Assembly: GCA_001404055.1 (NCBI GenBank)
Contig: CXTY01000039.1
Span: 1-64,000 of the forward strand
DNA: 64,000 nt
Source: Roseibium album
GTDB lineage: Bacteria; Pseudomonadota; Alphaproteobacteria; Rhizobiales; Stappiaceae
Reading direction: 5' to 3'
The notes under the pieces were generated by a model. The model did not search any database. It had not been told where the DNA came from and worked only from the letters and a program-made list of their open reading frames with translations. The position numbers were made by a program, and so were the translations under genes. Position 1 is the first letter of the stretch. Each line of letters begins with the position of its first letter. Of this stretch, positions 1 through 64,000 are shown one piece after another.

Positions 1-785
1 AAAGCAACAATATGCATCACTGCACATTATCGTTGAATTTGACAGGAGCTCAATTAAAACCAACAGCCACGAATGACCATCAATCCCAATCGGCTTCCTT
101 GTCTGAAAGATCAGCGTACCTGCGTAACCCTTACTTAAAACAACCCAAATACCCCAAAAGATATCCAAGCCGTTCCGCAAGACCAACGCCGCCTACGCTT
201 CCCTTCCTTCAATAATCAAATTGTCAAAGAACCATTCGCTATCGAATGTGGCTAAAAGCCTTCACCCAAAGGCACCAAAAGCACTACCTGTTGTCAGGTC
301 GTCGCTCTCGAGATGTTTGGTAGAACCAACAGCAAAGACCGCCGTGTTGGCGGCGCCGCCGTCGATGGAGGGCGTTATACGCAGGGCCTGATCAGGAGTC
401 AACAGACTTTGTCAAAAAAGATTCACATGGCGCTGATTGTTCTAAAAAGCCCGCAGTTCTCAAGGAGTTTCATCGACCCGGATTTCCCAAACGTACCACA
501 ATTCTCCTCTCTTTTTGACAGAATTGAATGTATTGATTTCTTTCCTTTTATAATAGCCATGTCACGATGAATTTCCCTGCAATCAAGACCACAGTACGGC
601 CAAATTCTGGAATTATTGACCTGTGTTATCAATAGCTGGCTGCGCAGAAATATTTGACGTATCAAGTCAAACGCTGCATGTAGCAGGCTCTGCCACGTTC
701 AACAGTAGCGAGCGGATCGCTCTTTATCGTTTAGCGCTTGCGTGTCAGAAGCAATGAAGCTGACAGAAGGACCGGACAGAAGTAA
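1..785. other. gene-poor leader region upstream of the M23 peptidase
   Basis: No convincing gene is visible in these 785 bases. The short open frames on both strands lack ribosome binding sites and look like no protein family I know. A TATAAT hexamer at 549-554 has a TTGAAT 19 bases upstream (524-529), a weak promoter-like pair reading rightwards. A small GC-rich inverted repeat lies near 335-365. No tRNA or known structured RNA was recognised. Confidence 0.5.
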
Positions 786-2762
786 ATGCATTTTGGCCCT
801 TTTCAAAGCTCGCATGCACAGCGTGTCGAGCTCGGTGATGAACCTCCCTTGCGCGGGTACGAGGGCCGTAGCGGCATGTCTGACCGGCGGCAGGTTTCCC
901 TGCGCTGGCTGGCAGGAACGGTTCTGACTGGCGTCACTTCACTGGTTTTGATGGGCGGCGCACTGTTGGCCGCGCTGGATGGACAGTACAGTGTTGAGGC
1001 CGCATCTTCGACCGACAGGTTCCTTGGTGGTTTATCGGGACAAGACGGCGGCAGCAGCAAAGGCGATCGCGTCTTTCAGACCGCAGCTGAATATTCCAGT
1101 AAGCACGTGATCGATGTCAATGTCGTCGCGCGTGAAGGCGATAGGGACCACATACGTGTCCGGCCACACGTTTTTGTCAGCGCGTCACTTGCAACCCGCA
1201 AAGACCCAGATCTTGCGGAGCAGATACCGTCATTCAACCCGCTGAACATGTTTGCCGATAATCAGGAAGATGATGGTCAAGCCGGCGCTGGCGAAACGAA
1301 TACGTCTCTCCTGGTAGATTCTTTATATGGTGCCAAACTTGAAAGCGAAGTCAGCATAAGCCTGACAACGTTCCCGACCGCCAGTCCCAGCATTGATCCC
1401 GACAAGACCCCGTCGGAAGCAGCTGTCGAGCTCGCGGTTCGTGAAACAGCCCGTACTTTGTCGATAGATGCCGTAGAGATGGCCGCAAAGACGTTGGTCG
1501 ACCCGGGTAGGTTCGATTTCAATCTCGCACTACAGCCGGATCTTGAACGCTACGCGGTGCGCATTACACCAGAGAATGTTTCGTTCGTATCAAAACGTGA
1601 CGAAGAAATCCGCTATGCCGGCATGGAAGAAAACATCATCCCTGTGAAAGCGGGTCAGGTAATGACCGACCTGCTTATGGATCACGAAGCAACAGAAGTG
1701 GAAGCCCGAACCATCGCGGCTGCCTTCCAGGCAAATTTCGGACTGTCAGATCTATCAGAGGGACAGCGACTGCGGATTGCCTTTGCCCCCTCTCCTGAAA
1801 ACCTTGAGCGGATGCGCCCTGAACGGATCAGCCTTTACGCAGACACGGAGCATCAGGCAACGGTCGCGCGCTCCGACAGCGGCGACTACATCAGGGCCAT
1901 GGAACCCAGTACCTTTCTTGCTGGTGCATTCGCTGAAGCTGACCGGGTGTCCTACGGTGGCCCAACACCGGCAATTTATGACAGTCTGTACCAGACCGCG
2001 CTTGAACAGGACATGCCGGAAGAGATCATCAACAACCTGGTACGCATGTTTTCATTCGACGTTGATTTCAACGCGCGCGTCCAACCGGGCGATGCACTGG
2101 AACTGTTCTACACCGAGGGCGATGCGAACAGCGCACCCAAAGTCCTTTATGCGGCACTTAATACCGGAAACACCAAGCGGGAGTTTTATCGATACAGAAC
2201 CCCGGACGACGGTGTGACGGATTTCTACGATGCCTCCGGCCAGAGCGCAAAAAAGTTCCTGGTCCGCAAACCGCTGAATGGCGGTAAATTCCGTTCCGGA
2301 TTTGGCATGCGCAGGCATCCGATTCACAAGTATACCAAGATGCACCGCGGTGTAGACTGGTCAGCACCGCGGGGAACACCGATCATCGCTGCGGGCAATG
2401 GAACGATTATCAAGGCAGGTTGGAGTTCCGGCTATGGTCGGCGTATCGAACTGCGCCATACCAATGGTTACACAACGACCTACAACCACATGACGGGTTT
2501 TGCCAAGGGCATGCAGGAAGGTGTCCGCGTCACGCAGGGCCAGATAATCGGGTATGTGGGCTCAACGGGCCTGTCAACCGGCCCACACCTTCACTATGAG
2601 GTGCTTGTGAACGGTCGCTACATGGATCCAATGCGGATCAAGCTGCCGAAAGGGCGGACGCTGGAAGGCGAGTTGCGCACCACATTTGAAACCGAGCGAT
2701 ACCGTGTAGACACCCTGCTGGACCGCGCGCGCAAGCCATCACGGATTGCGGCGGTCAACTAG
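786..2762 (+). CDS. membrane-anchored M23-family metallopeptidase (LytM-type)
   Basis: This 658-residue protein probably trims or remodels peptidoglycan in the periplasm. A hydrophobic segment at about residues 45-70 anchors it in the inner membrane, and a long variable region follows. The M23 domain lies in the last 150 residues. The zinc ligands H520 and D524 (HRGVD) and the HLH motif starting at H601 are all present. I kept the early start because LGDEPPL, just inside it, is conserved in alphaproteobacterial homologues as I remember them. An alternative ATG at 876 would keep the membrane segment. The substrate bond and any activator partner cannot be read from the sequence. Confidence 0.85.
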   Translation: MHFGPFQSSHAQRVELGDEPPLRGYEGRSGMSDRRQVSLRWLAGTVLTGVTSLVLMGGALLAALDGQYSVEAASSTDRFLGGLSGQDGGSSKGDRVFQTAAEYSSKHVIDVNVVAREGDRDHIRVRPHVFVSASLATRKDPDLAEQIPSFNPLNMFADNQEDDGQAGAGETNTSLLVDSLYGAKLESEVSISLTTFPTASPSIDPDKTPSEAAVELAVRETARTLSIDAVEMAAKTLVDPGRFDFNLALQPDLERYAVRITPENVSFVSKRDEEIRYAGMEENIIPVKAGQVMTDLLMDHEATEVEARTIAAAFQANFGLSDLSEGQRLRIAFAPSPENLERMRPERISLYADTEHQATVARSDSGDYIRAMEPSTFLAGAFAEADRVSYGGPTPAIYDSLYQTALEQDMPEEIINNLVRMFSFDVDFNARVQPGDALELFYTEGDANSAPKVLYAALNTGNTKREFYRYRTPDDGVTDFYDASGQSAKKFLVRKPLNGGKFRSGFGMRRHPIHKYTKMHRGVDWSAPRGTPIIAAGNGTIIKAGWSSGYGRRIELRHTNGYTTTYNHMTGFAKGMQEGVRVTQGQIIGYVGSTGLSTGPHLHYEVLVNGRYMDPMRIKLPKGRTLEGELRTTFETERYRVDTLLDRARKPSRIAAVN

Positions 2763-2783
2763 GACACTTTCAGCGAAAGTGTC
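2763..2783 (+). other. short hairpin abutting the M23 peptidase stop
   Basis: A perfect 9-bp inverted repeat, GACACTTTC/GAAAGTGTC with a 3-base loop, begins immediately after the stop codon. No T-run follows, so it is more likely a 3'-end stabilising structure than a terminator. The true terminator lies about 50 bases further on. Confidence 0.5.
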
Positions 2784-2831
2784 ATGAATCACTTCAACAA
2801 AACCTGATCTCATTCATGCTTTGATAGAAAA

Positions 2832-2863
2832 GCCCGCAAGAACAAGTCTTGCGGGCCTTTTTG
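2832..2863. terminator. bidirectional Rho-independent terminator between the M23 peptidase and clpB
   Basis: GCCCGCAAG and CTTGCGGGC form a 9-bp stem around a 7-base loop. CTTTTT follows on the plus strand and CTTTTCT on the minus strand. It sits between two convergent genes and can serve both. Confidence 0.85.
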
Positions 2864-2887
2864 TTACCATTCGTTTGTCAGCGAAAC

Positions 2888-5485
2888 TTAAGCGGCGGCG
2901 CTTTTCGCCCTATCCACTTCGAAGACAAGACGATCGGCTCCAGCCGAGACATCCAGCGTCTGACCGTCATGAATATCCCCGGCCAGCAACTTTTCTGCCA
3001 ACGGGTCCTGGACGTCCTTCTGGATCACACGTTTCAAAGGCCGTGCACCATAAGCCGGGTCATAACCCTTGTGAGCCAGCCAACCGAGAGCACCTTCATC
3101 CAGGTTAAGCGTAATCTTGCGATCACTGAGCAGCGCGCGAAGACGCTCAAGCTGGATTTTGACAATGTCAGCCATCTGGGAACGCTGCAGCCGATGAAAC
3201 AAAACGATCTCGTCGAGACGGTTCAGAAACTCAGGCCGGAAATGCCCACGTACGGCAGACATGACTTCATCCCGGACAGCATCTGAATCTTGCCCTTCTG
3301 GTTGATTGACAAGGAACTCCGCACCAAGGTTCGACGTCATGATGATCAGCGCATTGCGGAAATCCACAGTTCGCCCCTGACCATCTGTCAATCGACCATC
3401 ATCTAGCACCTGCAGCAGCACGTTGAAGACGTCACCATGAGCCTTTTCAATTTCATCAAAAAGAACCACCTGATATGGCCGCCTCCGAATGGCTTCGGTC
3501 AAGGCACCGCCTTCCTCATAGCCAACATAGCCAGGAGGAGCGCCGATAAGCCGAGCAACGGAGTGTTTTTCCATATACTCAGACATATCGATGCGAACCA
3601 TCGCGTTGTCGTCATCGAACAGGAAGCTCGCAAGTGCCTTGGTGAGTTCGGTCTTGCCGACACCCGTAGGTCCCAGAAACATGAACGAGCCAATCGGTCG
3701 GTTCGGGTCCTGCAACCCGGCGCGTGCACGGCGAACCGCTGTTGAAACCGCATGAATGGCTTCCGCCTGGCCAACCACGCGGTTTGCCAACATATCTTCC
3801 ATGCGCAAAAGTTTCTCACGCTCTCCTTCAAGCATCTTGTCGACTGGAATCCCGGTCCATTTCGAAACGACCTGGGCAATGTGAGGCGGTGTAACGGCCT
3901 CATCCACCATGGCATCGCCATCTTCGGACGCTTCTGCTTCTGACAGTTTTTGCTCCAGATCGGGAACAACGCCATAAGCAAGTTCACCCGCCTTGGCGAG
4001 ATCACCTTTGCGCTGCGCGATTTCCAGATCGATGCGCGCCTGCTCCAGCTGCTCCATGATCTTCTGCTCAAGATTGAGCTTTTCCTTCTCGCCGAGCCAC
4101 CTGTTGGTCAGGGCCTGCGATTGTTCTTCAAGATCCGTCAGCTCTTTTTCAAGCTTGGCCAGGCGATCTTTGGACGCCTCGTCACTTTCACTCTTCAAGG
4201 CTTCCCGTTCGATCTTCAACTGAATGATACGCCGATCCAGTTCGTCCAGTTTTTCAGGCTTAGAATCTACCTGCATCCGAAGGCGGCTGGCCGCTTCGTC
4301 CATCAGGTCGATTGCCTTGTCGGGCAAAAACCGATCCGTAATGTAACGGTTGGAGAGGGACGCTGCTGAGACAATGGCGGAATCTGTGATGCGAACACCG
4401 TGATGAAGTTCGTATTTCTCCTTGATTCCACGCAGGATCGAAATCGTGTCCTCAACCGTCGGCTCTGAAACAAAAACCGGCTGAAAACGGCGGGCAAGAG
4501 CCGCATCCTTTTCAACATGCTTGCGATATTCATCGAGCGTCGTCGCACCAACGCAGTGCAACTCACCCCGGGCAAGCGCAGGCTTCAACAGGTTCGATGC
4601 ATCCATTGCACCGTCTGCTTTTCCAGCGCCGACAAGCGTATGCATTTCGTCGATGAAGAGAACGATATTGCCAGCGGCAGCCTCAACTTCTGAAAGAACC
4701 GCTTTCAACCTTTCCTCAAATTCCCCTCGATATTTCGCCCCTGCGATCAGGGATCCCATATCAAGGGCAAGCAACTGTTTGTCCTTCAGGGATTCTGGAA
4801 CATCGCCATTGATAATCCGAAGTGCCAGACCTTCAGCAATTGCTGTTTTCCCGACGCCAGGCTCACCGATGAGAACCGGATTGTTTTTGGTCCGGCGCGA
4901 AAGAACCTGGATTGTCCGCCGGATTTCCTCATCTCGGCCAATCACAGGGTCAAGCTTCCCGTCACGTGCAACCTGGGTCAAGTCACGCGCATATTTTTTC
5001 AAAGCGTCATACTGGTTTTCTGCAGTTGCACTATCAGCAGTTCGGCCCTGACGCAGCTGATTGATAGCTTCGTTCAATCCATTGGCAGTGATGCCATGGC
5101 GTTTCATCAGCCTGCCGGCCTCACTCTCACCATCCATGGCCAAAGCAAGCAGCAGCCGTTCGACGGTGACAAAGCTGTCGCCCGCTTTCTCCGCTATTTT
5201 CTCTGCCTGTTCGAAAAGACGCGCTGTGGTCTGCGCCATATAGAGCTGACCAGAACCGCCTGAAACTTTCGGCATCTTGTCAAGAACGCCCTCAAGGTCT
5301 CCCTTGAGCGCCTTTGCCTTGCCGCCTGCCCGGTCGATCAAACCGGCCGCCATGCCTTCCGGATCATCCAGAAGCACTTTCAAAATATGTTCAGGGGCAA
5401 ACTGCTGATGCCCCCGCCCGAGCGCAAAGGTCTGAGCCGACTGGACAAAACCACGTGCACGTTCAGTGTATTTTTCAAAGTTCAT
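2888..5485 (-). CDS. clpB: ATP-dependent disaggregase ClpB
   Basis: ClpB is the cytoplasmic Hsp100 ring ATPase that pulls proteins out of aggregates together with DnaK/DnaJ/GrpE. From the ATG at 5485 the protein is 865 residues, normal for the family. It has the N-terminal double Clp repeat, AAA+ module 1 (GEPGVGKT, Lys about 213), the coiled-coil middle domain (about 400-530, rich in E, K and L), and AAA+ module 2 (GPTGVGKT, Lys about 611). The open frame runs 51 codons further upstream, but GGTAGGAGG lies just before this ATG and fixes the start. It stands alone between terminators with its own probable heat-shock promoter. Confidence 0.97.
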
Positions 5486-5585
5486 TCGATACCTCCTACC
5501 CGTTCGCACCACCCGAAGCGTGGGGAACGTTTTGGGATACGGACCCCGTTCACGGGCATCCGCGCAGCCTCTTTGAGCACTGCCC

Positions 5586-5618
5586 ACACTATATAGTGTT
5601 GCATTTTCATCACAAAAG
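5586..5618 (-). promoter_or_regulatory. possible heat-shock (RpoH-type) promoter of clpB with a 14-bp palindrome
   Basis: Reading leftwards, CTTTTG (5613-5618) and CTATAT (5591-5596) are 16 bases apart. This resembles alphaproteobacterial RpoH elements (CTTG and CCATNT) about 100 bases upstream of the clpB start. A perfect palindrome ACACTATATAGTGT (5586-5599) covers the -10 element. Assignment is by eye and the -35 match is only partial. Confidence 0.35.
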
Positions 5619-5647
5619 CCCTTTGCGAATAAAACCATGCAACAAAC

Positions 5648-5677
5648 GAAAAACGGCGCCCATCTGGGCGCCGTTTT
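5648..5677 (-). terminator. Rho-independent terminator after the DUF4167 gene
   Basis: ACGGCGCCC/GGGCGCCGT form a strong GC stem with an ATCT loop. The T-run falls on the minus strand just past the DUF4167 stop at 5705. Poly-T also flanks the plus strand, so it may work both ways. Confidence 0.85.
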
Positions 5678-5704
5678 TGCAATTTATGCAAGTCTGTAAA
5701 TCGA

Positions 5705-6520
5705 CTATTCGCTGGCAACTACAGTTTCAGCAGGAGCTTCTTCTGCGGTCTTTGCCTTGCGCGGCCGCGTGGTTCTGCGCCGTGGTTTCGGCTGCTCTTC
5801 CTCACTCACGGCTTCTGCAGTGTCCGGCGTTGCGGCACTTGCTTCAGGCGCGGTTTCCGCTGTTGCTTCAGCGGCAGCACGGCGCGGTGCCCTGCTGCGA
5901 GGCGCACGAGGTGTGCGAGCCCGACGACGCGGTTTTTCTTCCGCCTCGACCTCGTCTCCCTCAACCTTCTGACCTGCAGCGTTCACCTGGCCTTCCTGAT
6001 CGATGACAGGCATGTCCTCGATGAACGGCTGCGGACTGTTGGCATCGACCACCTCACCATCGGCAGATACCTGTTCCGGCACCCGTTCTGGTGTGCGATC
6101 TTGCACTCGTACCTGGCTCCGATCCTGCACCCGGTCTGGCGTCCGATCCGACCCACGGTCTGAAGAAGATCTATCGGCACCATTCGCAGGGCCTGCACCA
6201 TTTGCTGGCGCAGTTTCAGACCCTGCCTCAACCTCGTTACGAGAAGACGGCTGGGTTTGCTGCTGCGGTTGCTGTTGCGGCTGTGCTGCAGCCACTATGC
6301 GGAGATAGTGTTCTGCATGTTGATAATAATTCTCGGACATCACGCGATCGCCAGATGCATGAGCATCGCGGGCAAGTTGCTGATATTTTTCCGCCACGTG
6401 CATTGCCGTGCCGCGAATTTTCACATCAGGACCGTTTGATTCGTAAGTCCGGGTTAACGGATTAGGACCCTTGCGGCCCCGTCCGCGCATGCGCTTATTG
6501 CTCTGATTTCCTGGTCTCAT
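5705..6520 (-). CDS. DUF4167 domain protein
   Basis: This is a 271-residue protein of unknown biochemical role. The first 80 residues match the DUF4167 domain: a basic start (RMRGRGRKGP) followed by a helical stretch with the repeated-Y pattern SENYYQHAEHYLRI. The remainder is low-complexity. It runs from a Q/P stretch through R/D repeats (DRTPDRVQDRSQVRVQDRTPE) to an Ala/Glu/Arg-rich tail with KPRRR clusters, probably disordered and suited to nucleic-acid binding. It follows prmC and precedes clpB, a neighbourhood I associate with Rhizobiales genomes. An RNA or ribosome link is only an inference from its basic character and its prfA/prmC neighbours. Confidence 0.8.
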   Translation of the reverse strand: MRPGNQSNKRMRGRGRKGPNPLTRTYESNGPDVKIRGTAMHVAEKYQQLARDAHASGDRVMSENYYQHAEHYLRIVAAAQPQQQPQQQTQPSSRNEVEAGSETAPANGAGPANGADRSSSDRGSDRTPDRVQDRSQVRVQDRTPERVPEQVSADGEVVDANSPQPFIEDMPVIDQEGQVNAAGQKVEGDEVEAEEKPRRRARTPRAPRSRAPRRAAAEATAETAPEASAATPDTAEAVSEEEQPKPRRRTTRPRKAKTAEEAPAETVVASE

Positions 6521-6882
6521 CCTGCCGTTTTCTCTATGCGGAACGGCGGTCAGCTATTAACTGACCCAACATCGGAATTGCATTAAACCGACACGAAATA
6601 CCTGCCGAAACCAACTCAGTTGGTTAGCGGCTGTCATTGAAAACACATCCAGCGCGCTAAAGGCCTACGGCCTGCACCTTTGTCTTATTCTATGACAGTC
6701 CGAAAATCCGGAAAGCCCGATACGCAACGATTTCCATAACGCTTAAAGTGCGCCTGTCTCACGTTGCCGGATGCGTATGCCCCGCTGAACGCTGCTAACA
6801 TCTCCGGTCTCGGCGAGTTGAACCTACCCGTTTCCCGCAACATTTCCAAGTGCTTTTTCTTCTTTGAACCAATTCCGTGGAT
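6521..6882. other. intergenic gap between prmC and the DUF4167 gene
   Basis: No gene is visible in these 362 bases. An inverted repeat GTCAG-N7-CTGAC at 6549-6565, close upstream of the DUF4167 start, contains TTAATA on the minus strand and may be part of its promoter or an operator. A short AGGCC-TAC-GGCCT hairpin lies at 6661-6673. No T-rich terminator was found for prmC. Confidence 0.5.
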
Positions 6883-7725
6883 TTATAATTTACGAGCTAT
6901 GGCAACACGGTCATTGCCGGAAAGATCCTTAATGATTTCAATCTCTCCAAAGCCATGATGACGCAACTGTTTTTTCAGATCACCGGCTTGATCATAGCCG
7001 ATTTCCATCGCAATCATGCCGCCATGCCGGAGCAGTTTTTTTGCATCTGTGACAATTTGGCCATAAGCGCTCAGGCCATCTTCACCGCCATCCAGTGCTA
7101 ACTGCGGGTCGTGGTGAATCACTTCAGCGGACAACTCGGCCAAAACGGCTGTTCGGATATAGGGTGGGTTGCTGATGACCCAGTCCAACCCGGGTCGCAA
7201 CGCCGACAAGTAGTCCGCGCAAACCGGGAAAAATCTCTCCAGGACATGGTGAAGCTCTGCGTTTCGAATAGCGCAACACAAGGCCTCTTCCGACAGATCG
7301 ACTGCGATCATCTGACAAGCGGGAATTTCGGCAAGAAGTGAAATTGCAATTGCACCGGTTCCGGTGCCGATATCGCACATCAGGCTCGGCCTGTCTGGAT
7401 CAACTCGATCCAGGACCGCGTCAACCAGAATTTCGGTGTCCGGTCTCGGTTCAAGCGTTGCGGCATTTAACAGAAACCTGCGGCCAAAAAACTCTCGTTC
7501 TCCGAGTATCCGCCCAACCGGCATGCCCGAAAGTCGCTTGTCAGCGTAGACCTGTACGCGTACCACCTCACCGTCAGTCACAACATCATGCTCATTTAGA
7601 ACAAGGTCTGAGACTGATACTTGCAGCGCTCCGCAGACAAGCAATTTGGCATCCAGCTCCGGCGTCGTAAGCCGCGCCTTGCGAAACCGGTCCCGAACCT
7701 GCCTGTAAAGCTGACCGGTCAGCAT
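6883..7725 (-). CDS. prmC: release factor glutamine methyltransferase PrmC
   Basis: PrmC methylates the glutamine of the GGQ motif of release factors RF1 and RF2 using S-adenosylmethionine, which speeds peptide release. The 280-residue protein has an N-terminal helical domain, the SAM loop (DIGTGTGAIAISL, about residue 118) and the catalytic NPPY signature (N186-Y189) that binds the glutamine amide. It starts three bases after the stop of prfA, whose product is its substrate, so the two are almost certainly co-transcribed and possibly translationally coupled. Confidence 0.96.
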   Translation of the reverse strand: MLTGQLYRQVRDRFRKARLTTPELDAKLLVCGALQVSVSDLVLNEHDVVTDGEVVRVQVYADKRLSGMPVGRILGEREFFGRRFLLNAATLEPRPDTEILVDAVLDRVDPDRPSLMCDIGTGTGAIAISLLAEIPACQMIAVDLSEEALCCAIRNAELHHVLERFFPVCADYLSALRPGLDWVISNPPYIRTAVLAELSAEVIHHDPQLALDGGEDGLSAYGQIVTDAKKLLRHGGMIAMEIGYDQAGDLKKQLRHHGFGEIEIIKDLSGNDRVAIARKL

Positions 7726-7728
7726 CGG

Positions 7729-8802
7729 TCAGACTTCTTCAGATGCCAGAAGGTTGGCTTGATGATCCAGGATCAATGATTCGATGACCTCACTCAAACC
7801 TTCACCGGCAATGATCTGTTCCAGCTTGTACAAAGTCAGGCCGATCCGATGATCGGTGACCCGTCCTTGCGGAAAGTTATAGGTTCTGATGCGCTCGGAG
7901 CGATCACCGGAACCGACCTGTAGTCGGCGTGCTTCGGTTCTTTCACTGGCAGCACGTTCGCGTTCTTCATCATAGATACGGGCACGCAACAACTGCATGG
8001 CGCGCGCCTTGTTCTTGTGCTGAGATCTTTCGTCCTGTACCGCAACGACGATTCCGGTTGGCATGTGCGTGATACGAACAGCAGAATCGGTCGTATTCAC
8101 GTGCTGGCCACCTGCACCTGAAGCGCGAAACGTATCAATGCGCAGATCACTGTCCTGAACATCGATATCGACATCTTCCGCCTGAGGAAGAACAGCAACG
8201 GTCGCAGCTGAAGTGTGGATACGGCCACCCGATTCCGTCGCAGGAACCCTTTGAACCCGATGGACACCGGATTCGAATTTCATGCGCGCGAACACATTCT
8301 CTCCCGAGACAGACGCAATTATTTCCTTAAATCCGCCGACTTCGCCCTCACTGGCGGAAAGTACTTCAACCTTCCAGCCCTGGAGTTCTGCGTAGCGCTG
8401 GTACATGCGGAAGAGGTCTCCGGCAAAAAGCGCTGCTTCATCGCCGCCCGTCCCCGCACGAACTTCAAGAATTGCGTCATTTGCATCAGCTTCGTCCTTG
8501 GGCAACAGCCCAATACGGACGTTTTGAGTCAGATGTTCAACGCTTTCAGAAAGCTCGTCACGCTCCATCTCCGCGAGCTCGCGCATTTCAGCGTCGGTCT
8601 CGGGGTCGGAAATCAACGATTGAGCCCCTTCGAGTTCGTCCTCTGCCTTGATGAGAGCCCTGATTTTTTCAACCAAAGGTCCCAGCCCAGCATATTCGCG
8701 GGAAAGTTTCACATAGGAAACGGGATCCGGATTGGACGACATCATGTGTTCAATCTCAGCAAACCGGTCCAGCAAATTATCGAGTTTGTGACGCGCCAGC
8801 AT
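7729..8802 (-). CDS. prfA: peptide chain release factor 1
   Basis: RF1 recognises UAA and UAG stop codons and triggers hydrolysis of peptidyl-tRNA. From the ATG at 8802 the product is 357 residues, the usual RF1 size. The open frame extends 27 codons upstream, but those residues are not RF1-like and overlap the end of ptsP. The PAT tripeptide that reads the stop codon is present ([12 protein letters not shown]) and identifies RF1 rather than RF2. The GGQ catalytic motif is at 231-233. It lies between ptsP and prmC on the same strand in a compact set. Confidence 0.97.
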
Positions 8803-8854
8803 ACGCGCAGGTTCTCCTATATTCGCGTGTTCAGGTGGGTTACGCGCGTTAGCG

Positions 8855-11122
8855 TTAAAGCGCAACATCCGTATCTGCCGCAAACCGCCTCAAGACGTCG
8901 CGAATGTTCTGATCATCATGCCCCGGTTCGAGCCTGGGTTGGAGGCGCGCAGACAAGCGGCTGGCGTCAAGCGTGCGCAGCATCGCCTTCACCGGCCCAA
9001 GGGATGCAGGCGACATGGAAAGGTCCCGGTAGCCGAGACCTATCAAGGCCATTGCCTCTAGCGGCCTGCCCGCAAGTTCGCCGCATAACGTTACAGGAAC
9101 ATGTGCATTGTTGGCAGCGTCAACAATGAGTTTGAGTGCGCGCAGGAACCCGACACTCAAAGTGTCAAATCGATCTGCAACCCGCGTGTTGCCGCGATCG
9201 ACTGCGCACAGAAACTGAAACAAGTCGTTGGATCCCACGGACACGAAGTCCACGTAACTCATCAATTCGTCCAGCTGGAACAATAGCGACGGAACTTCAA
9301 TCATGACCCCCAGGCGGATATTTTCCGGGGTAGCATGGCCATGGCGCCGCAAATGCTTGACTTCCTTGTCGACCAATCCCTTTGCCTGCAGAAATTCGTT
9401 CACCTCTGCAACCATCGGGAACATCAGCTTCAGGTCGCGTCCGGCTGCGGCATGCAACAGCGCCCTTATCTGGGTGCGCAGCAGGCCGGGACGGTCCAGG
9501 CCAAGGCGTAGCGCACGCCAACCCATGGCCGGGTTTTCTTCCTGGATCGAACGCAAGTACGGCAGGACCTTATCGCCGCCGATATCAAGGGACCGGAACG
9601 TAACGGGTTTTCCATCCGCTGCATCCAGGATCTGGCTGTACTGCGCCTGCTGCTCGCGCATGCGTGGAAAGGAGGAAGCAACCATGAACTGCAGCTCGGT
9701 GCGAAACAGTCCGACGCCGGCAGCACCGGACTCATCCAGATGAGGCAAATCTACCAGCAGACCGGCATTCATCTGCAGAGAAAATTCGACCCCATCCTTG
9801 GTAACTGACGGCTTGTTGCGCAGGCGCCGGTATTGGGCCTGGCGACGCGCCCGAAATCTGACTTTCTCGGCGTAGGCATTTTCCAGATCAGTTGCCGGAC
9901 GAAGATGCACATCGCCTGTTTCACCATCGACGATGATGGCATCACCGCCATCAGCAAGACCGACAACATCTTCCACGAGACCAACCGTTGGAATGCCGAG
10001 CGCACGGGCAACAATTGTCACATGGCTGGTTGGACCGCCTTCCTCAAGCACGAGTCCACGGATCCGGTCTCGCCCGTAATCCAGAAGTTCTGCGGCCCCC
10101 ATGTTCCTGCCGACAATAATGGCGTCCTGGGGAAGTTCATCCAAACCAGGCCCATGCTCGCGTCCCATGAGTTCGCGGATGAGGCGGTGAGCAAGATCAT
10201 CGAGATCATGCAGTCGTTCGCGCAAGTAAGGATCGGTCTGCCGAAGCATGCGCGCGCGCGTATCACTTTGGACTTTTTCGACGGCAGCCTCAGCGGTCAA
10301 CCCGTTTTTGATCGCATCTTCGATCTTGCGGATCCAACCCCGGTCGTAAGCGAACATCCGGTAGGCTTCCAGCACCTCGCGATGTTCACCAGTTGCGGCA
10401 ATTTCACCGCTCGCCAGGAGGTCATCGATCGACAGTCTAAGGCGGTTGATGGCCCCGTCGAGGCGAATTTTCTCCCGGTCGGTGTCCTCGGCAATCAAAT
10501 TGGTGACAACAACGCGCGGCTCATGCAGGACCACATGACCAAGACCTACACCTTCGGCAAGGCCGACACCGGTTGCGGTAATCGGGCGAGAAAGATCAAG
10601 CCCGGTGTCCTTTTGAGCAATCGCTTCCAGCTCTCCGGCAGCCACCATCTCGGCGATCACCATGGCAGTCGTTTGCAGAGCTTCGACTTCGTCTTCGAGA
10701 TAGGCGCGATGAGACTGGTTCTGTACGACCAGGACGCCCAGCGTCCGCCCCCCCCGCAAGATGGGCACGCCCAGAAACGAATTGAAGGCTTCTTCGCCGG
10801 TTTCTGGCAGATATGTAAAGCCGGGATGCGCACTGGCATTCGGTAGATTGAGAGGACGGGCTTCGGCTGCAATCAAGCCAACCAGACCCTGGCCGACCCG
10901 CAGTGAAGCGCTGTGAACAGCAGCGCGGTTCAGGCCCTCGGTCGCGTAAAGCTCAAGGACCCCGTCCGCGCGCAGGATATAAACCGAACACACTTCAGCA
11001 ACGACGTTCGATGCGATGAGCACCACGATCTTGTCGAGTCGTTCTTGCGCCGTGATCTGCTCCGCCATGACCTCGCGAAGCCTGCGGAGCAATAGGCGCG
11101 GTCCGGCTAGGTTGCTGCGCAT
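8855..11122 (-). CDS. ptsP: PTS-Ntr enzyme I (PEP-protein phosphotransferase PtsP)
   Basis: PtsP takes phosphate from phosphoenolpyruvate and passes it to NPr and EIIANtr, a regulatory relay linked to nitrogen, potassium and carbon storage control in Rhizobiales. From the ATG at 11122 it is 755 residues. It has an N-terminal GAF domain (about 1-150), a swivelling phosphohistidine domain with GGPTSH (His about 367), and a C-terminal PEP-binding barrel with [11 protein letters not shown] and [12 protein letters not shown] at 11164 would add 14 residues. I prefer the ATG because homologues begin close to [18 protein letters not shown]. It follows lysC with a short gap and is probably in its operon. 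Confidence 0.94.
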
Positions 11123-11194
11123 TGCGCCCCCGTTTGATCCCGCTTCAGACAAGCTGTGGCTCACATCCAGTCCGGAGCCTGCCTGCCGGATAAA

Positions 11195-12445
11195 CTATCC
11201 GTCTAACCCGTATAGCGAATGGAGAGTTCGCACTGCAAGTTCTGCGTATGCAGAATCGATCAGGACAGAGATTTTGATTTCCGAGGTTGTGATCGCCCGA
11301 ATATTGATTCCCTTGGAGGCCAACCCGCTGAAACACTGTGCTGCAATGCCTGCATGGGATCGCATCCCGATCCCGATAACAGACACTTTGACCACATCAA
11401 CCGCGCCTTCAATATTCTGGAAACCGATTTCATCGCGGTTATCTTCCAGAACCTTTTTGGCCCGTTCAAAATCCCCTTCCGGAACCGTGAACGTGATGTC
11501 GGTGGTCTTGCCGTCCGGTGAAATGTTCTGAACGATCATATCCACGTTGATATGGCCGTCTGCCAACGGTCCGAAAACGGATTGCGCAACGCCGGGCTTG
11601 TCGGCCACGTCACGGATTGAGATCTGTGCTTCGTCCTTGGCATAGGCAATGCCGGTGACAACCTGCTGTTCCACGAGTTCGTCCTCGTCGCAAATAAGAG
11701 TACCAATCGGAAGGCCGTCATTGCCGACCTGAGGCGCGTCCGGATCATCAAAGCTGGAGCGCACGAATGTCCTGACACCGTGTATCATCGCCATTTCGAC
11801 AGAACGGACCTGAAGGACTTTCGCTCCGAGAGACGCCATCTCGAGCATCTCTTCAAAGGAAACACGTTCCAGTCTCTGGGCTCTGGGTACGATACGCGGG
11901 TCTGTCGTATATACGCCATCGACATCTGTATAGATATCGCAACGGTCAGCTTTGACAGCGGCTGCAATTGCAACTGCACTGGTATCAGATCCACCACGGC
12001 CCAGCGTTGCAATTCGATTATCTGGCGAAATTCCCTGGAAACCGGCGAGAACAGCCACTTGTCCCTGTCCAAGTCTCTCCGTCAGAAATTCGCCGTCGAT
12101 ACCACTGATACGGGCCGCGCCATGATTTTCATCGGTCTTGACCGGCACTTGCCATCCCTGCCAGGAGCGCGCGTTCACGCCCATATCCTGCAGAACAATT
12201 GCCAGAAGGCCGGATGTGACCTGTTCACCCGAGGCGACAACAGCATCATATTCGCGTGCGTCGTGAAGAGGAGACGCATCCCGGCAATACTGCACCAGTT
12301 TGTTGGTCTGCCCGGCCATCGCCGAAACCACAACAGCAACCTGATGACCAGCTTCCACTTCCCGCTTGACGTGGCGGGCAACATTTCGGATGCGATCGAG
12401 ATCAGCAACCGAAGTTCCCCCAAATTTTAAAACCAGTCGGGCCAT
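11195..12445 (-). CDS. lysC: aspartate kinase
   Basis: Aspartate kinase phosphorylates L-aspartate with ATP, the first step towards lysine, threonine, methionine and diaminopimelate for peptidoglycan. The 416-residue protein begins with the kinase signature KFGGTS (residues 7-12) and has GRGGSDTSAVA further on. It ends with two ACT domains (about 265-410) that bind lysine and/or threonine as feedback inhibitors, so the allosteric form is complete. It is the first gene of a minus-strand run lysC-ptsP-prfA-prmC. The 340-base gap upstream is shared with the divergent ubiG and no amino-acid riboswitch was recognised there. Confidence 0.96.
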   Translation of the reverse strand: MARLVLKFGGTSVADLDRIRNVARHVKREVEAGHQVAVVVSAMAGQTNKLVQYCRDASPLHDAREYDAVVASGEQVTSGLLAIVLQDMGVNARSWQGWQVPVKTDENHGAARISGIDGEFLTERLGQGQVAVLAGFQGISPDNRIATLGRGGSDTSAVAIAAAVKADRCDIYTDVDGVYTTDPRIVPRAQRLERVSFEEMLEMASLGAKVLQVRSVEMAMIHGVRTFVRSSFDDPDAPQVGNDGLPIGTLICDEDELVEQQVVTGIAYAKDEAQISIRDVADKPGVAQSVFGPLADGHINVDMIVQNISPDGKTTDITFTVPEGDFERAKKVLEDNRDEIGFQNIEGAVDVVKVSVIGIGMRSHAGIAAQCFSGLASKGINIRAITTSEIKISVLIDSAYAELAVRTLHSLYGLDG

Positions 12446-12785
12446 ACCACTCGTAAACTTGTTTTCGTGTCATGAAGCGCGTGACGCGCAGGATTGATCG
12501 GCGCACATCCATACAGGCTGCGTCCCTTTGCTGCAACTGGGTCATGTGCTCATAAATTAGGTTGATTTGGCATGAAAGACGGCGATCCGATGTAAATCAA
12601 AGAAAACCGACGTTTCCTGCCTAATCGCACTGCGTTTCCGCGTAGGCAGCTCCCAACCACGCCTGCCTCGTTCAAATGCCGGGATCAAAGGTCCCTTGAC
12701 AAACAGGCCAATACCTTGGAACGACAGCTGTCAATTGAATAGTCTGGTGAAGCACGACCGCTTCCTCCCCGGAAAGGATTGTCCC
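12446..12785. promoter_or_regulatory. divergent promoter region lysC / ubiG
   Basis: These 340 bases separate the start of lysC (leftward) from ubiG (rightward), so promoters for both must lie here. I see no strong -35/-10 pair by eye, no riboswitch-like structure and no gene. The upstream extension of the ubiG frame (from 12696) lacks a ribosome binding site. Confidence 0.4.
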
Positions 12786-13547
12786 ATGACAGGCAACGCG
12801 CAACAAACAAAGGGAACGATCGACAGCGAGGAGGTCGCTCGTTTCTCGGCCATGGCAGAAGAATGGTGGGACCCAACCGGCAGTTTCAAGCCACTCCACA
12901 AATTCAATCCCGTGCGACTGTCCTATATCAAGCAAGAGGTTTGCCGCCAGTTTGGCCGAGACCTGAATGCGGCTGATGCCTTCAAGGGATTACGGTTTCT
13001 GGACATTGGTTGCGGTGGGGGACTTTTGAGCGAGCCGATGGCGCGACTGGGAGCTGAAGTTGTTGGCGCAGACCCTTCGGAAACAAATATCCAAATCGCG
13101 AAACTGCACATGAAGAGTTCGGGACTGGAAATCGACTACCGGGCGGAAACGGCTGAATCGCTTGCTGCAGCTGAAGAGACCTTCGATGTGGTGCTCAACA
13201 TGGAAGTCGTCGAACATGTCGCTGACGTGCCGCTTTTTCTGGAAGCGACAAGCAGCATGGTCAAGCCAGGCGGTCTGATGTTTGTTGCCACCATCAACCG
13301 CACCCTGAAAGCTTACGCCCTGGCAATCGTGGGTGCAGAATATGTGCTGCGTTGGTTGCCCAAAGGCACACATTCCTACGAGAAGCTGGTCAAGCCTTCC
13401 GAAATCGAATTGCCGCTGCAGACATCCGGTCTGAAGATCATCGACAGGTCTGGCGTGAGCTACAATCCGATAACCGATACCTGGGGTCCTTCCCGGGATA
13501 TGGATGTGAACTACATGCTTCTTGCCGAGAGGGCTAAAGAGGACTGA
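12786..13547 (+). CDS. ubiG: ubiquinone biosynthesis O-methyltransferase UbiG
   Basis: UbiG performs both O-methylations of ubiquinone synthesis at the membrane surface. The start at 12786 is chosen because GGAAAGGA lies eight bases upstream and the 253-residue product then begins in the normal UbiG position. The family signature EWWDP-G-F-PLH-NP-R is visible near residues 25-45, followed by the SAM loop [13 protein letters not shown] and the motif [13 protein letters not shown]. Its stop overlaps the next start (TGATG), coupling it to the following hydrolase gene. Confidence 0.95.
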
Positions 13548-14239
13548 TGGGCGATCCGATCGTATTTGTTCCGGGGCTTTTGTGCACTGAAGCCCTCTTC
13601 GCACCTCAAATCGTCGCCTTTGCCGACCGGCCAATCATGGTGGCGAACCACCGTGAACACGAAAGCATAGAAGCCATCACGGCCAGTATTCTGGAACAGG
13701 CCCCGCCTCGGTTTTCCTTGATCGGTCTTTCCATGGGTGGCTACATCGCCATGGAAATTCTTCACATGGCACCTCAGCGCGTGGGAAAGGTAGCCTTGCT
13801 CGATACCAACGCCCGCGCAGACACGGCAGATCAGACCGAACGGCGTAATTTCCTGATCAATCTCACCCGGAAAAAGGGTTTTGGCAAAATCCCGCACCTT
13901 CTTTATCCCGGATTCGTGCACGAGAAGCGGGAAGAAGACCAGGGGCTCAAATCGATCGTCGTCGACATGGCAATGGACACCGGACCGGATGCCTTCATTC
14001 GCCAGCAAACCGCTCTTATCAACCGTGTCGATTCACGAAAGCGACTTGCTGAAGTGACCTGCCCCTCCCTTGTGCTGGTAGGCGAAGGCGACCGGCTGAC
14101 ACCCCTGGAGGTCTCACAAGAGATCCATCAATGCATCCCCGGCAGCGAGCTGGCAGTCATTGAAGGCTCCGGCCATCTGTCGACGCTGGAAGAACCAGAC
14201 GCCGTGACGACCGTGCTTCGTGATTTCCTGAACAGCTAG
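13547..14239 (+). CDS. alpha/beta-fold hydrolase
   Basis: This 230-residue cytoplasmic alpha/beta hydrolase has unknown substrate. It shows the oxyanion-side PGLLCT stretch, the nucleophile elbow GLSMGG near residue 62, an acid in VLVGEGDRLTP and a catalytic histidine in GSGHLSTLEEP, so the triad looks complete. The ATG overlaps the ubiG stop by one base, suggesting translational coupling. That does not prove a role in ubiquinone synthesis, although a quinone-lipid or thioester substrate is conceivable. Confidence 0.8.
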   Translation: MGDPIVFVPGLLCTEALFAPQIVAFADRPIMVANHREHESIEAITASILEQAPPRFSLIGLSMGGYIAMEILHMAPQRVGKVALLDTNARADTADQTERRNFLINLTRKKGFGKIPHLLYPGFVHEKREEDQGLKSIVVDMAMDTGPDAFIRQQTALINRVDSRKRLAEVTCPSLVLVGEGDRLTPLEVSQEIHQCIPGSELAVIEGSGHLSTLEEPDAVTTVLRDFLNS

Positions 14240-14287
14240 CGGCCTATTGTGCCGGGTCGGCACCGCATCAGTAATCGGCGTCCTGAT

Positions 14288-14301
14288 TTGATTTACGTCA
14301 A
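14288..14301. promoter_or_regulatory. FNR/FnrL-type box upstream of the phasin gene
   Basis: TTGAT-TTAC-GTCAA matches the FNR/Anr/FnrL consensus TTGAY-N4-RTCAA exactly in both half-sites. It lies about 160 bases before the phasin start and about 50 bases after the preceding gene. The match suggests oxygen-responsive control of the phasin. No binding data can be seen here. Confidence 0.5.
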
Positions 14302-14460
14302 AGATACTCCTTGAAGGCGGCGTACAGTTACGTCACCCTAGAGTTTGGACGCTAGGCTGAGCACAGAAGGTCTCGAGAGTGTAATGCGAGGTTGCTTACT
14401 CGAGTTCATTTCCAGCTCGCCGACTGAGGCACAAGAAACCCAACGAGCGGAGGATGTCCC

Positions 14461-14958
14461 ATGCCCAACAAACGCGATATTGACCCCTTTGATTTCAGCT
14501 CGATGATGGCAAACTGGCAGATACCAACGCTGTCAAACTGGGCTTTTGCAGAACGGGAAGACCACATCGAAGCAAAGTCAATTGCCGGTTTCCAGAAAGC
14601 CGGAGTTACAATGTGGTCTCATGTTGAAATGGCGTTCGACGACCATATGAACTTCGTCAGTCACCGCATGCACGAAGACTTTGAATGCGCAAAATCACTG
14701 AGTGAATGCACCGCCCCGGAGGAAACTATTGCGACCTTGCAGTCTTTTTATACAAGGATGGCCAATGAATATCAGAGTCACTTTGAAAAACAGGCTGCTT
14801 TGTTCCGGAACAGCTTTTCCGAAAACGCAGCTATTGCAGAAGAATTGAATGAAACGGCCCTGGAAAGCGTTGCCGAACTGAGCAAGGCGACCGAAGAAAA
14901 TCTTCGGAGCGCAAAATCGGCCAAGCCACGCAAGCCAGCGGCGCGCAAGAAGTCCTGA
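14461..14958 (+). CDS. phasin family protein
   Basis: Phasins coat polyhydroxyalkanoate granules and control their number and size. This 165-residue protein is almost wholly helical. Its heptad-like acidic middle (residues 40-150) is typical of Phasin_2 proteins, and it ends in a basic Ala/Lys/Pro tail (KPRKPAARKKS) like those that touch DNA or polymer in other phasins. A clear GGAGG precedes the ATG. It is transcribed alone, with an FNR-type box upstream. It fits with the probable mcd gene at 35.4 kb, whose pathway shares acetoacetyl-CoA/3-hydroxybutyryl-CoA intermediates with polymer storage. Family placement is by overall pattern, not a diagnostic motif. Confidence 0.7.
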   Translation: MPNKRDIDPFDFSSMMANWQIPTLSNWAFAEREDHIEAKSIAGFQKAGVTMWSHVEMAFDDHMNFVSHRMHEDFECAKSLSECTAPEETIATLQSFYTRMANEYQSHFEKQAALFRNSFSENAAIAEELNETALESVAELSKATEENLRSAKSAKPRKPAARKKS

Positions 14959-14986
14959 TTGCCAGGAATAACCTCGGGTTCAAAAA

Positions 14987-15514
14987 TCAGTTTTTTTCCT
15001 CGGGAAGTTCCGGGAGCGCAAGGACTGCAATTCCTTCTTCAAGCAGGTCCTCGGCATCTTTTGGCGTTGTTTCGCCATGGATGCTGCGCTCTTCAGCCTC
15101 GCCGTAGTGGATCTTTCGTGCTTCCTCTGCAAAGCCCGAACCGACATTTTCCGAGTTTTCGATCATGCGGGCACGCACCACCCGGAGCGCCTCAATGATC
15201 TCCTTTTGGCGAACGTCGACAGGTAGTAGCGCCGAAGGTTGCATCGGGGCCTTGTCTTTTTCAGCTGTTTTTTCAACTGTCGTGCCAGTGGCTGGCTCCG
15301 AAGGCTTGTTTTCAACCTCGACAACCGGAGACATGGTTTCTCGCTTGCGGGATGTTGAAACTGCAGGCGCCATCAAACCCTTTTTGACTTTTGTTCCACC
15401 ACAAATCGGGCAAACAACCAGTTTGCGGTCGCACTGCGCATCAAAATCATCGGAATTTCGGAACCAGCCTTCAAACGTGTGAGCACCTTCGCAAACAAGC
15501 GTATAATTGATCAC
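14987..15514 (-). CDS. DUF1178 family protein
   Basis: This 175-residue protein of unknown function starts IN-YTLVCEGAHTFEGWF and has a cysteine pair CPICGG near residue 33, which with the earlier cysteines could form a small zinc site. The family is common in Rhizobiales. The start is the GTG at 15514: AAGGAG lies nine bases upstream, inside the end of the preceding amidase gene. The middle (residues 50-95) is probably a disordered linker and the C-terminal part is acidic. It sits in a minus-strand run grxC - amidase - DUF1178. Confidence 0.8.
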   Translation of the reverse strand: MINYTLVCEGAHTFEGWFRNSDDFDAQCDRKLVVCPICGGTKVKKGLMAPAVSTSRKRETMSPVVEVENKPSEPATGTTVEKTAEKDKAPMQPSALLPVDVRQKEIIEALRVVRARMIENSENVGSGFAEEARKIHYGEAEERSIHGETTPKDAEDLLEEGIAVLALPELPEEKN

Positions 15515-15519
15515 CCAGG

Positions 15520-16365
15520 TTACTCCTTCGGGCCTACCGCTAGGTGGCACGTAAAATTCCGCTCATTGGCGATAGCGGGAATTCGGCTGCGTGCCTTGAC
15601 CACGTTTTCCGTATCGACTTCAGCTAGAACAATTCCAGGCTCGTCGTTTTCCAGTTCCGCAATCACAGCACCCCAGGGATCTACGATGATGCTATGGCCG
15701 TATGTTTCACGGCCATCTTCGTGAGTTCCGCCCTGTGCCGCTGAAACGACATATGCGCCATTTTCAATGGCGCGTGCGCGCTGTAACACATGCCAGTGAG
15801 CTTCGCCAGTCTGCCGGGTGAATGCCGCAGGCGCTGTCAGCACCTCAGCACCGTTCGCCGCCTGCATTCTGAAAATCGCCGGGAAGCGAATATCATAACA
15901 AACAGCCAAGCCTGTTTTCGCGAATGGGAGTTCTGCCACGACCGTCTGAGCACCGGGTTCATAAGTCGCCGACTCGCGCCAGCTTTCACCGTTCGCAAGG
16001 TCTACATCGAACATGTGGATCTTGTCGTAGGTCGCAATCTCAGATCCGTCCGGACCAATAAGAAAGGCGCGATTGGCAACCTTTCCGTTATCAGCAAGAA
16101 CAGCAAGCGAACCAATGTGAAGATGGATCTGAAGTTCTTTCGCCAATGACCGCGCCATGGCCAGAAACGGATCGGCATCAGGCTTGCCAATGCGCTCCAA
16201 AAGTTCTTCACAACGGCGAACCAGCACATTCGACATTTCCGGTGTCTGAATATAATTCGCACCTTGGCGTGCCGCTGCCTTGATCAGGTTTTCGGCAGCG
16301 GCTGCATTTTCCAAAATGCTCTTGCCGCTGCGAAGTTGCACACATGCTGCCGTGAATGAAGCCAT
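15520..16365 (-). CDS. carbon-nitrogen hydrolase (Nit1/omega-amidase-like)
   Basis: This 281-residue member of the nitrilase superfamily has all three catalytic residues: E43 (QTPEM), K115 (YDKIHMFDVD) and C156 (AVCYDIRFP). The KIHMFDVD and CYDIRFP forms are typical of the Nit1/NitFhit branch, whose best-known activity is hydrolysis of deaminated glutathione. That would fit the glutaredoxin gene just upstream. Activity on other small amides is possible. Its last codons carry the ribosome binding site of the DUF1178 gene. Confidence 0.87.
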   Translation of the reverse strand: MASFTAACVQLRSGKSILENAAAAENLIKAAARQGANYIQTPEMSNVLVRRCEELLERIGKPDADPFLAMARSLAKELQIHLHIGSLAVLADNGKVANRAFLIGPDGSEIATYDKIHMFDVDLANGESWRESATYEPGAQTVVAELPFAKTGLAVCYDIRFPAIFRMQAANGAEVLTAPAAFTRQTGEAHWHVLQRARAIENGAYVVSAAQGGTHEDGRETYGHSIIVDPWGAVIAELENDEPGIVLAEVDTENVVKARSRIPAIANERNFTCHLAVGPKE

Positions 16366-16404
16366 TCCGCCGCCTTTTTCTGATTGAACTGCCTGATAAC
16401 TTAA

Positions 16405-16662
16405 TCAGGCAGCAAGCAAGGCGTCCAGCTTTCCGGCACGGTCCAGGCTGTGAAGTTCATCACATCCGCCAACGTGCTTCGTACCGACAAAAATCTGCGG
16501 GAATGTCGAACGGCCATTGGCCTTCTGCACCATCTGCTTCTTCAGACCGGGTTCAAAAGTTGCGTCCAACTCCTTAAAGGAAACACCCTTCTTTTCCAGA
16601 AGCCGCTTGGCAGCCGTACAAAATCCACAAAGTTGGCGTGTATAAATCACCACATCAGCCAT
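16405..16662 (-). CDS. grxC: glutaredoxin 3 (dithiol type)
   Basis: An 85-residue dithiol glutaredoxin that reduces disulfides and glutathione mixed disulfides in the cytoplasm. The active site is CGFC near residue 12, and the glutathione-binding TFPQIF and GGCDEL motifs are intact. The start at 16662 is preceded by AAAGGA nine bases upstream. The open frame extends 13 residues further but without support. A hairpin GCCTGAT/ATCAGGC overlaps the stop codon. Confidence 0.95.
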   Translation of the reverse strand: MADVVIYTRQLCGFCTAAKRLLEKKGVSFKELDATFEPGLKKQMVQKANGRSTFPQIFVGTKHVGGCDELHSLDRAGKLDALLAA

Positions 16663-16775
16663 CTGGTCCGATCCTTTCACATAACTTGAGTTTGGGCTCA
16701 TTCATTTTGCGCCGCGTCAAAATCCCGGCGTTATATGCGTTCGCTGTTCACAAAACTCAAGGGCACAACTGTTTA

Positions 16776-17561
16776 TCAGCAAGTAAGCCACTCGCTGTCG
16801 GACCGTTTGGACGGGTCTGCATGGGCAAATGTCAGAACATCAACCGAGGCAGCCCCTGCTTTCAATAGAACTTTGCTACAGGCCGCAATGGTGGCCCCTG
16901 TCGTCAGTACATCATCAATCAAAACTATGTGACGCCCCTGGAGATTGCCAAGACATTTTTTGTCAACGGCGAAGGCTGAGCGAACATTGGTCTGCCGATC
17001 TTTTGCCGACAGTCCCACCTGCTGCCTGGTTCGCTTGGTGCGTTTCAAAAGTTGCGGTTCATAGTGCCCGCCACACTCCAGGGATACAGCTTTGGCAAGA
17101 TCCGCAGCCTGATTGAACCTGCGCGACAGTAACCGGAACCAATGCAATGGAACAGGAACGATCAGGCTGTCTTTGTGAAGAAACTCTCCACCAGACCGGC
17201 TCATCCAACGTCCCATGGAGCGTGCCAATTCGCGGCGACCTGAAAATTTCAGCGCCAGAACGAGGCTACGCGCTGGTCCGTCGTAAAACGCAACAGATCG
17301 CAGGCGGTTAAATTCAGGCGGGGCAGCAATGGCGGCAGGGCTCCACGCCTCGTCTCCGACATCATATGAAAATGGAGTTCCTAATCGATGACACCAAGGC
17401 TTTTCGATAAAAGGCACGTCCCGCCAGCATCGCGCGCACAAGCTCCCCTCCGAACCGACCCTTTGATCACAACAAATACATCGCAATGGCAGCAAAAAAT
17501 TCAGCACCCCCTGACCTGCGAAGCGCAGAGAAGCGTCAATTTTGCTGCGACCTGAGTGCAA
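16776..17561 (-). CDS. ComF family protein (phosphoribosyltransferase fold)
   Basis: ComF proteins are linked to uptake of transforming DNA in naturally competent bacteria. In many others their job is unknown. Here, four cysteines (CICCDQ and CARCW) form an N-terminal zinc finger, followed by a phosphoribosyltransferase domain with the PRPP loop VLIDDVLTTGAT near residue 215. No ATG lies at the start of the frame. I take the TTG at 17561 because GGAG lies six bases upstream. A TTG at 17582 is the alternative. The product is about 261 residues, and it is divergent from the methyltransferase gene at 17716. Confidence 0.88.
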   Translation of the reverse strand: MHSGRSKIDASLRFAGQGVLNFLLPLRCICCDQRVGSEGSLCARCWRDVPFIEKPWCHRLGTPFSYDVGDEAWSPAAIAAPPEFNRLRSVAFYDGPARSLVLALKFSGRRELARSMGRWMSRSGGEFLHKDSLIVPVPLHWFRLLSRRFNQAADLAKAVSLECGGHYEPQLLKRTKRTRQQVGLSAKDRQTNVRSAFAVDKKCLGNLQGRHIVLIDDVLTTGATIAACSKVLLKAGAASVDVLTFAHADPSKRSDSEWLTC

Positions 17562-17715
17562 TTGTTTCTCCGTACAGGACAAGAATTCTGAAAAGAATAT
17601 CAGATCGACGGGCCTCCAATCTTGGCACCGTTTGAAGCAAGAAAGAGGCGTTTTTTGACCTTCTCACGCAGATACCATATGTGACCGCTGTGTATTAACC
17701 AATGCCGAGTTCAAC

Positions 17716-18609
17716 GTGAGCGCACAACCGGACCTGTTTGACCGCACCCTTTTCCAGCAACGACGCCTCAAGGCGTTGAGCGCTGCCAAACCAGGTGCAG
17801 ATTTTCTTCTCAAGGCAGTCGCCGATGATCTGGAAGAACGTTTGCTATTGGTCAATCGGTCGTTCCCGACAGCCGTTGATCTAGGTGGACACACCGGTCT
17901 GATTTCCGATGCAATCAGTCGGTCTGGCAAAGCCGAAAGCCTTTTACGGGCAGATCTTTTTTCCGCTGACCCGAGTTTACCGGCACCCGATTTGGTCTGT
18001 GACGACGCCCTGATACCGTTGAGAGACCAATGTGCCGACCTCATCGTTTCAGCGCTGAACCTTCAGTTTGTCAACGATTTGCCGGGTTGCCTGATCCAGA
18101 TTCGAAGAGCGCTTGCACCCGACGGTCTGTTCCTTGCGACACTGCCTGGTGCCGGCACCTTGACGGAACTGCGTGACAGCCTCACCCGAGCCGAGCTTGA
18201 AATTTCCGGCGGTGCGGCCGCACGTGTCCTTCCCTTTGCCGACACACGTGATCTTGGGAGCCTGTTGCAAAGGGCAGGCTTTGCATTGCCGGTAACCGAT
18301 CAGGACATCGTCACTGTACGCTATGATTCCATGTTTGGTCTCATCGCCGACTTGCGCGCTATGGGAGCAACCAGTGTTTTGAAAGAGCGCAGCAGAGTGC
18401 CCCTGTCGCAAGGAGTTCTGTTGAGGGCAGCTGAGCTATATGCGGAAAATCATGCGGATCCGGATGGTCGCATAAGAGCGACCTTTGCACTTGTCACGCT
18501 CTCGGGATGGGCACCCCATGAAAGCCAGCAAAAACCACTTCGCCCGGGGTCGGCAAAAACCCGGCTCGCAGATGCACTCGGTGTTCCAGAACGAAAAATA
18601 AGGGACTGA
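17716..18609 (+). CDS. SAM-dependent methyltransferase domain protein (BioC/NDUFAF5-like)
   Basis: This 297-residue class I methyltransferase-like protein starts at GTG. The SAM-binding loop is VDLGGHTG, a variant of the usual D-x-G-x-G-x-G, and the post-I/III motifs (CDDALIPLRDQCADLIVSALNLQFVND, read in two parts) follow. Layout and the DLFDRTLFQQRRL start resemble mitochondrial complex I assembly factor NDUFAF5, which hydroxylates an arginine of a complex I subunit, and BioC. Alphaproteobacteria are the likely source of the mitochondrial protein, so a complex I assembly role is plausible but unproven. It stands opposite comF. Confidence 0.75.
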   Translation: MSAQPDLFDRTLFQQRRLKALSAAKPGADFLLKAVADDLEERLLLVNRSFPTAVDLGGHTGLISDAISRSGKAESLLRADLFSADPSLPAPDLVCDDALIPLRDQCADLIVSALNLQFVNDLPGCLIQIRRALAPDGLFLATLPGAGTLTELRDSLTRAELEISGGAAARVLPFADTRDLGSLLQRAGFALPVTDQDIVTVRYDSMFGLIADLRAMGATSVLKERSRVPLSQGVLLRAAELYAENHADPDGRIRATFALVTLSGWAPHESQQKPLRPGSAKTRLADALGVPERKIRD

Positions 18610-18627
18610 CTAAGGCTTAAGCGCCTA

Positions 18628-18861
18628 TCAGGACGATCCGCCATCGCCATGCGTAGCCAACACGTCACTCAACGCGGAAACCACGGCGCCAAAAATGTCG
18701 TCCCGCGTGGTTTCGCCAATGGCACCTATGCCGACAATGACAATCGTACAGATAACGGCGACGATCATCCCGTATTCCATGGTGGTTGCGCCCTGCTCAT
18801 CGCGAACAAAGCGGGCTAGCAACTGCTTGGCTGATTTGTAGTCTGCTGACTTCCTATTCAA
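18628..18861 (-). CDS. Flp family type IVb pilin
   Basis: A short pilin precursor of the Flp/Tad class. The basic leader FVRDEQGATTMEYGM contains the prepilin peptidase site (cleavage before ATTMEYG-type sequence, with the conserved E and Y), followed by one hydrophobic helix of about 20 residues. It should be assembled by a Tad secretion system. None of those genes is in the window, so this is an isolated pilin copy. I start it at a TTG (18861) eight bases after an AGGGAG site. A GTG at 18870 has that site immediately abutting it, which is too close. Confidence 0.82.
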   Translation of the reverse strand: MNRKSADYKSAKQLLARFVRDEQGATTMEYGMIVAVICTIVIVGIGAIGETTRDDIFGAVVSALSDVLATHGDGGSS

Positions 18862-18902
18862 CTCAAACACTCCCTGCTACGCGCAGACTGTAATACCAAA
18901 AT

Positions 18903-19304
18903 TCAAACCGCTTCCATCAGGTGCGGAACAAGAGGTTCGTCAGCCGCTGGCATCGGATAGTCTCGCAACCTGACGGCTCGCACCCACTTCAGGGACTGGT
19001 TTTCCTGCCCACGCGGCACGCCATCCCATCTGCGACAGATGAAAAGTGGCATAAGCAGATGAAAATCTTCATAAGTGTGGCTGGCAAAAGTAAGGGGAGC
19101 CAGGCACGCTTCGTTAACCACAATGCCAAGCTCTTCATTCAATTCGCGGATCAGGGTTTCTTCCGGCCGTTCGCCTGCTTCAATTTTCCCGCCGGGAAAC
19201 TCCCACAACCCTGCCATGGACTTTCCTTCCGGGCGCTGTGCCAGGAGAATACGACCGTCGGCATCAACAAGGGCACAGGCCGCGACAAGCACGATCTTGG
19301 TCAT
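18903..19304 (-). CDS. mutT: 8-oxo-dGTP diphosphatase MutT (Nudix)
   Basis: MutT removes oxidised 8-oxo-dGTP from the nucleotide pool to prevent A:T to C:G errors. The 133-residue protein carries the complete Nudix box from GGKIEAGERPEETLIREL into NEELGI, near residues 38-60, and the LLAQRPEGKSMAGLWEFPGG stretch common to MutT. Minus strand, between argJ and the Flp pilin. Confidence 0.92.
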   Translation of the reverse strand: MTKIVLVAACALVDADGRILLAQRPEGKSMAGLWEFPGGKIEAGERPEETLIRELNEELGIVVNEACLAPLTFASHTYEDFHLLMPLFICRRWDGVPRGQENQSLKWVRAVRLRDYPMPAADEPLVPHLMEAV

Positions 19305-19388
19305 TTTCAGTAGTCCAGTTCTGAGACGCGAGCCTAATGAACCATTAAGCAGACTTGAGTAATTGCCGTAAAATTCACGCTGGAAGAA

Positions 19389-20630
19389 TTAGCTTCGATA
19401 ATCGCCGTTTATGGCGACATATTCCTTGGTAAGATCACAGGTCCAGACAGAAGATTTACCCTCGCTCAGTCCCAGATCCACTTTGATTGTGATGTCTTCC
19501 TCTTTCATCACGGCAGATGCCGCTGCCTCGCTGTAGTCGGGATCGCGTTCGCCTTCGACCGCAACCCTGATGTCGCCGAACCAGATAGCCAACTTGTCCC
19601 GGTCCGCAGGTTCGCCGGCCTTGCCAACGGCCATGACCACGCGTCCCCAGTTGGCGTCTTCTCCTGCAACAGCTGTTTTCACGAGCGGAGAATTTGCGAT
19701 TGCGAGTGCAATTTTTTTAGCCGATTGATCGGTTTCAGCGCCTTCAACACGCACTTCGACAAATTTCCGCGCACCTTCCCCATCGCGAACGATTTGATGC
19801 GCCAGATCGACCATGACATCCGCCAAAGCCGCGCGCAGGACATCCAATCTCTGGTCATCCATTGACGTGACGGGATCAACGCCGCGTTCTGCTGCGGCTC
19901 CCGTTGCAAGCAACAGCACGGTATCGGAGGTCGACGTATCGCTGTCGACGGTGACGGCATTGAAGCTGTTACAGGTTTCTCCGGCAAGCAGATTTTGAAG
20001 CACGTCTGGCGCCACTGCCGCATCCGTGAAGATAAACGACAGCATGGTCGCCATGTCCGGAGCGATCATGCCCGCTCCCTTTGCGATCCCGTTGATCGCA
20101 ACGGTCTTCCCATCCAATTCGACACTTGCCGTCGAGATCTTTGGGTAGGTATCGGTCGTCATGATCGCTTTGGCTGCCTCCAGCCAATTCGCACTGCCTT
20201 GATTGGCTTTCAGGTCGTCGACAACGTCCGAGAACTTTTCTGCGGGAAGCGGTTCGCCGATTACGCCGGTTGAAGCGAGGAAAATTTCGTCCTTCGAACT
20301 ACCGAGCGACTTGGCAACGATATCCGCTGACAGTTCAACGGCCGCATAACCCTTCTTGCCAGTAAAGGCGTTAGCATTGCCCGAATTTACAAGAAGCGCA
20401 GCAGCCTTTCCTGCTCCGATCCTGGCCTTGCACCAGTCGACCGGTGCAGACGTGCATTTTGAGTTTGTGAATACACCGGCAATCGTCGTTCCCGCAGCAA
20501 CGGTTGCCAACAGAACATCGGTGCGCCCCTCATATTTGATCCCTGCTGCAGCGGTCGAGAACTGAACGCCCTCGATATCCGGCATGTCGGGGAATGACTT
20601 GGGTGCAAGAGGAGAAACAGTCGTCGACAT
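19389..20630 (-). CDS. argJ: bifunctional ornithine acetyltransferase / N-acetylglutamate synthase
   Basis: ArgJ recycles the acetyl group from N-acetylornithine to glutamate in arginine synthesis and may also start the pathway with acetyl-CoA. The 413-residue precursor cleaves itself at the conserved ATML site (Thr about 195, in [13 protein letters not shown]) into alpha and beta chains, with Thr as the N-terminal nucleophile of beta. The oxyanion TGVIGEPL stretch and the [12 protein letters not shown] motif are present. It lies downstream of the parvulin-type isomerase on the same strand, with a strong terminator between them, so it needs its own promoter. Confidence 0.96.
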
Positions 20631-20750
20631 CGTTGCTGGTCCGGAAAGAGATTGATGAAAGTTTCCCTAGCCGCAAGCATGGGACCAGTGCAAGCCTTTT
20701 CAATCTGGAACTGCAGCACAGTCACCCGGAAACGAAAGATCCAGAAACGA

Positions 20751-20777
20751 AAAACCCGGCAACTGAGTGTTGCCGGG
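20751..20777 (-). terminator. Rho-independent terminator after the peptidyl-prolyl isomerase gene
   Basis: CCCGGCAAC/GTTGCCGGG form a 9-bp stem with a 5-base loop. GGGTTTTTCG follows on the minus strand, downstream of the isomerase stop at 20803. Confidence 0.85.
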
Positions 20778-20802
20778 CCATATTTTTTCGCTGAAGAGAA
20801 TC

Positions 20803-21666
20803 TTATTGGCTCGATTCTTCTTCCTCAGCCGATTTGGCCAGGTTTTCATCAAGGATTTCAACCGCAATGGCATCCTTGAGCTCGGTCATCTTGGCTTCAT
20901 ACCGCTCCCGGACCAGCTGCTGACGCAATTCATTTGCGACAGTTTCAAGAGCCGGTTTTTCCTGATTGCGCTTGTCTTCCAGCTTGATGACATGCCAGCC
21001 AAACTGGGTTTCAACAGGTTCCTTGGTGATTTCACCTGGCTTCAGAACAAGAACGGCGTCTTCAAACGGTTTCACCATCTGGCCCTTGGCGAAGTATCCA
21101 AGGTCACCACCACCCGGGCCGGAAGGACCGGTCGATTTTTCCTTGGCCAGTTCGGCAAAGTCAGCACCGCCTTCAAGTTCCTTGATGATGGCTTCTGCTT
21201 CGGCCTTTTCCTTCACCAGAATGTGACGGGCGTTTATTTCTTCCGGGCCTTCAAAATCAGCAAATTGCTTGTCATAGGCTGCCTGGACATCGTCTTCGGT
21301 AATGCCGCCATTCACTTTCTGAGCGAGATAGGCATTGCGGAGTGCGCGCAACTCAAGGAACTCGAGCTGTTTCTTGAAGTCCGGGTCCTGATCAAGGCCA
21401 TCCTTGCGGGCCGCTTGAGCCAAAAGCTCCATGTCGACAACAACATCCAGCAACAGCTGACGCCATTGTGCAGGCGGAAAACGCTGCAATTCCTGGCCAA
21501 GATCCTGAGCGGCAAAAGCAATATCGGCTTCCGTTATCTCCGCATCGCCAACCTTTGCAATTACATCTTCAGGTTCGGCGGCAGACAAAGAAGCGGATCC
21601 GAGCGACAAAGCCAGGAACGAAACGGCAAGTGCCTGAGCTGGCCTGCGCATCGAAAATCGGAACAT
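20803..21666 (-). CDS. periplasmic parvulin-type peptidyl-prolyl isomerase
   Basis: A 287-residue exported foldase. Residues 1-30 form a Sec signal peptide (MRRPAQALAVSFLALSLGSA, then S-AAE). A SurA/PrsA-like helical segment follows, then a rotamase domain (about 140-235) with INARHILVK, GGDLGYFAKGQM and FGWHVIKLED. It assists outer-membrane or secreted protein folding. The ATG at 21666 has AAAGGA seven bases upstream. The 89-codon open extension towards secA has no signal character. Divergent from secA across a 267-base region, fitting a shared role in export. Confidence 0.9.
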   Translation of the reverse strand: MFRFSMRRPAQALAVSFLALSLGSASLSAAEPEDVIAKVGDAEITEADIAFAAQDLGQELQRFPPAQWRQLLLDVVVDMELLAQAARKDGLDQDPDFKKQLEFLELRALRNAYLAQKVNGGITEDDVQAAYDKQFADFEGPEEINARHILVKEKAEAEAIIKELEGGADFAELAKEKSTGPSGPGGGDLGYFAKGQMVKPFEDAVLVLKPGEITKEPVETQFGWHVIKLEDKRNQEKPALETVANELRQQLVRERYEAKMTELKDAIAVEILDENLAKSAEEEESSQ

Positions 21667-21933
21667 AAGTAGTCCTTTACGTAAGGGAACAGTAATTATT
21701 ATTCCCCCAATCTCGGGGGTGTGGGTACTTTGCGCATTCCTGCAGCGTTGACAAGCATTCAGCCCCCTCTTATCTGTCGGGCGTCCCTGCATGCAGCTGG
21801 GGATGACAAGTTTTCGGCCGCGTTCACCGGCCAGCGCGTTGCGCCTGGCGGCAACGTGGACAGCAATTGAGACGATTTCAAGGGTGGGCGCCAGATTGCC
21901 AATTGGCGCCACCTGGTAAGGAAGGACCGCCAC

Positions 21934-24702
21934 ATGGCTGGCCTTGGCGCTTTAGCACGTAAGATTTTCGGTTCGGCGAACGACCGGAAAATTAAGGCGT
22001 TCCAGTCGAGGGTTGAACAAATCAACGCTCTGGAACCGGAAGTACAGGCTCTGTCGGATGAAGCACTGAGAGCGCGAACGGATGAGTTCCGCGAACAGTT
22101 GAAGAACGGCGCGAGCATTGAAGACATTCTTGCTCCGGCATTTGCGACCGTCCGGGAAGCAGCAAAGCGCGCCCTCGGCCAACGCCATTACGATGTGCAG
22201 TTGATCGGCGGCATGGTGTTGAATTCCGGACAGATCTCGGAAATGAGAACGGGTGAAGGTAAAACGCTGGTGGCAACTGCACCCGTTTATCTGAATGCCC
22301 TGGCCGGCAAGGGCGTCCACGTCGTGACCGTGAACGACTACCTCGCACAGCGCGATAGCGACTGGATGGGCGAAGTTTACAAGTTCCTCGGCCTTACCGT
22401 TGGCTGCATCACCCACGGTCTTTCTGATGAAGAACGCCGGGATGCCTACGCTGCGGACGTCACCTACGGTACCAACAACGAATTCGGCTTCGATTACCTG
22501 CGCGACAACATGAAGCACGACCGTGAGTCGATGGTTCAGCGCGAACATTCCTTCGCCATCGTTGATGAAGTCGACTCGATTCTCGTCGACGAAGCACGAA
22601 CCCCGCTCATCATTTCCGGGCCGCTTGAAGACAGATCCGAATTCTACAATTCGGTCGACACCTTCGTTCCTAACCTTACGGAAGAAGACTACGAGCTGGA
22701 TGAAAAGGCACGTTCTGCTACCTTCACGGAAGCAGGTAACGAGAAGCTTGAAAAACTCTTGAGTGAAGCCGGCCTCCTGAAAGGCGATTCTCTTTATGAC
22801 GTGGAGAACGTCTCGGTTGTCCACCACCTGCAGCAGGCGCTGAAAGCGCACAAACTGTTCCAGCGCGACAAGGACTACATTGTCCGCAACGACGAAGTGG
22901 TGATCATCGACGAATTCACGGGCCGCATGATGCCGGGCCGCCGTTTCTCCGAAGGCTTGCACCAGGCGCTGGAAGCGCGTGAGAAAGTCCGTATCCAGCC
23001 AGAGAACCAGACGCTGGCGTCCATCACTTTCCAAAACTATTTCCGCATGTACGGCAAGCTTGCAGGCATGACCGGAACAGCTTCCACGGAAGCGGACGAA
23101 TTCGCGGACATCTACAAACTGGAAGTCGTCGAGATCCCGACCAACGTCGAAGTCAAGCGTGTTGACGACGACGATGAAGTTTACCGGACGGTCCAGGAAA
23201 AGTTCGATGCCATCGTCAAGCTGATCGATGACTGCAAGGAACGCGGCCAACCGATCCTGGTGGGAACAACCTCTATCGAAAAGTCGGAGCTCCTGGCCGA
23301 CCTTCTGAAAAAACACGGCTACAAGCAGATTGATCTGAGTGATCCGGAAGCCTTTGCCGCCGCTCAGAAAAAAGATGATGGCAAGTCCAAGGTGTTTGCC
23401 GTTCTGAACGCCCGGTATCACGAACAGGAAGCATTCATTGTTGCACAGGCGGGCTTGCCTGGCGCCGTGACGATCGCCACCAACATGGCTGGTCGTGGTA
23501 CTGATATTCAGCTTGGTGGAAACGCCGACATGCAAATCAGCATGGAGCTCGATGAGATAGCCGAAGGCGAAGAGCGTACCGCCAAGGAAGCTAAGATCCG
23601 GGCAGAAGTCGAAGAGCTCAAGCAGAAAGCCCTCGCCGCCGGTGGACTTTACGTGATCGGTACTGAACGACACGAAAGCCGTCGGATCGACAACCAGCTT
23701 CGCGGCCGATCCGGCCGCCAGGGTGACCCTGGGCACTCAAAGTTCTTCTTGTCGTTGCAGGACGACCTGATGCGCATCTTCGGATCTGAGCGCATGGATT
23801 CAATGCTCCAGAAACTGGGTCTTGAAGAAGGCGAAGCCATTATCCATCCGTGGATCAACAAGGCGCTTGAAAAAGCCCAGCAGAAAGTTGAGTCCCGCAA
23901 CTTTGATATTCGTAAGAACCTTCTGAAATTCGATGATGTCATGAATGACCAGCGCAAGGTGGTCTTTGAACAGCGCATCGAACTGATGGACAGCGATGCG
24001 ATTCAGGACACTGTTTCTGACATGCGTCATGACGTCATCGAAGATCTGGTTGCAACCCACATTCCCGAACGTGCCTATCCAGAACAGTGGAACACCGAAG
24101 GGCTACAGGAAGAGGTGCGCAAATACCTGAACCTCGACCTCCCGGTAAAAGAATGGGCCGAAGAGGAAGGCATTGCGGATGAAGAAGTCAGGGATCGCCT
24201 TCGCCGTACGGCAGACGAAACCATGGCGCAGAAGGTAGCCAAATACACGCCGGACGTCATGCGCCAGGTCGAAAAGGCAGTGCTGCTGCAAACTCTGGAC
24301 AATCTGTGGCGCGAGCACTTGGCAAACCTGGACCATTTGCGCTCTGTTATCGGCTTCCGTGCCACTGCCCAGCGCGATCCGCTTCAGGAATACAAGACCG
24401 AAGCCTTCACGTTGTTTGAATCCATGCTGACACAGCTGCGCCAGACAACAACATCTCAACTGTTGCGCGTCGAACTTGTCACCGAACAGCCACCGCAGAT
24501 GCCGGCGGAACCGGAAATGCATGCCCACCACATCAACCCGATGACCGGTGAAGATGAGTTCGCACTTGCTGACGCTCAGCTGGCAAATGGATCCGCGCGT
24601 AATCCGGACGACCCCGCCACCTGGGGTAAAGTTGGCCGCAACGAAACCTGTCCATGTGGCTCCGGCAAGAAGTTCAAACATTGCCACGGTGCGTTGGTGT
24701 AA
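21934..24702 (+). CDS. secA: preprotein translocase ATPase SecA
   Basis: SecA drives unfolded preproteins through SecYEG using ATP. The 922-residue protein has the DEAD-type motor NBD1 with Walker A GEGKT (about 107) and the Walker B-type IVDEVDSIL. It then has the preprotein cross-linking insert, NBD2 with [12 protein letters not shown] and RGRSGRQGD, and the helical scaffold. The C-terminal zinc-binding tail [13 protein letters not shown] contacts SecB. An AAGGA site precedes the ATG. A strong terminator follows, so it is a single-gene unit. Confidence 0.98.
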
Positions 24703-24729
24703 ACCCGCGCCAGACAAATAGACAAAATA

Positions 24730-24759
24730 GGCCGGCCCAGAACATGGGCTGGCCTTTTT
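24730..24759 (+). terminator. Rho-independent terminator after secA
   Basis: GGCCGGCCCA/TGGGCTGGCC form a near-perfect 10-bp stem followed by TTTTT. Confidence 0.88.
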
Positions 24760-24808
24760 CTTAGATTTCCGGCAGTTTGCGCCAACTTCAACCCGTTAGA
24801 AAAATCCC

Positions 24809-25843
24809 ATGAACACAGCTGCTGCCTCGAAAATCTATGTTTCCAGACGCGAGAACACGCGCCCCGCAGCTCCCCTGCTAAGCGTGATCGTTCCGGTCTT
24901 CAACGAAGAAGACGTCATTGTTCATTTTCTGGAAGCGACCCGTCCGGTTCTGGACGAGACGGGATTGAAATACGAATACGTTTTCATCGATGACGGCAGT
25001 CGCGACAAAACCGCAGACATTCTGTCTGACGAACTCAAGGCGGGATTACCTGGTCGCCTGCTTGGCCTGTCACGAAACTTCGGTAAAGAGGCAGCACTCT
25101 CTGCTGGCCTGGAAGCCGCGAAAGGCGATATCGCTGTCATCATCGACGCCGATCTTCAGGATCCTCCGGAACTTATCCTGCAGATGCTGGATGGTTGGCG
25201 TGCCGGGTACGATGTCGTTTATGGGCTCAGGGTCGACCGGTCCTCTGACACGCTGGTGAAACGATCGACCGCCAATTTGTTCTACCGGTTGTTCAACAGC
25301 CTCGCCAACATCGACATGCCTGCCAACGCAGGCGACTATCGCCTGATAGATCGCGCGGTGGTCGATGCATTGTTGAAGTTGCCGGAACGCAACCGTTTCA
25401 TGAAAGGTCTTTTTGCCTGGGTCGGTTTCCCCGCCATGGCGTTGCCCTATGAACGCCCGCCGCGCAAGGCCGGTACGGGAAAGTTCAACTACTGGAAACT
25501 CTGGAATTTTGCGCTTGATGGCCTGACTGCCTTCACGACCCTGCCGTTGCGCGTGTGGTTTTATGGTGGTGCGCTGGTCTCACTCGCGGCTTTTGCCTAT
25601 GCGATTTACCTGACCCTTCGCGTGTTGGTGGCAGGCATCGATGTGCCTGGCTATGCATCGCTGATGGTTGCTCTGCTGTTTTTTTCCGGTGTCCAGCTTC
25701 TATCGATCGGCATGATCGGCGAGTACATCGCCCGTCTGTTCAATGAAGCGAAACAACGGCCCGTCTATATCCTGCAGGATGTCATCGAGGGCGAAGCTGC
25801 CGATAAAGCCAGCCGGGCGGACAAAGCTTCCGATGGCAAGTGA
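24809..25843 (+). CDS. family 2 glycosyltransferase (DPM1/ArnC/GtrB-like)
   Basis: This 344-residue enzyme probably moves a sugar from a nucleotide carrier to undecaprenyl phosphate on the cytoplasmic face of the inner membrane. The GT-A domain starts LLSVIVPVFNEED, has FIDDGSRD and DADLQDPPE (the metal-binding DxD region) and ends near residue 230. Two membrane helices follow (about 240-262 and 272-298) in the GtrB/ArnC layout. It overlaps the GtrA gene and precedes a GT39 gene, a complete three-part pathway. The sugar cannot be read from the sequence. Confidence 0.9.
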   Translation: MNTAAASKIYVSRRENTRPAAPLLSVIVPVFNEEDVIVHFLEATRPVLDETGLKYEYVFIDDGSRDKTADILSDELKAGLPGRLLGLSRNFGKEAALSAGLEAAKGDIAVIIDADLQDPPELILQMLDGWRAGYDVVYGLRVDRSSDTLVKRSTANLFYRLFNSLANIDMPANAGDYRLIDRAVVDALLKLPERNRFMKGLFAWVGFPAMALPYERPPRKAGTGKFNYWKLWNFALDGLTAFTTLPLRVWFYGGALVSLAAFAYAIYLTLRVLVAGIDVPGYASLMVALLFFSGVQLLSIGMIGEYIARLFNEAKQRPVYILQDVIEGEAADKASRADKASDGK

Positions 25844-26264
25844 AGCAAGACACCAGAAGCTGAAAGCAGAGACCGCAGCTGTGGGCAAATTTGCCGTGAT
25901 TGGTTTGCTTGCAACACTGACCCATGCAGGTGTTGCATCCAGCCTGCTGGAAATCGGCACCCTCAGTGCTTTTCCGGCTAATATTTGCGGCTTTCTGATT
26001 GCCTTTTGTGTGTCATTCAGTGGCCACTACTATTGGAGCTTTGCCCATTTACGTCAGGAAGGCAGAGCCATGAGGAGCATGGGCCGGTTTCTGATCATTG
26101 CGCTATCGGGCTTTGCACTGAATTCAACTGTTCTGGCACTTTGGCTCAACCTGACACCTTGGCCAGATCTTATTGGCCTTCTTTTTTCAATCGCCATCGT
26201 GCCTGCCCTGTCCTTTCTGGGTGCGCGGCTTTGGGCCTTTTCCCATCGGCCAGCCGAAACATGA
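25833..26264 (+). CDS. GtrA family membrane protein (lipid-linked sugar flippase candidate)
   Basis: A 143-residue protein with four predicted membrane helices. GtrA proteins are thought to flip undecaprenyl-phosphate-linked sugars to the periplasm. The ATG at 25833 lies inside the end of the GT2 gene, an 11-base overlap, and the longer frame upstream is only the shifted GT2 sequence. The first helix (FAVIGLLATLTHAGVASSLL) and a SGHYYWSF turn match the GtrA pattern. Confidence 0.85.
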   Translation: MASEARHQKLKAETAAVGKFAVIGLLATLTHAGVASSLLEIGTLSAFPANICGFLIAFCVSFSGHYYWSFAHLRQEGRAMRSMGRFLIIALSGFALNSTVLALWLNLTPWPDLIGLLFSIAIVPALSFLGARLWAFSHRPAET

Positions 26265-26288
26265 GCACCAACATGAGTTCTGTTTGAA

Positions 26289-27794
26289 ATGACCGCCAAC
26301 CGTGCTGCCCTCTGGTATGTGGGGATCATTTGCTTGCTCTATGCATTGGTTCCAACACTGACGTTTCCAAATCCGCCACTGGATGTTGTCGAGGGGTTTG
26401 CGTGGGGGCGCGAATTGCAGCTTGGATATACCAAGCATCCCCCCATGCAGGCATGGCTGCTAGAGGCCACCTACCAGCTGACTGGCGGGTATTATTTTGG
26501 TGGGTATTGGCTCAGTAGCCTGAGCGCCGCAATCGGTTACCTGTTTATCTGGAAAATCGGCAAGCAGATCGGTCTTACTGCCTGGCAGGCCTTCTGGGCA
26601 CTCGTACTGACCAGCGTGTCGTTTTATTTTACGCTACCGATACCGGAGTTTAATCCTAATATCCTGCAGATCCCCGTTTGGGCAGGCATGATCTATTTTT
26701 TCTTGCGGGCCTTGGAAAACGGTCGCTTGATAAACTGGATTGCCCTTGGCGCCCTTGCAGCTTTCGGCCTCTACACGAAGTATTTCGTTCTTCTGCTGAT
26801 CGGTACAATCGGGCTCTATACGTTGGTCTTTTCCGATGCAAGACGGCACATTCTGTCAATGGGTCCATGGCTCTGTACCCTGGTTTGCATTGGCCTGCTT
26901 GTGCCGCACATCCAATGGCTTCTGGAGACGAACTTCCTGACCCTGCAATACGCTGCGAGCCGCAGCAAATCAGCTTCGTCCTTCTTTGATCACATCTACA
27001 ATCCCCTCAATTTCCTGTTCGCGCAGGTTGGCAACCACGCTGGACTGTTTCTTGTTGCCCTGGCTGGTTTTGGATGGGCAGGCCTGAGGCGGTTCAAGGC
27101 AGAACGCGCGAAAGTCGGTCACACGTTGAAACAACCAGATGACCGGTTTCTGCTCTGGTTCGCGTTTGTTCCGCTTGCCGTCGTACTGTTAGCCTCCATT
27201 GTCACCGGAAATGAGTTCGAGCATATGTGGGGCACACCGATGTTTGTGCTCTCAGGGCTTGTGGCTGTCAGATTTCTTTGCCTACCGGAGCATTGGCCTT
27301 ATCCACGCCGCGCACTTGCCGCTGCGGTGGCAATTCAGGCGATTTTCCTCGCAGTTATTTTTGGGCAAGCCGTTCTGGAGCCTTACTGGAAACAAAAACA
27401 AACCCGAATGCATTATCCCGGTGCCGTGGTTGCAGAGAATCTCGCATCCATCTGGAAGTCGCAGATGGGAACAGACCTTGCATATGTTGCCGGTGACATG
27501 TGGTCCGCCGCCAACGTGACACTTCATGCACCAGGACGCCCCTCCATGTTTTACCTGCACAACAGGACACTAAGCCCCTGGATCGACATCAACGACGTTC
27601 AGGACAAGGGTTTGATGATTGTGTGGCGCGGTGACCGCGAACAACCGCTCAATGAAATACTCCGGCACTACCCTGACGCTGTTCGGGAAGGAAAGAAAAC
27701 TTTCACCTACCATACGTCCGGAAATATTCCGGACGCTGTCGTCAACTGGGTGATCGTTCCACCGGGCCGAGTCTCGGATATTGTGGAGAAATAG
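26289..27794 (+). CDS. family 39 (ArnT/PMT-like) membrane glycosyltransferase
   Basis: This 501-residue polytopic protein has an ArnT-like pattern. A first helix leads into a periplasmic loop with the acidic pair DVVE (about residue 32), which is the catalytic region in GT39 enzymes. Then come HPPMQAWLLEATYQLTG and about ten more hydrophobic helices, with a soluble C-terminal domain. Such enzymes transfer the sugar from the flipped lipid carrier to lipid A, O-antigen, protein or another periplasmic acceptor. It is third in the GT2-GtrA-GT39 set. Confidence 0.85.
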   Translation: MTANRAALWYVGIICLLYALVPTLTFPNPPLDVVEGFAWGRELQLGYTKHPPMQAWLLEATYQLTGGYYFGGYWLSSLSAAIGYLFIWKIGKQIGLTAWQAFWALVLTSVSFYFTLPIPEFNPNILQIPVWAGMIYFFLRALENGRLINWIALGALAAFGLYTKYFVLLLIGTIGLYTLVFSDARRHILSMGPWLCTLVCIGLLVPHIQWLLETNFLTLQYAASRSKSASSFFDHIYNPLNFLFAQVGNHAGLFLVALAGFGWAGLRRFKAERAKVGHTLKQPDDRFLLWFAFVPLAVVLLASIVTGNEFEHMWGTPMFVLSGLVAVRFLCLPEHWPYPRRALAAAVAIQAIFLAVIFGQAVLEPYWKQKQTRMHYPGAVVAENLASIWKSQMGTDLAYVAGDMWSAANVTLHAPGRPSMFYLHNRTLSPWIDINDVQDKGLMIVWRGDREQPLNEILRHYPDAVREGKKTFTYHTSGNIPDAVVNWVIVPPGRVSDIVEK

Positions 27795-27852
27795 TGCTCT
27801 GCACAAGTGCCCCCGTCTGGAAACCGATGCAAAAGCCCTCTAACGTGGCGCC

Positions 27853-29043
27853 ATGATCAGTATGGCTGAAATAGACGGCGTTGAAGACTGGTTGATAGAC
27901 CAGTCACTCGGTCGACCTGACCTGGCAACAATGTTCGCGCAAATGTGTGAAAAACTGCGACTGTGCCGTGTGCCAATTGACCGCGCAATGCTCGCCTGGT
28001 CGACCCTTCACCCTTTGATCGAAGCGGAAATGGCATTCTGGGAAAATGGCGGTGAATTTCAACACGAACGCTTTGCCCACAGGGATGAAGAAGATGAAGG
28101 TTGGCTCAAAAGCCCAGTCCGCGCCGTCCTGGTGAACCGTGAGCCGATGTTGCGGCGCAGGCTGACAAATGCCAACGCACCATTCGAATTTCCGCTTCTG
28201 ACGAGACTCGCCGAGAGTGGCTACACGGATTACCTGGTGATTCCGACCGAATTCGACCTTCCTTCGATCCGGGGCGATTACCCGAGCACAGGCATTATCG
28301 TCAGTTGGGCAACCCGGGAAGAAGGTGGTTTCAAAGACGACGCACTAACGGCCATCAGATACATTCAAAAACGTCTTGCGCTGGCCGCACGTGCAACAAT
28401 TGAAGGCCAGATCAGCCGGACAATCGCCGAGACCTATTTGGGCAAAATTGCCGGAAACAAGGTTCTCAATGGCCAGATACGCCACGGTGACGGTGAAACC
28501 ATAGATGCCGTTGTGTTTTTCTGTGACATGCGCAATTCCACGGCCATCGCCGAAGCGCTTGGTCCAGATGCTTACCTGAGTTGGCTGAACACCTATTTTG
28601 AAGCAACAGCGGGCGCTGTTCTGGACAATGGAGGCGAAGTTCTCGACTACATAGGGGATGCTGTCCTTGGTGTCTTTCCGATCGAAAATGGAAATTTCAA
28701 CAAGGTTGTCGCTCAAGCAATTGCCGCTGCAGACGACACATGCAACCGCCTGCGCACGATCAACAGCGACCCCGCTCACGATCGGGCCATGAAGTCCGGA
28801 ATTGCGCTGTCAGTCGGCTCGGTAATGTTTGGAAATATCGGTGTTCCACACAGGTTGACGTTTTCGGTCATCGGCCAGACCATCCACGCTGCCGCACGGA
28901 TCGAGAGCCTGACAAAATCTGTGGGCGTTGAAGTCCTGATGACAGAAGACATAGCAAAGCATGCAGGTTCGCGTTCAAGGCCGGTTGGAGCATTTGAGTT
29001 AAGTGGTTTTTCTGATCGCCAACCGCTCTTTTCGCTGGAATAA
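27853..29043 (+). CDS. class III adenylate/guanylate cyclase
   Basis: A 396-residue cytoplasmic nucleotide cyclase. The N-terminal half (1-190) is a sensor-like region common to Rhizobiales cyclases and has no recognisable ligand motif. The catalytic domain begins near 215. Both metal-binding aspartates are present, D225 in FFCDMRNST and D269 in LDYIGDAVLG, 44 residues apart as usual, and VGQTIHAAARIES-type sequence (here VIGQTIHAAARIE) lies at the dimer face. Residues choosing ATP or GTP cannot be settled by eye. It follows the GT39 gene by 58 bases and may be co-transcribed. Confidence 0.9.
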   Translation: MISMAEIDGVEDWLIDQSLGRPDLATMFAQMCEKLRLCRVPIDRAMLAWSTLHPLIEAEMAFWENGGEFQHERFAHRDEEDEGWLKSPVRAVLVNREPMLRRRLTNANAPFEFPLLTRLAESGYTDYLVIPTEFDLPSIRGDYPSTGIIVSWATREEGGFKDDALTAIRYIQKRLALAARATIEGQISRTIAETYLGKIAGNKVLNGQIRHGDGETIDAVVFFCDMRNSTAIAEALGPDAYLSWLNTYFEATAGAVLDNGGEVLDYIGDAVLGVFPIENGNFNKVVAQAIAAADDTCNRLRTINSDPAHDRAMKSGIALSVGSVMFGNIGVPHRLTFSVIGQTIHAAARIESLTKSVGVEVLMTEDIAKHAGSRSRPVGAFELSGFSDRQPLFSLE

Positions 29044-29129
29044 CCCCCTTAGACCCCTACCCGCAATCCACTCAGCACTGTATTCCTCTGCTGGCCTACT
29101 TTTTCTCGCTCCAGAATAACCGGAATAAC

Positions 29130-29927
29130 ATGACAGACCTTCGCCCCGTCGTTCGACAGCATCTTCCTTTCAGGGAACAGGAAGCAACCGACAGGGATGA
29201 CGGTGCTCCGGTTATTCTGCTTCACGGCTTTGGCGGCGACCGCCAAACCTGGCTGAATATCCAGACCGGACTCTCTCCGAAAAAACGATCCATTGCTTTT
29301 GATCTGCCTGGTCATGGCGAAGCACTTGACTGGCCGAATATCGGTCACGCCGGCATTGCTGCCAAAGCGGTATTGCAGTCTCTTGAGACACTCGGGCTTC
29401 CAAAGGTTCATCTGGTCGGGCATTCAATGGGCGGTACCGTTGCATGTCTCGTTGCCCTTCGCGAACCGGAATTGGTCGCGAGCCTGACCCTGCTCGCTCC
29501 CGGCGGCTTCGGCCCCGAGATCAATCATCGACTACTGCGCCGCTACGCAATTGCAACTGACGACAGCGAAATGCAGGTTCTGCTTGAACAGTTCTTTGGT
29601 TGGGAATTCAGGCTACCCAAGTTTCTCGCCAAGACAGCTGCTGAAAGCCGCGCCCGGCCGGGTGCGGCAGCAACTCTGGGAGCAATTGCGGACGAAATCA
29701 TCGATGGCTCCGTACAAAAGACACTGCCGCGAGATGAATTGGCAGCTTTGACCATGCCCATCAAGGTCATCTGGGGAACGCAGGATCGGGTCTTGCCAAC
29801 GCGTCAGGCGCACAAGCTTCCGGGCACCGTCGCCACGCATATTTTTGAGCGCGTCGGTCACATGCCACATCTGGAAATTCCCAGTGAGACCATCAAACTT
29901 ATCTTGCAGAATGCAGCAGCGGCCTAG
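29130..29927 (+). CDS. alpha/beta-fold hydrolase
   Basis: A 265-residue alpha/beta hydrolase of unknown substrate. The oxyanion HGFGG, the nucleophile elbow GHSMGG (Ser about 99), the acid in WGTQDRVLP and the histidine in RVGHMPHLE form a full triad. The overall pattern is like MhpC/acetoin-dehydrogenase-E2-type hydrolases. It lies between a cyclase and a convergent ferredoxin reductase gene. Confidence 0.8.
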   Translation: MTDLRPVVRQHLPFREQEATDRDDGAPVILLHGFGGDRQTWLNIQTGLSPKKRSIAFDLPGHGEALDWPNIGHAGIAAKAVLQSLETLGLPKVHLVGHSMGGTVACLVALREPELVASLTLLAPGGFGPEINHRLLRRYAIATDDSEMQVLLEQFFGWEFRLPKFLAKTAAESRARPGAAATLGAIADEIIDGSVQKTLPRDELAALTMPIKVIWGTQDRVLPTRQAHKLPGTVATHIFERVGHMPHLEIPSETIKLILQNAAAA

Positions 29928-29978
29928 GCTTCAAACCCTGGTCCAAAACCCGGTGTACCAGGATGCCAAACAGCAATT

Positions 29979-30002
29979 GAAGCCGCACCTGAAGGCGGCT
30001 TC
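29979..30002 (-). terminator. weak hairpin between convergent genes
   Basis: GAAGCCGC and GCGGCTTC form an 8-bp stem with an 8-base loop, located just past the reductase stop on the minus strand. No clear T-run follows, so terminator function is uncertain. Confidence 0.4.
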
Positions 30003-30007
30003 TCGGT

Positions 30008-31192
30008 TCATGCGGCAGGCAGAAGCCCATCTCGCCAATTTTCGCCAATCACACGCCGCGCCATCATATGTGAACGCGGTGAGTTGATGCTGTCGACGGC
30101 TATCAGCCGTCCTGCCTGCAAGTAGGCAACGTAGAATTTATTGTCTTCCGGCGATCCGACAACAACAGTATCGTCATAGCCTTCCGACAGACCGGCTATC
30201 TGAAGCTTGATCGCATACTGATCGGACCAGAACCAGGGTAGCGGGTCATAGTCGACATCCTGACCAAGCAATGCCTGAGCGGCGGCTTTCGCTTGATCGA
30301 TCGCATTTTGAACGCTCTCCATGCGGACAGACCGTTCATAGCGACCGGAATAAAAACGGGTGCAGTCACCAATCGCATAGATGTCCGGGTCACTTGTCTG
30401 CCCCGCACCATCCACCAGAATGCCGTTGTCGACATCAATACCTGCTTCGGCGGCAAGGTGATCATTTGGTTCTGCACCAACTGCAATCAACACCAGACCA
30501 GCTTCTACAACTTCACCGGAACGTAACTTGACGCCGCCTGCGGAGCCGTCTCCCACAATTGCCTCGACGGCTGTGTTGAGACGCAGATCAACCCCGTTGG
30601 ACTCGTGAAGGGCTGTGAAATAATCCGAAACCGTCGGACTGACGACCCGTTTCATTGGTCGGTCCAAAGCCTCTATGACGCTCACGTCTTTTCCAAGCGC
30701 CCTGGCGACTGCGGCAACTTCAAGACCAATATAGCCGGCACCAATGATTGCAACGCGCTGGCACGCTTTCATGCCTTCGCGAATTGCATCCACGTCAGCA
30801 ATCGACCGGAGTGTTGCCACGCCCTTTTTGTCCGCACCTTCAAGTGGAATAGAACGCGCACTGGTTCCAGTTGCCAGGATCAGTTTTCCATATGAAAGCG
30901 TATCGCCATTTTCAAGTTGGAGACGCTTGGAGGACCGATCGATGGCAGCAACACGTGTGCTTGGTATGTGGTCTATGTTGTTGGTTTCAAAAAATGCAGG
31001 GGGACGCAGCCAGAGACCTTCCGGTCCGATTTCACCGGCGAGAAATTTCTTTGAAAGTGGCGGCCTTTGGTACGGCGGATGTGCCTCATCGCCAATCAAA
31101 CGCAATGGGCCTTCAAATCCTCCCTGGCGCAGTGACTGAGCGACCTGGGCACCGGCCTGACCAGCACCCACAATGACGATTTCTTCCTGCAT
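30008..31192 (-). CDS. FAD/NAD(P)-dependent ferredoxin reductase
   Basis: This 394-residue flavoprotein of the putidaredoxin/rhodocoxin reductase type passes electrons from NAD(P)H to a ferredoxin. It has the FAD loop IVGAGQAGAQVA at the N terminus, PYQRPPLSK, the NAD loop IIGAGYIGLEVAA (about 150) and the second FAD motif DPDIYAIGDC (about 270). No ferredoxin or P450 gene is next to it, so the partner is elsewhere in the genome. A GC-rich inverted repeat at 29979-30002 lies between it and the convergent hydrolase gene. Confidence 0.9.
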   Translation of the reverse strand: MQEEIVIVGAGQAGAQVAQSLRQGGFEGPLRLIGDEAHPPYQRPPLSKKFLAGEIGPEGLWLRPPAFFETNNIDHIPSTRVAAIDRSSKRLQLENGDTLSYGKLILATGTSARSIPLEGADKKGVATLRSIADVDAIREGMKACQRVAIIGAGYIGLEVAAVARALGKDVSVIEALDRPMKRVVSPTVSDYFTALHESNGVDLRLNTAVEAIVGDGSAGGVKLRSGEVVEAGLVLIAVGAEPNDHLAAEAGIDVDNGILVDGAGQTSDPDIYAIGDCTRFYSGRYERSVRMESVQNAIDQAKAAAQALLGQDVDYDPLPWFWSDQYAIKLQIAGLSEGYDDTVVVGSPEDNKFYVAYLQAGRLIAVDSINSPRSHMMARRVIGENWRDGLLPAA

Positions 31193-31260
31193 TCCGTCTC
31201 GCCTTCTTCAAGCTTGGTGCCCGTGCCTAGCACGAAGATCGACGGCTCGCCAGACATGCA

Positions 31261-31290
31261 AAACGCCGCGACTGATTTGTCGCGGCGTTT
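31261..31290 (-). terminator. hairpin terminator of the chemoreceptor gene
   Basis: AAACGCCGCGAC and GTCGCGGCGTTT form a 12-bp perfect stem with a 6-base loop, 17 bases past the chemoreceptor stop. It resembles a Rho-independent terminator with a short T-run. Confidence 0.75.
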
Positions 31291-31306
31291 GTTACTTGCA
31301 ATGAGA

Positions 31307-33313
31307 TTAAGCGGTTCGGACGCCTTGCAGGAAGTCCGCGATTTCCTGACGGATCAGGGAACCTTGTTCGCCAAGGGATTCTGCAAGTTTTTCGACCTCA
31401 GCACCGTTGGTGCGTGCAATTTCAGCCGCGGAACCAACTGCTTCCATGCGCGACACCCCGTCTTCAGAACGAGACGATGCGCTGGAGACATTGTGACTGA
31501 TTGCCTGTACGGCCTCGTCCTGCTGTTCCACTGCCGCAGCAACCGCAGAGGCCAGTCCTTCCATATCGGAAATGATCTTGTTGACATCTTCGATAGCGCG
31601 AACGGCCTGACCTGACGATCCCTGGATCGCTTCAATCTGCGTAGCGATATCTTCGGTCGCCTTGGAAGTCTGATCAGCAAGCTGCTTCACTTCTGCAGCG
31701 ACGACCGCGAACCCTTTCCCTGCTTCTCCGGCACGGGCGGCTTCGATCGTTGCATTCAGGGCAAGCAGGTTTGTCTGATTGGCAATGTCGCGAATGAGCC
31801 CCATAACCTCACCTATCCGGTCTGCTGCTCCTGACAGCTCCTGCATCGTTGACACGGTAGAAGAAGCGCTTTGTACGGCCTGCTTGGCAACTTCCGTAGA
31901 TTTGTTGGCTTGTCCAGCGATCTCGGCAATGGATGCGGCCAGCTCTTCTGCAGAATGCGCTGCCGAAGTTACGTTTTCCGCAGCCGTTCTCACCGCACCT
32001 GCCGCTTCGTTGGACTGATCGGCAACATCATCAGCCGACTGTTCCATCGATTGCGAGGTTTGCTTCAGTTCATCATTGGAACGGTCAAGGCTCACCAGCG
32101 CATCCGATACAGTTCCTTCAAACCGTCCGATGAGACCGTCCAGCCTTTCAACCCGTTCCGAGCGCTGACGGTTTTCGAGATCTTGCGATTCAGCCAGCTG
32201 AGCACGCTCAACGGCATTGTCACGGAAAACCTGCACCGTACGGCTCATGGAAGCGAGCTCTGAGTTGCCGGCGACTTCCGGAAGATCGAGGTCCGTTTGC
32301 CCGCTTGCCAGGGCCTCCATCGCCTCCTGCAGTCGTCCGAGCGGAAGTGAAATCGATTGACCGATCAGCAGCGCGATGGCCGGAAGGAGCAAAAGCAAAC
32401 CGATTATGGTACCGCCTATTGCATACATCGCGATTGATCGCGCCATCTCAAGCTGGCCCGACGCTTCCTTTTGAATTGTTAAACCGGCCTCATTCAACGC
32501 GGCGATACGCGGCGGAACAAGATCAAAAAGGGTTTCAACCAATTCGGCATGACCTGCTTTTTCAGCTGTCGCAACGCTGTATTCGCCGAACGTCGTGTTG
32601 TACCGGGCCATATTGTCGGCCAGTTCTTTCTTGATCGCGTCGGAGATGTAGACTTTCTTCAACAGCTTTTCAAAAGCGGCAAACTGGGTTTCAAAAACCT
32701 CAACTGCAGCAGGCGTCCTGTTCAGCGTAAACTCCTTTTCGGAAAGCTGAACAGCCAGAATTGCTCTTGCCAGTTTTTCAAAATCCGGCCCACCACCGAA
32801 TTTCATCTCTTCTGACAATCGATGTTTCACCGCGCCTGCAGCTTCATTCAAGACAGCCAGATAGCCTTGCGAGCTGTCATAACCGATTTTCTGTTGCGCA
32901 GCATCGAGCATTTCGAATGCGCCGAAGGTTCCCTCCAGGGTGTCTTTCACATCCAGGGCTTCTGCCGAATAATTTGAAGCTGCGGGGTTATCTGCAACTT
33001 TAGCCAGTTTCGACCTGGCTTGTTCCAGAGTTGTACCAAAAGCCTGATAGCGCTCCGAGGAGGGCGCGCTCAGGTATTGTTTCTCGATGTGCCGCAGTGA
33101 AGCGGCCGTTTCTGACAACTCGCCAACTTGTTCGGCCAGAACGGAGCTGTCATTCATGCGTTTGAACGCGGAATTAAGTTCGCTCTGGCTCCAGAAAAAG
33201 ACGCCACCGATTGCCAGCAAACCGACTATCGTAAACAAACTTAGGGTGAGAATTCTTATCTTGACCGTCAATTTGGCCAAGAGATTAATTGGTGATTGCG
33301 ATCTTAAGGCCAC
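31307..33313 (-). CDS. methyl-accepting chemotaxis protein
   Basis: A 668-residue membrane chemoreceptor. Helix 1 is near residues 18-40. A long helical periplasmic domain (about 45-295) has the all-alpha look of HBM/4-helix sensors. Helix 2 is near 300-325 and is followed by HAMP. The signalling domain is at about 400-660, with the conserved hairpin tip around [21 protein letters not shown]. No C-terminal CheR pentapeptide is present. It starts at GTG after a GGGGA site. Ligand unknown. Confidence 0.93.
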
Positions 33314-33452
33314 CAGCGTATGTCCCCTTAAACACTGTCCTGACTGTAAGCCTCCATTAAAATTGCCAATTTACTGTTAATAAGACAGCAACCATAAGTT
33401 ACCGTTACGGCAGAAATCCCAGGACTTCCCTACCTTTTTTTCGAGGATCTCA

Positions 33453-34328
33453 TTGAATTCACTCGCCAAAGCAGCCCCCGTAATTTTCGTTCTTTTATGG
33501 TCTACAGGGTTCGTCGGCTCCAAGCTTGGCGCGCCTTACATCACACCTATGGCGTTTCTAACCATCAGATTTGTCTTGGTTATTCCCGTTCTTCTTGTCC
33601 TGGCATTGCTGCTTTCGAAGTCTTGGCCTAAGTCACACGCAATGGTTGTGCATTGTATCGTCACCGGAATGCTGGTTCATGGCATTTATCTTGGCGGCGT
33701 GTTCTGGGCAATCAAGCAGGGGATGCCGGCGGGAGCTTCTTCGATCATCGTGGGATTGCAACCGGTGCTGACTGCGCTCATAGCCGTCTCGCTTCTCGGC
33801 GAAACCATTTCCAGAAAACACTGGCTCAGTATGGCAATCGGGGCGGCAGGTCTCGTTCTTGTACTTGGCCCCAGATTCGACACCAGCGGTACAGGCATCT
33901 CCGCAATCACGGTCACCGTCGTGTTGGCCTCAGTTATCGCCATCAGTCTCGGCACCGTCTACCAGAAGCGGTTCGTACCCCAAACCAACCTGCTCACAGC
34001 GACGATATGGCAATATGTCGGTGCACTGCTTGTCACGATACCGCTCAGTCTTTTTGAAAGTTGGCAAATCACCTGGTCCGGTGATCTGATATTTGCCATG
34101 GCCTGGCTGGTGCTTGTTTTGTCTGTCGGAGCGGTTCTGCTGCTCATGCTTTTGATCCGGGAAGGCGCCGTATCTCAAGTTGCGAGCTTGTTCTATCTGG
34201 TGCCGGTAGCAACTGCAGTTGAAAGCTATTTTCTTTTCGGTGAAAAATTGCTGCCCATCCAAATGGCCGGTATGGCCCTTGTGATTGGTGCTGTCCTGAC
34301 AATCAGGAACACAACGAAAAAATCGTGA
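33453..34328 (+). CDS. EamA/DMT-family transporter
   Basis: A 291-residue inner-membrane transporter with ten predicted helices in two EamA repeats of about 140 residues. LLWSTGFVGSKLGAPY near the N terminus and GVFWAIKQGMPAGASS in the first repeat are typical of RhaT/YdcZ-type exporters. The start is a TTG with GAGG seven bases upstream. No ATG lies near. Substrate unknown, often amino acids or nucleotides in this family. Confidence 0.88.
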   Translation: MNSLAKAAPVIFVLLWSTGFVGSKLGAPYITPMAFLTIRFVLVIPVLLVLALLLSKSWPKSHAMVVHCIVTGMLVHGIYLGGVFWAIKQGMPAGASSIIVGLQPVLTALIAVSLLGETISRKHWLSMAIGAAGLVLVLGPRFDTSGTGISAITVTVVLASVIAISLGTVYQKRFVPQTNLLTATIWQYVGALLVTIPLSLFESWQITWSGDLIFAMAWLVLVLSVGAVLLLMLLIREGAVSQVASLFYLVPVATAVESYFLFGEKLLPIQMAGMALVIGAVLTIRNTTKKS

Positions 34329-34346
34329 TCTTTCGATCCTGCGTGC

Positions 34347-35237
34347 TCATTGCGGCACTGGCTCCACCACGTCAACGCGTTGTTTCTGGCGTTCCCAGTA
34401 TTTGCGTTGCCGGGAAATTGCTGCATTCAACTCGCCGCCAAGAATGAAAACCAAGGCGCAGATATATAAGAATATTATCGCCGTCATGATCCCTGCCAGG
34501 CCTCCATATGTGGAGACGTAGTTCGCAAAGCTGGCCAGATAGGCGCCAAAGACACTGCCGGCAACGATCCACATGACGAGCGTAGCCAGAATTCCCGGCC
34601 AGAGATCCACAAATGACCTTCGCCCCGCTGGCAGAAGCCAATGTGCGATAAAAAGCCCGATGATCAGGAGCGATCCTGCAAGCGTGTATCTAGCGACGTC
34701 AATCGTAAGCAGAAAAGCTTCTACTTTCGGCACGTATGCCGTCAGAGCCGTCAACGCCAGGGGCGCCAGAACCACGAGGAACGTATAAGCCAACAGGATG
34801 GCAGCTCCCAAGAGCACCAGGAGGAGCGACTGTAGGCGCAACAAAAGAAACGATCTGTTGTCTTGCTGACGGTACGCCCGGTTCAGCGCCGTGCGCAGTG
34901 CTTCAACACCATTTGAGGAAAACCACAGCGCCGCCACAGCGCCAAAGGTCAGCAAATCACTTCGCCGAACCGTCAGAACATTTTCAATTTCGCGCACAAC
35001 GGGTGCTGCGACTTTCTCCGGCCATGCGTCGAAAACAAGGTCAGACACGGCGTCAGCTGCGCCGTTGTAACCCAAAAATGCTGCCAGGGAAGTTATGAAA
35101 ATCAGGAGCGGAAAAATGGCGAGCAGCACTGACAAGGCCACGTGACTTGCCATGGCAAACCCGTCATCCCGGGTGAAGTGACCGATGGCGTCCTTGAGGA
35201 CAGCATAGATAACCAGAACTGTTTGGCGGGCGCTCAT
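34347..35237 (-). CDS. YihY/BrkB family inner-membrane protein
   Basis: A 296-residue protein with six predicted membrane helices of the YihY/BrkB (once called ribonuclease BN) family. The motifs ALWFSSNGVEALRTALNRAY (residues about 103-122) and WLLPAGRRSF are characteristic. Function is not established, and the old nuclease label is a misassignment. Convergent with the DMT transporter gene (18-base gap). Confidence 0.9.
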   Translation of the reverse strand: MSARQTVLVIYAVLKDAIGHFTRDDGFAMASHVALSVLLAIFPLLIFITSLAAFLGYNGAADAVSDLVFDAWPEKVAAPVVREIENVLTVRRSDLLTFGAVAALWFSSNGVEALRTALNRAYRQQDNRSFLLLRLQSLLLVLLGAAILLAYTFLVVLAPLALTALTAYVPKVEAFLLTIDVARYTLAGSLLIIGLFIAHWLLPAGRRSFVDLWPGILATLVMWIVAGSVFGAYLASFANYVSTYGGLAGIMTAIIFLYICALVFILGGELNAAISRQRKYWERQKQRVDVVEPVPQ

Positions 35238-35397
35238 GAGACCTGATGTGGCCTTTGTGGTGGGGGCCCGTCAAGAGGCCAAAACAGTGCCCCCTCCAAA
35301 AGACCAAGAATTTCTGGCTCGACAAATGGACGTGTGCAACGCAACATAGCTTCAACAAATAGCGCCGCTGCGCAACAAATGAAAACGGAGATCGTCC

Positions 35398-37086
35398 ATG
35401 TCACCTGCCGCCATGCAGACCGCAGATACGCCATTGAGTCTGACAGATCGAACGCAGGCTGCCGTAGAAAGCCTGGACAGCCTGCTTGATCTCGCAGCGC
35501 AACGTGTCCGCGGTCGCGTCGTCGAGGACGGACGCATTTCCGCCAGTCGAATGGAGCAGGAGCAACGGGCGACGCACGGGTTGGCCTGGCTGGCAACTTA
35601 CGTGGAATCCCTGCGCCAGTTGGACGCCTATGCCCGGCGCCTGGCCACTGAAGGCCGTTATGGGCCATTGGAAGACAAGATCGTTCAATTGGGATTTTCT
35701 GAATACCTCTCGCAAGTCTTCGGCGGCATACCGATGAACCAGGGTGAGACTGTTCGCCTGGCCGATCTTGGCATTACGTCTGAAGAGGCCCTGACCTTCC
35801 AGACAACGGAAATTGCATCGCTGATTGAAACGGGCAATTCCCCGCAGCTTCGACAGGAGCTCACAAGCCTGATCCGCGATCAGGCCGGCCATTCGACCTT
35901 CGGCGATCCCGGGCTCGACGAAACCATGGAGCAGATCCGCAACGAAATGCGGAAGTTCGCCGAAGCTACAGTCGTGCCAAATGCCCATGAATGGCATCTC
36001 AAGAACGAATATATCCCGCTTGAAGTCGTCGAGCAAATGTCGGAACTGGGCGTATTCGGCCTGACGATTCCCGAAGAATACGGCGGACTTGGCCTCGGCA
36101 AGGAGGCCATGTGTGTTGTCTCCGAAGAACTCTCCAGAGCCTACATCGGTGTCGGGTCGCTCGGGACAAGGTCCGAAATTGCCGCCGAACTGATCCTCTG
36201 CGGTGGCACGCCGGAGCAGAAACAGCACTGGCTGCCAAAGATCGCATCGGGCGAAATTCTCCCGACGGCTGTCTTCACCGAACCCAACACGGGATCAGAC
36301 CTGGCTTCACTGAAGACACGTGCAGTGAAAGACGGTGATAGCTGGAAGGTCTCAGGCAACAAGACCTGGATAACGCATCCAGTCCGTGCCGATGTCATGA
36401 CACTGCTTGCCCGCACCAACCCTGAAGAGCCCGGATACAAGGGCCTTTCCATGTTCATCGCAGAAAAGCCGCGCGGGACTGACGAAGAGCCGTTTCCGGC
36501 AGAAGGCATGAGCGGCGGTGAAATTGAAGTGCTCGGCTACCGCGGCATGAAAGAGTATGAAATTGCCTTCGACGGATTTGAAGTCAAGGGCGAGAACCTG
36601 CTTGGTCAGGTGGAAGGCGAAGGTTTCAAGCAGCTGATGCAAACATTTGAAGGCGCCCGGATTCAAACAGCCGCCCGTGCTTTGGGCGTCGCCCAATCCG
36701 CACTGGATCTTGGGCTGCGATATGCCGAGGAGCGTATCCAGTTCGGCAAGGCCCTGGTCAACTTCCCGCGTGTCTCGGACAAACTGGCAATGATGACGGC
36801 TGAGCTCATGATCGCCCGACAGCTCACTTATTCTTCATCCTGGCAAAAGGATTCAGGCAAGCGCTGCGACCTTGAGGCAGGAATGGCCAAGCTTCTGGGA
36901 GCGCGTGTCGCATGGGCTGCGGCAGACAATGCCCTTCAGATCCACGGCGGCAACGGCTTTGCACTCGAGTATCCCGTATCACGCGTCCTGTGTGACGCGC
37001 GCATTCTCAACATTTTCGAAGGCGCGGCAGAAATCCAGGCACAGGTCATTGCCCGTCGTCTTCTAGAAACTCGCGGCAACGCGTAG
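35398..37086 (+). CDS. mcd: acyl-CoA dehydrogenase, probable (2S)-methylsuccinyl-CoA dehydrogenase
   Basis: A 562-residue flavoprotein. The first 165 residues are a helical extension not found in ordinary acyl-CoA dehydrogenases but present in methylsuccinyl-CoA dehydrogenase of the ethylmalonyl-CoA pathway, where it oxidises methylsuccinyl-CoA to mesaconyl-CoA during acetyl-CoA assimilation. The dehydrogenase core has GLTIPEEYGGLGLG, FTEPNTGSD (FAD/substrate), RIQFGKALVNFP and the base-bearing FEGAAEIQ (Glu about 542). A GGAG site seven bases before the ATG supports the start. The gene is single, with palindromic repeats downstream. If not Mcd, it is a closely related long-form dehydrogenase. 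Confidence 0.78.
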   Translation: MSPAAMQTADTPLSLTDRTQAAVESLDSLLDLAAQRVRGRVVEDGRISASRMEQEQRATHGLAWLATYVESLRQLDAYARRLATEGRYGPLEDKIVQLGFSEYLSQVFGGIPMNQGETVRLADLGITSEEALTFQTTEIASLIETGNSPQLRQELTSLIRDQAGHSTFGDPGLDETMEQIRNEMRKFAEATVVPNAHEWHLKNEYIPLEVVEQMSELGVFGLTIPEEYGGLGLGKEAMCVVSEELSRAYIGVGSLGTRSEIAAELILCGGTPEQKQHWLPKIASGEILPTAVFTEPNTGSDLASLKTRAVKDGDSWKVSGNKTWITHPVRADVMTLLARTNPEEPGYKGLSMFIAEKPRGTDEEPFPAEGMSGGEIEVLGYRGMKEYEIAFDGFEVKGENLLGQVEGEGFKQLMQTFEGARIQTAARALGVAQSALDLGLRYAEERIQFGKALVNFPRVSDKLAMMTAELMIARQLTYSSSWQKDSGKRCDLEAGMAKLLGARVAWAAADNALQIHGGNGFALEYPVSRVLCDARILNIFEGAAEIQAQVIARRLLETRGNA

Positions 37087-37135
37087 ACACAAGGCTGAAA
37101 TCGGGTCCATTGCGAGTTTTCGCAGCCCCTGTGCA

Positions 37136-37191
37136 ATCCCGGATTTAATCCGGGATCTGATCTAGTTGAGGCCCCGGATCGGGTCCGGGGC
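37136..37191. repeat. pair of REP-like palindromes downstream of mcd
   Basis: Two GC-rich hairpins lie in tandem: ATCCCGGAT-TTA-ATCCGGGAT (37136-37156) and GCCCCGGA-TCGGG-TCCGGGGC (37171-37191). Both carry the CCGGAT/ATCCGG core. They look like dispersed intergenic palindromes of the REP type, known in many Rhizobiales, and may also slow RNA decay or end transcription of mcd and the convergent DUF4399 gene. Confidence 0.65.
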
Positions 37192-37222
37192 AGCACGAAC
37201 AATTGTGTTGCGTTCCGACTGC

Positions 37223-37657
37223 CTACTTCACAGTAATCGTGATCTGCTCGGACATGACCGGCGGATCATGCGGAATATGACTCCAGTCGCCGAGCACGAG
37301 TTGGAGCGTGTGCTGTCCGGGTGATAGCTCGATGCTTGTTTCGGTCTGTCCGCCGCCAAAATGCTTGTGATTGTCATCGGCAGGGATCGACTCATTCAAT
37401 TCATCGCCTGCGAGCGTTTCATCAATGATCACGTGATGGTGCCCGGTGTGTTCCTTTTCCGTGCCGGCAGGCGCAACGCCCATTCCCGCCAGCCCAAACT
37501 GGATTGAAACCGGGCTTTGAACTGTGTCACCGTCTTTCAGGTTGATGAAGTAGACTTTCGCACCTTCAGGTGCCGGGGTTTCACCAGCCATCACCGGGCA
37601 AGCAATTGAAGCTACCGCAAGCGCGAGAGCACATGTCGTGACCTTGCGAAGTGTCAT
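37223..37657 (-). CDS. exported DUF4399 protein
   Basis: A 144-residue periplasmic protein of unknown function. A Sec signal peptide spans residues 1-25 (cleavage after PVMA). A beta-rich domain follows, starting with VYFINLKDGDTVQSPV. The histidine-rich patches EHTGHHHVIID and DDNHKHFGGGQTE are striking and conserved in the family, suggesting metal or ligand binding. AAGGAGG before the ATG at 37657 fixes the start. Confidence 0.85.
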   Translation of the reverse strand: MTLRKVTTCALALAVASIACPVMAGETPAPEGAKVYFINLKDGDTVQSPVSIQFGLAGMGVAPAGTEKEHTGHHHVIIDETLAGDELNESIPADDNHKHFGGGQTETSIELSPGQHTLQLVLGDWSHIPHDPPVMSEQITITVK

Positions 37658-37869
37658 GAAATCATTTCCTCCTTGCACGATCAAAATTCGACCGTGCAGT
37701 CTCTAGATCGGTGCTTTTGTGACTTAGCCATAATGAAAATCACACGTTCCGCACCACGCCCCGACACCACTGATCACAATGGATTGCAGGAATTGCCAAG
37801 ACAACCCTCTAATTCGGGCACATTGAAGGTTGGGGCGGCAAGGCTTATGTTAATAGCTGAACATCAACC

Positions 37870-38256
37870 GTGAGCCGTTTCATGAACACAACATTCGAAG
37901 ATCTCGGATTTGATCCTGAAATCCTTGGCCCGGAAGAAGAGCAGAAGCAGACTGTCCGACAGAAGCTTCTTGCAACGGCGCGCAAGGCGGCACGTCAAAT
38001 CCCCTTCATGGAGGACGTGGTCGCCGGATATTACTGCGCGCTTGATCCGGCAACGCCGACAAAGGTCCGCGCGACACTGTTCGCGGCCCTCGCCTATTTC
38101 GTATTGCCGATTGATACGATTCCCGATTTCCTCGTCGGTGTCGGGTTCGGTGACGACGCGACGATCCTGATGGCCACATTCGCCATGATCCGCAGCCATA
38201 TGCGGGACGATCATTACCAGGCGGCCCGGGAGGCCTTGAAGGACGGCGAACTCTAG
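37870..38256 (+). CDS. YkvA/DUF1232 family protein
   Basis: A 128-residue small protein with the DUF1232 core YFVLPIDTIPDFLVGVGFGDDATIL, read in parts near residues 77-102, which forms a membrane-associated helix pair. Function unknown. It may start at the GTG at 37870 or at the ATG at 37882. Neither has a strong ribosome site. Its 3' end overlaps the convergent gene by four bases. Confidence 0.82.
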   Translation: MSRFMNTTFEDLGFDPEILGPEEEQKQTVRQKLLATARKAARQIPFMEDVVAGYYCALDPATPTKVRATLFAALAYFVLPIDTIPDFLVGVGFGDDATILMATFAMIRSHMRDDHYQAAREALKDGEL

Positions 38257-38714
38257 TCGGAATTGCCGGTTGGCGGTTCTGTCTTTCGGCGTTGGTTTCC
38301 GTGCCAGGACCCAGATGTTCGCCCAGCGATCAGCCAGTAGACTGCACCTGCCAGAAACCCGGCTGACACTGCGACCGCGCTTCCTGGTCTGATTTCGGTG
38401 GTGTTGCCTGTTGTTCCCAGCGTCCACAGAAGAAACGCGACGAGCCCCGCAGCCGCAACATGAAAAACAATGCCGCGAAAACGGGCTATCTCAGCGACAA
38501 GAATCAGTAAGGCAGCTGGAACGAATGCCGTCGCCCCGATAACGCTGGCGCCAACCAGTCCGGTTCCAATCATCGTTGCAAAGGCAACAGGATCCTCATT
38601 GGGATGGGCGGATTGAAAAATTCCCCAGGCAAGAAAAATCCCACAAGCCATAAGGCCAAGGATAAACCCGCAGACGATCTTGAGGAGCTGCATCAGAAAC
38701 TTACCACCGTCCAA
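38253..38714 (-). CDS. small integral membrane protein, unknown
   Basis: A 153-residue protein with four predicted membrane helices (about 10-30, 45-75, 80-100 and 110-130) and a basic cytoplasmic tail. I do not recognise a family. The start is taken as TTG at 38714, with AAGGA six bases upstream. An ATG seven codons later (38693) has weaker support. Its stop overlaps the end of the DUF1232 gene on the other strand by four bases, an unusually tight convergent pair. Confidence 0.6.
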   Translation of the reverse strand: MDGGKFLMQLLKIVCGFILGLMACGIFLAWGIFQSAHPNEDPVAFATMIGTGLVGASVIGATAFVPAALLILVAEIARFRGIVFHVAAAGLVAFLLWTLGTTGNTTEIRPGSAVAVSAGFLAGAVYWLIAGRTSGSWHGNQRRKTEPPTGNSD

Positions 38715-38881
38715 GTCTTGTCCTTCCTTCAGCCGAGAAATCTAATTCTGACCTGACGCTTTGCCCGGCAAAATACAACAGAACCTTTTGTTGTTCGAGG
38801 TCTCCGACCGTGCGATCCGGAGCAATTGTGACACCGCTTCGAAAAAGCTACTGTTTGAGAAGCGAATCCTACTGATTTTGG

Positions 38882-39028
38882 TTGACTTTTGGCAGATTTC
38901 GCTGGATTTTACCAGCCGGCGTTAGGACACGCGCAGCAAGCACCTTGGCACATGAGTTCCGAGGGCTTTTGTGTATGTGATGAGCCAAGACCTAACGCTA
39001 CGTTGAAACGATAGAGGAGATTGCGACC
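38882..39028 (+). promoter_or_regulatory. promoter and structured 5' leader of infC
   Basis: TTGACT (38882-38887) and GATTTT (38905-38910) are 17 bases apart. The roughly 110-base leader has distant complementary blocks: GCGTTAGG (38919-38926) with CCTAACGC (38991-38998), and nested inside them CTTGGC (38944-38949) with GCCAAG (38984-38989). A 20-codon open frame (ATG 38952, stop TAG 39012-39014) ends against the infC ribosome site GAGGAG (39014-39019). The rest of the gap 38715-38881 shows nothing. Function of the fold is inferred. Confidence 0.45.
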
Positions 39029-39568
39029 ATTCGCCGTCCGTTCCGCGCCCCGCCTCCTACAAAGGATGGCCCGCGCACCAACCAAGAAATTCGCGTTCCC
39101 GAAGTCCAGTTGATTGACCATGAAGGCGACAACCGTGGCGTCGTGGCGACAGAAGAAGCGATGGAAATCGCTATGGATGCTGGCCTGGATCTAGTCGAAA
39201 TCCAGCCAAATGCCAAACCGCCAGTCTGCAAGATCCTGGACTATGGCCGGTACAAGTACCAGGCTCAGAAGAAGGCTGCAGAAACCCGCAAAAAGCAAAA
39301 GACCGTCGAGATCAAAGAGATCAAGATGCGTCCGAACATCGACACCCATGATTATGAGGTGAAGATGAGGAACATGCTGCGCTTCTTCAATGACGGTGAC
39401 AAGGTGAAGGTCACGCTCCGTTTCCGGGGCCGTGAAATGGCGCACCAGGATCTCGGCATGAAATTGCTGATCAAGGTCCGTGAGGAAACTGCTGAAATCG
39501 CCAAGGTCGAGTCTAATCCAAAGCTGGAAGGCCGCCAGATGGTGATGGTGCTGTCGCCTATCAAATAG
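39029..39568 (+). CDS. infC: translation initiation factor IF-3 (ATT start)
   Basis: IF-3 keeps 30S subunits free and checks the start codon. The frame has no ATG or GTG in the right place. The protein begins (M)RRPFRAPPP at an ATT codon, with GAGGAG nine bases upstream, giving a normal 179-residue product. Starting at the ATG at 39110 would remove 27 conserved residues. E. coli infC also starts at AUU, which lets IF-3 repress its own translation. Both domains are complete: [19 protein letters not shown] and [15 protein letters not shown] terminator follows. Confidence 0.95.
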
Positions 39569-39593
39569 GTCGCACCACAGTTTGGAATTTCGA

Positions 39594-39619
39594 AACCCCG
39601 CCAGTTGGCGGGGTTTTTT
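39594..39619 (+). terminator. Rho-independent terminator of infC
   Basis: CCCCGCCA-GT-TGGCGGGG followed by six T residues, 25 bases past the infC stop. Confidence 0.92.
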
Positions 39620-39863
39620 GTTGGGGTGAGTTTCGCTTAATCGAGTACCTTGATTGGGTGGGAAGTTGGAATCGCAGAACTGACCAGAATGGGGCCGGAA
39701 GCTCATCGGCAGGTTCGGAATACGAAATTGGCGATGCGGACACTTGCACCGAAATGGTCGGCGCTAGGATCAGTCCATAGCCAACACCTTGGGACATGCG
39801 ATCAATGTCCACAATACGTCTCCACATCGGTCGATTACACGAATAACCAACACGCAGTTCCAT

Positions 39864-40862
39864 TCAGCAATACCGTTCAGGTCCGGCCCATTGCTCCGCT
39901 GTGTAACGGTCGCCGTGGGCCCAGCCAACTGGCAGCACAGCCTCAACACGTTCGAGGTCCGTTTCCGTGAGGCTCAATGCAGCACCCGAGATGCACTCGC
40001 GCAAGTGATCCACCGACCGCGTACCAGGGATCGGGATCACATGAGGTCCACGGGACAGCAGCCAAGCATTCGCCAACCCCGCCGCCGTTGTGCCCATCTC
40101 TGCTGCGAGTTTTCGGAAACCTTTCGAAATGCGCAGATTTTCCGTCAAGTTTGGCTCTATGAACCGCGGGTTGCCAGAGAGGAACGGCAGACTTGGGATC
40201 CGGTCGCGCGGGATCGGGTTGTCCGTCAGCAACGAGCGCCCCACAGGTGAGAAGGCCACCATAGCGACACCAAGCTCGGCGCAGGTCTGTACCAGTCCAA
40301 GATCAGGAAATCGTGTGGAGAGTGAATATTCTGACTGAACGGCGGCAACAGGAAAGGCTTTCATGGCGCGCCGCAGAGTTGAGGGCGCGACCTCCGAAAG
40401 TCCGATTGCGCGGACCTTGCCCTTCTCAACGAGCCGACCGAGATTTGTTGCCGTTTCTTCTGGTGTGAAGCGCGTATCGCGGCGATGCGCGTAAAATAGG
40501 TCCACACACTCTAGACCAAGCCGTTGCAACGATTTGTCCAGCTCAGTCTCAAGATGTTCCGCTGAATTGTCAAAGATGCGGTTGCCTTCCGGATCGCGGG
40601 TAATAGTTGCCTTTGTTGCGATAACGAAGTCTTCCCGCGCGCCCGGATTAGCTTTCAGGTAGGTCCCGAGAGCGGTTTCCGATTTTCCCATGCCGTAAAC
40701 ATTTGCTGTATCCAGGTGCGTGACACCCAAATCGCGACAAGCGTCGAGGATTGCGTGGCTCTCTGTCTCATTCGTGGGTCCATACATGTCGGAGAAGGAC
40801 ATCGCACCATAGCCGATTGCCCCTACTTCTGGCCCATTGGCACCCAATTTGCGTTTTTCCAT
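39864..40862 (-). CDS. aldo/keto reductase
   Basis: A 332-residue NADPH-dependent aldo/keto reductase of the YajO/auxin-induced type. The catalytic tetrad is complete: D51 and Y56 (HLDTANVYG), K84 (VIATKA) and H126 (FYAHRRD). The cofactor loop IPGTRSVDHLRE is near the C terminus. Start set at the ATG at 40862 (MEKRKLG). The 18-residue extension is not family-like. Substrate unknown. Lies 135 bases downstream of a monooxygenase gene on the same strand. Confidence 0.9.
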   Translation of the reverse strand: MEKRKLGANGPEVGAIGYGAMSFSDMYGPTNETESHAILDACRDLGVTHLDTANVYGMGKSETALGTYLKANPGAREDFVIATKATITRDPEGNRIFDNSAEHLETELDKSLQRLGLECVDLFYAHRRDTRFTPEETATNLGRLVEKGKVRAIGLSEVAPSTLRRAMKAFPVAAVQSEYSLSTRFPDLGLVQTCAELGVAMVAFSPVGRSLLTDNPIPRDRIPSLPFLSGNPRFIEPNLTENLRISKGFRKLAAEMGTTAAGLANAWLLSRGPHVIPIPGTRSVDHLRECISGAALSLTETDLERVEAVLPVGWAHGDRYTAEQWAGPERYC

Positions 40863-40997
40863 TTTCTTCTCTATCCGTTTGAAGAATTTCGCCTTTACGC
40901 AACGGCGTTTGGTCAACCGTTGAAATGTTGGTCACCGTGGTGATCATCAGTGGCCAGTTTGGAATGATAAATCCAGACCAAGGGTTCACCCGCCCCG

Positions 40998-42605
40998 TTA
41001 TCCATCGATCATCTTAATGCGTGCGAGATAGTCCTCGTGACAGTTCATTGTCTTACTCCGAAGCGCCACGTAGCCATCGGGTCGTATCAGGTAAATGCAG
41101 GGTCTTTCTGCGGCGTAATTTTGATGCATCTTTCGTTCCTGGTCGACAATCACGGTGTGGCGCTTGAATGCAATGTCCAACGTCCGGTCTCTCACGATGT
41201 AAGCCTTCAGCAAGGAAGCATGATGCAGAGACGCATCCGCCGCCTGCTGGATCTCTGCGATGGGCGGAGCGCCGGAAGTACCGCAGAACAGGAACAACCT
41301 GTATTGATCGTCCGCAGGCAGCTTGAAAAGGCTCGTGGACTGGCCGCCGACGAACAGATTGGCCGCATCGGGCGCGCGTGTTCCTGGTGCCGGACCATCC
41401 TCGAAGTCGTCATCGACAGATAGGGTGAGAGGGCTTGCACTGTAGTCGAGATCAATCTCCTGAAGATGGCGTGCCGCGTCCAATCGTGCGATTTCTGGTG
41501 TAAACAGGTGAGAGACGAACGTCTCGCGCTCCTGCTGTGACAGGTCGGTGTACTTTTCCATTGTGTCCGTAATGGTTCGGGTCATGTCGATGACATTGTT
41601 TGCCACGATGCGCCGTTCGGTTTCATAGCTGTCCAAAAGCGCGTCGGGCGCTTGGCGATTGACGACCAATGCCAGCTTCCAAGCCAGGTTATGGGCATCC
41701 TGAATCCCCGTGTTCATGCCTTGGCCCGCAAGCAGACTATGAACATGGGCAGCATCGCCAGCCAGAAAGATCCTGTTCCTCCGGTAGCGGGTCGCAAGCC
41801 GGTAGTTGATGTGAAAATAGCCCAGCCACATTGGATCGTACAAACGCATGGAAGGCCTGGCTCTTTCATTCACGATGGCTTGCAGGTCTTCCAAACAAGG
41901 CTCATCCCCGGGATTGGTGCCTTTCGCCAGGCTGGCAACCAGAAAATGCCTGTTGCCCGGAAGTCGCGTGAAGGCGAACAGTTCGCCCTTGCGATGGAAA
42001 AAAACGTGCCCCTTGTTGGGTTCCAGGTCCTCATCTCCGTCAATCAGAACATCACCGAGGATGTACGGAATCTCGTCGGAATCGCCCGGAAACGGTTCGC
42101 CGACCAGGTGTCGCACTGCGCTGTGGGCGCCATCGCAGGCGATCACCCATTGGTAACGCGCTGTTTCTTCCCTCTTGTCGCCATGCTTCAACACAACGGT
42201 GACGCCGTCTTCATCTTGGTCCAGGGAGGTGAGAGCAACACTGCGTTCAACGTTGCCTCCCAAACGATTGAGATGAGATTCCAATGTATACTCGGTGTGC
42301 GCCTGCGATTGCGACATGCCAAAGGGAAATGGCGAATCGATGGGCGCATGCGGGCTTTCACCGACGGGATTGCCATCACGGTAAAACACGAATCCTATCT
42401 CGGGAACAGACCCAACGGTCAGTTGCTCATCGAGCCCCAGTCCCTGGAAGATCTCCAGTGTGCGCGAATGCAGCAGGTTCGCCCGGACATGGGGGTCAAT
42501 TCCGGACGACTTGTCGATACATCGCGTCGGTACGCCGCGCCGCATCAGTTCGCATGCCATCATCAAGCCAGTAGTTCTGCCACCAACGACCAATACTTCG
42601 TTCAT
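40998..42605 (-). CDS. FAD-dependent aromatic-hydroxylase-like monooxygenase with altered nucleotide loop
   Basis: A 535-residue protein of the PheA/TfdB/MhpA class, which hydroxylates aromatic or polyketide rings using NAD(P)H and oxygen. The DG motif (ACDGAHSAVR) and the GD motif (FLAGDAAHVHSLLAGQGMNTGIQDAHNLAWKL, read in parts) are intact. The C-terminal thioredoxin-like domain is present. The N-terminal FAD loop is VVGGRTTGL where the family has VVGAGPTGL: the second glycine of GxGxxG is arginine, which may weaken FAD binding. It may be co-transcribed with the aldo/keto reductase. Confidence 0.85.
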   Translation of the reverse strand: MNEVLVVGGRTTGLMMACELMRRGVPTRCIDKSSGIDPHVRANLLHSRTLEIFQGLGLDEQLTVGSVPEIGFVFYRDGNPVGESPHAPIDSPFPFGMSQSQAHTEYTLESHLNRLGGNVERSVALTSLDQDEDGVTVVLKHGDKREETARYQWVIACDGAHSAVRHLVGEPFPGDSDEIPYILGDVLIDGDEDLEPNKGHVFFHRKGELFAFTRLPGNRHFLVASLAKGTNPGDEPCLEDLQAIVNERARPSMRLYDPMWLGYFHINYRLATRYRRNRIFLAGDAAHVHSLLAGQGMNTGIQDAHNLAWKLALVVNRQAPDALLDSYETERRIVANNVIDMTRTITDTMEKYTDLSQQERETFVSHLFTPEIARLDAARHLQEIDLDYSASPLTLSVDDDFEDGPAPGTRAPDAANLFVGGQSTSLFKLPADDQYRLFLFCGTSGAPPIAEIQQAADASLHHASLLKAYIVRDRTLDIAFKRHTVIVDQERKMHQNYAAERPCIYLIRPDGYVALRSKTMNCHEDYLARIKMIDG

Positions 42606-43065
42606 GATGTTTACTCCCGGCGTCGTTCGCGACTATGCCCTATCCTCTCACCCATTGTTGCTAACCGAAAGTGTCGTAAATGGGTTGAACGGGGTGGGCA
42701 ACAGCCTCAATCCTCTGACTGCGGAGACGGAGGTTTAAGGTCTGTGATGTACCTGTGGCCCAAATATCTAAACTGATCGCGCCGTTCGGCGGACAAACGC
42801 ATTGCGGTTTATCGGCCTATAGCTGTCCTTAATGCACTCGCCGAACAACGTCTGCTACGCGCACGCGTTTTGAACGTTTAGGTCGTAAAATCAGGTGACT
42901 GAATTAAGAGCATATGGGGAGGGCTGCTTACTTCCAATTTGGCAGAACTGCTTGTCGGGACAAAACAGGTTGCTCTGGGTGCGTTTGATTCTGAGCAATT
43001 CTATGCGCATGATGTGATCACTGATCTTATTTCTCACTCTGAAATTTTACGCGGAGCATAGCACT
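42606..43065. other. intergenic gap in the accessory region
   Basis: These 460 bases hold no gene that I can support. They must contain the monooxygenase promoter (leftward) and that of the PLDNc-SHOCT gene (rightward). No strong hairpin, repeat or known RNA is visible, and codon-like structure is absent. Confidence 0.4.
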
Positions 43066-43455
43066 ATGGAAGATGGCATCGGATTTTTTGACATTGTACT
43101 TTCGGTATTCTGGATTTTCCTGATGGTCGCCTGGTTCTGGGTGATGATCTCCGTGGTTTCAGATGTATTTCGTTCAAAGGATCTCAACGGATTTGCCAAG
43201 GCCATCTGGATAGCCTTTGTCATTCTCATTCCATGGCTTGGGGTTCTTTCTTATCTCCTGCTGCGCGGTGACAAGATGCAGGAGCACAATGCAGTAGCGA
43301 TTGCAAAGATGGAAGAAGCTCAACGAAGCTATATTCAGTCTGTAACCACAGTTTCAACCGCCGATGAACTCGAAAAACTTGCTGCGCTTCGGGACAAGGG
43401 TGTCATCTCGAGCGACGAATTTGATGCGCAAAAAGGAAAAATCTTGGCGGGCTAG
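43066..43455 (+). CDS. PLDNc-SHOCT two-domain membrane protein
   Basis: A 129-residue protein. Residues 8-68 form the phospholipase-D-nuclease N-terminal (PLDNc) domain: two membrane helices around FRSKDLNGFAKAIWIAFVI and ending IPWLGVLSYLLLRG. A linker leads to a C-terminal SHOCT motif (LEKLAALRDKGVISSDEFDAQKG in two parts, residues 102-128), a short helical hairpin found at the ends of many proteins. Function unknown. GGAG lies nine bases before the ATG. Confidence 0.82.
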   Translation: MEDGIGFFDIVLSVFWIFLMVAWFWVMISVVSDVFRSKDLNGFAKAIWIAFVILIPWLGVLSYLLLRGDKMQEHNAVAIAKMEEAQRSYIQSVTTVSTADELEKLAALRDKGVISSDEFDAQKGKILAG

Positions 43456-43516
43456 TAAAGTTCCTGGCTGGGCCGTTCATAGATATTTCAATATGCCCAA
43501 TTGAGAGGACAAGCTC

Positions 43517-43819
43517 ATGCCATTTCTCCGCGGAGGCTGGTCGGACGGCAATGCGACGCTGGTGGATGCAAATGTTGCAGTCGGTTTTGGCCTTAAGCCA
43601 TTTGAAGACGAAGCAGATCTGTTTGGACTAGCATTGGGCTGGGCCAGACCAAGTATCGATAGCCTCGAACAACAATACACGTTGGAAGCATTCTACCGGT
43701 TTCATTTAACTGATAACCTGGCAATCACGCCGGATGCTCAGCTCATCATCAACCCCGCCTTGACTCCTGCTGAAGAGGCATTGTGGACTGGCGACCTGCG
43801 GGTGCGATCAACATTTTAG
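43517..43819 (+). pseudogene. C-terminal fragment of an OprB-type carbohydrate porin
   Basis: The 100-residue frame corresponds to only the last quarter of an OprB-family outer-membrane porin: alternating beta strands with LFGLALGWARPS, YTLEAFYRFHLTDNLAITPD and a terminal phenylalanine (VRSTF). No signal peptide or upstream strands exist; the preceding gene ends 60 bases away. It is best read as the remnant of a deleted porin gene, even though an ATG with an AGAGGA site happens to lie at its start. Confidence 0.72.
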
Positions 43820-43839
43820 TCTGCAAAGAATTGGCCAGC

Positions 43840-44973
43840 GTGAAAAATCGGCTGCAACAATTATCGACTTACTACTTGGTTGTTTTTTGCGGCTTTCTCG
43901 CTGCGTGTGCCGGAATTCCGGAGAATATGATTGGCGTCGAGAATCCTGAAATAGCTGCCGATTCTGTCAAGAACGCCACCCGCGTTCCATTGATAATTGC
44001 AACAAATCGTGAAGTTGCAGAAGATCCCGCCATCTTCTTCAGCGATCAACGTGGTGGCAAGCTGGATTTTGCGAAAGTCGACGTTTCAATTCCACCGAAC
44101 CACAAGGTTGGAGAGCTTGAATATCCAAGACGCTTACCCCCCGATCCGCATACAAGCTTCCTCATAACAAACCCGCACAAAATGGAAGGGAAAAAGGAAT
44201 TTATCACTGCTGTTAATGGAGAACTCGGCACCCGTTCTTCTGAGGACCAGACCGTTCTTGTATTCGTCCATGGCTACAACACGCACTTGAGTTCCGCCAT
44301 TTTAAGCGCCGCGCAATTTGTACATGACTCTGGCTACAAGGGAGTGCCGGTCCTGTATAGCTGGCCCTCTGGTGGTCGAGTGTCTGGTTACATCTACGAC
44401 ATGAACAGCACGCTCGTTTCACGTCGAAGTTTCCAGGCAACATTAAAAGCTCTCGAACAGACCGACACGCGTGGAATTGATATTCTCGCGCACTCCCTCG
44501 GCAATCTTCTTGTGATGGAAACGGGCGTCCAGGCTCAGATCAGAGGGGAGTTCAACAAGCGCAGCCTGCTTGGAACGATCATCTTGGCATCTGCCGACAT
44601 TGACGCCGATGTCTTCGAGCAGCAAGTTAAGGATTTTGGCTCCAGCACTCCTAATGTTTACCTGTTGGTTTCAAGCGACGATCGGGCACTCGCGTTCTCA
44701 CGGAGAGTTGCGGGAGGGGTAAACCGGGTCGGCGCACAATCGATCGAGGAACTGGAAAAGTTCGGTGTAACGGTCATCGACCTGTCCAATGTCGACAACA
44801 CCAACAGCTCAACTCACGCCAAATTCAGGCGAGCGCCAAATATTGTGCAGCTTATTGGTGACCGATTGAACGAAGGCGGGAGCCTGCACGCAAATGATCG
44901 AAGCTATAGTTTTCCCTTGATCGAACAACTGTTTGAACAAGGAGGGGTATTGTCGACCTCTTCAGAAAGATAA
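43840..44973 (+). CDS. lipoprotein-type alpha/beta hydrolase (DUF900 esterase family)
   Basis: The frame opens at 43783, overlapping the porin fragment, but the likely start is the GTG at 43840. It gives a lipoprotein signal (CGFLAAC lipobox, Cys about 23) and 377 residues. The hydrolase domain has VFVHGYNTHLSSA, the nucleophile motif LAHSLGN, an aspartate in SSDDRAL and a late histidine. This is the DUF900/COG4782 pattern. It is probably exported and lipid-anchored. Substrate unknown. Confidence 0.75.
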   Translation: MKNRLQQLSTYYLVVFCGFLAACAGIPENMIGVENPEIAADSVKNATRVPLIIATNREVAEDPAIFFSDQRGGKLDFAKVDVSIPPNHKVGELEYPRRLPPDPHTSFLITNPHKMEGKKEFITAVNGELGTRSSEDQTVLVFVHGYNTHLSSAILSAAQFVHDSGYKGVPVLYSWPSGGRVSGYIYDMNSTLVSRRSFQATLKALEQTDTRGIDILAHSLGNLLVMETGVQAQIRGEFNKRSLLGTIILASADIDADVFEQQVKDFGSSTPNVYLLVSSDDRALAFSRRVAGGVNRVGAQSIEELEKFGVTVIDLSNVDNTNSSTHAKFRRAPNIVQLIGDRLNEGGSLHANDRSYSFPLIEQLFEQGGVLSTSSER

Positions 44974-45046
44974 CCGGCCTTTTGAGGCTGCGCCTTTACA
45001 ATCATTGCCATTTTGGCATCAATGTTACGTTGACCTGGAGGATGAA

Positions 45047-45160
45047 ATGACGACACGCCGCGACTTTATCAAGTCAGTACCCGCAGCAGGTGCCTTTGTG
45101 GTGGCTGGAGGGAGTTTGAGCGAAGGTGTCAACGCCGCAAATGCACAGACTGCCGTGCCG
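45047..45160 (+). pseudogene. Tat signal peptide fragment of a lost exported protein
   Basis: A GGAGG site precedes an ATG opening MTTRRDFIKSVPAAGAFVVA, a classic twin-arginine signal (RRDFIK, then a mild hydrophobic stretch), and continues to NAANAQTAVP. After that the frame runs into unrelated sequence and stops at 45214. The mature domain is missing. The junction with the AraC fragment is around 45150-45162, where GCCGTG occurs twice in GCCGTGCCGTG. Confidence 0.65.
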
Positions 45161-45393
45161 TGTTCGATCGCAAGTTCAAACAGGTCACAACGATGGCCCC
45201 GATACAATTTGTAAAGTCGATGCGCCTCAACAACGCAGCGATGAAGATCGCAGGAGGCATAGCGGTCAATGAAGCGGCGATGGACGTGGGCTACATGAGC
45301 CCTTCGCATTTCAGTCGCGAGTTCAAACGCATCTATGGGAAGTCGCCAAGGCAATGGAGTGACGTTCAGCAACTTTCGATGGGTGTTGCTTGA
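45160..45393 (+). pseudogene. C-terminal fragment of an AraC-family regulator
   Basis: The 77 residues cover most of an AraC DNA-binding domain: FDRKFKQVTTMAPIQFVKSM (end of the first helix-turn-helix), then RLNNAAMKIAGG, NEAAMDVGYMSPSHFSREFK and RIYGKSPRQW, the second one. The sensor domain and the first helices are missing. It starts mid-domain exactly where the Tat fragment ends, in a different frame, so the two were joined by a deletion. Confidence 0.75.
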
Positions 45394-45466
45394 GGCCGTG
45401 CATGCGGACTGCGCTTCGTCAAAAGTGGACATTCATCCAGAAACGCTGAACTAGTCTTGCTCCGTT

Positions 45467-46051
45467 TCAGTGGACAGTTTCAAAAGATCCGTCTGACCGC
45501 TCTTCGAAGTCAGCCGGACTTATGTTGCCAAGATATCCATGGCGACGTTTTTGATTGTAGAACAGCTCGATGTATTCGAACAGATCTGCCCCTGCCTCGT
45601 CCCTTGTTCGGTAGCTGACCCGGTTCACACGCTCCCGTTTGAGCACCCCGAAGAAGCTTTCGACGACCGCATTGTCGTAGCAATTTGCGGCCGCGCTCAT
45701 GCTGCATTCGATGTCGTGTCGAGCAAGCTCCTCCCGGAAGTCTTGGCTGGTATATTGGGCACCGCGGTCCGAATGATGGATTTGAGGTCCGTCCGGCCGA
45801 CGGGCAGCAATGGCCGTTCGCAAAGCGCCAACCACCAGGTGCCGGCCCATCCGTCGGCTCATCGACCAGCCTACGATATGGCGGGAAAAGAGATCCATCA
45901 CGACCGCGAGATAGAGCCATCCTTGCTTGGTCGAGATGTAGGTAATGTCAGCTGCCCACCGCTGGTTTGGCACCTGCGCCTTGAAGTTCTGCTTCAGCAA
46001 GTTCTTCCGTTTGAAGGCTAAGAAATTCATAGCGTATGGAACAGTGGTCAT
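45467..46051 (-). mobile_element. 5'-truncated IS3-family transposase (orfB fragment)
   Basis: The 194-residue frame is the catalytic (rve) part of an IS3-family OrfB. The DDE residues are all present: D in WAADITYI, D in IHHSDRGAQY and E in DNAVVESFFG. The C-terminal YNQKRRHGYLGNISPADFE is typical. The N-terminal helix-turn-helix part of OrfB and all of OrfA are missing, and the cupin gene stop (46048) lies right at the truncated end. The intact 3' end of the element should lie near 45440-45470. I did not see a confident matching inverted repeat, so the copy is defective. Confidence 0.85.
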
Positions 46052-46431
46052 CCTTTGATTTCAATTCTGATGCCATGGATGTTGGTCTCGCCCTTGTTGA
46101 GCACGCGCCCAAGCGGCTGTGGCGCCATGTGAACAACCAGGCTGCTTTGGCCATCCCAGTTGTCTATCGCTTGCAATACATCGCGACTTGGCGGCAGCTC
46201 GACACCGTCAGGCGAGACATCGCAAACCTTGTCATGGAGTTCGTCCAAGACAAATACTGACGGCCAACGATGGTGGTGAAGCGGTTCTTCATCCTGCGGC
46301 GCCAGCGTCACTTCAAGAACCCGCAACTTGTCATTTTCGAACAGAACCTTGTGATGTTCCGGGGCAGCTGCGACCGCGTCAAAGGCCGGATCCCAAGTTT
46401 CAGGGTCGGATTGCTTCTCTAGAATGTGCAT
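46048..46431 (-). CDS. cupin-like protein
   Basis: A 127-residue protein with one cupin fold: EVTLAPQDEEPLHHHRWPSVFVLD carries the clustered histidines of motif 1 (HHH), and SSLVVHMAPQPLGRV the second half. The family is small and uncharacterised. AAGGAG precedes the ATG. Its last bases touch the truncated end of the IS remnant, so its C terminus may have been altered by the insertion. A 63-codon frame with its own ribosome site lies just upstream on the same strand. Confidence 0.65.
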   Translation of the reverse strand: MHILEKQSDPETWDPAFDAVAAAPEHHKVLFENDKLRVLEVTLAPQDEEPLHHHRWPSVFVLDELHDKVCDVSPDGVELPPSRDVLQAIDNWDGQSSLVVHMAPQPLGRVLNKGETNIHGIRIEIKG

Positions 46432-46479
46432 GGTCTACTCCTTCTGGTCTTCTCACTGTCGCCAGCCCTCGGTCGGTTT

Positions 46480-46671
46480 TCAAAGGATCCCCTTGTAGGG
46501 CCTGGTATCCAGAGCTTGCATTCGGACCGCGTAGTTCAAAAACTTGGAGAGCCACCCAAAAGTGGACTTTTCGCCTTGTTCTATCGCGCGCTTCGAAGTC
46601 TCATAACTTCGGGATGCCACCCCGGTTACCACGCGCCTGGAAGAGTCGACTTCGTGTGTGATCGCGGTCAT
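46480..46671 (-). CDS. small hypothetical protein (63 residues)
   Basis: I do not recognise this protein. It has an ATG with AGGAG six bases upstream (CAGGAGAGCAAT), unlike random frames in this region, and lies 48 bases upstream of the cupin start on the same strand. The product is basic, without a membrane segment, and has a possible helix around YETSKRAIEQGEKSTFGWLS. It could be a genuine small gene or a remnant left by the nearby rearrangement. Confidence 0.35.
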   Translation of the reverse strand: MTAITHEVDSSRRVVTGVASRSYETSKRAIEQGEKSTFGWLSKFLNYAVRMQALDTRPYKGIL

Positions 46672-46799
46672 ATTGCTCTCCTGTCGGTTACCAACGGCTG
46701 ATACGCAACAGTAACGGAGACTTCGGATTCAACGCTTGAGCAAGAACTTTGCGTTCTCTTGCCAAATTGTTGGTTTTTTCTAGTGAGGAGCGGTGAAAC

Positions 46800-48347
46800 A
46801 TGAAATTTGAGTTTGCCGACTTCCGGATCGATACTGAAACGCGCCAACTGTTGCGCCGTGATCAAACGATCGACATTCAGCCAAAAGTATTCGAGCTTGT
46901 TGTTTTTCTCATCTCAAATCGGCACCGGGTGGTCAGCAAAGACGAGTTAATCGAACATGTCTGGGAAGGTCGGATTGTTTCGGACAGTGCGTTGAACGCC
47001 AGCATCAATTCCGTGCGCCAGGCACTGGGAGACAACGGCAAGGCCCAACGTGTGATCAAGACATTCTCGCGTCGTGGCTTTCGGTTTGTCGCGGAAATCT
47101 TGGATAAGCCGCGCACGCAAGAACAAGTGCCATTGTCGGCGGCCCAAGAATTCCGACCGACCGTCGCCGTTCTCCCTTTCGTGAATCTTTCCGGCGATCC
47201 GGAACAAGATTATTTCTCAAACGGGATGGCGGTGGATCTGAGCATCGATCTGTCAAAACACCCCAATTTGAAAACCCTTTCCCGCAATTCCGCCTTCTCG
47301 ATCGGAGCCGATCGAAATCAGCGCTTTCAGACGGTACAGGCGTTGGGAATTAGCCACCTGGTGGAAGGGAGCGTCCGGAAGATGAGCGAACGCGTCCGCG
47401 TAAGTGTCGAGTTGACCGAAGCGACGACCGGCGAAACCCTATGGGCCGAACGTTATGATGGCAGCCTCGACGAATTGTTCGACTTCCAAGACGAGATCCG
47501 CGACAAGATCGTCACCGCTCTAAGCCAGAACCTTCTTGGCCTGACAACCATGCAGAGTTCCGCCCGGGGCACCAGAGTGATTGAGGCCTACGACCTTTAT
47601 CTCAGAGGACGTGAGCGATATTTCAATTACACCCCGGACGGGCTGCGAGATGCAATTGAATACCTGAAGGCCGCGATAACTCTGGATCCAGAATTTTCCG
47701 ATGCCTACGGTTATCTCGCCTACTTTTATACCGCCGTGCGCACGCTGAAATTCATCGAAATGGATGACCCTATGGGGCTGGCGGAACAATCTGCGCACCA
47801 GGCGGTGAAGCTTTCATCTGGTTCCGCGCTTGCAAACACCTGGCTGGCCTGGGTTTACGGGTTAAGCGGACGCCATCAGGATGCTTATGAACTCTTTGAA
47901 AAAGCCTTGAAATTGGATGAGATGCTTCCGGAAGTATATACTTATTTCGGATCCATTTGCATCTACGGTGGACGCCCTGAAAAGGCCTTGGAATTGTCAG
48001 AACGCGCGCTTGAATTGCAACCTTTTGCACCGCCGTCTTGGGACTTTCATGTCGGCCAAGCTTATCATCTTCGGCGCGACTACAATAAGGCGATAGCAAA
48101 ATACGAAGACGCTCGCCGCCGAATTCCAAAGTTCACCTCGCTACGGCTCCATATGGCAGCAGTTTATTGGGAAGCTGGACATCTTGAAGCCGCCATGCGG
48201 GAAATCGAGGCCGTTCTCGACATTGCTCCTGGCTACAATCTGAACATGGCAGCGGAAAATTATCCCTATGTGTCTGGCGAGCTGCAAGACCGGTTTCTCT
48301 CCGCTTTGGAATCAGCGGGCTTGCCGCAATCACAAATACAAATGTAA
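46800..48347 (+). CDS. winged-helix regulator with TolB-like and TPR domains
   Basis: A 515-residue protein with an OmpR/CadC-type winged helix (residues 1-100: FRIDTETRQLLRRDQTIDIQ, then VVSKDELIEHVW and VIKTFSRRGFRFVAE). A TolB-N-like domain follows (AVLPFVNLSGDPEQDYFSNG, GTRVIEAYDLY) and then at least five TPR-like helical repeats (about 260-500). Unlike CadC it has no membrane helix between the DNA-binding and sensor parts, so it should be soluble. It is divergent from the small gene and cupin, which are possible targets. Confidence 0.85.
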   Translation: MKFEFADFRIDTETRQLLRRDQTIDIQPKVFELVVFLISNRHRVVSKDELIEHVWEGRIVSDSALNASINSVRQALGDNGKAQRVIKTFSRRGFRFVAEILDKPRTQEQVPLSAAQEFRPTVAVLPFVNLSGDPEQDYFSNGMAVDLSIDLSKHPNLKTLSRNSAFSIGADRNQRFQTVQALGISHLVEGSVRKMSERVRVSVELTEATTGETLWAERYDGSLDELFDFQDEIRDKIVTALSQNLLGLTTMQSSARGTRVIEAYDLYLRGRERYFNYTPDGLRDAIEYLKAAITLDPEFSDAYGYLAYFYTAVRTLKFIEMDDPMGLAEQSAHQAVKLSSGSALANTWLAWVYGLSGRHQDAYELFEKALKLDEMLPEVYTYFGSICIYGGRPEKALELSERALELQPFAPPSWDFHVGQAYHLRRDYNKAIAKYEDARRRIPKFTSLRLHMAAVYWEAGHLEAAMREIEAVLDIAPGYNLNMAAENYPYVSGELQDRFLSALESAGLPQSQIQM

Positions 48348-48564
48348 TCGATTTTTTGGATGCGTGAAGGAACAAACTGCCCATTCCAGACCTTCGTTCA
48401 ATCCGCAACAAACGTCCATTCCCGCCCTTCTCAGACCCACCATTGAATTGCCCTGAACGATCGCTTTCAGGATCCGACCGATAACCGGCGAACGGCCGAT
48501 CACCTGAACGCAATATGGTTTCGTTTGTCAGAACCAACGAGCACGTCACCCTCACAAGTCGTTC

Positions 48565-50058
48565 TTAGACTGCGGATCGAAACTCCTGTTTGATGTCGTC
48601 GTCAATTCCGGATTTAGCTCCGGTAATTTCACGCAGCATGGGAGCCAATTCAGGATGACGAAACACGAACCCATGTTTCATCAGCTTTGAGGGCACGACG
48701 CGTTGACCTCCGAGCATTGTTTCGCGGCCCATATCGCCAAGTCCATCTGAAAGCAGCCAGCCGGGGAACCGAAGGACTGCAGGACGATGCAGAGCCTGTG
48801 CAAGTGCGCGGGTGAATTCAACATTGCGGACGGGTTCGGGGGCGACCGCGTTGACGACACCCAGGATGGCGTCATCTGCAATTGCGCGGGTAATCACGCG
48901 AACCATGTCGTCATGTTCGATCCATGACATCCACTGCTGCCCGGAGCCCATCACGCCGCCCCCGCCGAACTCGAACGGCGTCAGGAGCCTGGCAAGCATT
49001 CCGCCATCAACCCCAAGAACAAGACCGGTCCGCAGGATGACAACGCGCACGTTTTCCTTGGCAATCTTCATCGCAGATTGCTCCCATTTGTCACAAACGT
49101 CGTGAACAAAGGCAGGGGCGGAGGTCGCGTCCTCGGTGAGCGCTTCATCACCGCGCAGACCGTACCAGCCGATGGCAGAGCCATTGATCAGACACTTTGG
49201 TTTTCGATCCAGACGTTTGATCAATGCGTGCAAGGCTTCCGTCATATCAACTCGGGACCTGATGATCCGTGCACGCTTTTTCGCAGTCCAAAACCCGTTT
49301 GCAACAGGGTCACCTGCTAAGTTTACAATCGCATCAATCCGATTTTCGTTATGCACCTGATCAAAGCTGGTGATCACGCGAACAGGATGGAGAAGCTCCT
49401 CCGCGTTGCGCGGATCGCGTGTCAGGACGGTCACGAAGTGATTTGCTTCAACAAGTGCCTGCACCAACCGTTGACCGATAAAGCCGGTCCCGCCGGTGAG
49501 GAGAATGTGCTGGCGCGGCGGAAGGCCTGCAACGAGATCCGCAGCATTACCGCGATCCAGACGATCGCTACGCGCTGCAGCAAGCAGGTCGCGCGCGCTA
49601 AACAAACCTACACCGAGCGCTGCCAGTGCCGCCATCGCGCTCCACCAGCCATAGCTGACAGGGATCAACGCACTTGGCAGGAACGACCACTGCCACAAAT
49701 AGGGGGCGGCCAGGGCCAGGATTGCGCCGTAGTTCAACGCCAGGAGAGTGTGGTTGACGCGTTCGGTCCAGGGTAGTTTGCGGGTCATGTCTTCTTCGAC
49801 AAAATCCCAGAGCGTTATGAGTACTTCTACCGCGAGGATCACAGCAAGCATGACGGTGAACACGCCATGCGGTTCAAGCCAGCCAAAGCACAGGAAGATC
49901 ACGGCATAAAAGAAATTGCGCACGCCATGCAGACGTAATTCTGTTTTCTGGGAGGCACGCCAGGCCAACCGTTCACTGCCTTCATGATGGACCAGCGTGT
50001 CGAATGCTCCCATGAAAACCTGAATGGAAATCAGTATCCAAAGAACGGGATTATCCAT
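48565..50058 (-). CDS. TIGR01777-type NAD-dependent epimerase with membrane N-terminal domain
   Basis: A 497-residue fusion. Residues 1-165 hold four or five membrane helices (starting NPVLWILISIQVFMGAFDTL). Residues 185-490 form an extended short-chain dehydrogenase of the YfcH/TIGR01777 class, with the cofactor loop TGGTGFIGQRLV and SAIGWYG as the active-site tyrosine region, plus the DUF1731 tail (RVVPSKLMKHGFVFRHPE). The substrate is unknown. It starts two bases after the DUF4166 stop, so the two form one unit behind a GbsR-type operator. Confidence 0.85.
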   Translation of the reverse strand: MDNPVLWILISIQVFMGAFDTLVHHEGSERLAWRASQKTELRLHGVRNFFYAVIFLCFGWLEPHGVFTVMLAVILAVEVLITLWDFVEEDMTRKLPWTERVNHTLLALNYGAILALAAPYLWQWSFLPSALIPVSYGWWSAMAALAALGVGLFSARDLLAAARSDRLDRGNAADLVAGLPPRQHILLTGGTGFIGQRLVQALVEANHFVTVLTRDPRNAEELLHPVRVITSFDQVHNENRIDAIVNLAGDPVANGFWTAKKRARIIRSRVDMTEALHALIKRLDRKPKCLINGSAIGWYGLRGDEALTEDATSAPAFVHDVCDKWEQSAMKIAKENVRVVILRTGLVLGVDGGMLARLLTPFEFGGGGVMGSGQQWMSWIEHDDMVRVITRAIADDAILGVVNAVAPEPVRNVEFTRALAQALHRPAVLRFPGWLLSDGLGDMGRETMLGGQRVVPSKLMKHGFVFRHPELAPMLREITGAKSGIDDDIKQEFRSAV

Positions 50059-50060
50059 GA

Positions 50061-50708
50061 TTAGTCCTCGCTGTCGTGAAAGAGCGCGTCCTGGTGGATC
50101 AATTCGCCAAAAAAGCGGCTCTTGAGGGTGAGTGAAAACAGGAACCGTGCGTTACCCAGATCACGGTGGGTGATGGTCAGGGCACCGGGGTTGAGCCATG
50201 TAGGAAATCGCAGTCGCCGCTCGCCGCATTGCAGAAAATAGTGATCACTCTCGAAAACCAGGCCATCGCTGTTGGCGCTAACCCGCAAGGCCATGCCAAT
50301 TCCCGAGCCGATGTATTCTTCAATACCGGTCGGGCCCGTAAAACGCTTGGAGCTATGGACAACCTGCGGAAACCCTGCAGCCCGCCCATATTGGCGGATC
50401 CAGAATTGACCATCACCGGCGCCGTCTTCTGTGACAGAGACAACAGCAGGCAGATTGACCGAGGACATGTCATAGGGAAGTGGTCCACCGATGAGACGCG
50501 CGAGTTGCGCAAGAATGTGCCCGGTGAAGTTCAACCGCATTGCCACCACCACACCTTGATAAACAACACTCGCCCCGCCCGTCAGGCGTTTGCCAAAGCG
50601 GCGACGAACCGCATGGGGAAGCGCGTTCCAGGCCTGTTGCCCGACAAGGTCCATGAAACGAAAATCGGGAATGGCGTGACTTTGCGTGGTGTGGAGATCG
50701 TATTGCAT
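50061..50708 (-). CDS. DUF4166 domain protein
   Basis: A 215-residue protein of unknown function belonging to DUF4166, a domain often found beside or fused to short-chain dehydrogenases such as the next gene. It has a conserved core WNALPHAVRRRF, GPLPYDM and FWIRQYGRAAGFPQVVHSSK and is probably a beta-barrel lipid- or ligand-binding fold by analogy. The start at 50708 places it just downstream of the second GbsR-type palindrome. A 19-residue longer frame would run through that palindrome. Confidence 0.75.
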   Translation of the reverse strand: MQYDLHTTQSHAIPDFRFMDLVGQQAWNALPHAVRRRFGKRLTGGASVVYQGVVVAMRLNFTGHILAQLARLIGGPLPYDMSSVNLPAVVSVTEDGAGDGQFWIRQYGRAAGFPQVVHSSKRFTGPTGIEEYIGSGIGMALRVSANSDGLVFESDHYFLQCGERRLRFPTWLNPGALTITHRDLGNARFLFSLTLKSRFFGELIHQDALFHDSED

Positions 50709-50731
50709 GCTGCGCCTAATACTGTTGTGTC

Positions 50732-50759
50732 GGATATTTCTGTATAAAGAGAAATTTCC
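50732..50759 (-). promoter_or_regulatory. GbsR-type operator 2 upstream of the DUF4166-epimerase pair
   Basis: GGATATTTCTGT (50732-50743) and the inverted half GGAAATTTCTCT (complement of 50748-50759) are four bases apart, identical at 10 of 12 positions. The layout TTTCTGT-N4-AGAGAAA is the same as operator 1 at the regulator start. It lies between the regulator stop and the DUF4166 start. Confidence 0.6.
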
Positions 50760-50776
50760 TGACAAAAAAATGCGAC

Positions 50777-51337
50777 CTATTCGGTTTTCTTGTTACCGAC
50801 CTTAAGAAGTGAAAGAACCTTGTCGCCCATCTTCATCAGCATTGAGAGTTTCGATTTCGGGACACTCAACATCTGTTCCGACCAGCGATCGGCAGTCGTT
50901 AAAAACCCCTGCATGTCTTGCATGCGGTTGAGAATGACAGGGCTCAGATCGGGTTCCGTTTCTGCCTGGTTGACACAAACATCAATCGCCCGGATTGCGG
51001 GATCGATCTCGCGTTCTTTTCGACCCTTGGCAATAAGTAGCGCCATTTCCCAGACATCCAGCTCCGCGACGAAGTGCTCACGCCGATCACCTGCGACCGG
51101 GACACGCTGGATGAGACGCCAACCGACAAGTTCTTTCAAGGAGTTGGAAACGTTCGAACGCGCAATCCCCAATTCTGCGGAAATCTGCTCTGCGTTCAAC
51201 GGCGCGGTGCTGAGATACAGCAGCGCATGAATTTGCGCCACCGAGCGATTCACGCCCCACTGGCCGCCCATGTCCCCCCAATAGAGAATGAATTGTTCTT
51301 TCGCGGAGGCTTTTTCTATGTCGGCAATTTCTGTCAT
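50777..51337 (-). CDS. GbsR/MarR-family transcriptional regulator
   Basis: A 186-residue repressor-type protein of the GbsR branch of MarR. The start QFILYWGDMGGQWGVNR and the winged helix LNAEQISAELGIARSNVSNSLKELVG (in parts, residues 50-75) are diagnostic. A helical dimerisation tail follows. I start it at the ATG at 51337. It lies seven bases after a -10-like GATATT whose -35 TTGACT is 17 bases upstream, suggesting a leaderless mRNA, and the palindromic operator covers this point. An ATG at 51355 would start upstream of that promoter's transcription start. It controls itself and probably the next two genes. Confidence 0.85.
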   Translation of the reverse strand: MTEIADIEKASAKEQFILYWGDMGGQWGVNRSVAQIHALLYLSTAPLNAEQISAELGIARSNVSNSLKELVGWRLIQRVPVAGDRREHFVAELDVWEMALLIAKGRKEREIDPAIRAIDVCVNQAETEPDLSPVILNRMQDMQGFLTTADRWSEQMLSVPKSKLSMLMKMGDKVLSLLKVGNKKTE

Positions 51338-51372
51338 GACAGAAATATCTGACATCAGCGAAGAAGAGTCAA
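51327..51372 (-). promoter_or_regulatory. promoter and GbsR-type operator 1 (autoregulation)
   Basis: The 20-bp perfect palindrome ATTTCTGTCATGACAGAAAT (51327-51346) overlaps the -10 element (complement of 51344-51349) and the predicted start of transcription. The -35 element is the complement of 51367-51372 (TTGACT), 17 bases away. A repressor bound here would block its own promoter. Confidence 0.65.
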
Positions 51373-51512
51373 GTGCTTACGCTGGTAACTGCCCTTCAGC
51401 GCCAAATGTCCGGATACGATGTTCACCAATAGGCAAGGCATACTGCGACGTCTGAGAATGTCCGCTTTGCGGTCTATTTTTGCGAAGAACGGACGATCAA
51501 GCGACGCGCAAA

Positions 51513-51845
51513 TTACTCCGATTCCTGGTCCTGCAGCCGTGCGGCCAGTTTTTCCCTGACGGCTTCGTCCTGTTCGGATATTGCCTGGGCAAGAACCCGC
51601 AGTCTGCGTTCAAGGCTGTGTTTCTGGTCAATCAATGACAGAACGAGCGGAAGCGCGTCATCGTTGACCGCCAGATCTTCCGACAGTTCACAGATCAAAC
51701 GCAAACGGGCCACGTCGAGCCGATCAAACAAAAAGCCGCTGTCGCCTTGTGCTGGTTTGACCCAGGATTGTTCGACGCACACATGCAGCCGGGTCACGGT
51801 CAGACCCTCGACTTGCAAAAGGACTTCGCTTTCCTTGATCATCAT
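51513..51845 (-). CDS. cbpM: chaperone modulator CbpM
   Basis: CbpM binds the J-domain of CbpA and blocks its co-chaperone activity. The 110-residue protein has the MerR-like N-terminal segment and the helical core (SLIDQKHSLERRLRVLAQAI) of the family. Its ATG overlaps the cbpA stop by four bases (ATGA), the normal cbpA-cbpM coupling. Confidence 0.82.
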   Translation of the reverse strand: MMIKESEVLLQVEGLTVTRLHVCVEQSWVKPAQGDSGFLFDRLDVARLRLICELSEDLAVNDDALPLVLSLIDQKHSLERRLRVLAQAISEQDEAVREKLAARLQDQESE

Positions 51846-52783
51846 GCGCCTCCCTTCCAGCCCTTTCGAGCATCATATGTGTTGGAATCCCGCCAGGTCG
51901 AAACAGCTTCCTTGAGAGCTGTATCCTGCGGGTCCGGCAGGACGATCTTCAAGGTGACCAGAAGATCACCGGCCGCACTTTTTTGTGGTTTGGCCCCCTT
52001 GCCCTTGAGCCGCATGACCCGGCCCGAGCTGGACCCTTCCGGGATCCGCAGTTTGACCCGCCCGGAGGGCGTCGGAACATCCACCGACCCACCCAGCACC
52101 GCCTCATCGATAGAAATAGGCAGATCAAGCAGCACATCTTGCCCGTCTCTCTGGAATATCTTGTCCGGGAGGACGGAGATAGTGATAAGCGCATTGCCCG
52201 GAGGCCCGTCATTGATGCCGGGCTGACCATGTCCGGCAAGACGAAGGGTTTGTCCGTCCCGTACACCAGGAGGGATCGTGATATCCAGTGTCTTGCCATC
52301 GGGCATCGTCACACGGCGGGTTGCGCCGTTGATCGCATCGAGAAAGCTGACATCCAGCTGATACCGCAGATCAGCGCCGCGCATCCGGATAGGGCCCGAA
52401 TGACCGCGCGCGCCGGTCCGACCGCCATGCCCGAATGCCTGGGAAAAGAATTCATTCAGATCTTCTTCCGATCCGGCAGGCTCATACTGGTGCCTCTGCC
52501 CCGCACCTGCATATTGCCGGTAAAAATCGCGGTCAGGCATTTCCGCTCCGCTCGCATCGATTTCTCCAGCATCAAACCGCCGCCGCCGTTCGGGGTCCCG
52601 CAGGAAATCGTAGGCCGCCGACACTGATTTGAATTGATTTTCAAGGGCCGCGTCGCCCTGATGGACGTCCGGATGCAGCTTCTTGGCAAGCCCGCGATAG
52701 GCCTTTTTAATCTCTGCATCTGTCGCTGTCTTGGAGACGCCCAGTGTCTTGTAGGGGTCCAGTTGGTCTTGGTCGGAACTCAT
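51842..52783 (-). CDS. cbpA: DnaJ-type co-chaperone CbpA
   Basis: A 313-residue class II J-protein that stimulates DnaK and, in E. coli, also binds curved DNA. The J-domain spans residues 8-75 with HPD at 37-39. A Gly/Arg-poor linker follows (about 80-125), then the two-part C-terminal substrate domain (VTMPDGKTLDITIPPGVRDG and VKLRIPEGSSSGRVMRLKGKG). There is no zinc finger, which separates it from DnaJ itself. Next to cbpM. Confidence 0.93.
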   Translation of the reverse strand: MSSDQDQLDPYKTLGVSKTATDAEIKKAYRGLAKKLHPDVHQGDAALENQFKSVSAAYDFLRDPERRRRFDAGEIDASGAEMPDRDFYRQYAGAGQRHQYEPAGSEEDLNEFFSQAFGHGGRTGARGHSGPIRMRGADLRYQLDVSFLDAINGATRRVTMPDGKTLDITIPPGVRDGQTLRLAGHGQPGINDGPPGNALITISVLPDKIFQRDGQDVLLDLPISIDEAVLGGSVDVPTPSGRVKLRIPEGSSSGRVMRLKGKGAKPQKSAAGDLLVTLKIVLPDPQDTALKEAVSTWRDSNTYDARKGWKGGA

Positions 52784-53268
52784 GAGGAGGTGGGATCTTC
52801 CTGCTGTACGAAATAACCGAGTTCAAGCAAGGCTGTCGCCCTTTGACAGGCTCCGTTCTAACATACCCGGTCTGGCCAGAGCCTTTCTCCGATAAAGCCG
52901 GAGTGGAGGCCCATTATTGCCAAGCTAAGCCCACCAATAGCTGCGTTGCAACCGTAAAGAGCTAGCGTTTGTACTCAAGCAGCGACGATCACTCTACCAG
53001 GCTGGCATTCAAAGAAACGAGGCCACGCGTGCGCGAATAACGGATCGCGTTCAGAAATATTCCGTACACCGCACGAATGGCCGCAAACCGGACCTGGAGT
53101 TATGCAGATAAGTTGGTCGCATGAATTCAGCACAAGCGACTTGTTCAGACCGCATATTGATCTTGCGATGAGTTGGCCCGCATGATGTCTAGAGGTGCTC
53201 TACATCGCAGAGTTCCTATTGTCTAAGTGATAACCCCGCCAATGCAAAAGCTCGCCCGGAGATCCATC
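52784..53268. other. intergenic gap between cbpA and the M24 gene
   Basis: No gene is supported in these 485 bases. A CTTGAA element lies upstream of cbpA on the minus strand (around 52830), but no matching heat-shock -10 was found. The frame from GTG 53227 and ATG 53242 is an upstream extension of the M24 gene. No repeat or known RNA was recognised. Confidence 0.4.
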
Positions 53269-54426
53269 ATGCTTGAAGAAGCCAAAGCGCGCACTCATAC
53301 GCTCCAGCAGCGGATGAAGGATGAAGGTATTCGCAAGGCCGTCTTCACCGACGAAAGTTCGATTGCCTATCTCGCCGGGTTCTGGGGCTATCTTGGGATC
53401 GAATTCGGTCGTCCAACCCTGTTGGTGGTCGACGCCGAGGCCGCGCCGGTCGTGATCACGCCGCTCATGGAATCTGAAATGGTATCTTCCATGACATGGG
53501 TCGAGGATGTGCGGGTCTGGGAAGATATCGGTCAACGTACCTGGGGGCGAGCACTGGCGCGTGCGCTCGGCGACAAGCCGGTGGACATCTGGGTGGAAAA
53601 AGGAAGCCTTCCCGCCATTGTGCGCAACCATCTGGACGATACCTATCCCGGCGTACAACTCAAGGACATCTCTCCGATCCTGGGCGCCATGCGTACAATC
53701 AAGACACCCTTTGAAATTGACGTGATGAAACAGGCAGGACAGATAGCCGGCGCCATGATGGCTGCTGCCCATGACAGCCTGAAAGAGGGGGCCCGCGAAT
53801 ATGAATCAGCCCTTGCGGTGATAGAGGCCGGGTCCAGGACGGCAGCATCTTTCCTGACAGCCAGGGGCTGGGACCGATTTGTGTCTCCGATGATCCACAA
53901 CCTGCAGATCCTGCAAAGCGGTGCGGATGCGTCCATGGTCCATCGCCGCGCCAGCGTGAAGGCGTATGAAAAATTCGACCCAGTCTATTTCTGCTTTTGC
54001 AACATGGCCCAGTTCAAACAATACAAGCTGGGCTTTGACCGGATGTTTCACATCGGTGATGTGAAGGACGCAGACCGCACCGTGCAAGAAGCAGCAATTG
54101 AGGCTCAGCAGGCTGCCATTGCTGCTATCCGGCCTGGGATTCTGGCAGAAGAGGTTGCTGCCGCCGCCAACGAGATCTACCGCGCGCGGGACTTTGAGAC
54201 GGGTTACCGTACCGGTCGGTCAATCGGCGTTGCCTATCTGGAGGCCCCCGAGCTGAAAACCGGCGACAAAACAGTCCTGAAGCCCGGCATGACCTTTGCC
54301 GTCGACGGCGGCATATCGGTCGACGGGGTGACGGCCGGACGCATCGGAGATTCCATCGTTGTAACGGAAACCGGTGCCGATTACATCACCGACTACCCCC
54401 GTGAAATCCTGCTGAGCAAAGGTTGA
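53269..54426 (+). CDS. M24 (pita-bread) family protein lacking the usual metal ligands
   Basis: A 385-residue protein with an N-terminal creatinase-type domain (about 1-125) and a C-terminal M24 domain. Aligning by eye, the five dinuclear metal ligands of aminopeptidase P are absent. The first two Asp positions read CFC and LGF in FCFCNMAQFKQYKLGFDRMF, the His of GHGIG is Arg in TGRSIG, and the two late Glu positions read AVDGG and RIGDS. Creatinase also works without metal, so a metal-free hydrolase is possible; the substrate is unknown. The start at 53269 has GGAG eight bases upstream. GTG 53227 is an alternative. Confidence 0.75.
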   Translation: MLEEAKARTHTLQQRMKDEGIRKAVFTDESSIAYLAGFWGYLGIEFGRPTLLVVDAEAAPVVITPLMESEMVSSMTWVEDVRVWEDIGQRTWGRALARALGDKPVDIWVEKGSLPAIVRNHLDDTYPGVQLKDISPILGAMRTIKTPFEIDVMKQAGQIAGAMMAAAHDSLKEGAREYESALAVIEAGSRTAASFLTARGWDRFVSPMIHNLQILQSGADASMVHRRASVKAYEKFDPVYFCFCNMAQFKQYKLGFDRMFHIGDVKDADRTVQEAAIEAQQAAIAAIRPGILAEEVAAAANEIYRARDFETGYRTGRSIGVAYLEAPELKTGDKTVLKPGMTFAVDGGISVDGVTAGRIGDSIVVTETGADYITDYPREILLSKG

Positions 54427-54560
54427 ACGATACGACATCAGAGAAAAGTCTCACCTAACATTATCCCGAGAGTAGAGCATAGGCAGCGCATCTAGCTGCC
54501 CATGCATTCTCAATTGATGTCGAAGGTCATGCTTTCAGCTCAAGACAAGACAATCTACCG

Positions 54561-54941
54561 CTATTTCATGGAGCTGATGCCGAACATGTTGCCCTCTGTG
54601 TCCTGACACAGTGTGACCCAGCCAAATTCCCCAATTGAAAACTTTGGCCTGATGATTTGTCCACCTGCGGCTGAAACGCGCGCGTCCTCTACCGCACAGT
54701 CTTCAGCGGAAAAATACACGATGGTGCCGCCAACTCCGGGCGAAGCATGGGCTGACTTTGTTAAAGCACCACCTGCTCCATATGCGCTCATGTCTGTCGG
54801 AAAGCTCATCATCTGGCTTTCACCAGTGGGATCGCCAATCGGCTCAAGTTTGCATCCAAGCACAGTTTCATAAAAGGAAACGGCCCGATCCAGTTCGTCT
54901 ACGTAGATGTCAAACCATCCAACTGCGTTCATTTTGGTCAT
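54561..54941 (-). CDS. VOC-family (glyoxalase/bleomycin-resistance fold) protein
   Basis: A 126-residue VOC protein with two beta-alpha-beta-beta-beta repeats (GWFDIYVDELDRAVSFYETV; TIVYFSAEDCAVEDARVSAAGG) and the ending FGWVTLCQDTEGNMFGIS. The usual first His is Asp/Tyr here, so metal binding is uncertain. GGAG lies six bases before the chosen ATG. It follows an AraC-type regulator on the same strand and is its probable target. Function unknown. Confidence 0.82.
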   Translation of the reverse strand: MTKMNAVGWFDIYVDELDRAVSFYETVLGCKLEPIGDPTGESQMMSFPTDMSAYGAGGALTKSAHASPGVGGTIVYFSAEDCAVEDARVSAAGGQIIRPKFSIGEFGWVTLCQDTEGNMFGISSMK

Positions 54942-55010
54942 ATTCAACTCCGGTTTGTTGTCGATTAGGCCAAACAACTATCAAGCCGCAGTTGGTGTGT
55001 ATTGTAGATA

Positions 55011-55751
55011 TCAGACATCGAACTTTCGGGAATATTTCGCCGGCGTATAGCCCGTTGCCTTGCGAAACGAGTGGATGAAATGAGACTGGTCTGCGTATGA
55101 CAACGACGGCTCGCCACTCAAGGATTGTTGCAGCCGCAGTACCTTGAGAAAATCGTGCGGCGCAAACCCCGTGGTTTTCTTCAGAACCCGCTGGAGTTGG
55201 CGTGGCGACATCTCTGATACCGACGCCATGTCAGCGACAGAATGGATCTCATCAAGGTGCCGGAATATCTTTTCGGTGACCGGGTTCGCGATGACCAGCT
55301 TGCGCTCAACCAGACCCTCCACAAATCGCGAAAGGATATCCTGCTTGGCAGCAAAATCCTGTCCGGCAAGGCTTTCATTGAGTGGCACCAGCGGCAAATT
55401 TCCGGAATACGCGTCTTCCACCATGCCATACGAAACATCTTCGCGGTCTCTTTGCCAGACACCTGGCAGGAAACGGATGTTGATGAAATGAAACACCTTG
55501 CCCAGGTTGAGCTCCTCTGAAGACGCCCGTAGCCTTGTAACGCCTGCAATCCTTGGATCCTGCTGATCCAGAATTATGTAGGTACATGCATCTGGCAAGG
55601 CATGAAACCGATAGTCATCCAACAATGGAGCCTGGGTTTTGAGCTCCAGGAATCGATGGACGATACCCCGCAACTGAACGGGTGGTTCAGCTTCGAAAAA
55701 CTGTACGGCTTCAACGGCTTTGTCCTTGGCGTTGCCCTTTGGATCGTACAT
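55011..55751 (-). CDS. AraC-family transcriptional regulator
   Basis: A 246-residue regulator. The N-terminal two thirds are an unrecognised sensing domain of the type seen in helix-turn-helix regulators with a DUF6597-like start. The C-terminal domain has both helix-turn-helix units: IHSVADMASVSEMSPRQLQRVLKKTTG and YADQSHFIHSFRKATGYTPAKY (each read in parts). It is 69 bases upstream of the VOC gene on the same strand. Confidence 0.85.
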   Translation of the reverse strand: MYDPKGNAKDKAVEAVQFFEAEPPVQLRGIVHRFLELKTQAPLLDDYRFHALPDACTYIILDQQDPRIAGVTRLRASSEELNLGKVFHFINIRFLPGVWQRDREDVSYGMVEDAYSGNLPLVPLNESLAGQDFAAKQDILSRFVEGLVERKLVIANPVTEKIFRHLDEIHSVADMASVSEMSPRQLQRVLKKTTGFAPHDFLKVLRLQQSLSGEPSLSYADQSHFIHSFRKATGYTPAKYSRKFDV

Positions 55752-56003
55752 CGTTACCGAACTCGCTCAATCCGAATTTGTATCGATGAAACATACTAGC
55801 GGCACGATATTGAATGACAAAACTTGGGGCATCCATTTTGTCGTTTCTTCAACTGCAGACTAACGCAAGGCGAACGCATTCGACTTCGGACCGGTCGGAT
55901 TTGCGGTGCGAAGAAAACCGGTTTCTTTGCTCTTCAGTCGTAAATCTACCCTTCTCCCAAGTGATGACTCGACTTTTTAAACGAGCGTCTATTAAATAAC
56001 GCC

Positions 56004-56657
56004 ATGAGCAAGATTGTCGAAATACGAAGGCCACGCGGTAGGGGTAGGCCGGCCAAGAATCAAGCGGAGTTTGACGAAATCCGCGACAGGCTTGTCCGTG
56101 AGGGCGTTGCTTTACTGACCGAAAAGGGATTTGTATCCACCAACCTGGATGAAATCGTCAAAAAGGCGGGTGTGCCAAAAGGTTCGTTTTATACGTATTT
56201 CGACAACAAGGAGGCCTTCGGGCTGGTGTTGATTGATCGGTACGCCCAGTATTTCGCCCGAAAGCTGGACAAATGCTACCTCAACCGCTCGCGCACGCCA
56301 TTGGACCGCATATCCGATTTTATGCTGGATGCCCGGGAGAACCTGGCGCGTTTCGATTTTCGCAGGGGTTGCCTGGTTGGCAATCTCGGTCAGGAAATGG
56401 CGGTGTTACCAGGGTCCTACCGGCAACGGCTGGTCGATGTATTTGGCAGCTGGGAACAAAAGACAGAAACCTGTCTGAAGGCTGCACAGGACGCAGGTGA
56501 AATTGACCCCGACATTGATTGCACAAAGAAGGCCGAAGCGTTCTGGATCGGATGGGAAGGCGCCATTCTTAGAGCCAAACTCAGTCGTGGTGCAGGGCCA
56601 ATCGATCGGTTTTCAGAGGATTTCATGGATGGACTAAAAGCTAAAAAGGCTTCGTAG
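56004..56657 (+). CDS. acuR: TetR-family regulator, AcuR-like
   Basis: A 217-residue TetR regulator. After a basic arm (RRPRGRGRPAKN) the helix-turn-helix is at about 45-70 (LDEIVKKAGVPKGSFYTYFDNK). The ligand domain carries RRGCLVGNLGQEMAVLP and KKAEAFWIGWEGAILRAK, which match the acrylate/DMSP-responsive repressor AcuR of Rhodobacter as I remember it. It stands 222 bases before dddA-acuN-acuK on the same strand, so acrylate-induced control is the likely role. An AT-rich motif TATTAAATA lies just before its ATG and recurs inverted before dddA. Confidence 0.82.
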   Translation: MSKIVEIRRPRGRGRPAKNQAEFDEIRDRLVREGVALLTEKGFVSTNLDEIVKKAGVPKGSFYTYFDNKEAFGLVLIDRYAQYFARKLDKCYLNRSRTPLDRISDFMLDARENLARFDFRRGCLVGNLGQEMAVLPGSYRQRLVDVFGSWEQKTETCLKAAQDAGEIDPDIDCTKKAEAFWIGWEGAILRAKLSRGAGPIDRFSEDFMDGLKAKKAS

Positions 56658-56678
56658 GTCGGGGCAAAATTTTTTGGC

Positions 56679-56687
56679 TATTTAATA
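56679..56687. promoter_or_regulatory. candidate shared operator motif upstream of dddA
   Basis: TATTTAATA, flanked by GGC and AAC, is the reverse complement of TATTAAATA at 55990-55998, which has similar flanks (GAC and GGCG read inverted) just before acuR. Two copies before the two transcription starts of a TetR-controlled cluster suggest a binding site, but AT-rich sequence is common in intergenic DNA. Confidence 0.25.
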
Positions 56688-56879
56688 AACAACTGGTCAA
56701 TAAATCTGATTTTTCGAAATTGCAGAGGTCGTGGGGACAAAGAGAATGAAAAACGTTTCAGTCAGCAGGTCTGCATTCACCGACGCCAATTCAGGACGAA
56801 TGGGCATCGGAGGCACCCTGCCGAGTTTCAGTACTGGCTGCTGCGATGATGCCAAATCCCCAATACTGGGTGCAAACGA

Positions 56880-58550
56880 ATGAATATCGATTATGACTAC
56901 GTCATCGTAGGCGCAGGAACCGCAGGCGCCCTGCTCGCGAACCGGCTCAGCGCAGACCCAAGCAAGCGTGTTTTGCTCTTGGAAGCGGGCGGAAAAGACA
57001 ACTACCACTGGATACACATTCCGGTGGGTTACCTCTATTGCATCGACAATCCACGAACAGACTGGCGCTTCAGAACCGAGAATGAAAAGGGTCTGAACGG
57101 TCGGTCTCTGCTTTACCCGCGTGGTAAGACCCTTGGGGGATGCTCCTCCATCAATGGCATGATCTATATGCGAGGCCAGGCACGGGACTATGACCAGTGG
57201 GCCAATCAGACCGGCGAAAACGAATGGGCCTGGGATGCTGTTCTTGAAGACTTCAAGGCGCATGAAGACAGCTACCGTCTGGACGAAGTAACACGCAGCA
57301 ATGGCGAGCGGGTTGAAAGCACCGACGGCAATCATGCAGCGGGCGGCGAATGGCGCGTAGAAAAGCAACGCCTGAAGTGGGAAATCCTGGATGCCTATGC
57401 ACGAGCGGCAAATGAGGCTGGCATCCCACATACCGATGATTTCAACGGTGGAAACAATACCGGAACAGCCTATTTCGACGTGAACCAGCGCAAGGGATGG
57501 CGATGGAACACATCCAAGGCGTTTCTGCGTTCGGTCAAAGGACGCGATAACCTGGAGATCTGGACAAGGTCGCACGTCAACAGGCTCGGCCTTGAAAAAG
57601 ACAGTGACGGCCAGCTTCGGTGTTCAACGGTCAACCTGCGCTGGAAGGGACAAGATCTTAAGGTGCGGGCGCGAGCAGAGGTCATCCTGTGTGCCGGCGC
57701 CATTGGCAGCCCACACATCTTGCAACTCTCGGGTATCGGCGCAGGCAAGCATTTGTCGCCAAACGGGATTGACGTACAGCACGAACTGCCTGGTGTCGGC
57801 CAAAACCTGCAGGACCACTTGCAAATCAGAACCGTCTATCAGGTCGAAGGTGCAAAGACGCTGAACCAAATGGCCTCCACGCTTAGGGGCAAGGCATCGT
57901 TTGCACTGGAGTATGCGCTGAAGCGCTCGGGTCCAATGAGCATGGCACCGTCACAATTGGGAATATTCACCAAGAGTGATCCATCGCGAGAGCATTCGAA
58001 TATCCAGTTTCACGTTCAGCCGCTTAGCCTGGAGGCTTTCGGGCAACCGTTGCATGATTTCCCAGCGATTACGGCAAGCGTCTGCAATTTGAACCCCACC
58101 AGCAGAGGCTCGGTGCTGCTGAAGTCCCCGCGTGCAGAGGATGCCCCGGCGATTGCGCCGAACTATCTGGACACGGAAGACGACCGGAAAGTTGCGGCCG
58201 ACAGCCTGCGCGTTGTGCGCAACATCGTCGAGCAACCGTCCTTGGCACAATACAAACCCAAAGAGATCAAACCGGGGCCGCAATATCAATCGGATGCAGA
58301 GTTGGCAACGGCTGCCGGGGATATCGGTTCGACGATTTTTCATCCCGTCGGCACCACAAAGATGGGCCGCGCAGATGATCCTGGCGCGGTCGTGGACAGC
58401 AAACTGCGTGTTCGCGGGATTCGGGGTCTTCGCGTTGTTGATGCAGGCGTGATGCCAACGATCACGAGCGGCAATACAAACAGTCCGACATTGATGATTG
58501 CGGAAAAGGCGGCCCGCTGGATTGCGGCTGACGCCCATAGGAGAACCTGA
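56880..58550 (+). CDS. dddA: GMC-family flavin alcohol dehydrogenase, probable DddA
   Basis: A 556-residue choline-dehydrogenase-like flavoprotein. The FAD loop is VIVGAGTAGALLANRLS (residues 8-24). The substrate-side signature PRGKTLGGCSSINGMIYMRG is at about 80-100. The GMC catalytic pair is H488 (FHPVGTTKMG) and N534 (GNTNSPT). By its place with AcuR, AcuN and AcuK it most resembles DddA, which oxidises 3-hydroxypropionate to malonate semialdehyde in Halomonas. Choline dehydrogenase (BetA) is the main alternative, but no betaine genes are nearby. Stop and next start overlap (TGATG). Confidence 0.68.
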   Translation: MNIDYDYVIVGAGTAGALLANRLSADPSKRVLLLEAGGKDNYHWIHIPVGYLYCIDNPRTDWRFRTENEKGLNGRSLLYPRGKTLGGCSSINGMIYMRGQARDYDQWANQTGENEWAWDAVLEDFKAHEDSYRLDEVTRSNGERVESTDGNHAAGGEWRVEKQRLKWEILDAYARAANEAGIPHTDDFNGGNNTGTAYFDVNQRKGWRWNTSKAFLRSVKGRDNLEIWTRSHVNRLGLEKDSDGQLRCSTVNLRWKGQDLKVRARAEVILCAGAIGSPHILQLSGIGAGKHLSPNGIDVQHELPGVGQNLQDHLQIRTVYQVEGAKTLNQMASTLRGKASFALEYALKRSGPMSMAPSQLGIFTKSDPSREHSNIQFHVQPLSLEAFGQPLHDFPAITASVCNLNPTSRGSVLLKSPRAEDAPAIAPNYLDTEDDRKVAADSLRVVRNIVEQPSLAQYKPKEIKPGPQYQSDAELATAAGDIGSTIFHPVGTTKMGRADDPGAVVDSKLRVRGIRGLRVVDAGVMPTITSGNTNSPTLMIAEKAARWIAADAHRRT

Positions 58551-59821
58551 TGGCAAGTTCCAACGACATCCCACTGAAAAAAGGTCCGCTGAACGGGATA
58601 ACCGTACTGGACTTTTCGCGTGTGCTGGCAGGCCCATATTGCACGATGGTTCTGGCTGATCTCGGAGCGCGCGTGATCAAGGTCGAGAAACTGGGCACCG
58701 GCGACGACACGCGTGCTTTCGGCCCTTTCGTTGAAGAGGAATCGGCCTATTTCACCTGTTTCAACAGGCGCAAGGAAAGCATCGTTCTGGACATCAAGTC
58801 ACCGCGTGATCGCGAACTGCTGGAACGACTGCTGGATGCCTCTGATGTGCTGGTGGAGAACTTCCGCCCCGGCGTGATGGATCGGCTGGGATATGGCCCT
58901 GACCGGCTGGCCAAAACACATCCGCATCTGATCTACGCGTCCATTTCAGGCTTTGGCCACTCTGGCCCCTATGGCGACTTGCCGGGGTACGACATGGTTG
59001 TTCAGGCGATGGGCGGGATCATGAGCCTGACCGGCTGGCCAGACGGCGAACCGGCGCGCGTCGGCACCAGCTTTGGCGATTTGGGCGCCGCCCTTTTTGC
59101 TGCTGTGGGTATTGTTTCTTCGCTTTACAGCCGCACCAAGGACGCACAGGGCACACGCGTCGATATTGGGATGCTCGACTGTCAGGCCGCTCTTATGGAA
59201 ACCGCCCTCGCCCGATATGACGTTGAAGGTAAAGTTCCGGGCCGCACGGGTGACTGCCACCCCTCGCTGGCCCCGTTTGAGAGCTTTCGCGCCAAGGACG
59301 AAAAAATCGTCATTGCGGCGGGCAATGACACGCTGTTCATGCTCATGGCAGATGCACTGGGCGCGCCGGAATTGGCATTGGATCCACGGTTCATGAGCAA
59401 TGATCTGCGTTGTCAGAATCGTCCTGAAATGGTGGTTGAAATGGAAAAAATCCTGTCTCAGCAACCGGTTCAGCACTGGATCGACGCACTCAATGACGTG
59501 GGTGTGCCCTGCGCGCCAATCAATACCATCGACAAGTTGCTGGATCACCCACAGCTGCTGGCGCGCGACATGATCGTCCAGGTGCAGGGTCAAAAAGGTA
59601 ATCCGTTCAAAACGGCAGGCAATCCGATCAAGCTGACCGGCCATGAAGAAATCGACATCAATACCCCGATGAATGCACCGGGTCTTGGGCAACATCGCGA
59701 ACAGTTGTTGGCGGAGCTCATGGCAAGCCGAGGTTCCTATGACCTGCCTGCAGATACTGACAGCGAAACCGAAGATGAAAGCGGCAGCGCCGCGCCCCGG
59801 CGTGAACCCAGCGCCGCTTGA
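58550..59821 (+). CDS. acuN: class III (CaiB/BaiF) CoA-transferase, probable AcuN
   Basis: A 423-residue CoA-transferase of the formyl-CoA transferase family. The catalytic aspartate is D177 in GTSFGDLGAALFA. The N-terminal LDFSRVLAGPYCTMVLADLGA and DIKSPRDRELLERLL motifs are typical. AcuN activates acrylate, or 3-hydroxypropionate, as a CoA thioester in acrylate catabolism. The tail after about 390 is acidic and low-complexity (TDSETEDESGSAAPRREP), probably disordered. It is translationally coupled to the gene before it. Confidence 0.72.
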   Translation: MASSNDIPLKKGPLNGITVLDFSRVLAGPYCTMVLADLGARVIKVEKLGTGDDTRAFGPFVEEESAYFTCFNRRKESIVLDIKSPRDRELLERLLDASDVLVENFRPGVMDRLGYGPDRLAKTHPHLIYASISGFGHSGPYGDLPGYDMVVQAMGGIMSLTGWPDGEPARVGTSFGDLGAALFAAVGIVSSLYSRTKDAQGTRVDIGMLDCQAALMETALARYDVEGKVPGRTGDCHPSLAPFESFRAKDEKIVIAAGNDTLFMLMADALGAPELALDPRFMSNDLRCQNRPEMVVEMEKILSQQPVQHWIDALNDVGVPCAPINTIDKLLDHPQLLARDMIVQVQGQKGNPFKTAGNPIKLTGHEEIDINTPMNAPGLGQHREQLLAELMASRGSYDLPADTDSETEDESGSAAPRREPSAA

Positions 59822-59833
59822 CTGGAGAATGAC

Positions 59834-60676
59834 ATGAACAAGATTGCGAACAAGCCGGGAAAAACAAAAATTTCGGAAGTAATTTCGTCACCTACAAAAC
59901 CTGCCAAACCTGAAATGATCATTGTCGAACGGCGTGAGCGGGTTGGCCTGATCACATTGAACCGGCCAAAGCAGCTGAACGCCCTGAACCGTCAACTCGC
60001 CGAGGAAACGCTGGCGACTTTAAAAACGTTTGATGCTGATCCGGATATTGGAGCGATTGTCATCATCGGCAGTCCGCGCGCATTCGCAGCCGGAGCCGAC
60101 ATTGAAGAAATGGCAGAAAAGTCATTTGCAGACTTCTACATGGACGATTTTCTGTCGCCCTGGGATGCCGTGAAGACAATATCCAAACCCATCATTGCTG
60201 CAGTCAGTGGCTTTGCTCTGGGTGGGGGATGCGAACTTGCGCTCCTGTGCGACTTCATCATCGCTTCGGACGACGCACAATTCGGTCAACCCGAGATCAA
60301 ACTCGGCATTCTCCCCGGCATAGGTGGCTCGCAGCGTCTGACCCGGTCTGTCGGCAAGGCCCTCGCAATGGACCTGGTTCTCACCGGCCGAAATATTGGT
60401 GCCCAGGAAGCCAAAGAGGTCGGCTTGGTCGCGCGCGTGGTGGCAAAAGAGGAGCTTCTGCAAACGGCGCTGGAAGCTGCCCACACGATTGCCGGATACA
60501 ACGCACCGGCAGTAAAAATGGCCAAATGTGCAGTCAACGCAGCTCTCGAAACACCGCTGTCAGAGGGACTGAAGCAAGAGCGTCTGTACTTTCAGGCGGC
60601 GTTCGCAACCGAAGGACAAAAAGAAGGCATGAATGCCTTTGTGCACAAGCGGGCCCCGGTTTTTCGAAATCGATAA
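59834..60676 (+). CDS. acuK: enoyl-CoA hydratase, probable AcuK
   Basis: A 280-residue crotonase-fold hydratase. Both catalytic glutamates are present, E134 (GGGCELAL) and E154 (GQPEIKLG), 20 residues apart as in rat enoyl-CoA hydratase, and the oxyanion loop SPRAFAAGADI is intact. In acrylate catabolism AcuK hydrates acryloyl-CoA to 3-hydroxypropionyl-CoA. The first 28 residues are a Lys/Pro-rich extension, but GGAGA six to nine bases before the ATG supports this start. It follows acuN by 12 bases. Confidence 0.72.
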   Translation: MNKIANKPGKTKISEVISSPTKPAKPEMIIVERRERVGLITLNRPKQLNALNRQLAEETLATLKTFDADPDIGAIVIIGSPRAFAAGADIEEMAEKSFADFYMDDFLSPWDAVKTISKPIIAAVSGFALGGGCELALLCDFIIASDDAQFGQPEIKLGILPGIGGSQRLTRSVGKALAMDLVLTGRNIGAQEAKEVGLVARVVAKEELLQTALEAAHTIAGYNAPAVKMAKCAVNAALETPLSEGLKQERLYFQAAFATEGQKEGMNAFVHKRAPVFRNR

Positions 60677-60874
60677 AGTTTCGATTCGCGCAACATAACG
60701 CGTGAAACATAGAGCGAGAGCCAAATTGAGCCCGAAAACAACCGGGCCAAAAATACTGTTTTAATGACAGGCTAGTCGCGCACCTTGAACTGCCGCCAAA
60801 ACTGCCAGTTGGTAAGTCGTTACTGATGTGTTTTTGCAAGACACATTGATTGGCCCGCACTCAATGGCATTGCG

Positions 60875-61279
60875 CTAACCCGACTTCAGCTCTGTCTCGA
60901 ATCCTTGCCGGTCGTGTTTGATTTTTTCAAGAACACCACGCAGCGCGAAGGGCCTGTCGTCGTACAGCCCGCTCCAAATAATGATTTCAATCAATATAGG
61001 GGCAAGGTCGCGCCCTTTTTGCGTCATCTCATAGATGAACGCCCTGCGGTTATCAGGATCGCGTGTCTTGGTCAGTATGCCCTCTGCCTCGAGGTGTTTC
61101 AGGCGCGCAACAAGAATGTTCGTCGCGATACCCTCATCTGCAGCAAGGAATTCGCTGTAGGTGCGTTTTCCCCTCAGCAAGATTTCTCGGATGATCAGCA
61201 GGCTCCACCGATCGCCGAATGTGTCGAGCCCAAATGCGACGGGGCACCCGCTCTCACGTTTTTTGATTTCTGCTTTCAT
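60875..61279 (-). CDS. HxlR-family transcriptional regulator
   Basis: A 134-residue winged-helix regulator with the HxlR start CPVAFGLDTFGDRWSLLIIREIL (the first Cys is often redox-active), then RTYSEFLAADEGIATNILVARLKHLEAEGIL (in parts) and the wing DNRRAFIYEMT. It is divergent from the cupin gene at 61390 across a repeat-rich 110-base region, its likely target. Confidence 0.88.
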   Translation of the reverse strand: MKAEIKKRESGCPVAFGLDTFGDRWSLLIIREILLRGKRTYSEFLAADEGIATNILVARLKHLEAEGILTKTRDPDNRRAFIYEMTQKGRDLAPILIEIIIWSGLYDDRPFALRGVLEKIKHDRQGFETELKSG

Positions 61280-61301
61280 TTCGCCATCCTAAAAAAAAGA
61301 C

Positions 61302-61357
61302 TTGCAATATGCAATACGTATCTTTATGTAGTTTACATATTGCAAAACGCAATACGT
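61302..61357. promoter_or_regulatory. repeat-rich operator region between hxlR-type gene and cupin gene
   Basis: TTGCAATATG (61302-61311) and its exact inverse CATATTGCAA (61336-61345) are 24 bases apart. GCAATACGT occurs twice in direct orientation (61311-61319 and 61349-61357), each just after a GCAA-type half-site. The spacing is about 38 bases between the direct copies. It is a good candidate for the HxlR binding sites controlling both directions. Confidence 0.55.
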
Positions 61358-61389
61358 GATTTAACTCTTGAAGCCAACGGGATACGACC

Positions 61390-62109
61390 ATGAAAAATCA
61401 ACTGAAGACACTTAAGACCATCGCTCTCGCAACCTCAATCGTCGTCGCCGGCGGATTGATTGGCACCGCCAATGCGAACCCGTCGGTTGATCAGGTCAAA
61501 TTGCTGACAGCAAATTTTGCGCCCCGACAAGTTGTGCAGGTTGAAGCCGGAGACTTCCACTTCAAGCCGGGTCAGGTAGCCCCCATTCACACGCATGACG
61601 CTCCTGCAATCGGCTATGTCGCCAAGGGAATGATCATCTATCAGGTTGAAGGTGAAAAGCCTCAGATCCTGCGTGAGGGTGACGCCTTTTTTGAACCCAC
61701 AGATGCCCGCATATTGCGCTTTGACAATGCATCCGCGACCGAAGAAGCGATTTTCATCGATTTCAATCTGGAACAGGAAAATGAACCCTTCATCGTTTTC
61801 GAAGAAGCACCCAAGGAACATATCGACCGCAGGACGCTGCCAACGGTCACTCTGAAAGATGAAGTTGTCGATCAGGTCGAAGTTTACAGCAACCGTATTG
61901 CCCCAAGTGCCGATCTGGAATTGACGGGAAAAAGCCCGACGCTTGGCCTGGTTGCGCAAGGTATTGTTGAGGTGCAGTTCGAAGGCGCTGAACCCCTTCG
62001 CGTATCCGCCGGAGGAACCTTTGCGCTCCCGACGGCAGACAGCCGCGTTTCTATTGCCAATGTTTCAGACGAAGTGTCGGCAAAGGTCATCACATTCCAG
62101 TTGAACTGA
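61390..62109 (+). CDS. exported bicupin protein
   Basis: A 239-residue secreted protein. A signal peptide covers residues 1-29 (ALATSIVVAGGLIGTANA). Two cupin-like repeats follow. The first has PIHTHDAPAIGYVAKG (HxH present, the usual Glu replaced by Ile) and EGDAFFEPTDA. The second (LGLVAQGIVEVQFEG ... SAGGTFALP) lacks the histidines, so at most one metal site remains. It heads a plus-strand run with the VOC and hydrolase genes. Function unknown. Confidence 0.75.
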   Translation: MKNQLKTLKTIALATSIVVAGGLIGTANANPSVDQVKLLTANFAPRQVVQVEAGDFHFKPGQVAPIHTHDAPAIGYVAKGMIIYQVEGEKPQILREGDAFFEPTDARILRFDNASATEEAIFIDFNLEQENEPFIVFEEAPKEHIDRRTLPTVTLKDEVVDQVEVYSNRIAPSADLELTGKSPTLGLVAQGIVEVQFEGAEPLRVSAGGTFALPTADSRVSIANVSDEVSAKVITFQLN

Positions 62110-62173
62110 GACAGCTGGCGGGCGCTCAAATGCCCGCCGCGCTCTCCCTGATTGATTTGAGAGGAACGGAGCA

Positions 62174-62626
62174 ATGACAAGCTCACATCAGCAGCAGATA
62201 CACCCCACGCGGGTCATGTACACAATGCTTCGGGTTAGCGATCTGGACCGGTCACTCGCGTTTTACACCCAGGTTCTGGGCATGACAGAGCAATACCGCG
62301 AAACCTTCACCGAGGGACGCTTCACCCTTGTTTTCCTCGGATATGGCGACCGCTCCAATGGGTCCTTGATCGAGCTAACGTACAACTGGGATCAGAACAA
62401 CTACACCCACGGAACCGGGTATGGCCACATAGCACTAGCGGTCGAAGACATTAATGCTGTCAGCACACGATTGGCAGAGCACGGTGTGAACATTGTGAGA
62501 CAGCCAGGCCCCATGACATTTGCGCCGGATGAGACGGGACACCGCGAAGTCATCGCGTTCATCGAAGACCCGGATGGATACCGCATAGAACTGATCGAAA
62601 CGCCTGCTAAACCCCTGCGTAATTAG
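62174..62626 (+). CDS. glyoxalase I-like protein lacking one metal ligand
   Basis: A 150-residue VOC protein closely resembling lactoylglutathione lyase GloA, which turns methylglyoxal-glutathione adduct into S-lactoylglutathione. LIELTYNW (Glu ligand), YGHIALAV (His ligand) and YRIELIE (Glu ligand) are present. The first ligand, His in the E. coli LLHTMLRV stretch, is Tyr here (VMYTMLRV). Whether it still works is unclear. It lies between a cupin and a hydrolase gene under the probable HxlR region. Confidence 0.82.
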   Translation: MTSSHQQQIHPTRVMYTMLRVSDLDRSLAFYTQVLGMTEQYRETFTEGRFTLVFLGYGDRSNGSLIELTYNWDQNNYTHGTGYGHIALAVEDINAVSTRLAEHGVNIVRQPGPMTFAPDETGHREVIAFIEDPDGYRIELIETPAKPLRN

Positions 62627-62736
62627 TCGAACCAACCACCTCCAACAACAAGCCGAGTTCAACCCTGTGCTGCGCAATCGCGCTCGCTGTCGGGGAGGCT
62701 CGTTCTTCAGACATGTAAATTCAAGAAGGAAACATC

Positions 62737-63447
62737 ATGACACATTACATCCTCGTCCACGGTGCATGGGAAGGTCCATGGAGCTGGGACTATGTTGCAC
62801 CCGCATTGGAAAGACAGGACCACAGCGTCACAAGTGTTGATTTGCACGGCAGAACCGAGAACGACGACAACATCCGGAACACAACCATGGAAAGCTATGT
62901 TCAGGTGGTTCTCGATGAGATCAGCAGGCACGATCAGAAAGTTGTTCTTGTAGGTCACAGCATGGCCGGGGCAGTCATTTCGTTAGTGGCAGAACAAGTG
63001 CCGGACAGGATTGAGCGACTTGTCTATGTTGCGGCATTCCTGCTTAAGGACGGCGACAGCGTGCTTGGCGCGATGCAACGCGATCCTGATGGTGAATTTC
63101 TCCCGGAACTGGTCTTTTCAGAAGATCAAAGCTCGGCAACCGCGACCGCGCAGACCTGGCGCAGCAAGGCGTTCCACGACGTCAGGGAAAATCGCATTCT
63201 TGAAGCATTACCGCTGGTTGACGTTCCCCAGGCGACAGAGCCGTTTATGGCAAAAGTGCAGGTTAGCCCTGAAAAATTTGGGAGTGTTCCCAAGGTCTAC
63301 ATACGCACCGCGGTAGACAAGATGGTCTCACCGAAACTACAAGACGAAATGCTCAAGACATGGCCGGTTGAGCAAGAACATGTTCTGCAATCCGGGCATT
63401 TTCCAACGCTGTCCGTGCCGGAAACACTCGCTGAACTGCTGATCTAA
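62737..63447 (+). CDS. methylesterase-like alpha/beta hydrolase
   Basis: A 236-residue alpha/beta hydrolase of the plant methylesterase/hydroxynitrile lyase-like group: HYILVHGAWEGPWSW at the start, the elbow VLVGHSMAGAVI (Ser about 73), an Asp in RTAVDKMV and QSGHFPTLSVPE with the catalytic His. The triad is complete. Substrate unknown. An AAGGA site lies upstream of the ATG and a hairpin terminator follows. Confidence 0.82.
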   Translation: MTHYILVHGAWEGPWSWDYVAPALERQDHSVTSVDLHGRTENDDNIRNTTMESYVQVVLDEISRHDQKVVLVGHSMAGAVISLVAEQVPDRIERLVYVAAFLLKDGDSVLGAMQRDPDGEFLPELVFSEDQSSATATAQTWRSKAFHDVRENRILEALPLVDVPQATEPFMAKVQVSPEKFGSVPKVYIRTAVDKMVSPKLQDEMLKTWPVEQEHVLQSGHFPTLSVPETLAELLI

Positions 63448-63463
63448 CCAGCACCAAACTCAC

Positions 63464-63499
63464 GGGGTCAATCAGCCTCCAAGATTGACCCCGGGGTTT
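63464..63499 (+). terminator. hairpin terminator after the HxlR-side gene run
   Basis: GGGGTCAATC (63464-63473) and GATTGACCCC (63483-63492) form a 10-bp perfect stem with a 9-base loop, followed by GGGGTTT. The T-run is short, so efficiency is uncertain. Confidence 0.6.
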
Positions 63500-63741
63500 C
63501 CGAATTTTCGCTCAAATGAATGGTGCAATTGCCTATAACTTTTTGGACGTTGCGAAACGAACTCCGAGGAAGGGAATATTGGACTTTTCGTACACCGCGA
63601 AGCACACCAATAACTGCAATAGGTCGAACCTAACCCTCATCCGACATACGCAATTTGGACTTGGTCACTATTCCGCGGAGTTGCCAAATTTGATGACCCC
63701 AAGATACTATCAAAACTGACCTTTTCTGAGAAAGTGGCAGC

Positions 63742-64000
63742 ATGAAAAAGCTACTTCTAATTGCATTCTGTTTCGCTACCTTGTTCGCTCTCCAGTCAAG
63801 TACGCTGGCAAGCGACGGCAAGAAAATTGTTCTTGTCATCGAAAGTTACCACAAGGAATTTTACTGGGACGCTGGCTACAGAAGAGGGATCACCAACGTC
63901 ATTGGTGATCAGGCAATCGTCAAATTCTTTGAAATGGACACAAAGCGCTTACCAAAGGCAACATACCCGGACCGTGCCGCCCTGGCGATTTCCGAAATTG
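63742..64000 (+). CDS. periplasmic ABC-type substrate-binding protein (partial, cut by window end)
   Basis: Only the first 86 residues are visible. A signal peptide (MKKLLLIAFCFATLFALQSS, cleaved after TLA) is followed by KIVLVIESYHKEFYWDAGYRR and FFEMDTKRLPKATYPD. The YH...W...G and MDTKR pattern is that of the ABC_sub_bind (PF04392/COG2984) family, which feeds ABC importers or sits in front of membrane sensor proteins. The frame is open to the last base, so the rest of the system lies outside the window. Confidence 0.75.
   Translation, partial: MKKLLLIAFCFATLFALQSSTLASDGKKIVLVIESYHKEFYWDAGYRRGITNVIGDQAIVKFFEMDTKRLPKATYPDRAALAISEI

Follow-up and report, generated by a model that had tools for sequence, protein, structure and literature searches.

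We analysed a 64,000-nucleotide stretch of Roseibium album DNA (the window) and conclude that it very probably holds a self-contained, AcuR-controlled cassette for acrylate assimilation, whose partner genes lie in trans and which was apparently acquired as a unit. The cassette is of an already known kind, to which we make small additions: two operator-like sites, the AcuR pocket, and the bounded block.

Gene content and layout

Four open reading frames run in the same direction between 56004 and 60676 on the + strand, as the earlier note had described. In gene order, their products carry the Pfam domains TetR_N/TetR_C_13, GMC_oxred_N/C, CoA_transf_3, and ECH_1. The names AcuR, DddA, AcuN, and AcuK also hold, on a curated model for AcuR and on clades for the other three. 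The overlapping or close spacing ascribed to the genes applies to the enzyme genes, with an overlap of 1 base between the GMC and CaiB genes and a gap of 12 nt between the CaiB and ECH genes, but not to the first gap, since acuR and the GMC gene are 222 nt apart. As a sample of relatives, we used 32 acuN-acuK loci whose AcuN is 68-93% identical, and counted linkage within the fetched flanks. AcuK directly follows AcuN in 32/32 of them, so the order of these two genes is not due to chance.

Table 1 Features of the cassette and its surroundings
Feature	Position	Strand	Remark
Conserved DNA block (first operator and four genes), apparent transfer unit	55971..60756	+	blastn against L065
Operator-like site 1 (putative)	55973..55995	.	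overlaps presumed leaderless acuR promoter
acuR, TetR-family regulator of acrylate use	56004..56657	+	217 aa
Operator-like site 2 (putative)	56682..56704	.	acuR-dddA gap; presumed control of dddA-acuN-acuK
dddA, predicted FAD/GMC 3-hydroxypropionate dehydrogenase	56880..58550	+	556 aa
acuN, predicted family III CoA-transferase acting on acrylate	58550..59821	+	423 aa
acuK, predicted acryloyl-CoA hydratase	59834..60676	+	280 aa

Identity of the enzymes

Trees of the three enzymes were anchored on proxies chosen by gene content, not on biochemically verified sequences. A 14-row clade (100/100) unites DddA with the GMC proteins of all four dddD loci examined (4/4). The betA model scores 420 bits on DddA, below its cut-off of 732, and the genome's own BetA, encoded elsewhere, reaches 876 bits and lies outside the DddA clade; the grouping with choline dehydrogenases named in the earlier note as a possible counter-result was not seen. 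Nine of the 20 GMC proteins linked to acuN in relatives fall outside the clade, and two GMC paralogues from the genome studied here (56-57% identical) group among those nine, which makes a looser use of the label DddA unsure in other loci.

AcuN belongs to a 35-row clade (SH-aLRT 100) separate from 29 other CaiB proteins; across the boundary of this clade, identity drops from 68% to 55%. AcuN shares 80-82% identity with proteins from dddC-dddA-dddD clusters of Cobetia and Larsenimonas, and carries the motif GDLGA with Asp177, which we take to be the catalytic residue. AcuK sits in a 34-row clade (SH-aLRT 97); 12 hydratases of the same genome fall outside it, in a tree that left out two over-long ones, and the nearest of the others (58% identical to AcuK) lies just beyond the clade. 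Its motifs GGGCEL and FGQPEI are present, and their glutamates are presumably catalytic. In all three trees, the neighbours are homologues from Halomonadaceae loci in which dddD, dddC, and a LysR gene are also present. AcuN and AcuK are likewise set apart from the genome's other CoA-transferases and hydratases, and did not join carnitine or fatty-acid enzymes.

By best library name, the three proteins would be a choline dehydrogenase, a CoA:oxalate CoA-transferase, and an enoyl-CoA hydratase, the last of these models lying narrowly under its cut-off (391.3 vs 396), as would be expected of ordinary choline, carnitine, or fatty-acid enzymes lying together by chance. However, all three models score under cut-off, the genome has its own BetA elsewhere, and both the trees and the constant acuN-acuK adjacency contradict this reading, which we consider extremely unlikely.

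AcuR and its predicted operators

AcuR passes the NCBIfam equivalog NF051457 (281.9 bits, cut-off 247) and matches PDB entry 3bru at 194.6 bits, a structure that we take to be from R. sphaeroides. Using the pocket residues reported for Halomonas D47 AcuR, mapped by their spacing (26 and 74, offset +1) without the D47 sequence, we found 11/13 to be identical in the protein studied here. It keeps the equivalents of Tyr82, Lys86, Arg120, and Trp183, all four reported to be needed for acrylate, as well as all five residues critical for DMSP. AcuR of Halomonas D47 is reported to be an activator of acuI, and an AcuR-like protein of B. ambifaria is reported to be unresponsive to acrylate, so that acrylate-relieved repression is uncertain.

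An inverted-repeat search before acuR and in the acuR-dddA gap found no operator-like repeat, and the two operator-like sites are therefore visible only by comparison. They were scored with a weight matrix trained on nine other loci, including no site from the 64-kb window. Site 1 contains GTCTATTA at 55987-55994, which matches exactly the right half-site of the operator published for R. sphaeroides; this sequence occurs once on the + strand, and its reverse complement does not occur. This site is degenerate, with AAAC as its left half and a shorter spacer, and its score of 8.3 ranks third in the window and is reached by 29/1000 resamples of the 130-bp upstream stretch. Site 2 scores 12.3, the highest in the whole window, and only 2/1000 resamples of the gap score as high. 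Stronger counterparts of site 2 lie in the acuR-dddA gaps of L065, L066, L067, and L094 (0/1000 resamples each), and a weak one in that of L093 (109/1000). Upstream of acuR in L067, the matrix site is no better than chance (220/1000).

The palindrome AGACN6GTCT, with one mismatch allowed, occurs 26 times against 17.3 expected (3/100 shuffles reach 26), and none of these places is at the cassette. A near-exact search of the genome for the cassette operator gave 18 places (10 + 8) with at most three mismatches, and zero mismatches only at the cassette; because a reversed control pattern gave more places (22 + 29), there is no operator enrichment in the genome. AcuR sites near the genome's own acuI, dddL, and MMSDH genes were sought and rejected, with best matrix scores of 7.9, 12.8, and 6.9 (in stretches of 15-16, 16, and 15-16 kb) below 15.6, 15.5, and 14.0, the respective highest values of 40 resamples. 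The 12.8 match around dddL rivals the window's best site, yet is 4 kb from the gene.

Partner genes in the window and in the genome

None of the three lyase families searched (DMSP_lyase cupins, DddP, and DddD) has a member in the window, and a genome-wide profile search places no methylmalonate-semialdehyde dehydrogenase (MMSDH) over cut-off there. An M24 peptidase at 53227-54426 was rejected as DddP (20 bits, cut-off 600), and the three DddP matches genome-wide are all under cut-off. DddD was also rejected for the genome, where the only three CoA_transf_3 matches are ORFs of 408, 427, and 426 aa, compared with about 840 aa for DddD-size proteins.

The description of the genes in the earlier note as an island that lacks its lyase and semialdehyde dehydrogenase is accurate for the window, within the families searched, but does not extend to the genome. 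An unlinked, DddL-type cupin of the DMSP_lyase family is encoded on contig C34 (125 bits, cut-off 27); across 77% of its length, it shares 48.8% identity with an annotated DddL in a TetR/AcuR-AcuI-DddL row, and it has HSH...ESY and HR.T in common with two relatives. Contig C14 encodes the sole MMSDH over cut-off (636.7 bits, cut-off 448.5), whose role may be confined to the breakdown of valine. The genome also has a dmdA-ACS-acuI set (ACS, acyl-CoA synthetase), unlinked to the cassette. Since these partner genes are unlinked in the same genome, their absence from the window is no evidence for scavenging, which the earlier note had suggested partly on that ground. Judged by its genes, the organism is plausibly able to produce acrylate itself and to handle malonate semialdehyde, and may still use external acrylate or 3-hydroxypropionate. 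Such unlinked layouts are common, as a dddD gene lies within the fetched flanks of 3/32 acuN-acuK loci and a dddC-like gene within those of 17/32.

We regard as improbable a life of pure scavenging, in which the same enzymes serve an organism that forms no acrylate itself and depends on others for acrylate or 3-hydroxypropionate. In its favour are the window's lack of any lyase from the families searched, the lack of dddD in the fetched flanks of 29/32 related loci, the three relatives in which acuK is followed by a branched-chain/urea-type ABC transporter row, and the 25/32 relatives' genomes without a DMSP_lyase-family protein over cut-off, a count that covers one lyase family and assemblies of unstated completeness. 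The organism's own DddL-like cupin and dmdA argue against it, as do the cassette neighbours scanned with Pfam, which include no transporter.

Acrylate might instead be derived from an amide (acrylamide) and not from DMSP. On Aestuarium zhoushanense plasmid CP021117.1, annotated urea ABC transporter genes, an aliphatic amidase over cut-off (645.4 bits vs 427), and two ORFs are followed by dddA-acuN-acuK-acuI, and a Variovorax AmiE homologue (70% identical to that of Aestuarium) lies about 8 kb from acuN. Set against AmiE in the flanks of 1/32 loci, and a Pfam scan of 20 window proteins that showed no amidase, an amide source is distinctly unlikely here. Very unlikely, too, is a branched analogue that would lead from methacrylate through 3-hydroxyisobutyrate to methylmalonate semialdehyde and, by MMSDH, to propionyl-CoA. 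The chemistry of the methacrylate route resembles that of the acrylate route and the MMSDH model takes its name from methylmalonate semialdehyde, but the identity and pocket of AcuR and the grouping with dddD-cluster proteins favour C3 substrates.

A bounded block and its relatives elsewhere

When positions 53001-64000 of the window were compared by blastn with the Ca. Halocynthiibacter alkanivorans locus (L065), a single match was found, 80.1% identical over 4807 columns, with the flanks unmatched. The proteins of this 4.8-kb block are 83-93% identical to those of the rhodobacterial copy, whereas ArgJ and SecA of both genomes, the two proteins used as yardsticks, are 57-63% identical. The sharp block limits and this contrast point to acquisition of the four genes and first operator as a unit; no composition shift lies behind this claim. 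SecA is 65% identical to that of a Rhodospirillales MAG. A class-wide AcuN search of 385 genomes, with at most four candidates scored per genome, gave a top non-own match of 55% and no member of the AcuN clade, and this suggests that few genomes carry the cassette.

The ddd/acu gene content of Halomonas D47 and HTNK1 has been reported (PMC13104084), and the Cobetia and Larsenimonas loci, with LysR-dddC-dddA-acuN-acuK and then dddD, fit it. The HTNK1/D47 cluster (dddT-dddD, dddC-dddA-acuN-acuK, acuZ, acuR, acuI) has the same dddA, acuN, acuK order as the cassette, presumably the same reactions, and an AcuR-type regulator with most pocket residues alike. Unlike it, the cassette is without dddD, dddT, dddC, acuZ, and acuI; its acuR precedes the enzyme genes, with operator-like sites before both acuR and dddA, whereas the action of D47 AcuR is reported to be confined to acuI. 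An acuR-first system with acuI-dddL resembles the cassette in having an operator-like site with the half-site GTCTATTA at the start of a presumably leaderless acuR; the cassette instead has dddA-acuN-acuK as its enzymes and a second operator-like site behind acuR.

The same acuR-dddA-acuN-acuK order and an operator-like site in the gap are found in L065, with unrelated flanks, and in an Octadecabacter sp. MAG (L067), whose proteins are 71-88% identical and which differs in a double ABC-transporter row downstream. The Aestuarium plasmid has the dddA-acuN-acuK core in common with the cassette, but differs in its linked aliphatic amidase and acuI, and has no acuR in the 17 kb fetched.

Proposed mechanism and significance

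The substrates and the direction of regulation in the following model are those that we infer from these comparisons. Without inducer, AcuR would occupy two operators, at its own promoter and in the acuR-dddA gap, and hold both down. Acrylate, and possibly DMSP, would bind AcuR and relieve repression. AcuN would then transfer CoA to acrylate and AcuK would hydrate acryloyl-CoA, with 3-hydroxypropionate as the joint product, which DddA would oxidize to malonate semialdehyde. An unlinked enzyme of the MMSDH/DddC type would yield acetyl-CoA. The acrylate itself could be supplied externally or by the DddL-type lyase that the organism encodes apart from the cassette, and unlinked AcuI would be a second outlet for it.

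Cleavage of a major marine sulphur compound yields acrylate, which is toxic and which the cassette should convert to usable carbon. The case illustrates how little gene linkage reveals about the origin of acrylate. Being compact and sharply bounded, and having a switch predicted to act through two sites, the cassette could be put to use as a sensor for acrylate or as a module for its degradation. We also put forward, tentatively and as a reading that may well prove wrong, that acuR-dddA-acuN-acuK and its two AcuR sites form a mobile module passed between orders and even classes of Pseudomonadota and coupled to varied acrylate sources: DddD in Halomonadaceae, an unlinked DddL here, an aliphatic amidase with an amide transporter in Aestuarium and Variovorax, and elsewhere a double ABC importer. 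If this is true, acrylate catabolism would be a source-independent module and not an appendage of DMSP cleavage.

Identity of the cassette genes

The cassette lies within the window, which spans bases 1-64000 of contig CXTY01000039.1 of a 5.99 Mb, 41-contig genome. Its four same-strand ORFs have exactly the coordinates reported in the earlier note, and Pfam assigns them, in order, to the TetR, GMC, CaiB and enoyl-CoA hydratase families. NCBIfam identifies the first ORF as AcuR (281.9 bits, cut-off 247). The enzymes match general models below their cut-offs: choline dehydrogenase for dddA (522.3 bits, cut-off 605), CoA:oxalate CoA-transferase for acuN (388.6 bits, cut-off 522) and enoyl-CoA hydratase for acuK (391.3 bits, cut-off 396). 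The names AcuR, DddA, AcuN and AcuK, already proposed in that note, hold by the AcuR model, the trees and the neighbours in relatives.

In the DddA tree, where long branches among own-genome rows drew a program warning, the window protein falls in a 14-row clade (support 100/100), together with the GMC protein of each of the four dddD loci included (L028, L068, L069 and L096). Well removed from this clade are BetA of the same genome (876 bits, cut-off 732) and five of its other GMC paralogues. Another two paralogues from this genome, 56-57% identical, share a neighbouring six-row group with four GMC proteins linked to acuN. Of the 20 GMC proteins linked to acuN in relatives, 9 are not members of the 14-row clade; the name DddA is therefore secure for the clade of the window protein and loose outside it. 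AcuK forms a 34-row clade (SH-aLRT 97), with the nearest own hydratase (58% identical) just outside; since the branches of many paralogues from this genome are very long, only this split was used. The 35 AcuN rows separate from 29 other CaiB proteins (SH-aLRT 100, by a quick method with no mixture model).

The effector pocket of the window AcuR agrees with that of Halomonas D47 AcuR at 11 of 13 residues, the changes being Met to Leu and His to Phe. Alanine changes at pocket residues of D47 AcuR are reported to weaken acrylate or DMSP binding (PMC13104084), and the window protein retains the equivalent residues. The pocket is not invariant: key residues are replaced in some relatives, Lys86 in loci L066, L093 and L145, Tyr82 in L080 and L093, and Phe179 in L094. 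AcuR is described as a repressor in R. sphaeroides (PMC3017554) and as an activator of acuI in D47 (PMC13104084).

Features of the window and of other loci
Feature	Location	Strand	Remarks
M24 creatinase/prolidase-family enzyme	53227-54426		upstream of cassette; weak resemblance to ectoine hydrolase models; not DddP
DNA match to L065	55971-60756		first putative operator to just past acuK
acuR upstream site	55973		matrix score 8.3, rank 3
GTCTATTA	55987-55994	+	single + strand occurrence in window; nine bases 5' of acuR ATG
acuR-dddA-acuN-acuK	56004-60676	+	cassette
acuR-dddA gap site	56682		matrix score 12.3, rank 1
Matrix match	61108		score 8.5, rank 2; inside HxlR gene
Cupin protein	61390-62109		weak (R)-mandelonitrile lyase match (21.8 bits, cut-off 140); adjoins HxlR regulator gene
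DddL-type cupin	L030:7340-8167 (own contig C34)		adjoins FAD oxidoreductase and radical-SAM gene
dmdA, acyl-CoA synthetase, acuI	L029:7762-11528 (own contig C18, about 70.8-74.5 kb)	minus	one row; DUF1326 gene before it
Aestuarium zhoushanense plasmid CP021117.1	L016:2142-11060		annotated urea ABC transporter, aliphatic amidase, two further ORFs, dddA-acuN-acuK-acuI
Limimaricola	L096:514-11451		LysR, dddA, dddD, acuR, acuI, acuN, acuK in one locus

Neighbours of acuN-acuK in relatives

Genome contigs were scanned with a two-row alignment of the window and Aestuarium AcuN; at least 576 relatives were found and the best 80 loci retained, which is no census. Across 32 of these 80 loci AcuN identity declines from 93 to 68%, then falls to 55%. 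All 32 have a same-strand AcuK after AcuN. With identity cut-offs of our choosing and several loci cut by contig ends, the fetched flanks of the 32 hold DddA in 20, MMSDH (DddC-like) in 17, AcuR in 13, a LysR like that beside Ensifer dddD in seven, AcuI in five, DddD in three, AmiE in one and DddL in none. Seven of the 32 resemble the window in having AcuR and DddA with no MMSDH nearby.

The row reads LysR, dddC, dddA, acuN, acuK and then dddD in Cobetia amphilecti and Larsenimonas, and Halomonas D47 and HTNK1 are reported to have this gene content (PMC13104084); dddD, dddA, dddC and acuK are listed for C. amphilecti (PMC9327192). L096, L068 and L069 place dddD beside acuN-acuK outside Halomonas HTNK1, contrary to a 2012 statement (PMC3338564). 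Five loci (L079, L088, L076, L074 and L075) have a further crotonase-fold ORF downstream of acuK (325-342 aa, 29-31% identity with AcuK); it precedes dddA in three of them and possibly encodes a 3HP-CoA hydrolase.

The Aestuarium amidase (645.4 bits, cut-off 427), with the linked transporter-annotated genes and enzymes, may represent acrylamide catabolism; a literature search on acuN with acrylamide or amidase did not find acuN among the matches listed. In Variovorax, acuI and a second AcuR-like gene (204.9 bits, below cut-off) accompany acuR-dddA-acuN-acuK, and AmiE and AAA genes lie ~8 kb upstream on the opposite strand. After acuK, L066, L067 (an Octadecabacter sp. MAG) and L093 (a gammaproteobacterial MAG) apparently carry two consecutive branched-chain/urea-type ABC transporter gene sets. 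Matches to such models, all below cut-off, come from six proteins of L067 and one of L066, and the 418-aa L067 protein has none; the L093 sets were recognized by gene size and order and by BLAST searches with two ATPases.

Probable partner genes elsewhere in the genome

The lack of a lyase and semialdehyde dehydrogenase in the window had been read as suggesting scavenging of acrylate or 3-hydroxypropionate (3HP) made elsewhere. This does not follow, since an MMSDH, a DMSP_lyase cupin and a dmdA row lie unlinked in the same genome. The MMSDH, on contig C14, scores 636.7 bits (cut-off 448.5; 13 of 14 control genomes also match, five over cut-off), and the C34 cupin 125 bits (cut-off 27; two of 14 match, none over cut-off). 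Over 77% of its length, the cupin shares 48.8% identity with a protein annotated DddL in Rhodobacteraceae SC52. The gene of that protein stands in a TetR-oxidoreductase-DddL row, in which the TetR scores above the AcuR cut-off (255.5 bits) and the oxidoreductase is 54% identical to the own AcuI. An alignment of three DddL-type cupins, this one included, keeps HSH...ESY and HR.T. The C34 cupin matches no NCBIfam model; its PDB matches are distant, with DMSP lyases on top (best 41.7 bits). No acuR or acuI was seen beside its gene, and the true start of the ORF probably lies further downstream.

The C18 row adds DMSP demethylation genes to this genome's repertoire: dmdA scores 637 bits (cut-off 410), and AcuI 449.8 bits against the YhdH/AcuI subfamily (cut-off 297.25) and 433.7 against the AcuI equivalog, just below its cut-off of 440. 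The genome has no DddP over cut-off and no DddD.

Among the genomes of the 32 acuN relatives (from the best 80 of at least 576; completeness not stated), 10 have a DMSP_lyase match, over cut-off in seven, of which two are weak (39.8 and 27.5 bits); in 25 of the 32 no protein of this lyase family reaches cut-off. The seven include L065 (136.2 bits), Ca. Halocynthiibacter alkanivorans, the closest relative among the matches listed. Because these seven hold such a match, a lyase apart from the cassette recurs.

Probable transfer of the block

Window and L065 proteins are 83 (AcuR), 90 (DddA), 93 (AcuN) and 90% (AcuK) identical, and the DNA has a single match with unrelated flanks. For the same two genomes, identity is 57% in ArgJ, and 63 and 59% over the two aligned pieces of SecA. 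Against L093 the cassette proteins are 64, 77, 82 and 81% identical, and SecA 57 and 46%. These comparisons mark the block as an apparent, clear unit of transfer. GC is nearly equal in cassette (55.3%) and window (54.1%), and composition therefore speaks neither for nor against transfer.

AcuR operator-like sites

The reported R. sphaeroides AcuR operator is TAATAGAC-n6-GTCTATTA, over a leaderless promoter (PMC3017554). The reverse complement of GTCTATTA is absent from the window. A 23 bp matrix was trained on sites before acuR in nine other loci, none from the window, L065 or L067, and its matches were ranked over the 64-kb window; the match inside the HxlR gene is presumably chance. First-order resamples equalled the gap site in 2/1000 and the upstream site in 29/1000. 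Gap counterparts were equalled in 0/1000 each for L065, L067, L066 and L094 and in 109/1000 for L093; upstream sites in 1/1000 (L065), 13/1000 (L093) and 220/1000 (L067). A derived upstream form with a shorter spacer, AAACG...GTYTAT, is common to the window, L065 and L067. We infer two putative AcuR sites, one serving acuR and the other dddA-acuN-acuK.

The cassette is an ordinary but well-documented representative of a known kind, to which the putative two-site regulator layout and the clearly bounded, apparent unit of transfer are small additions.
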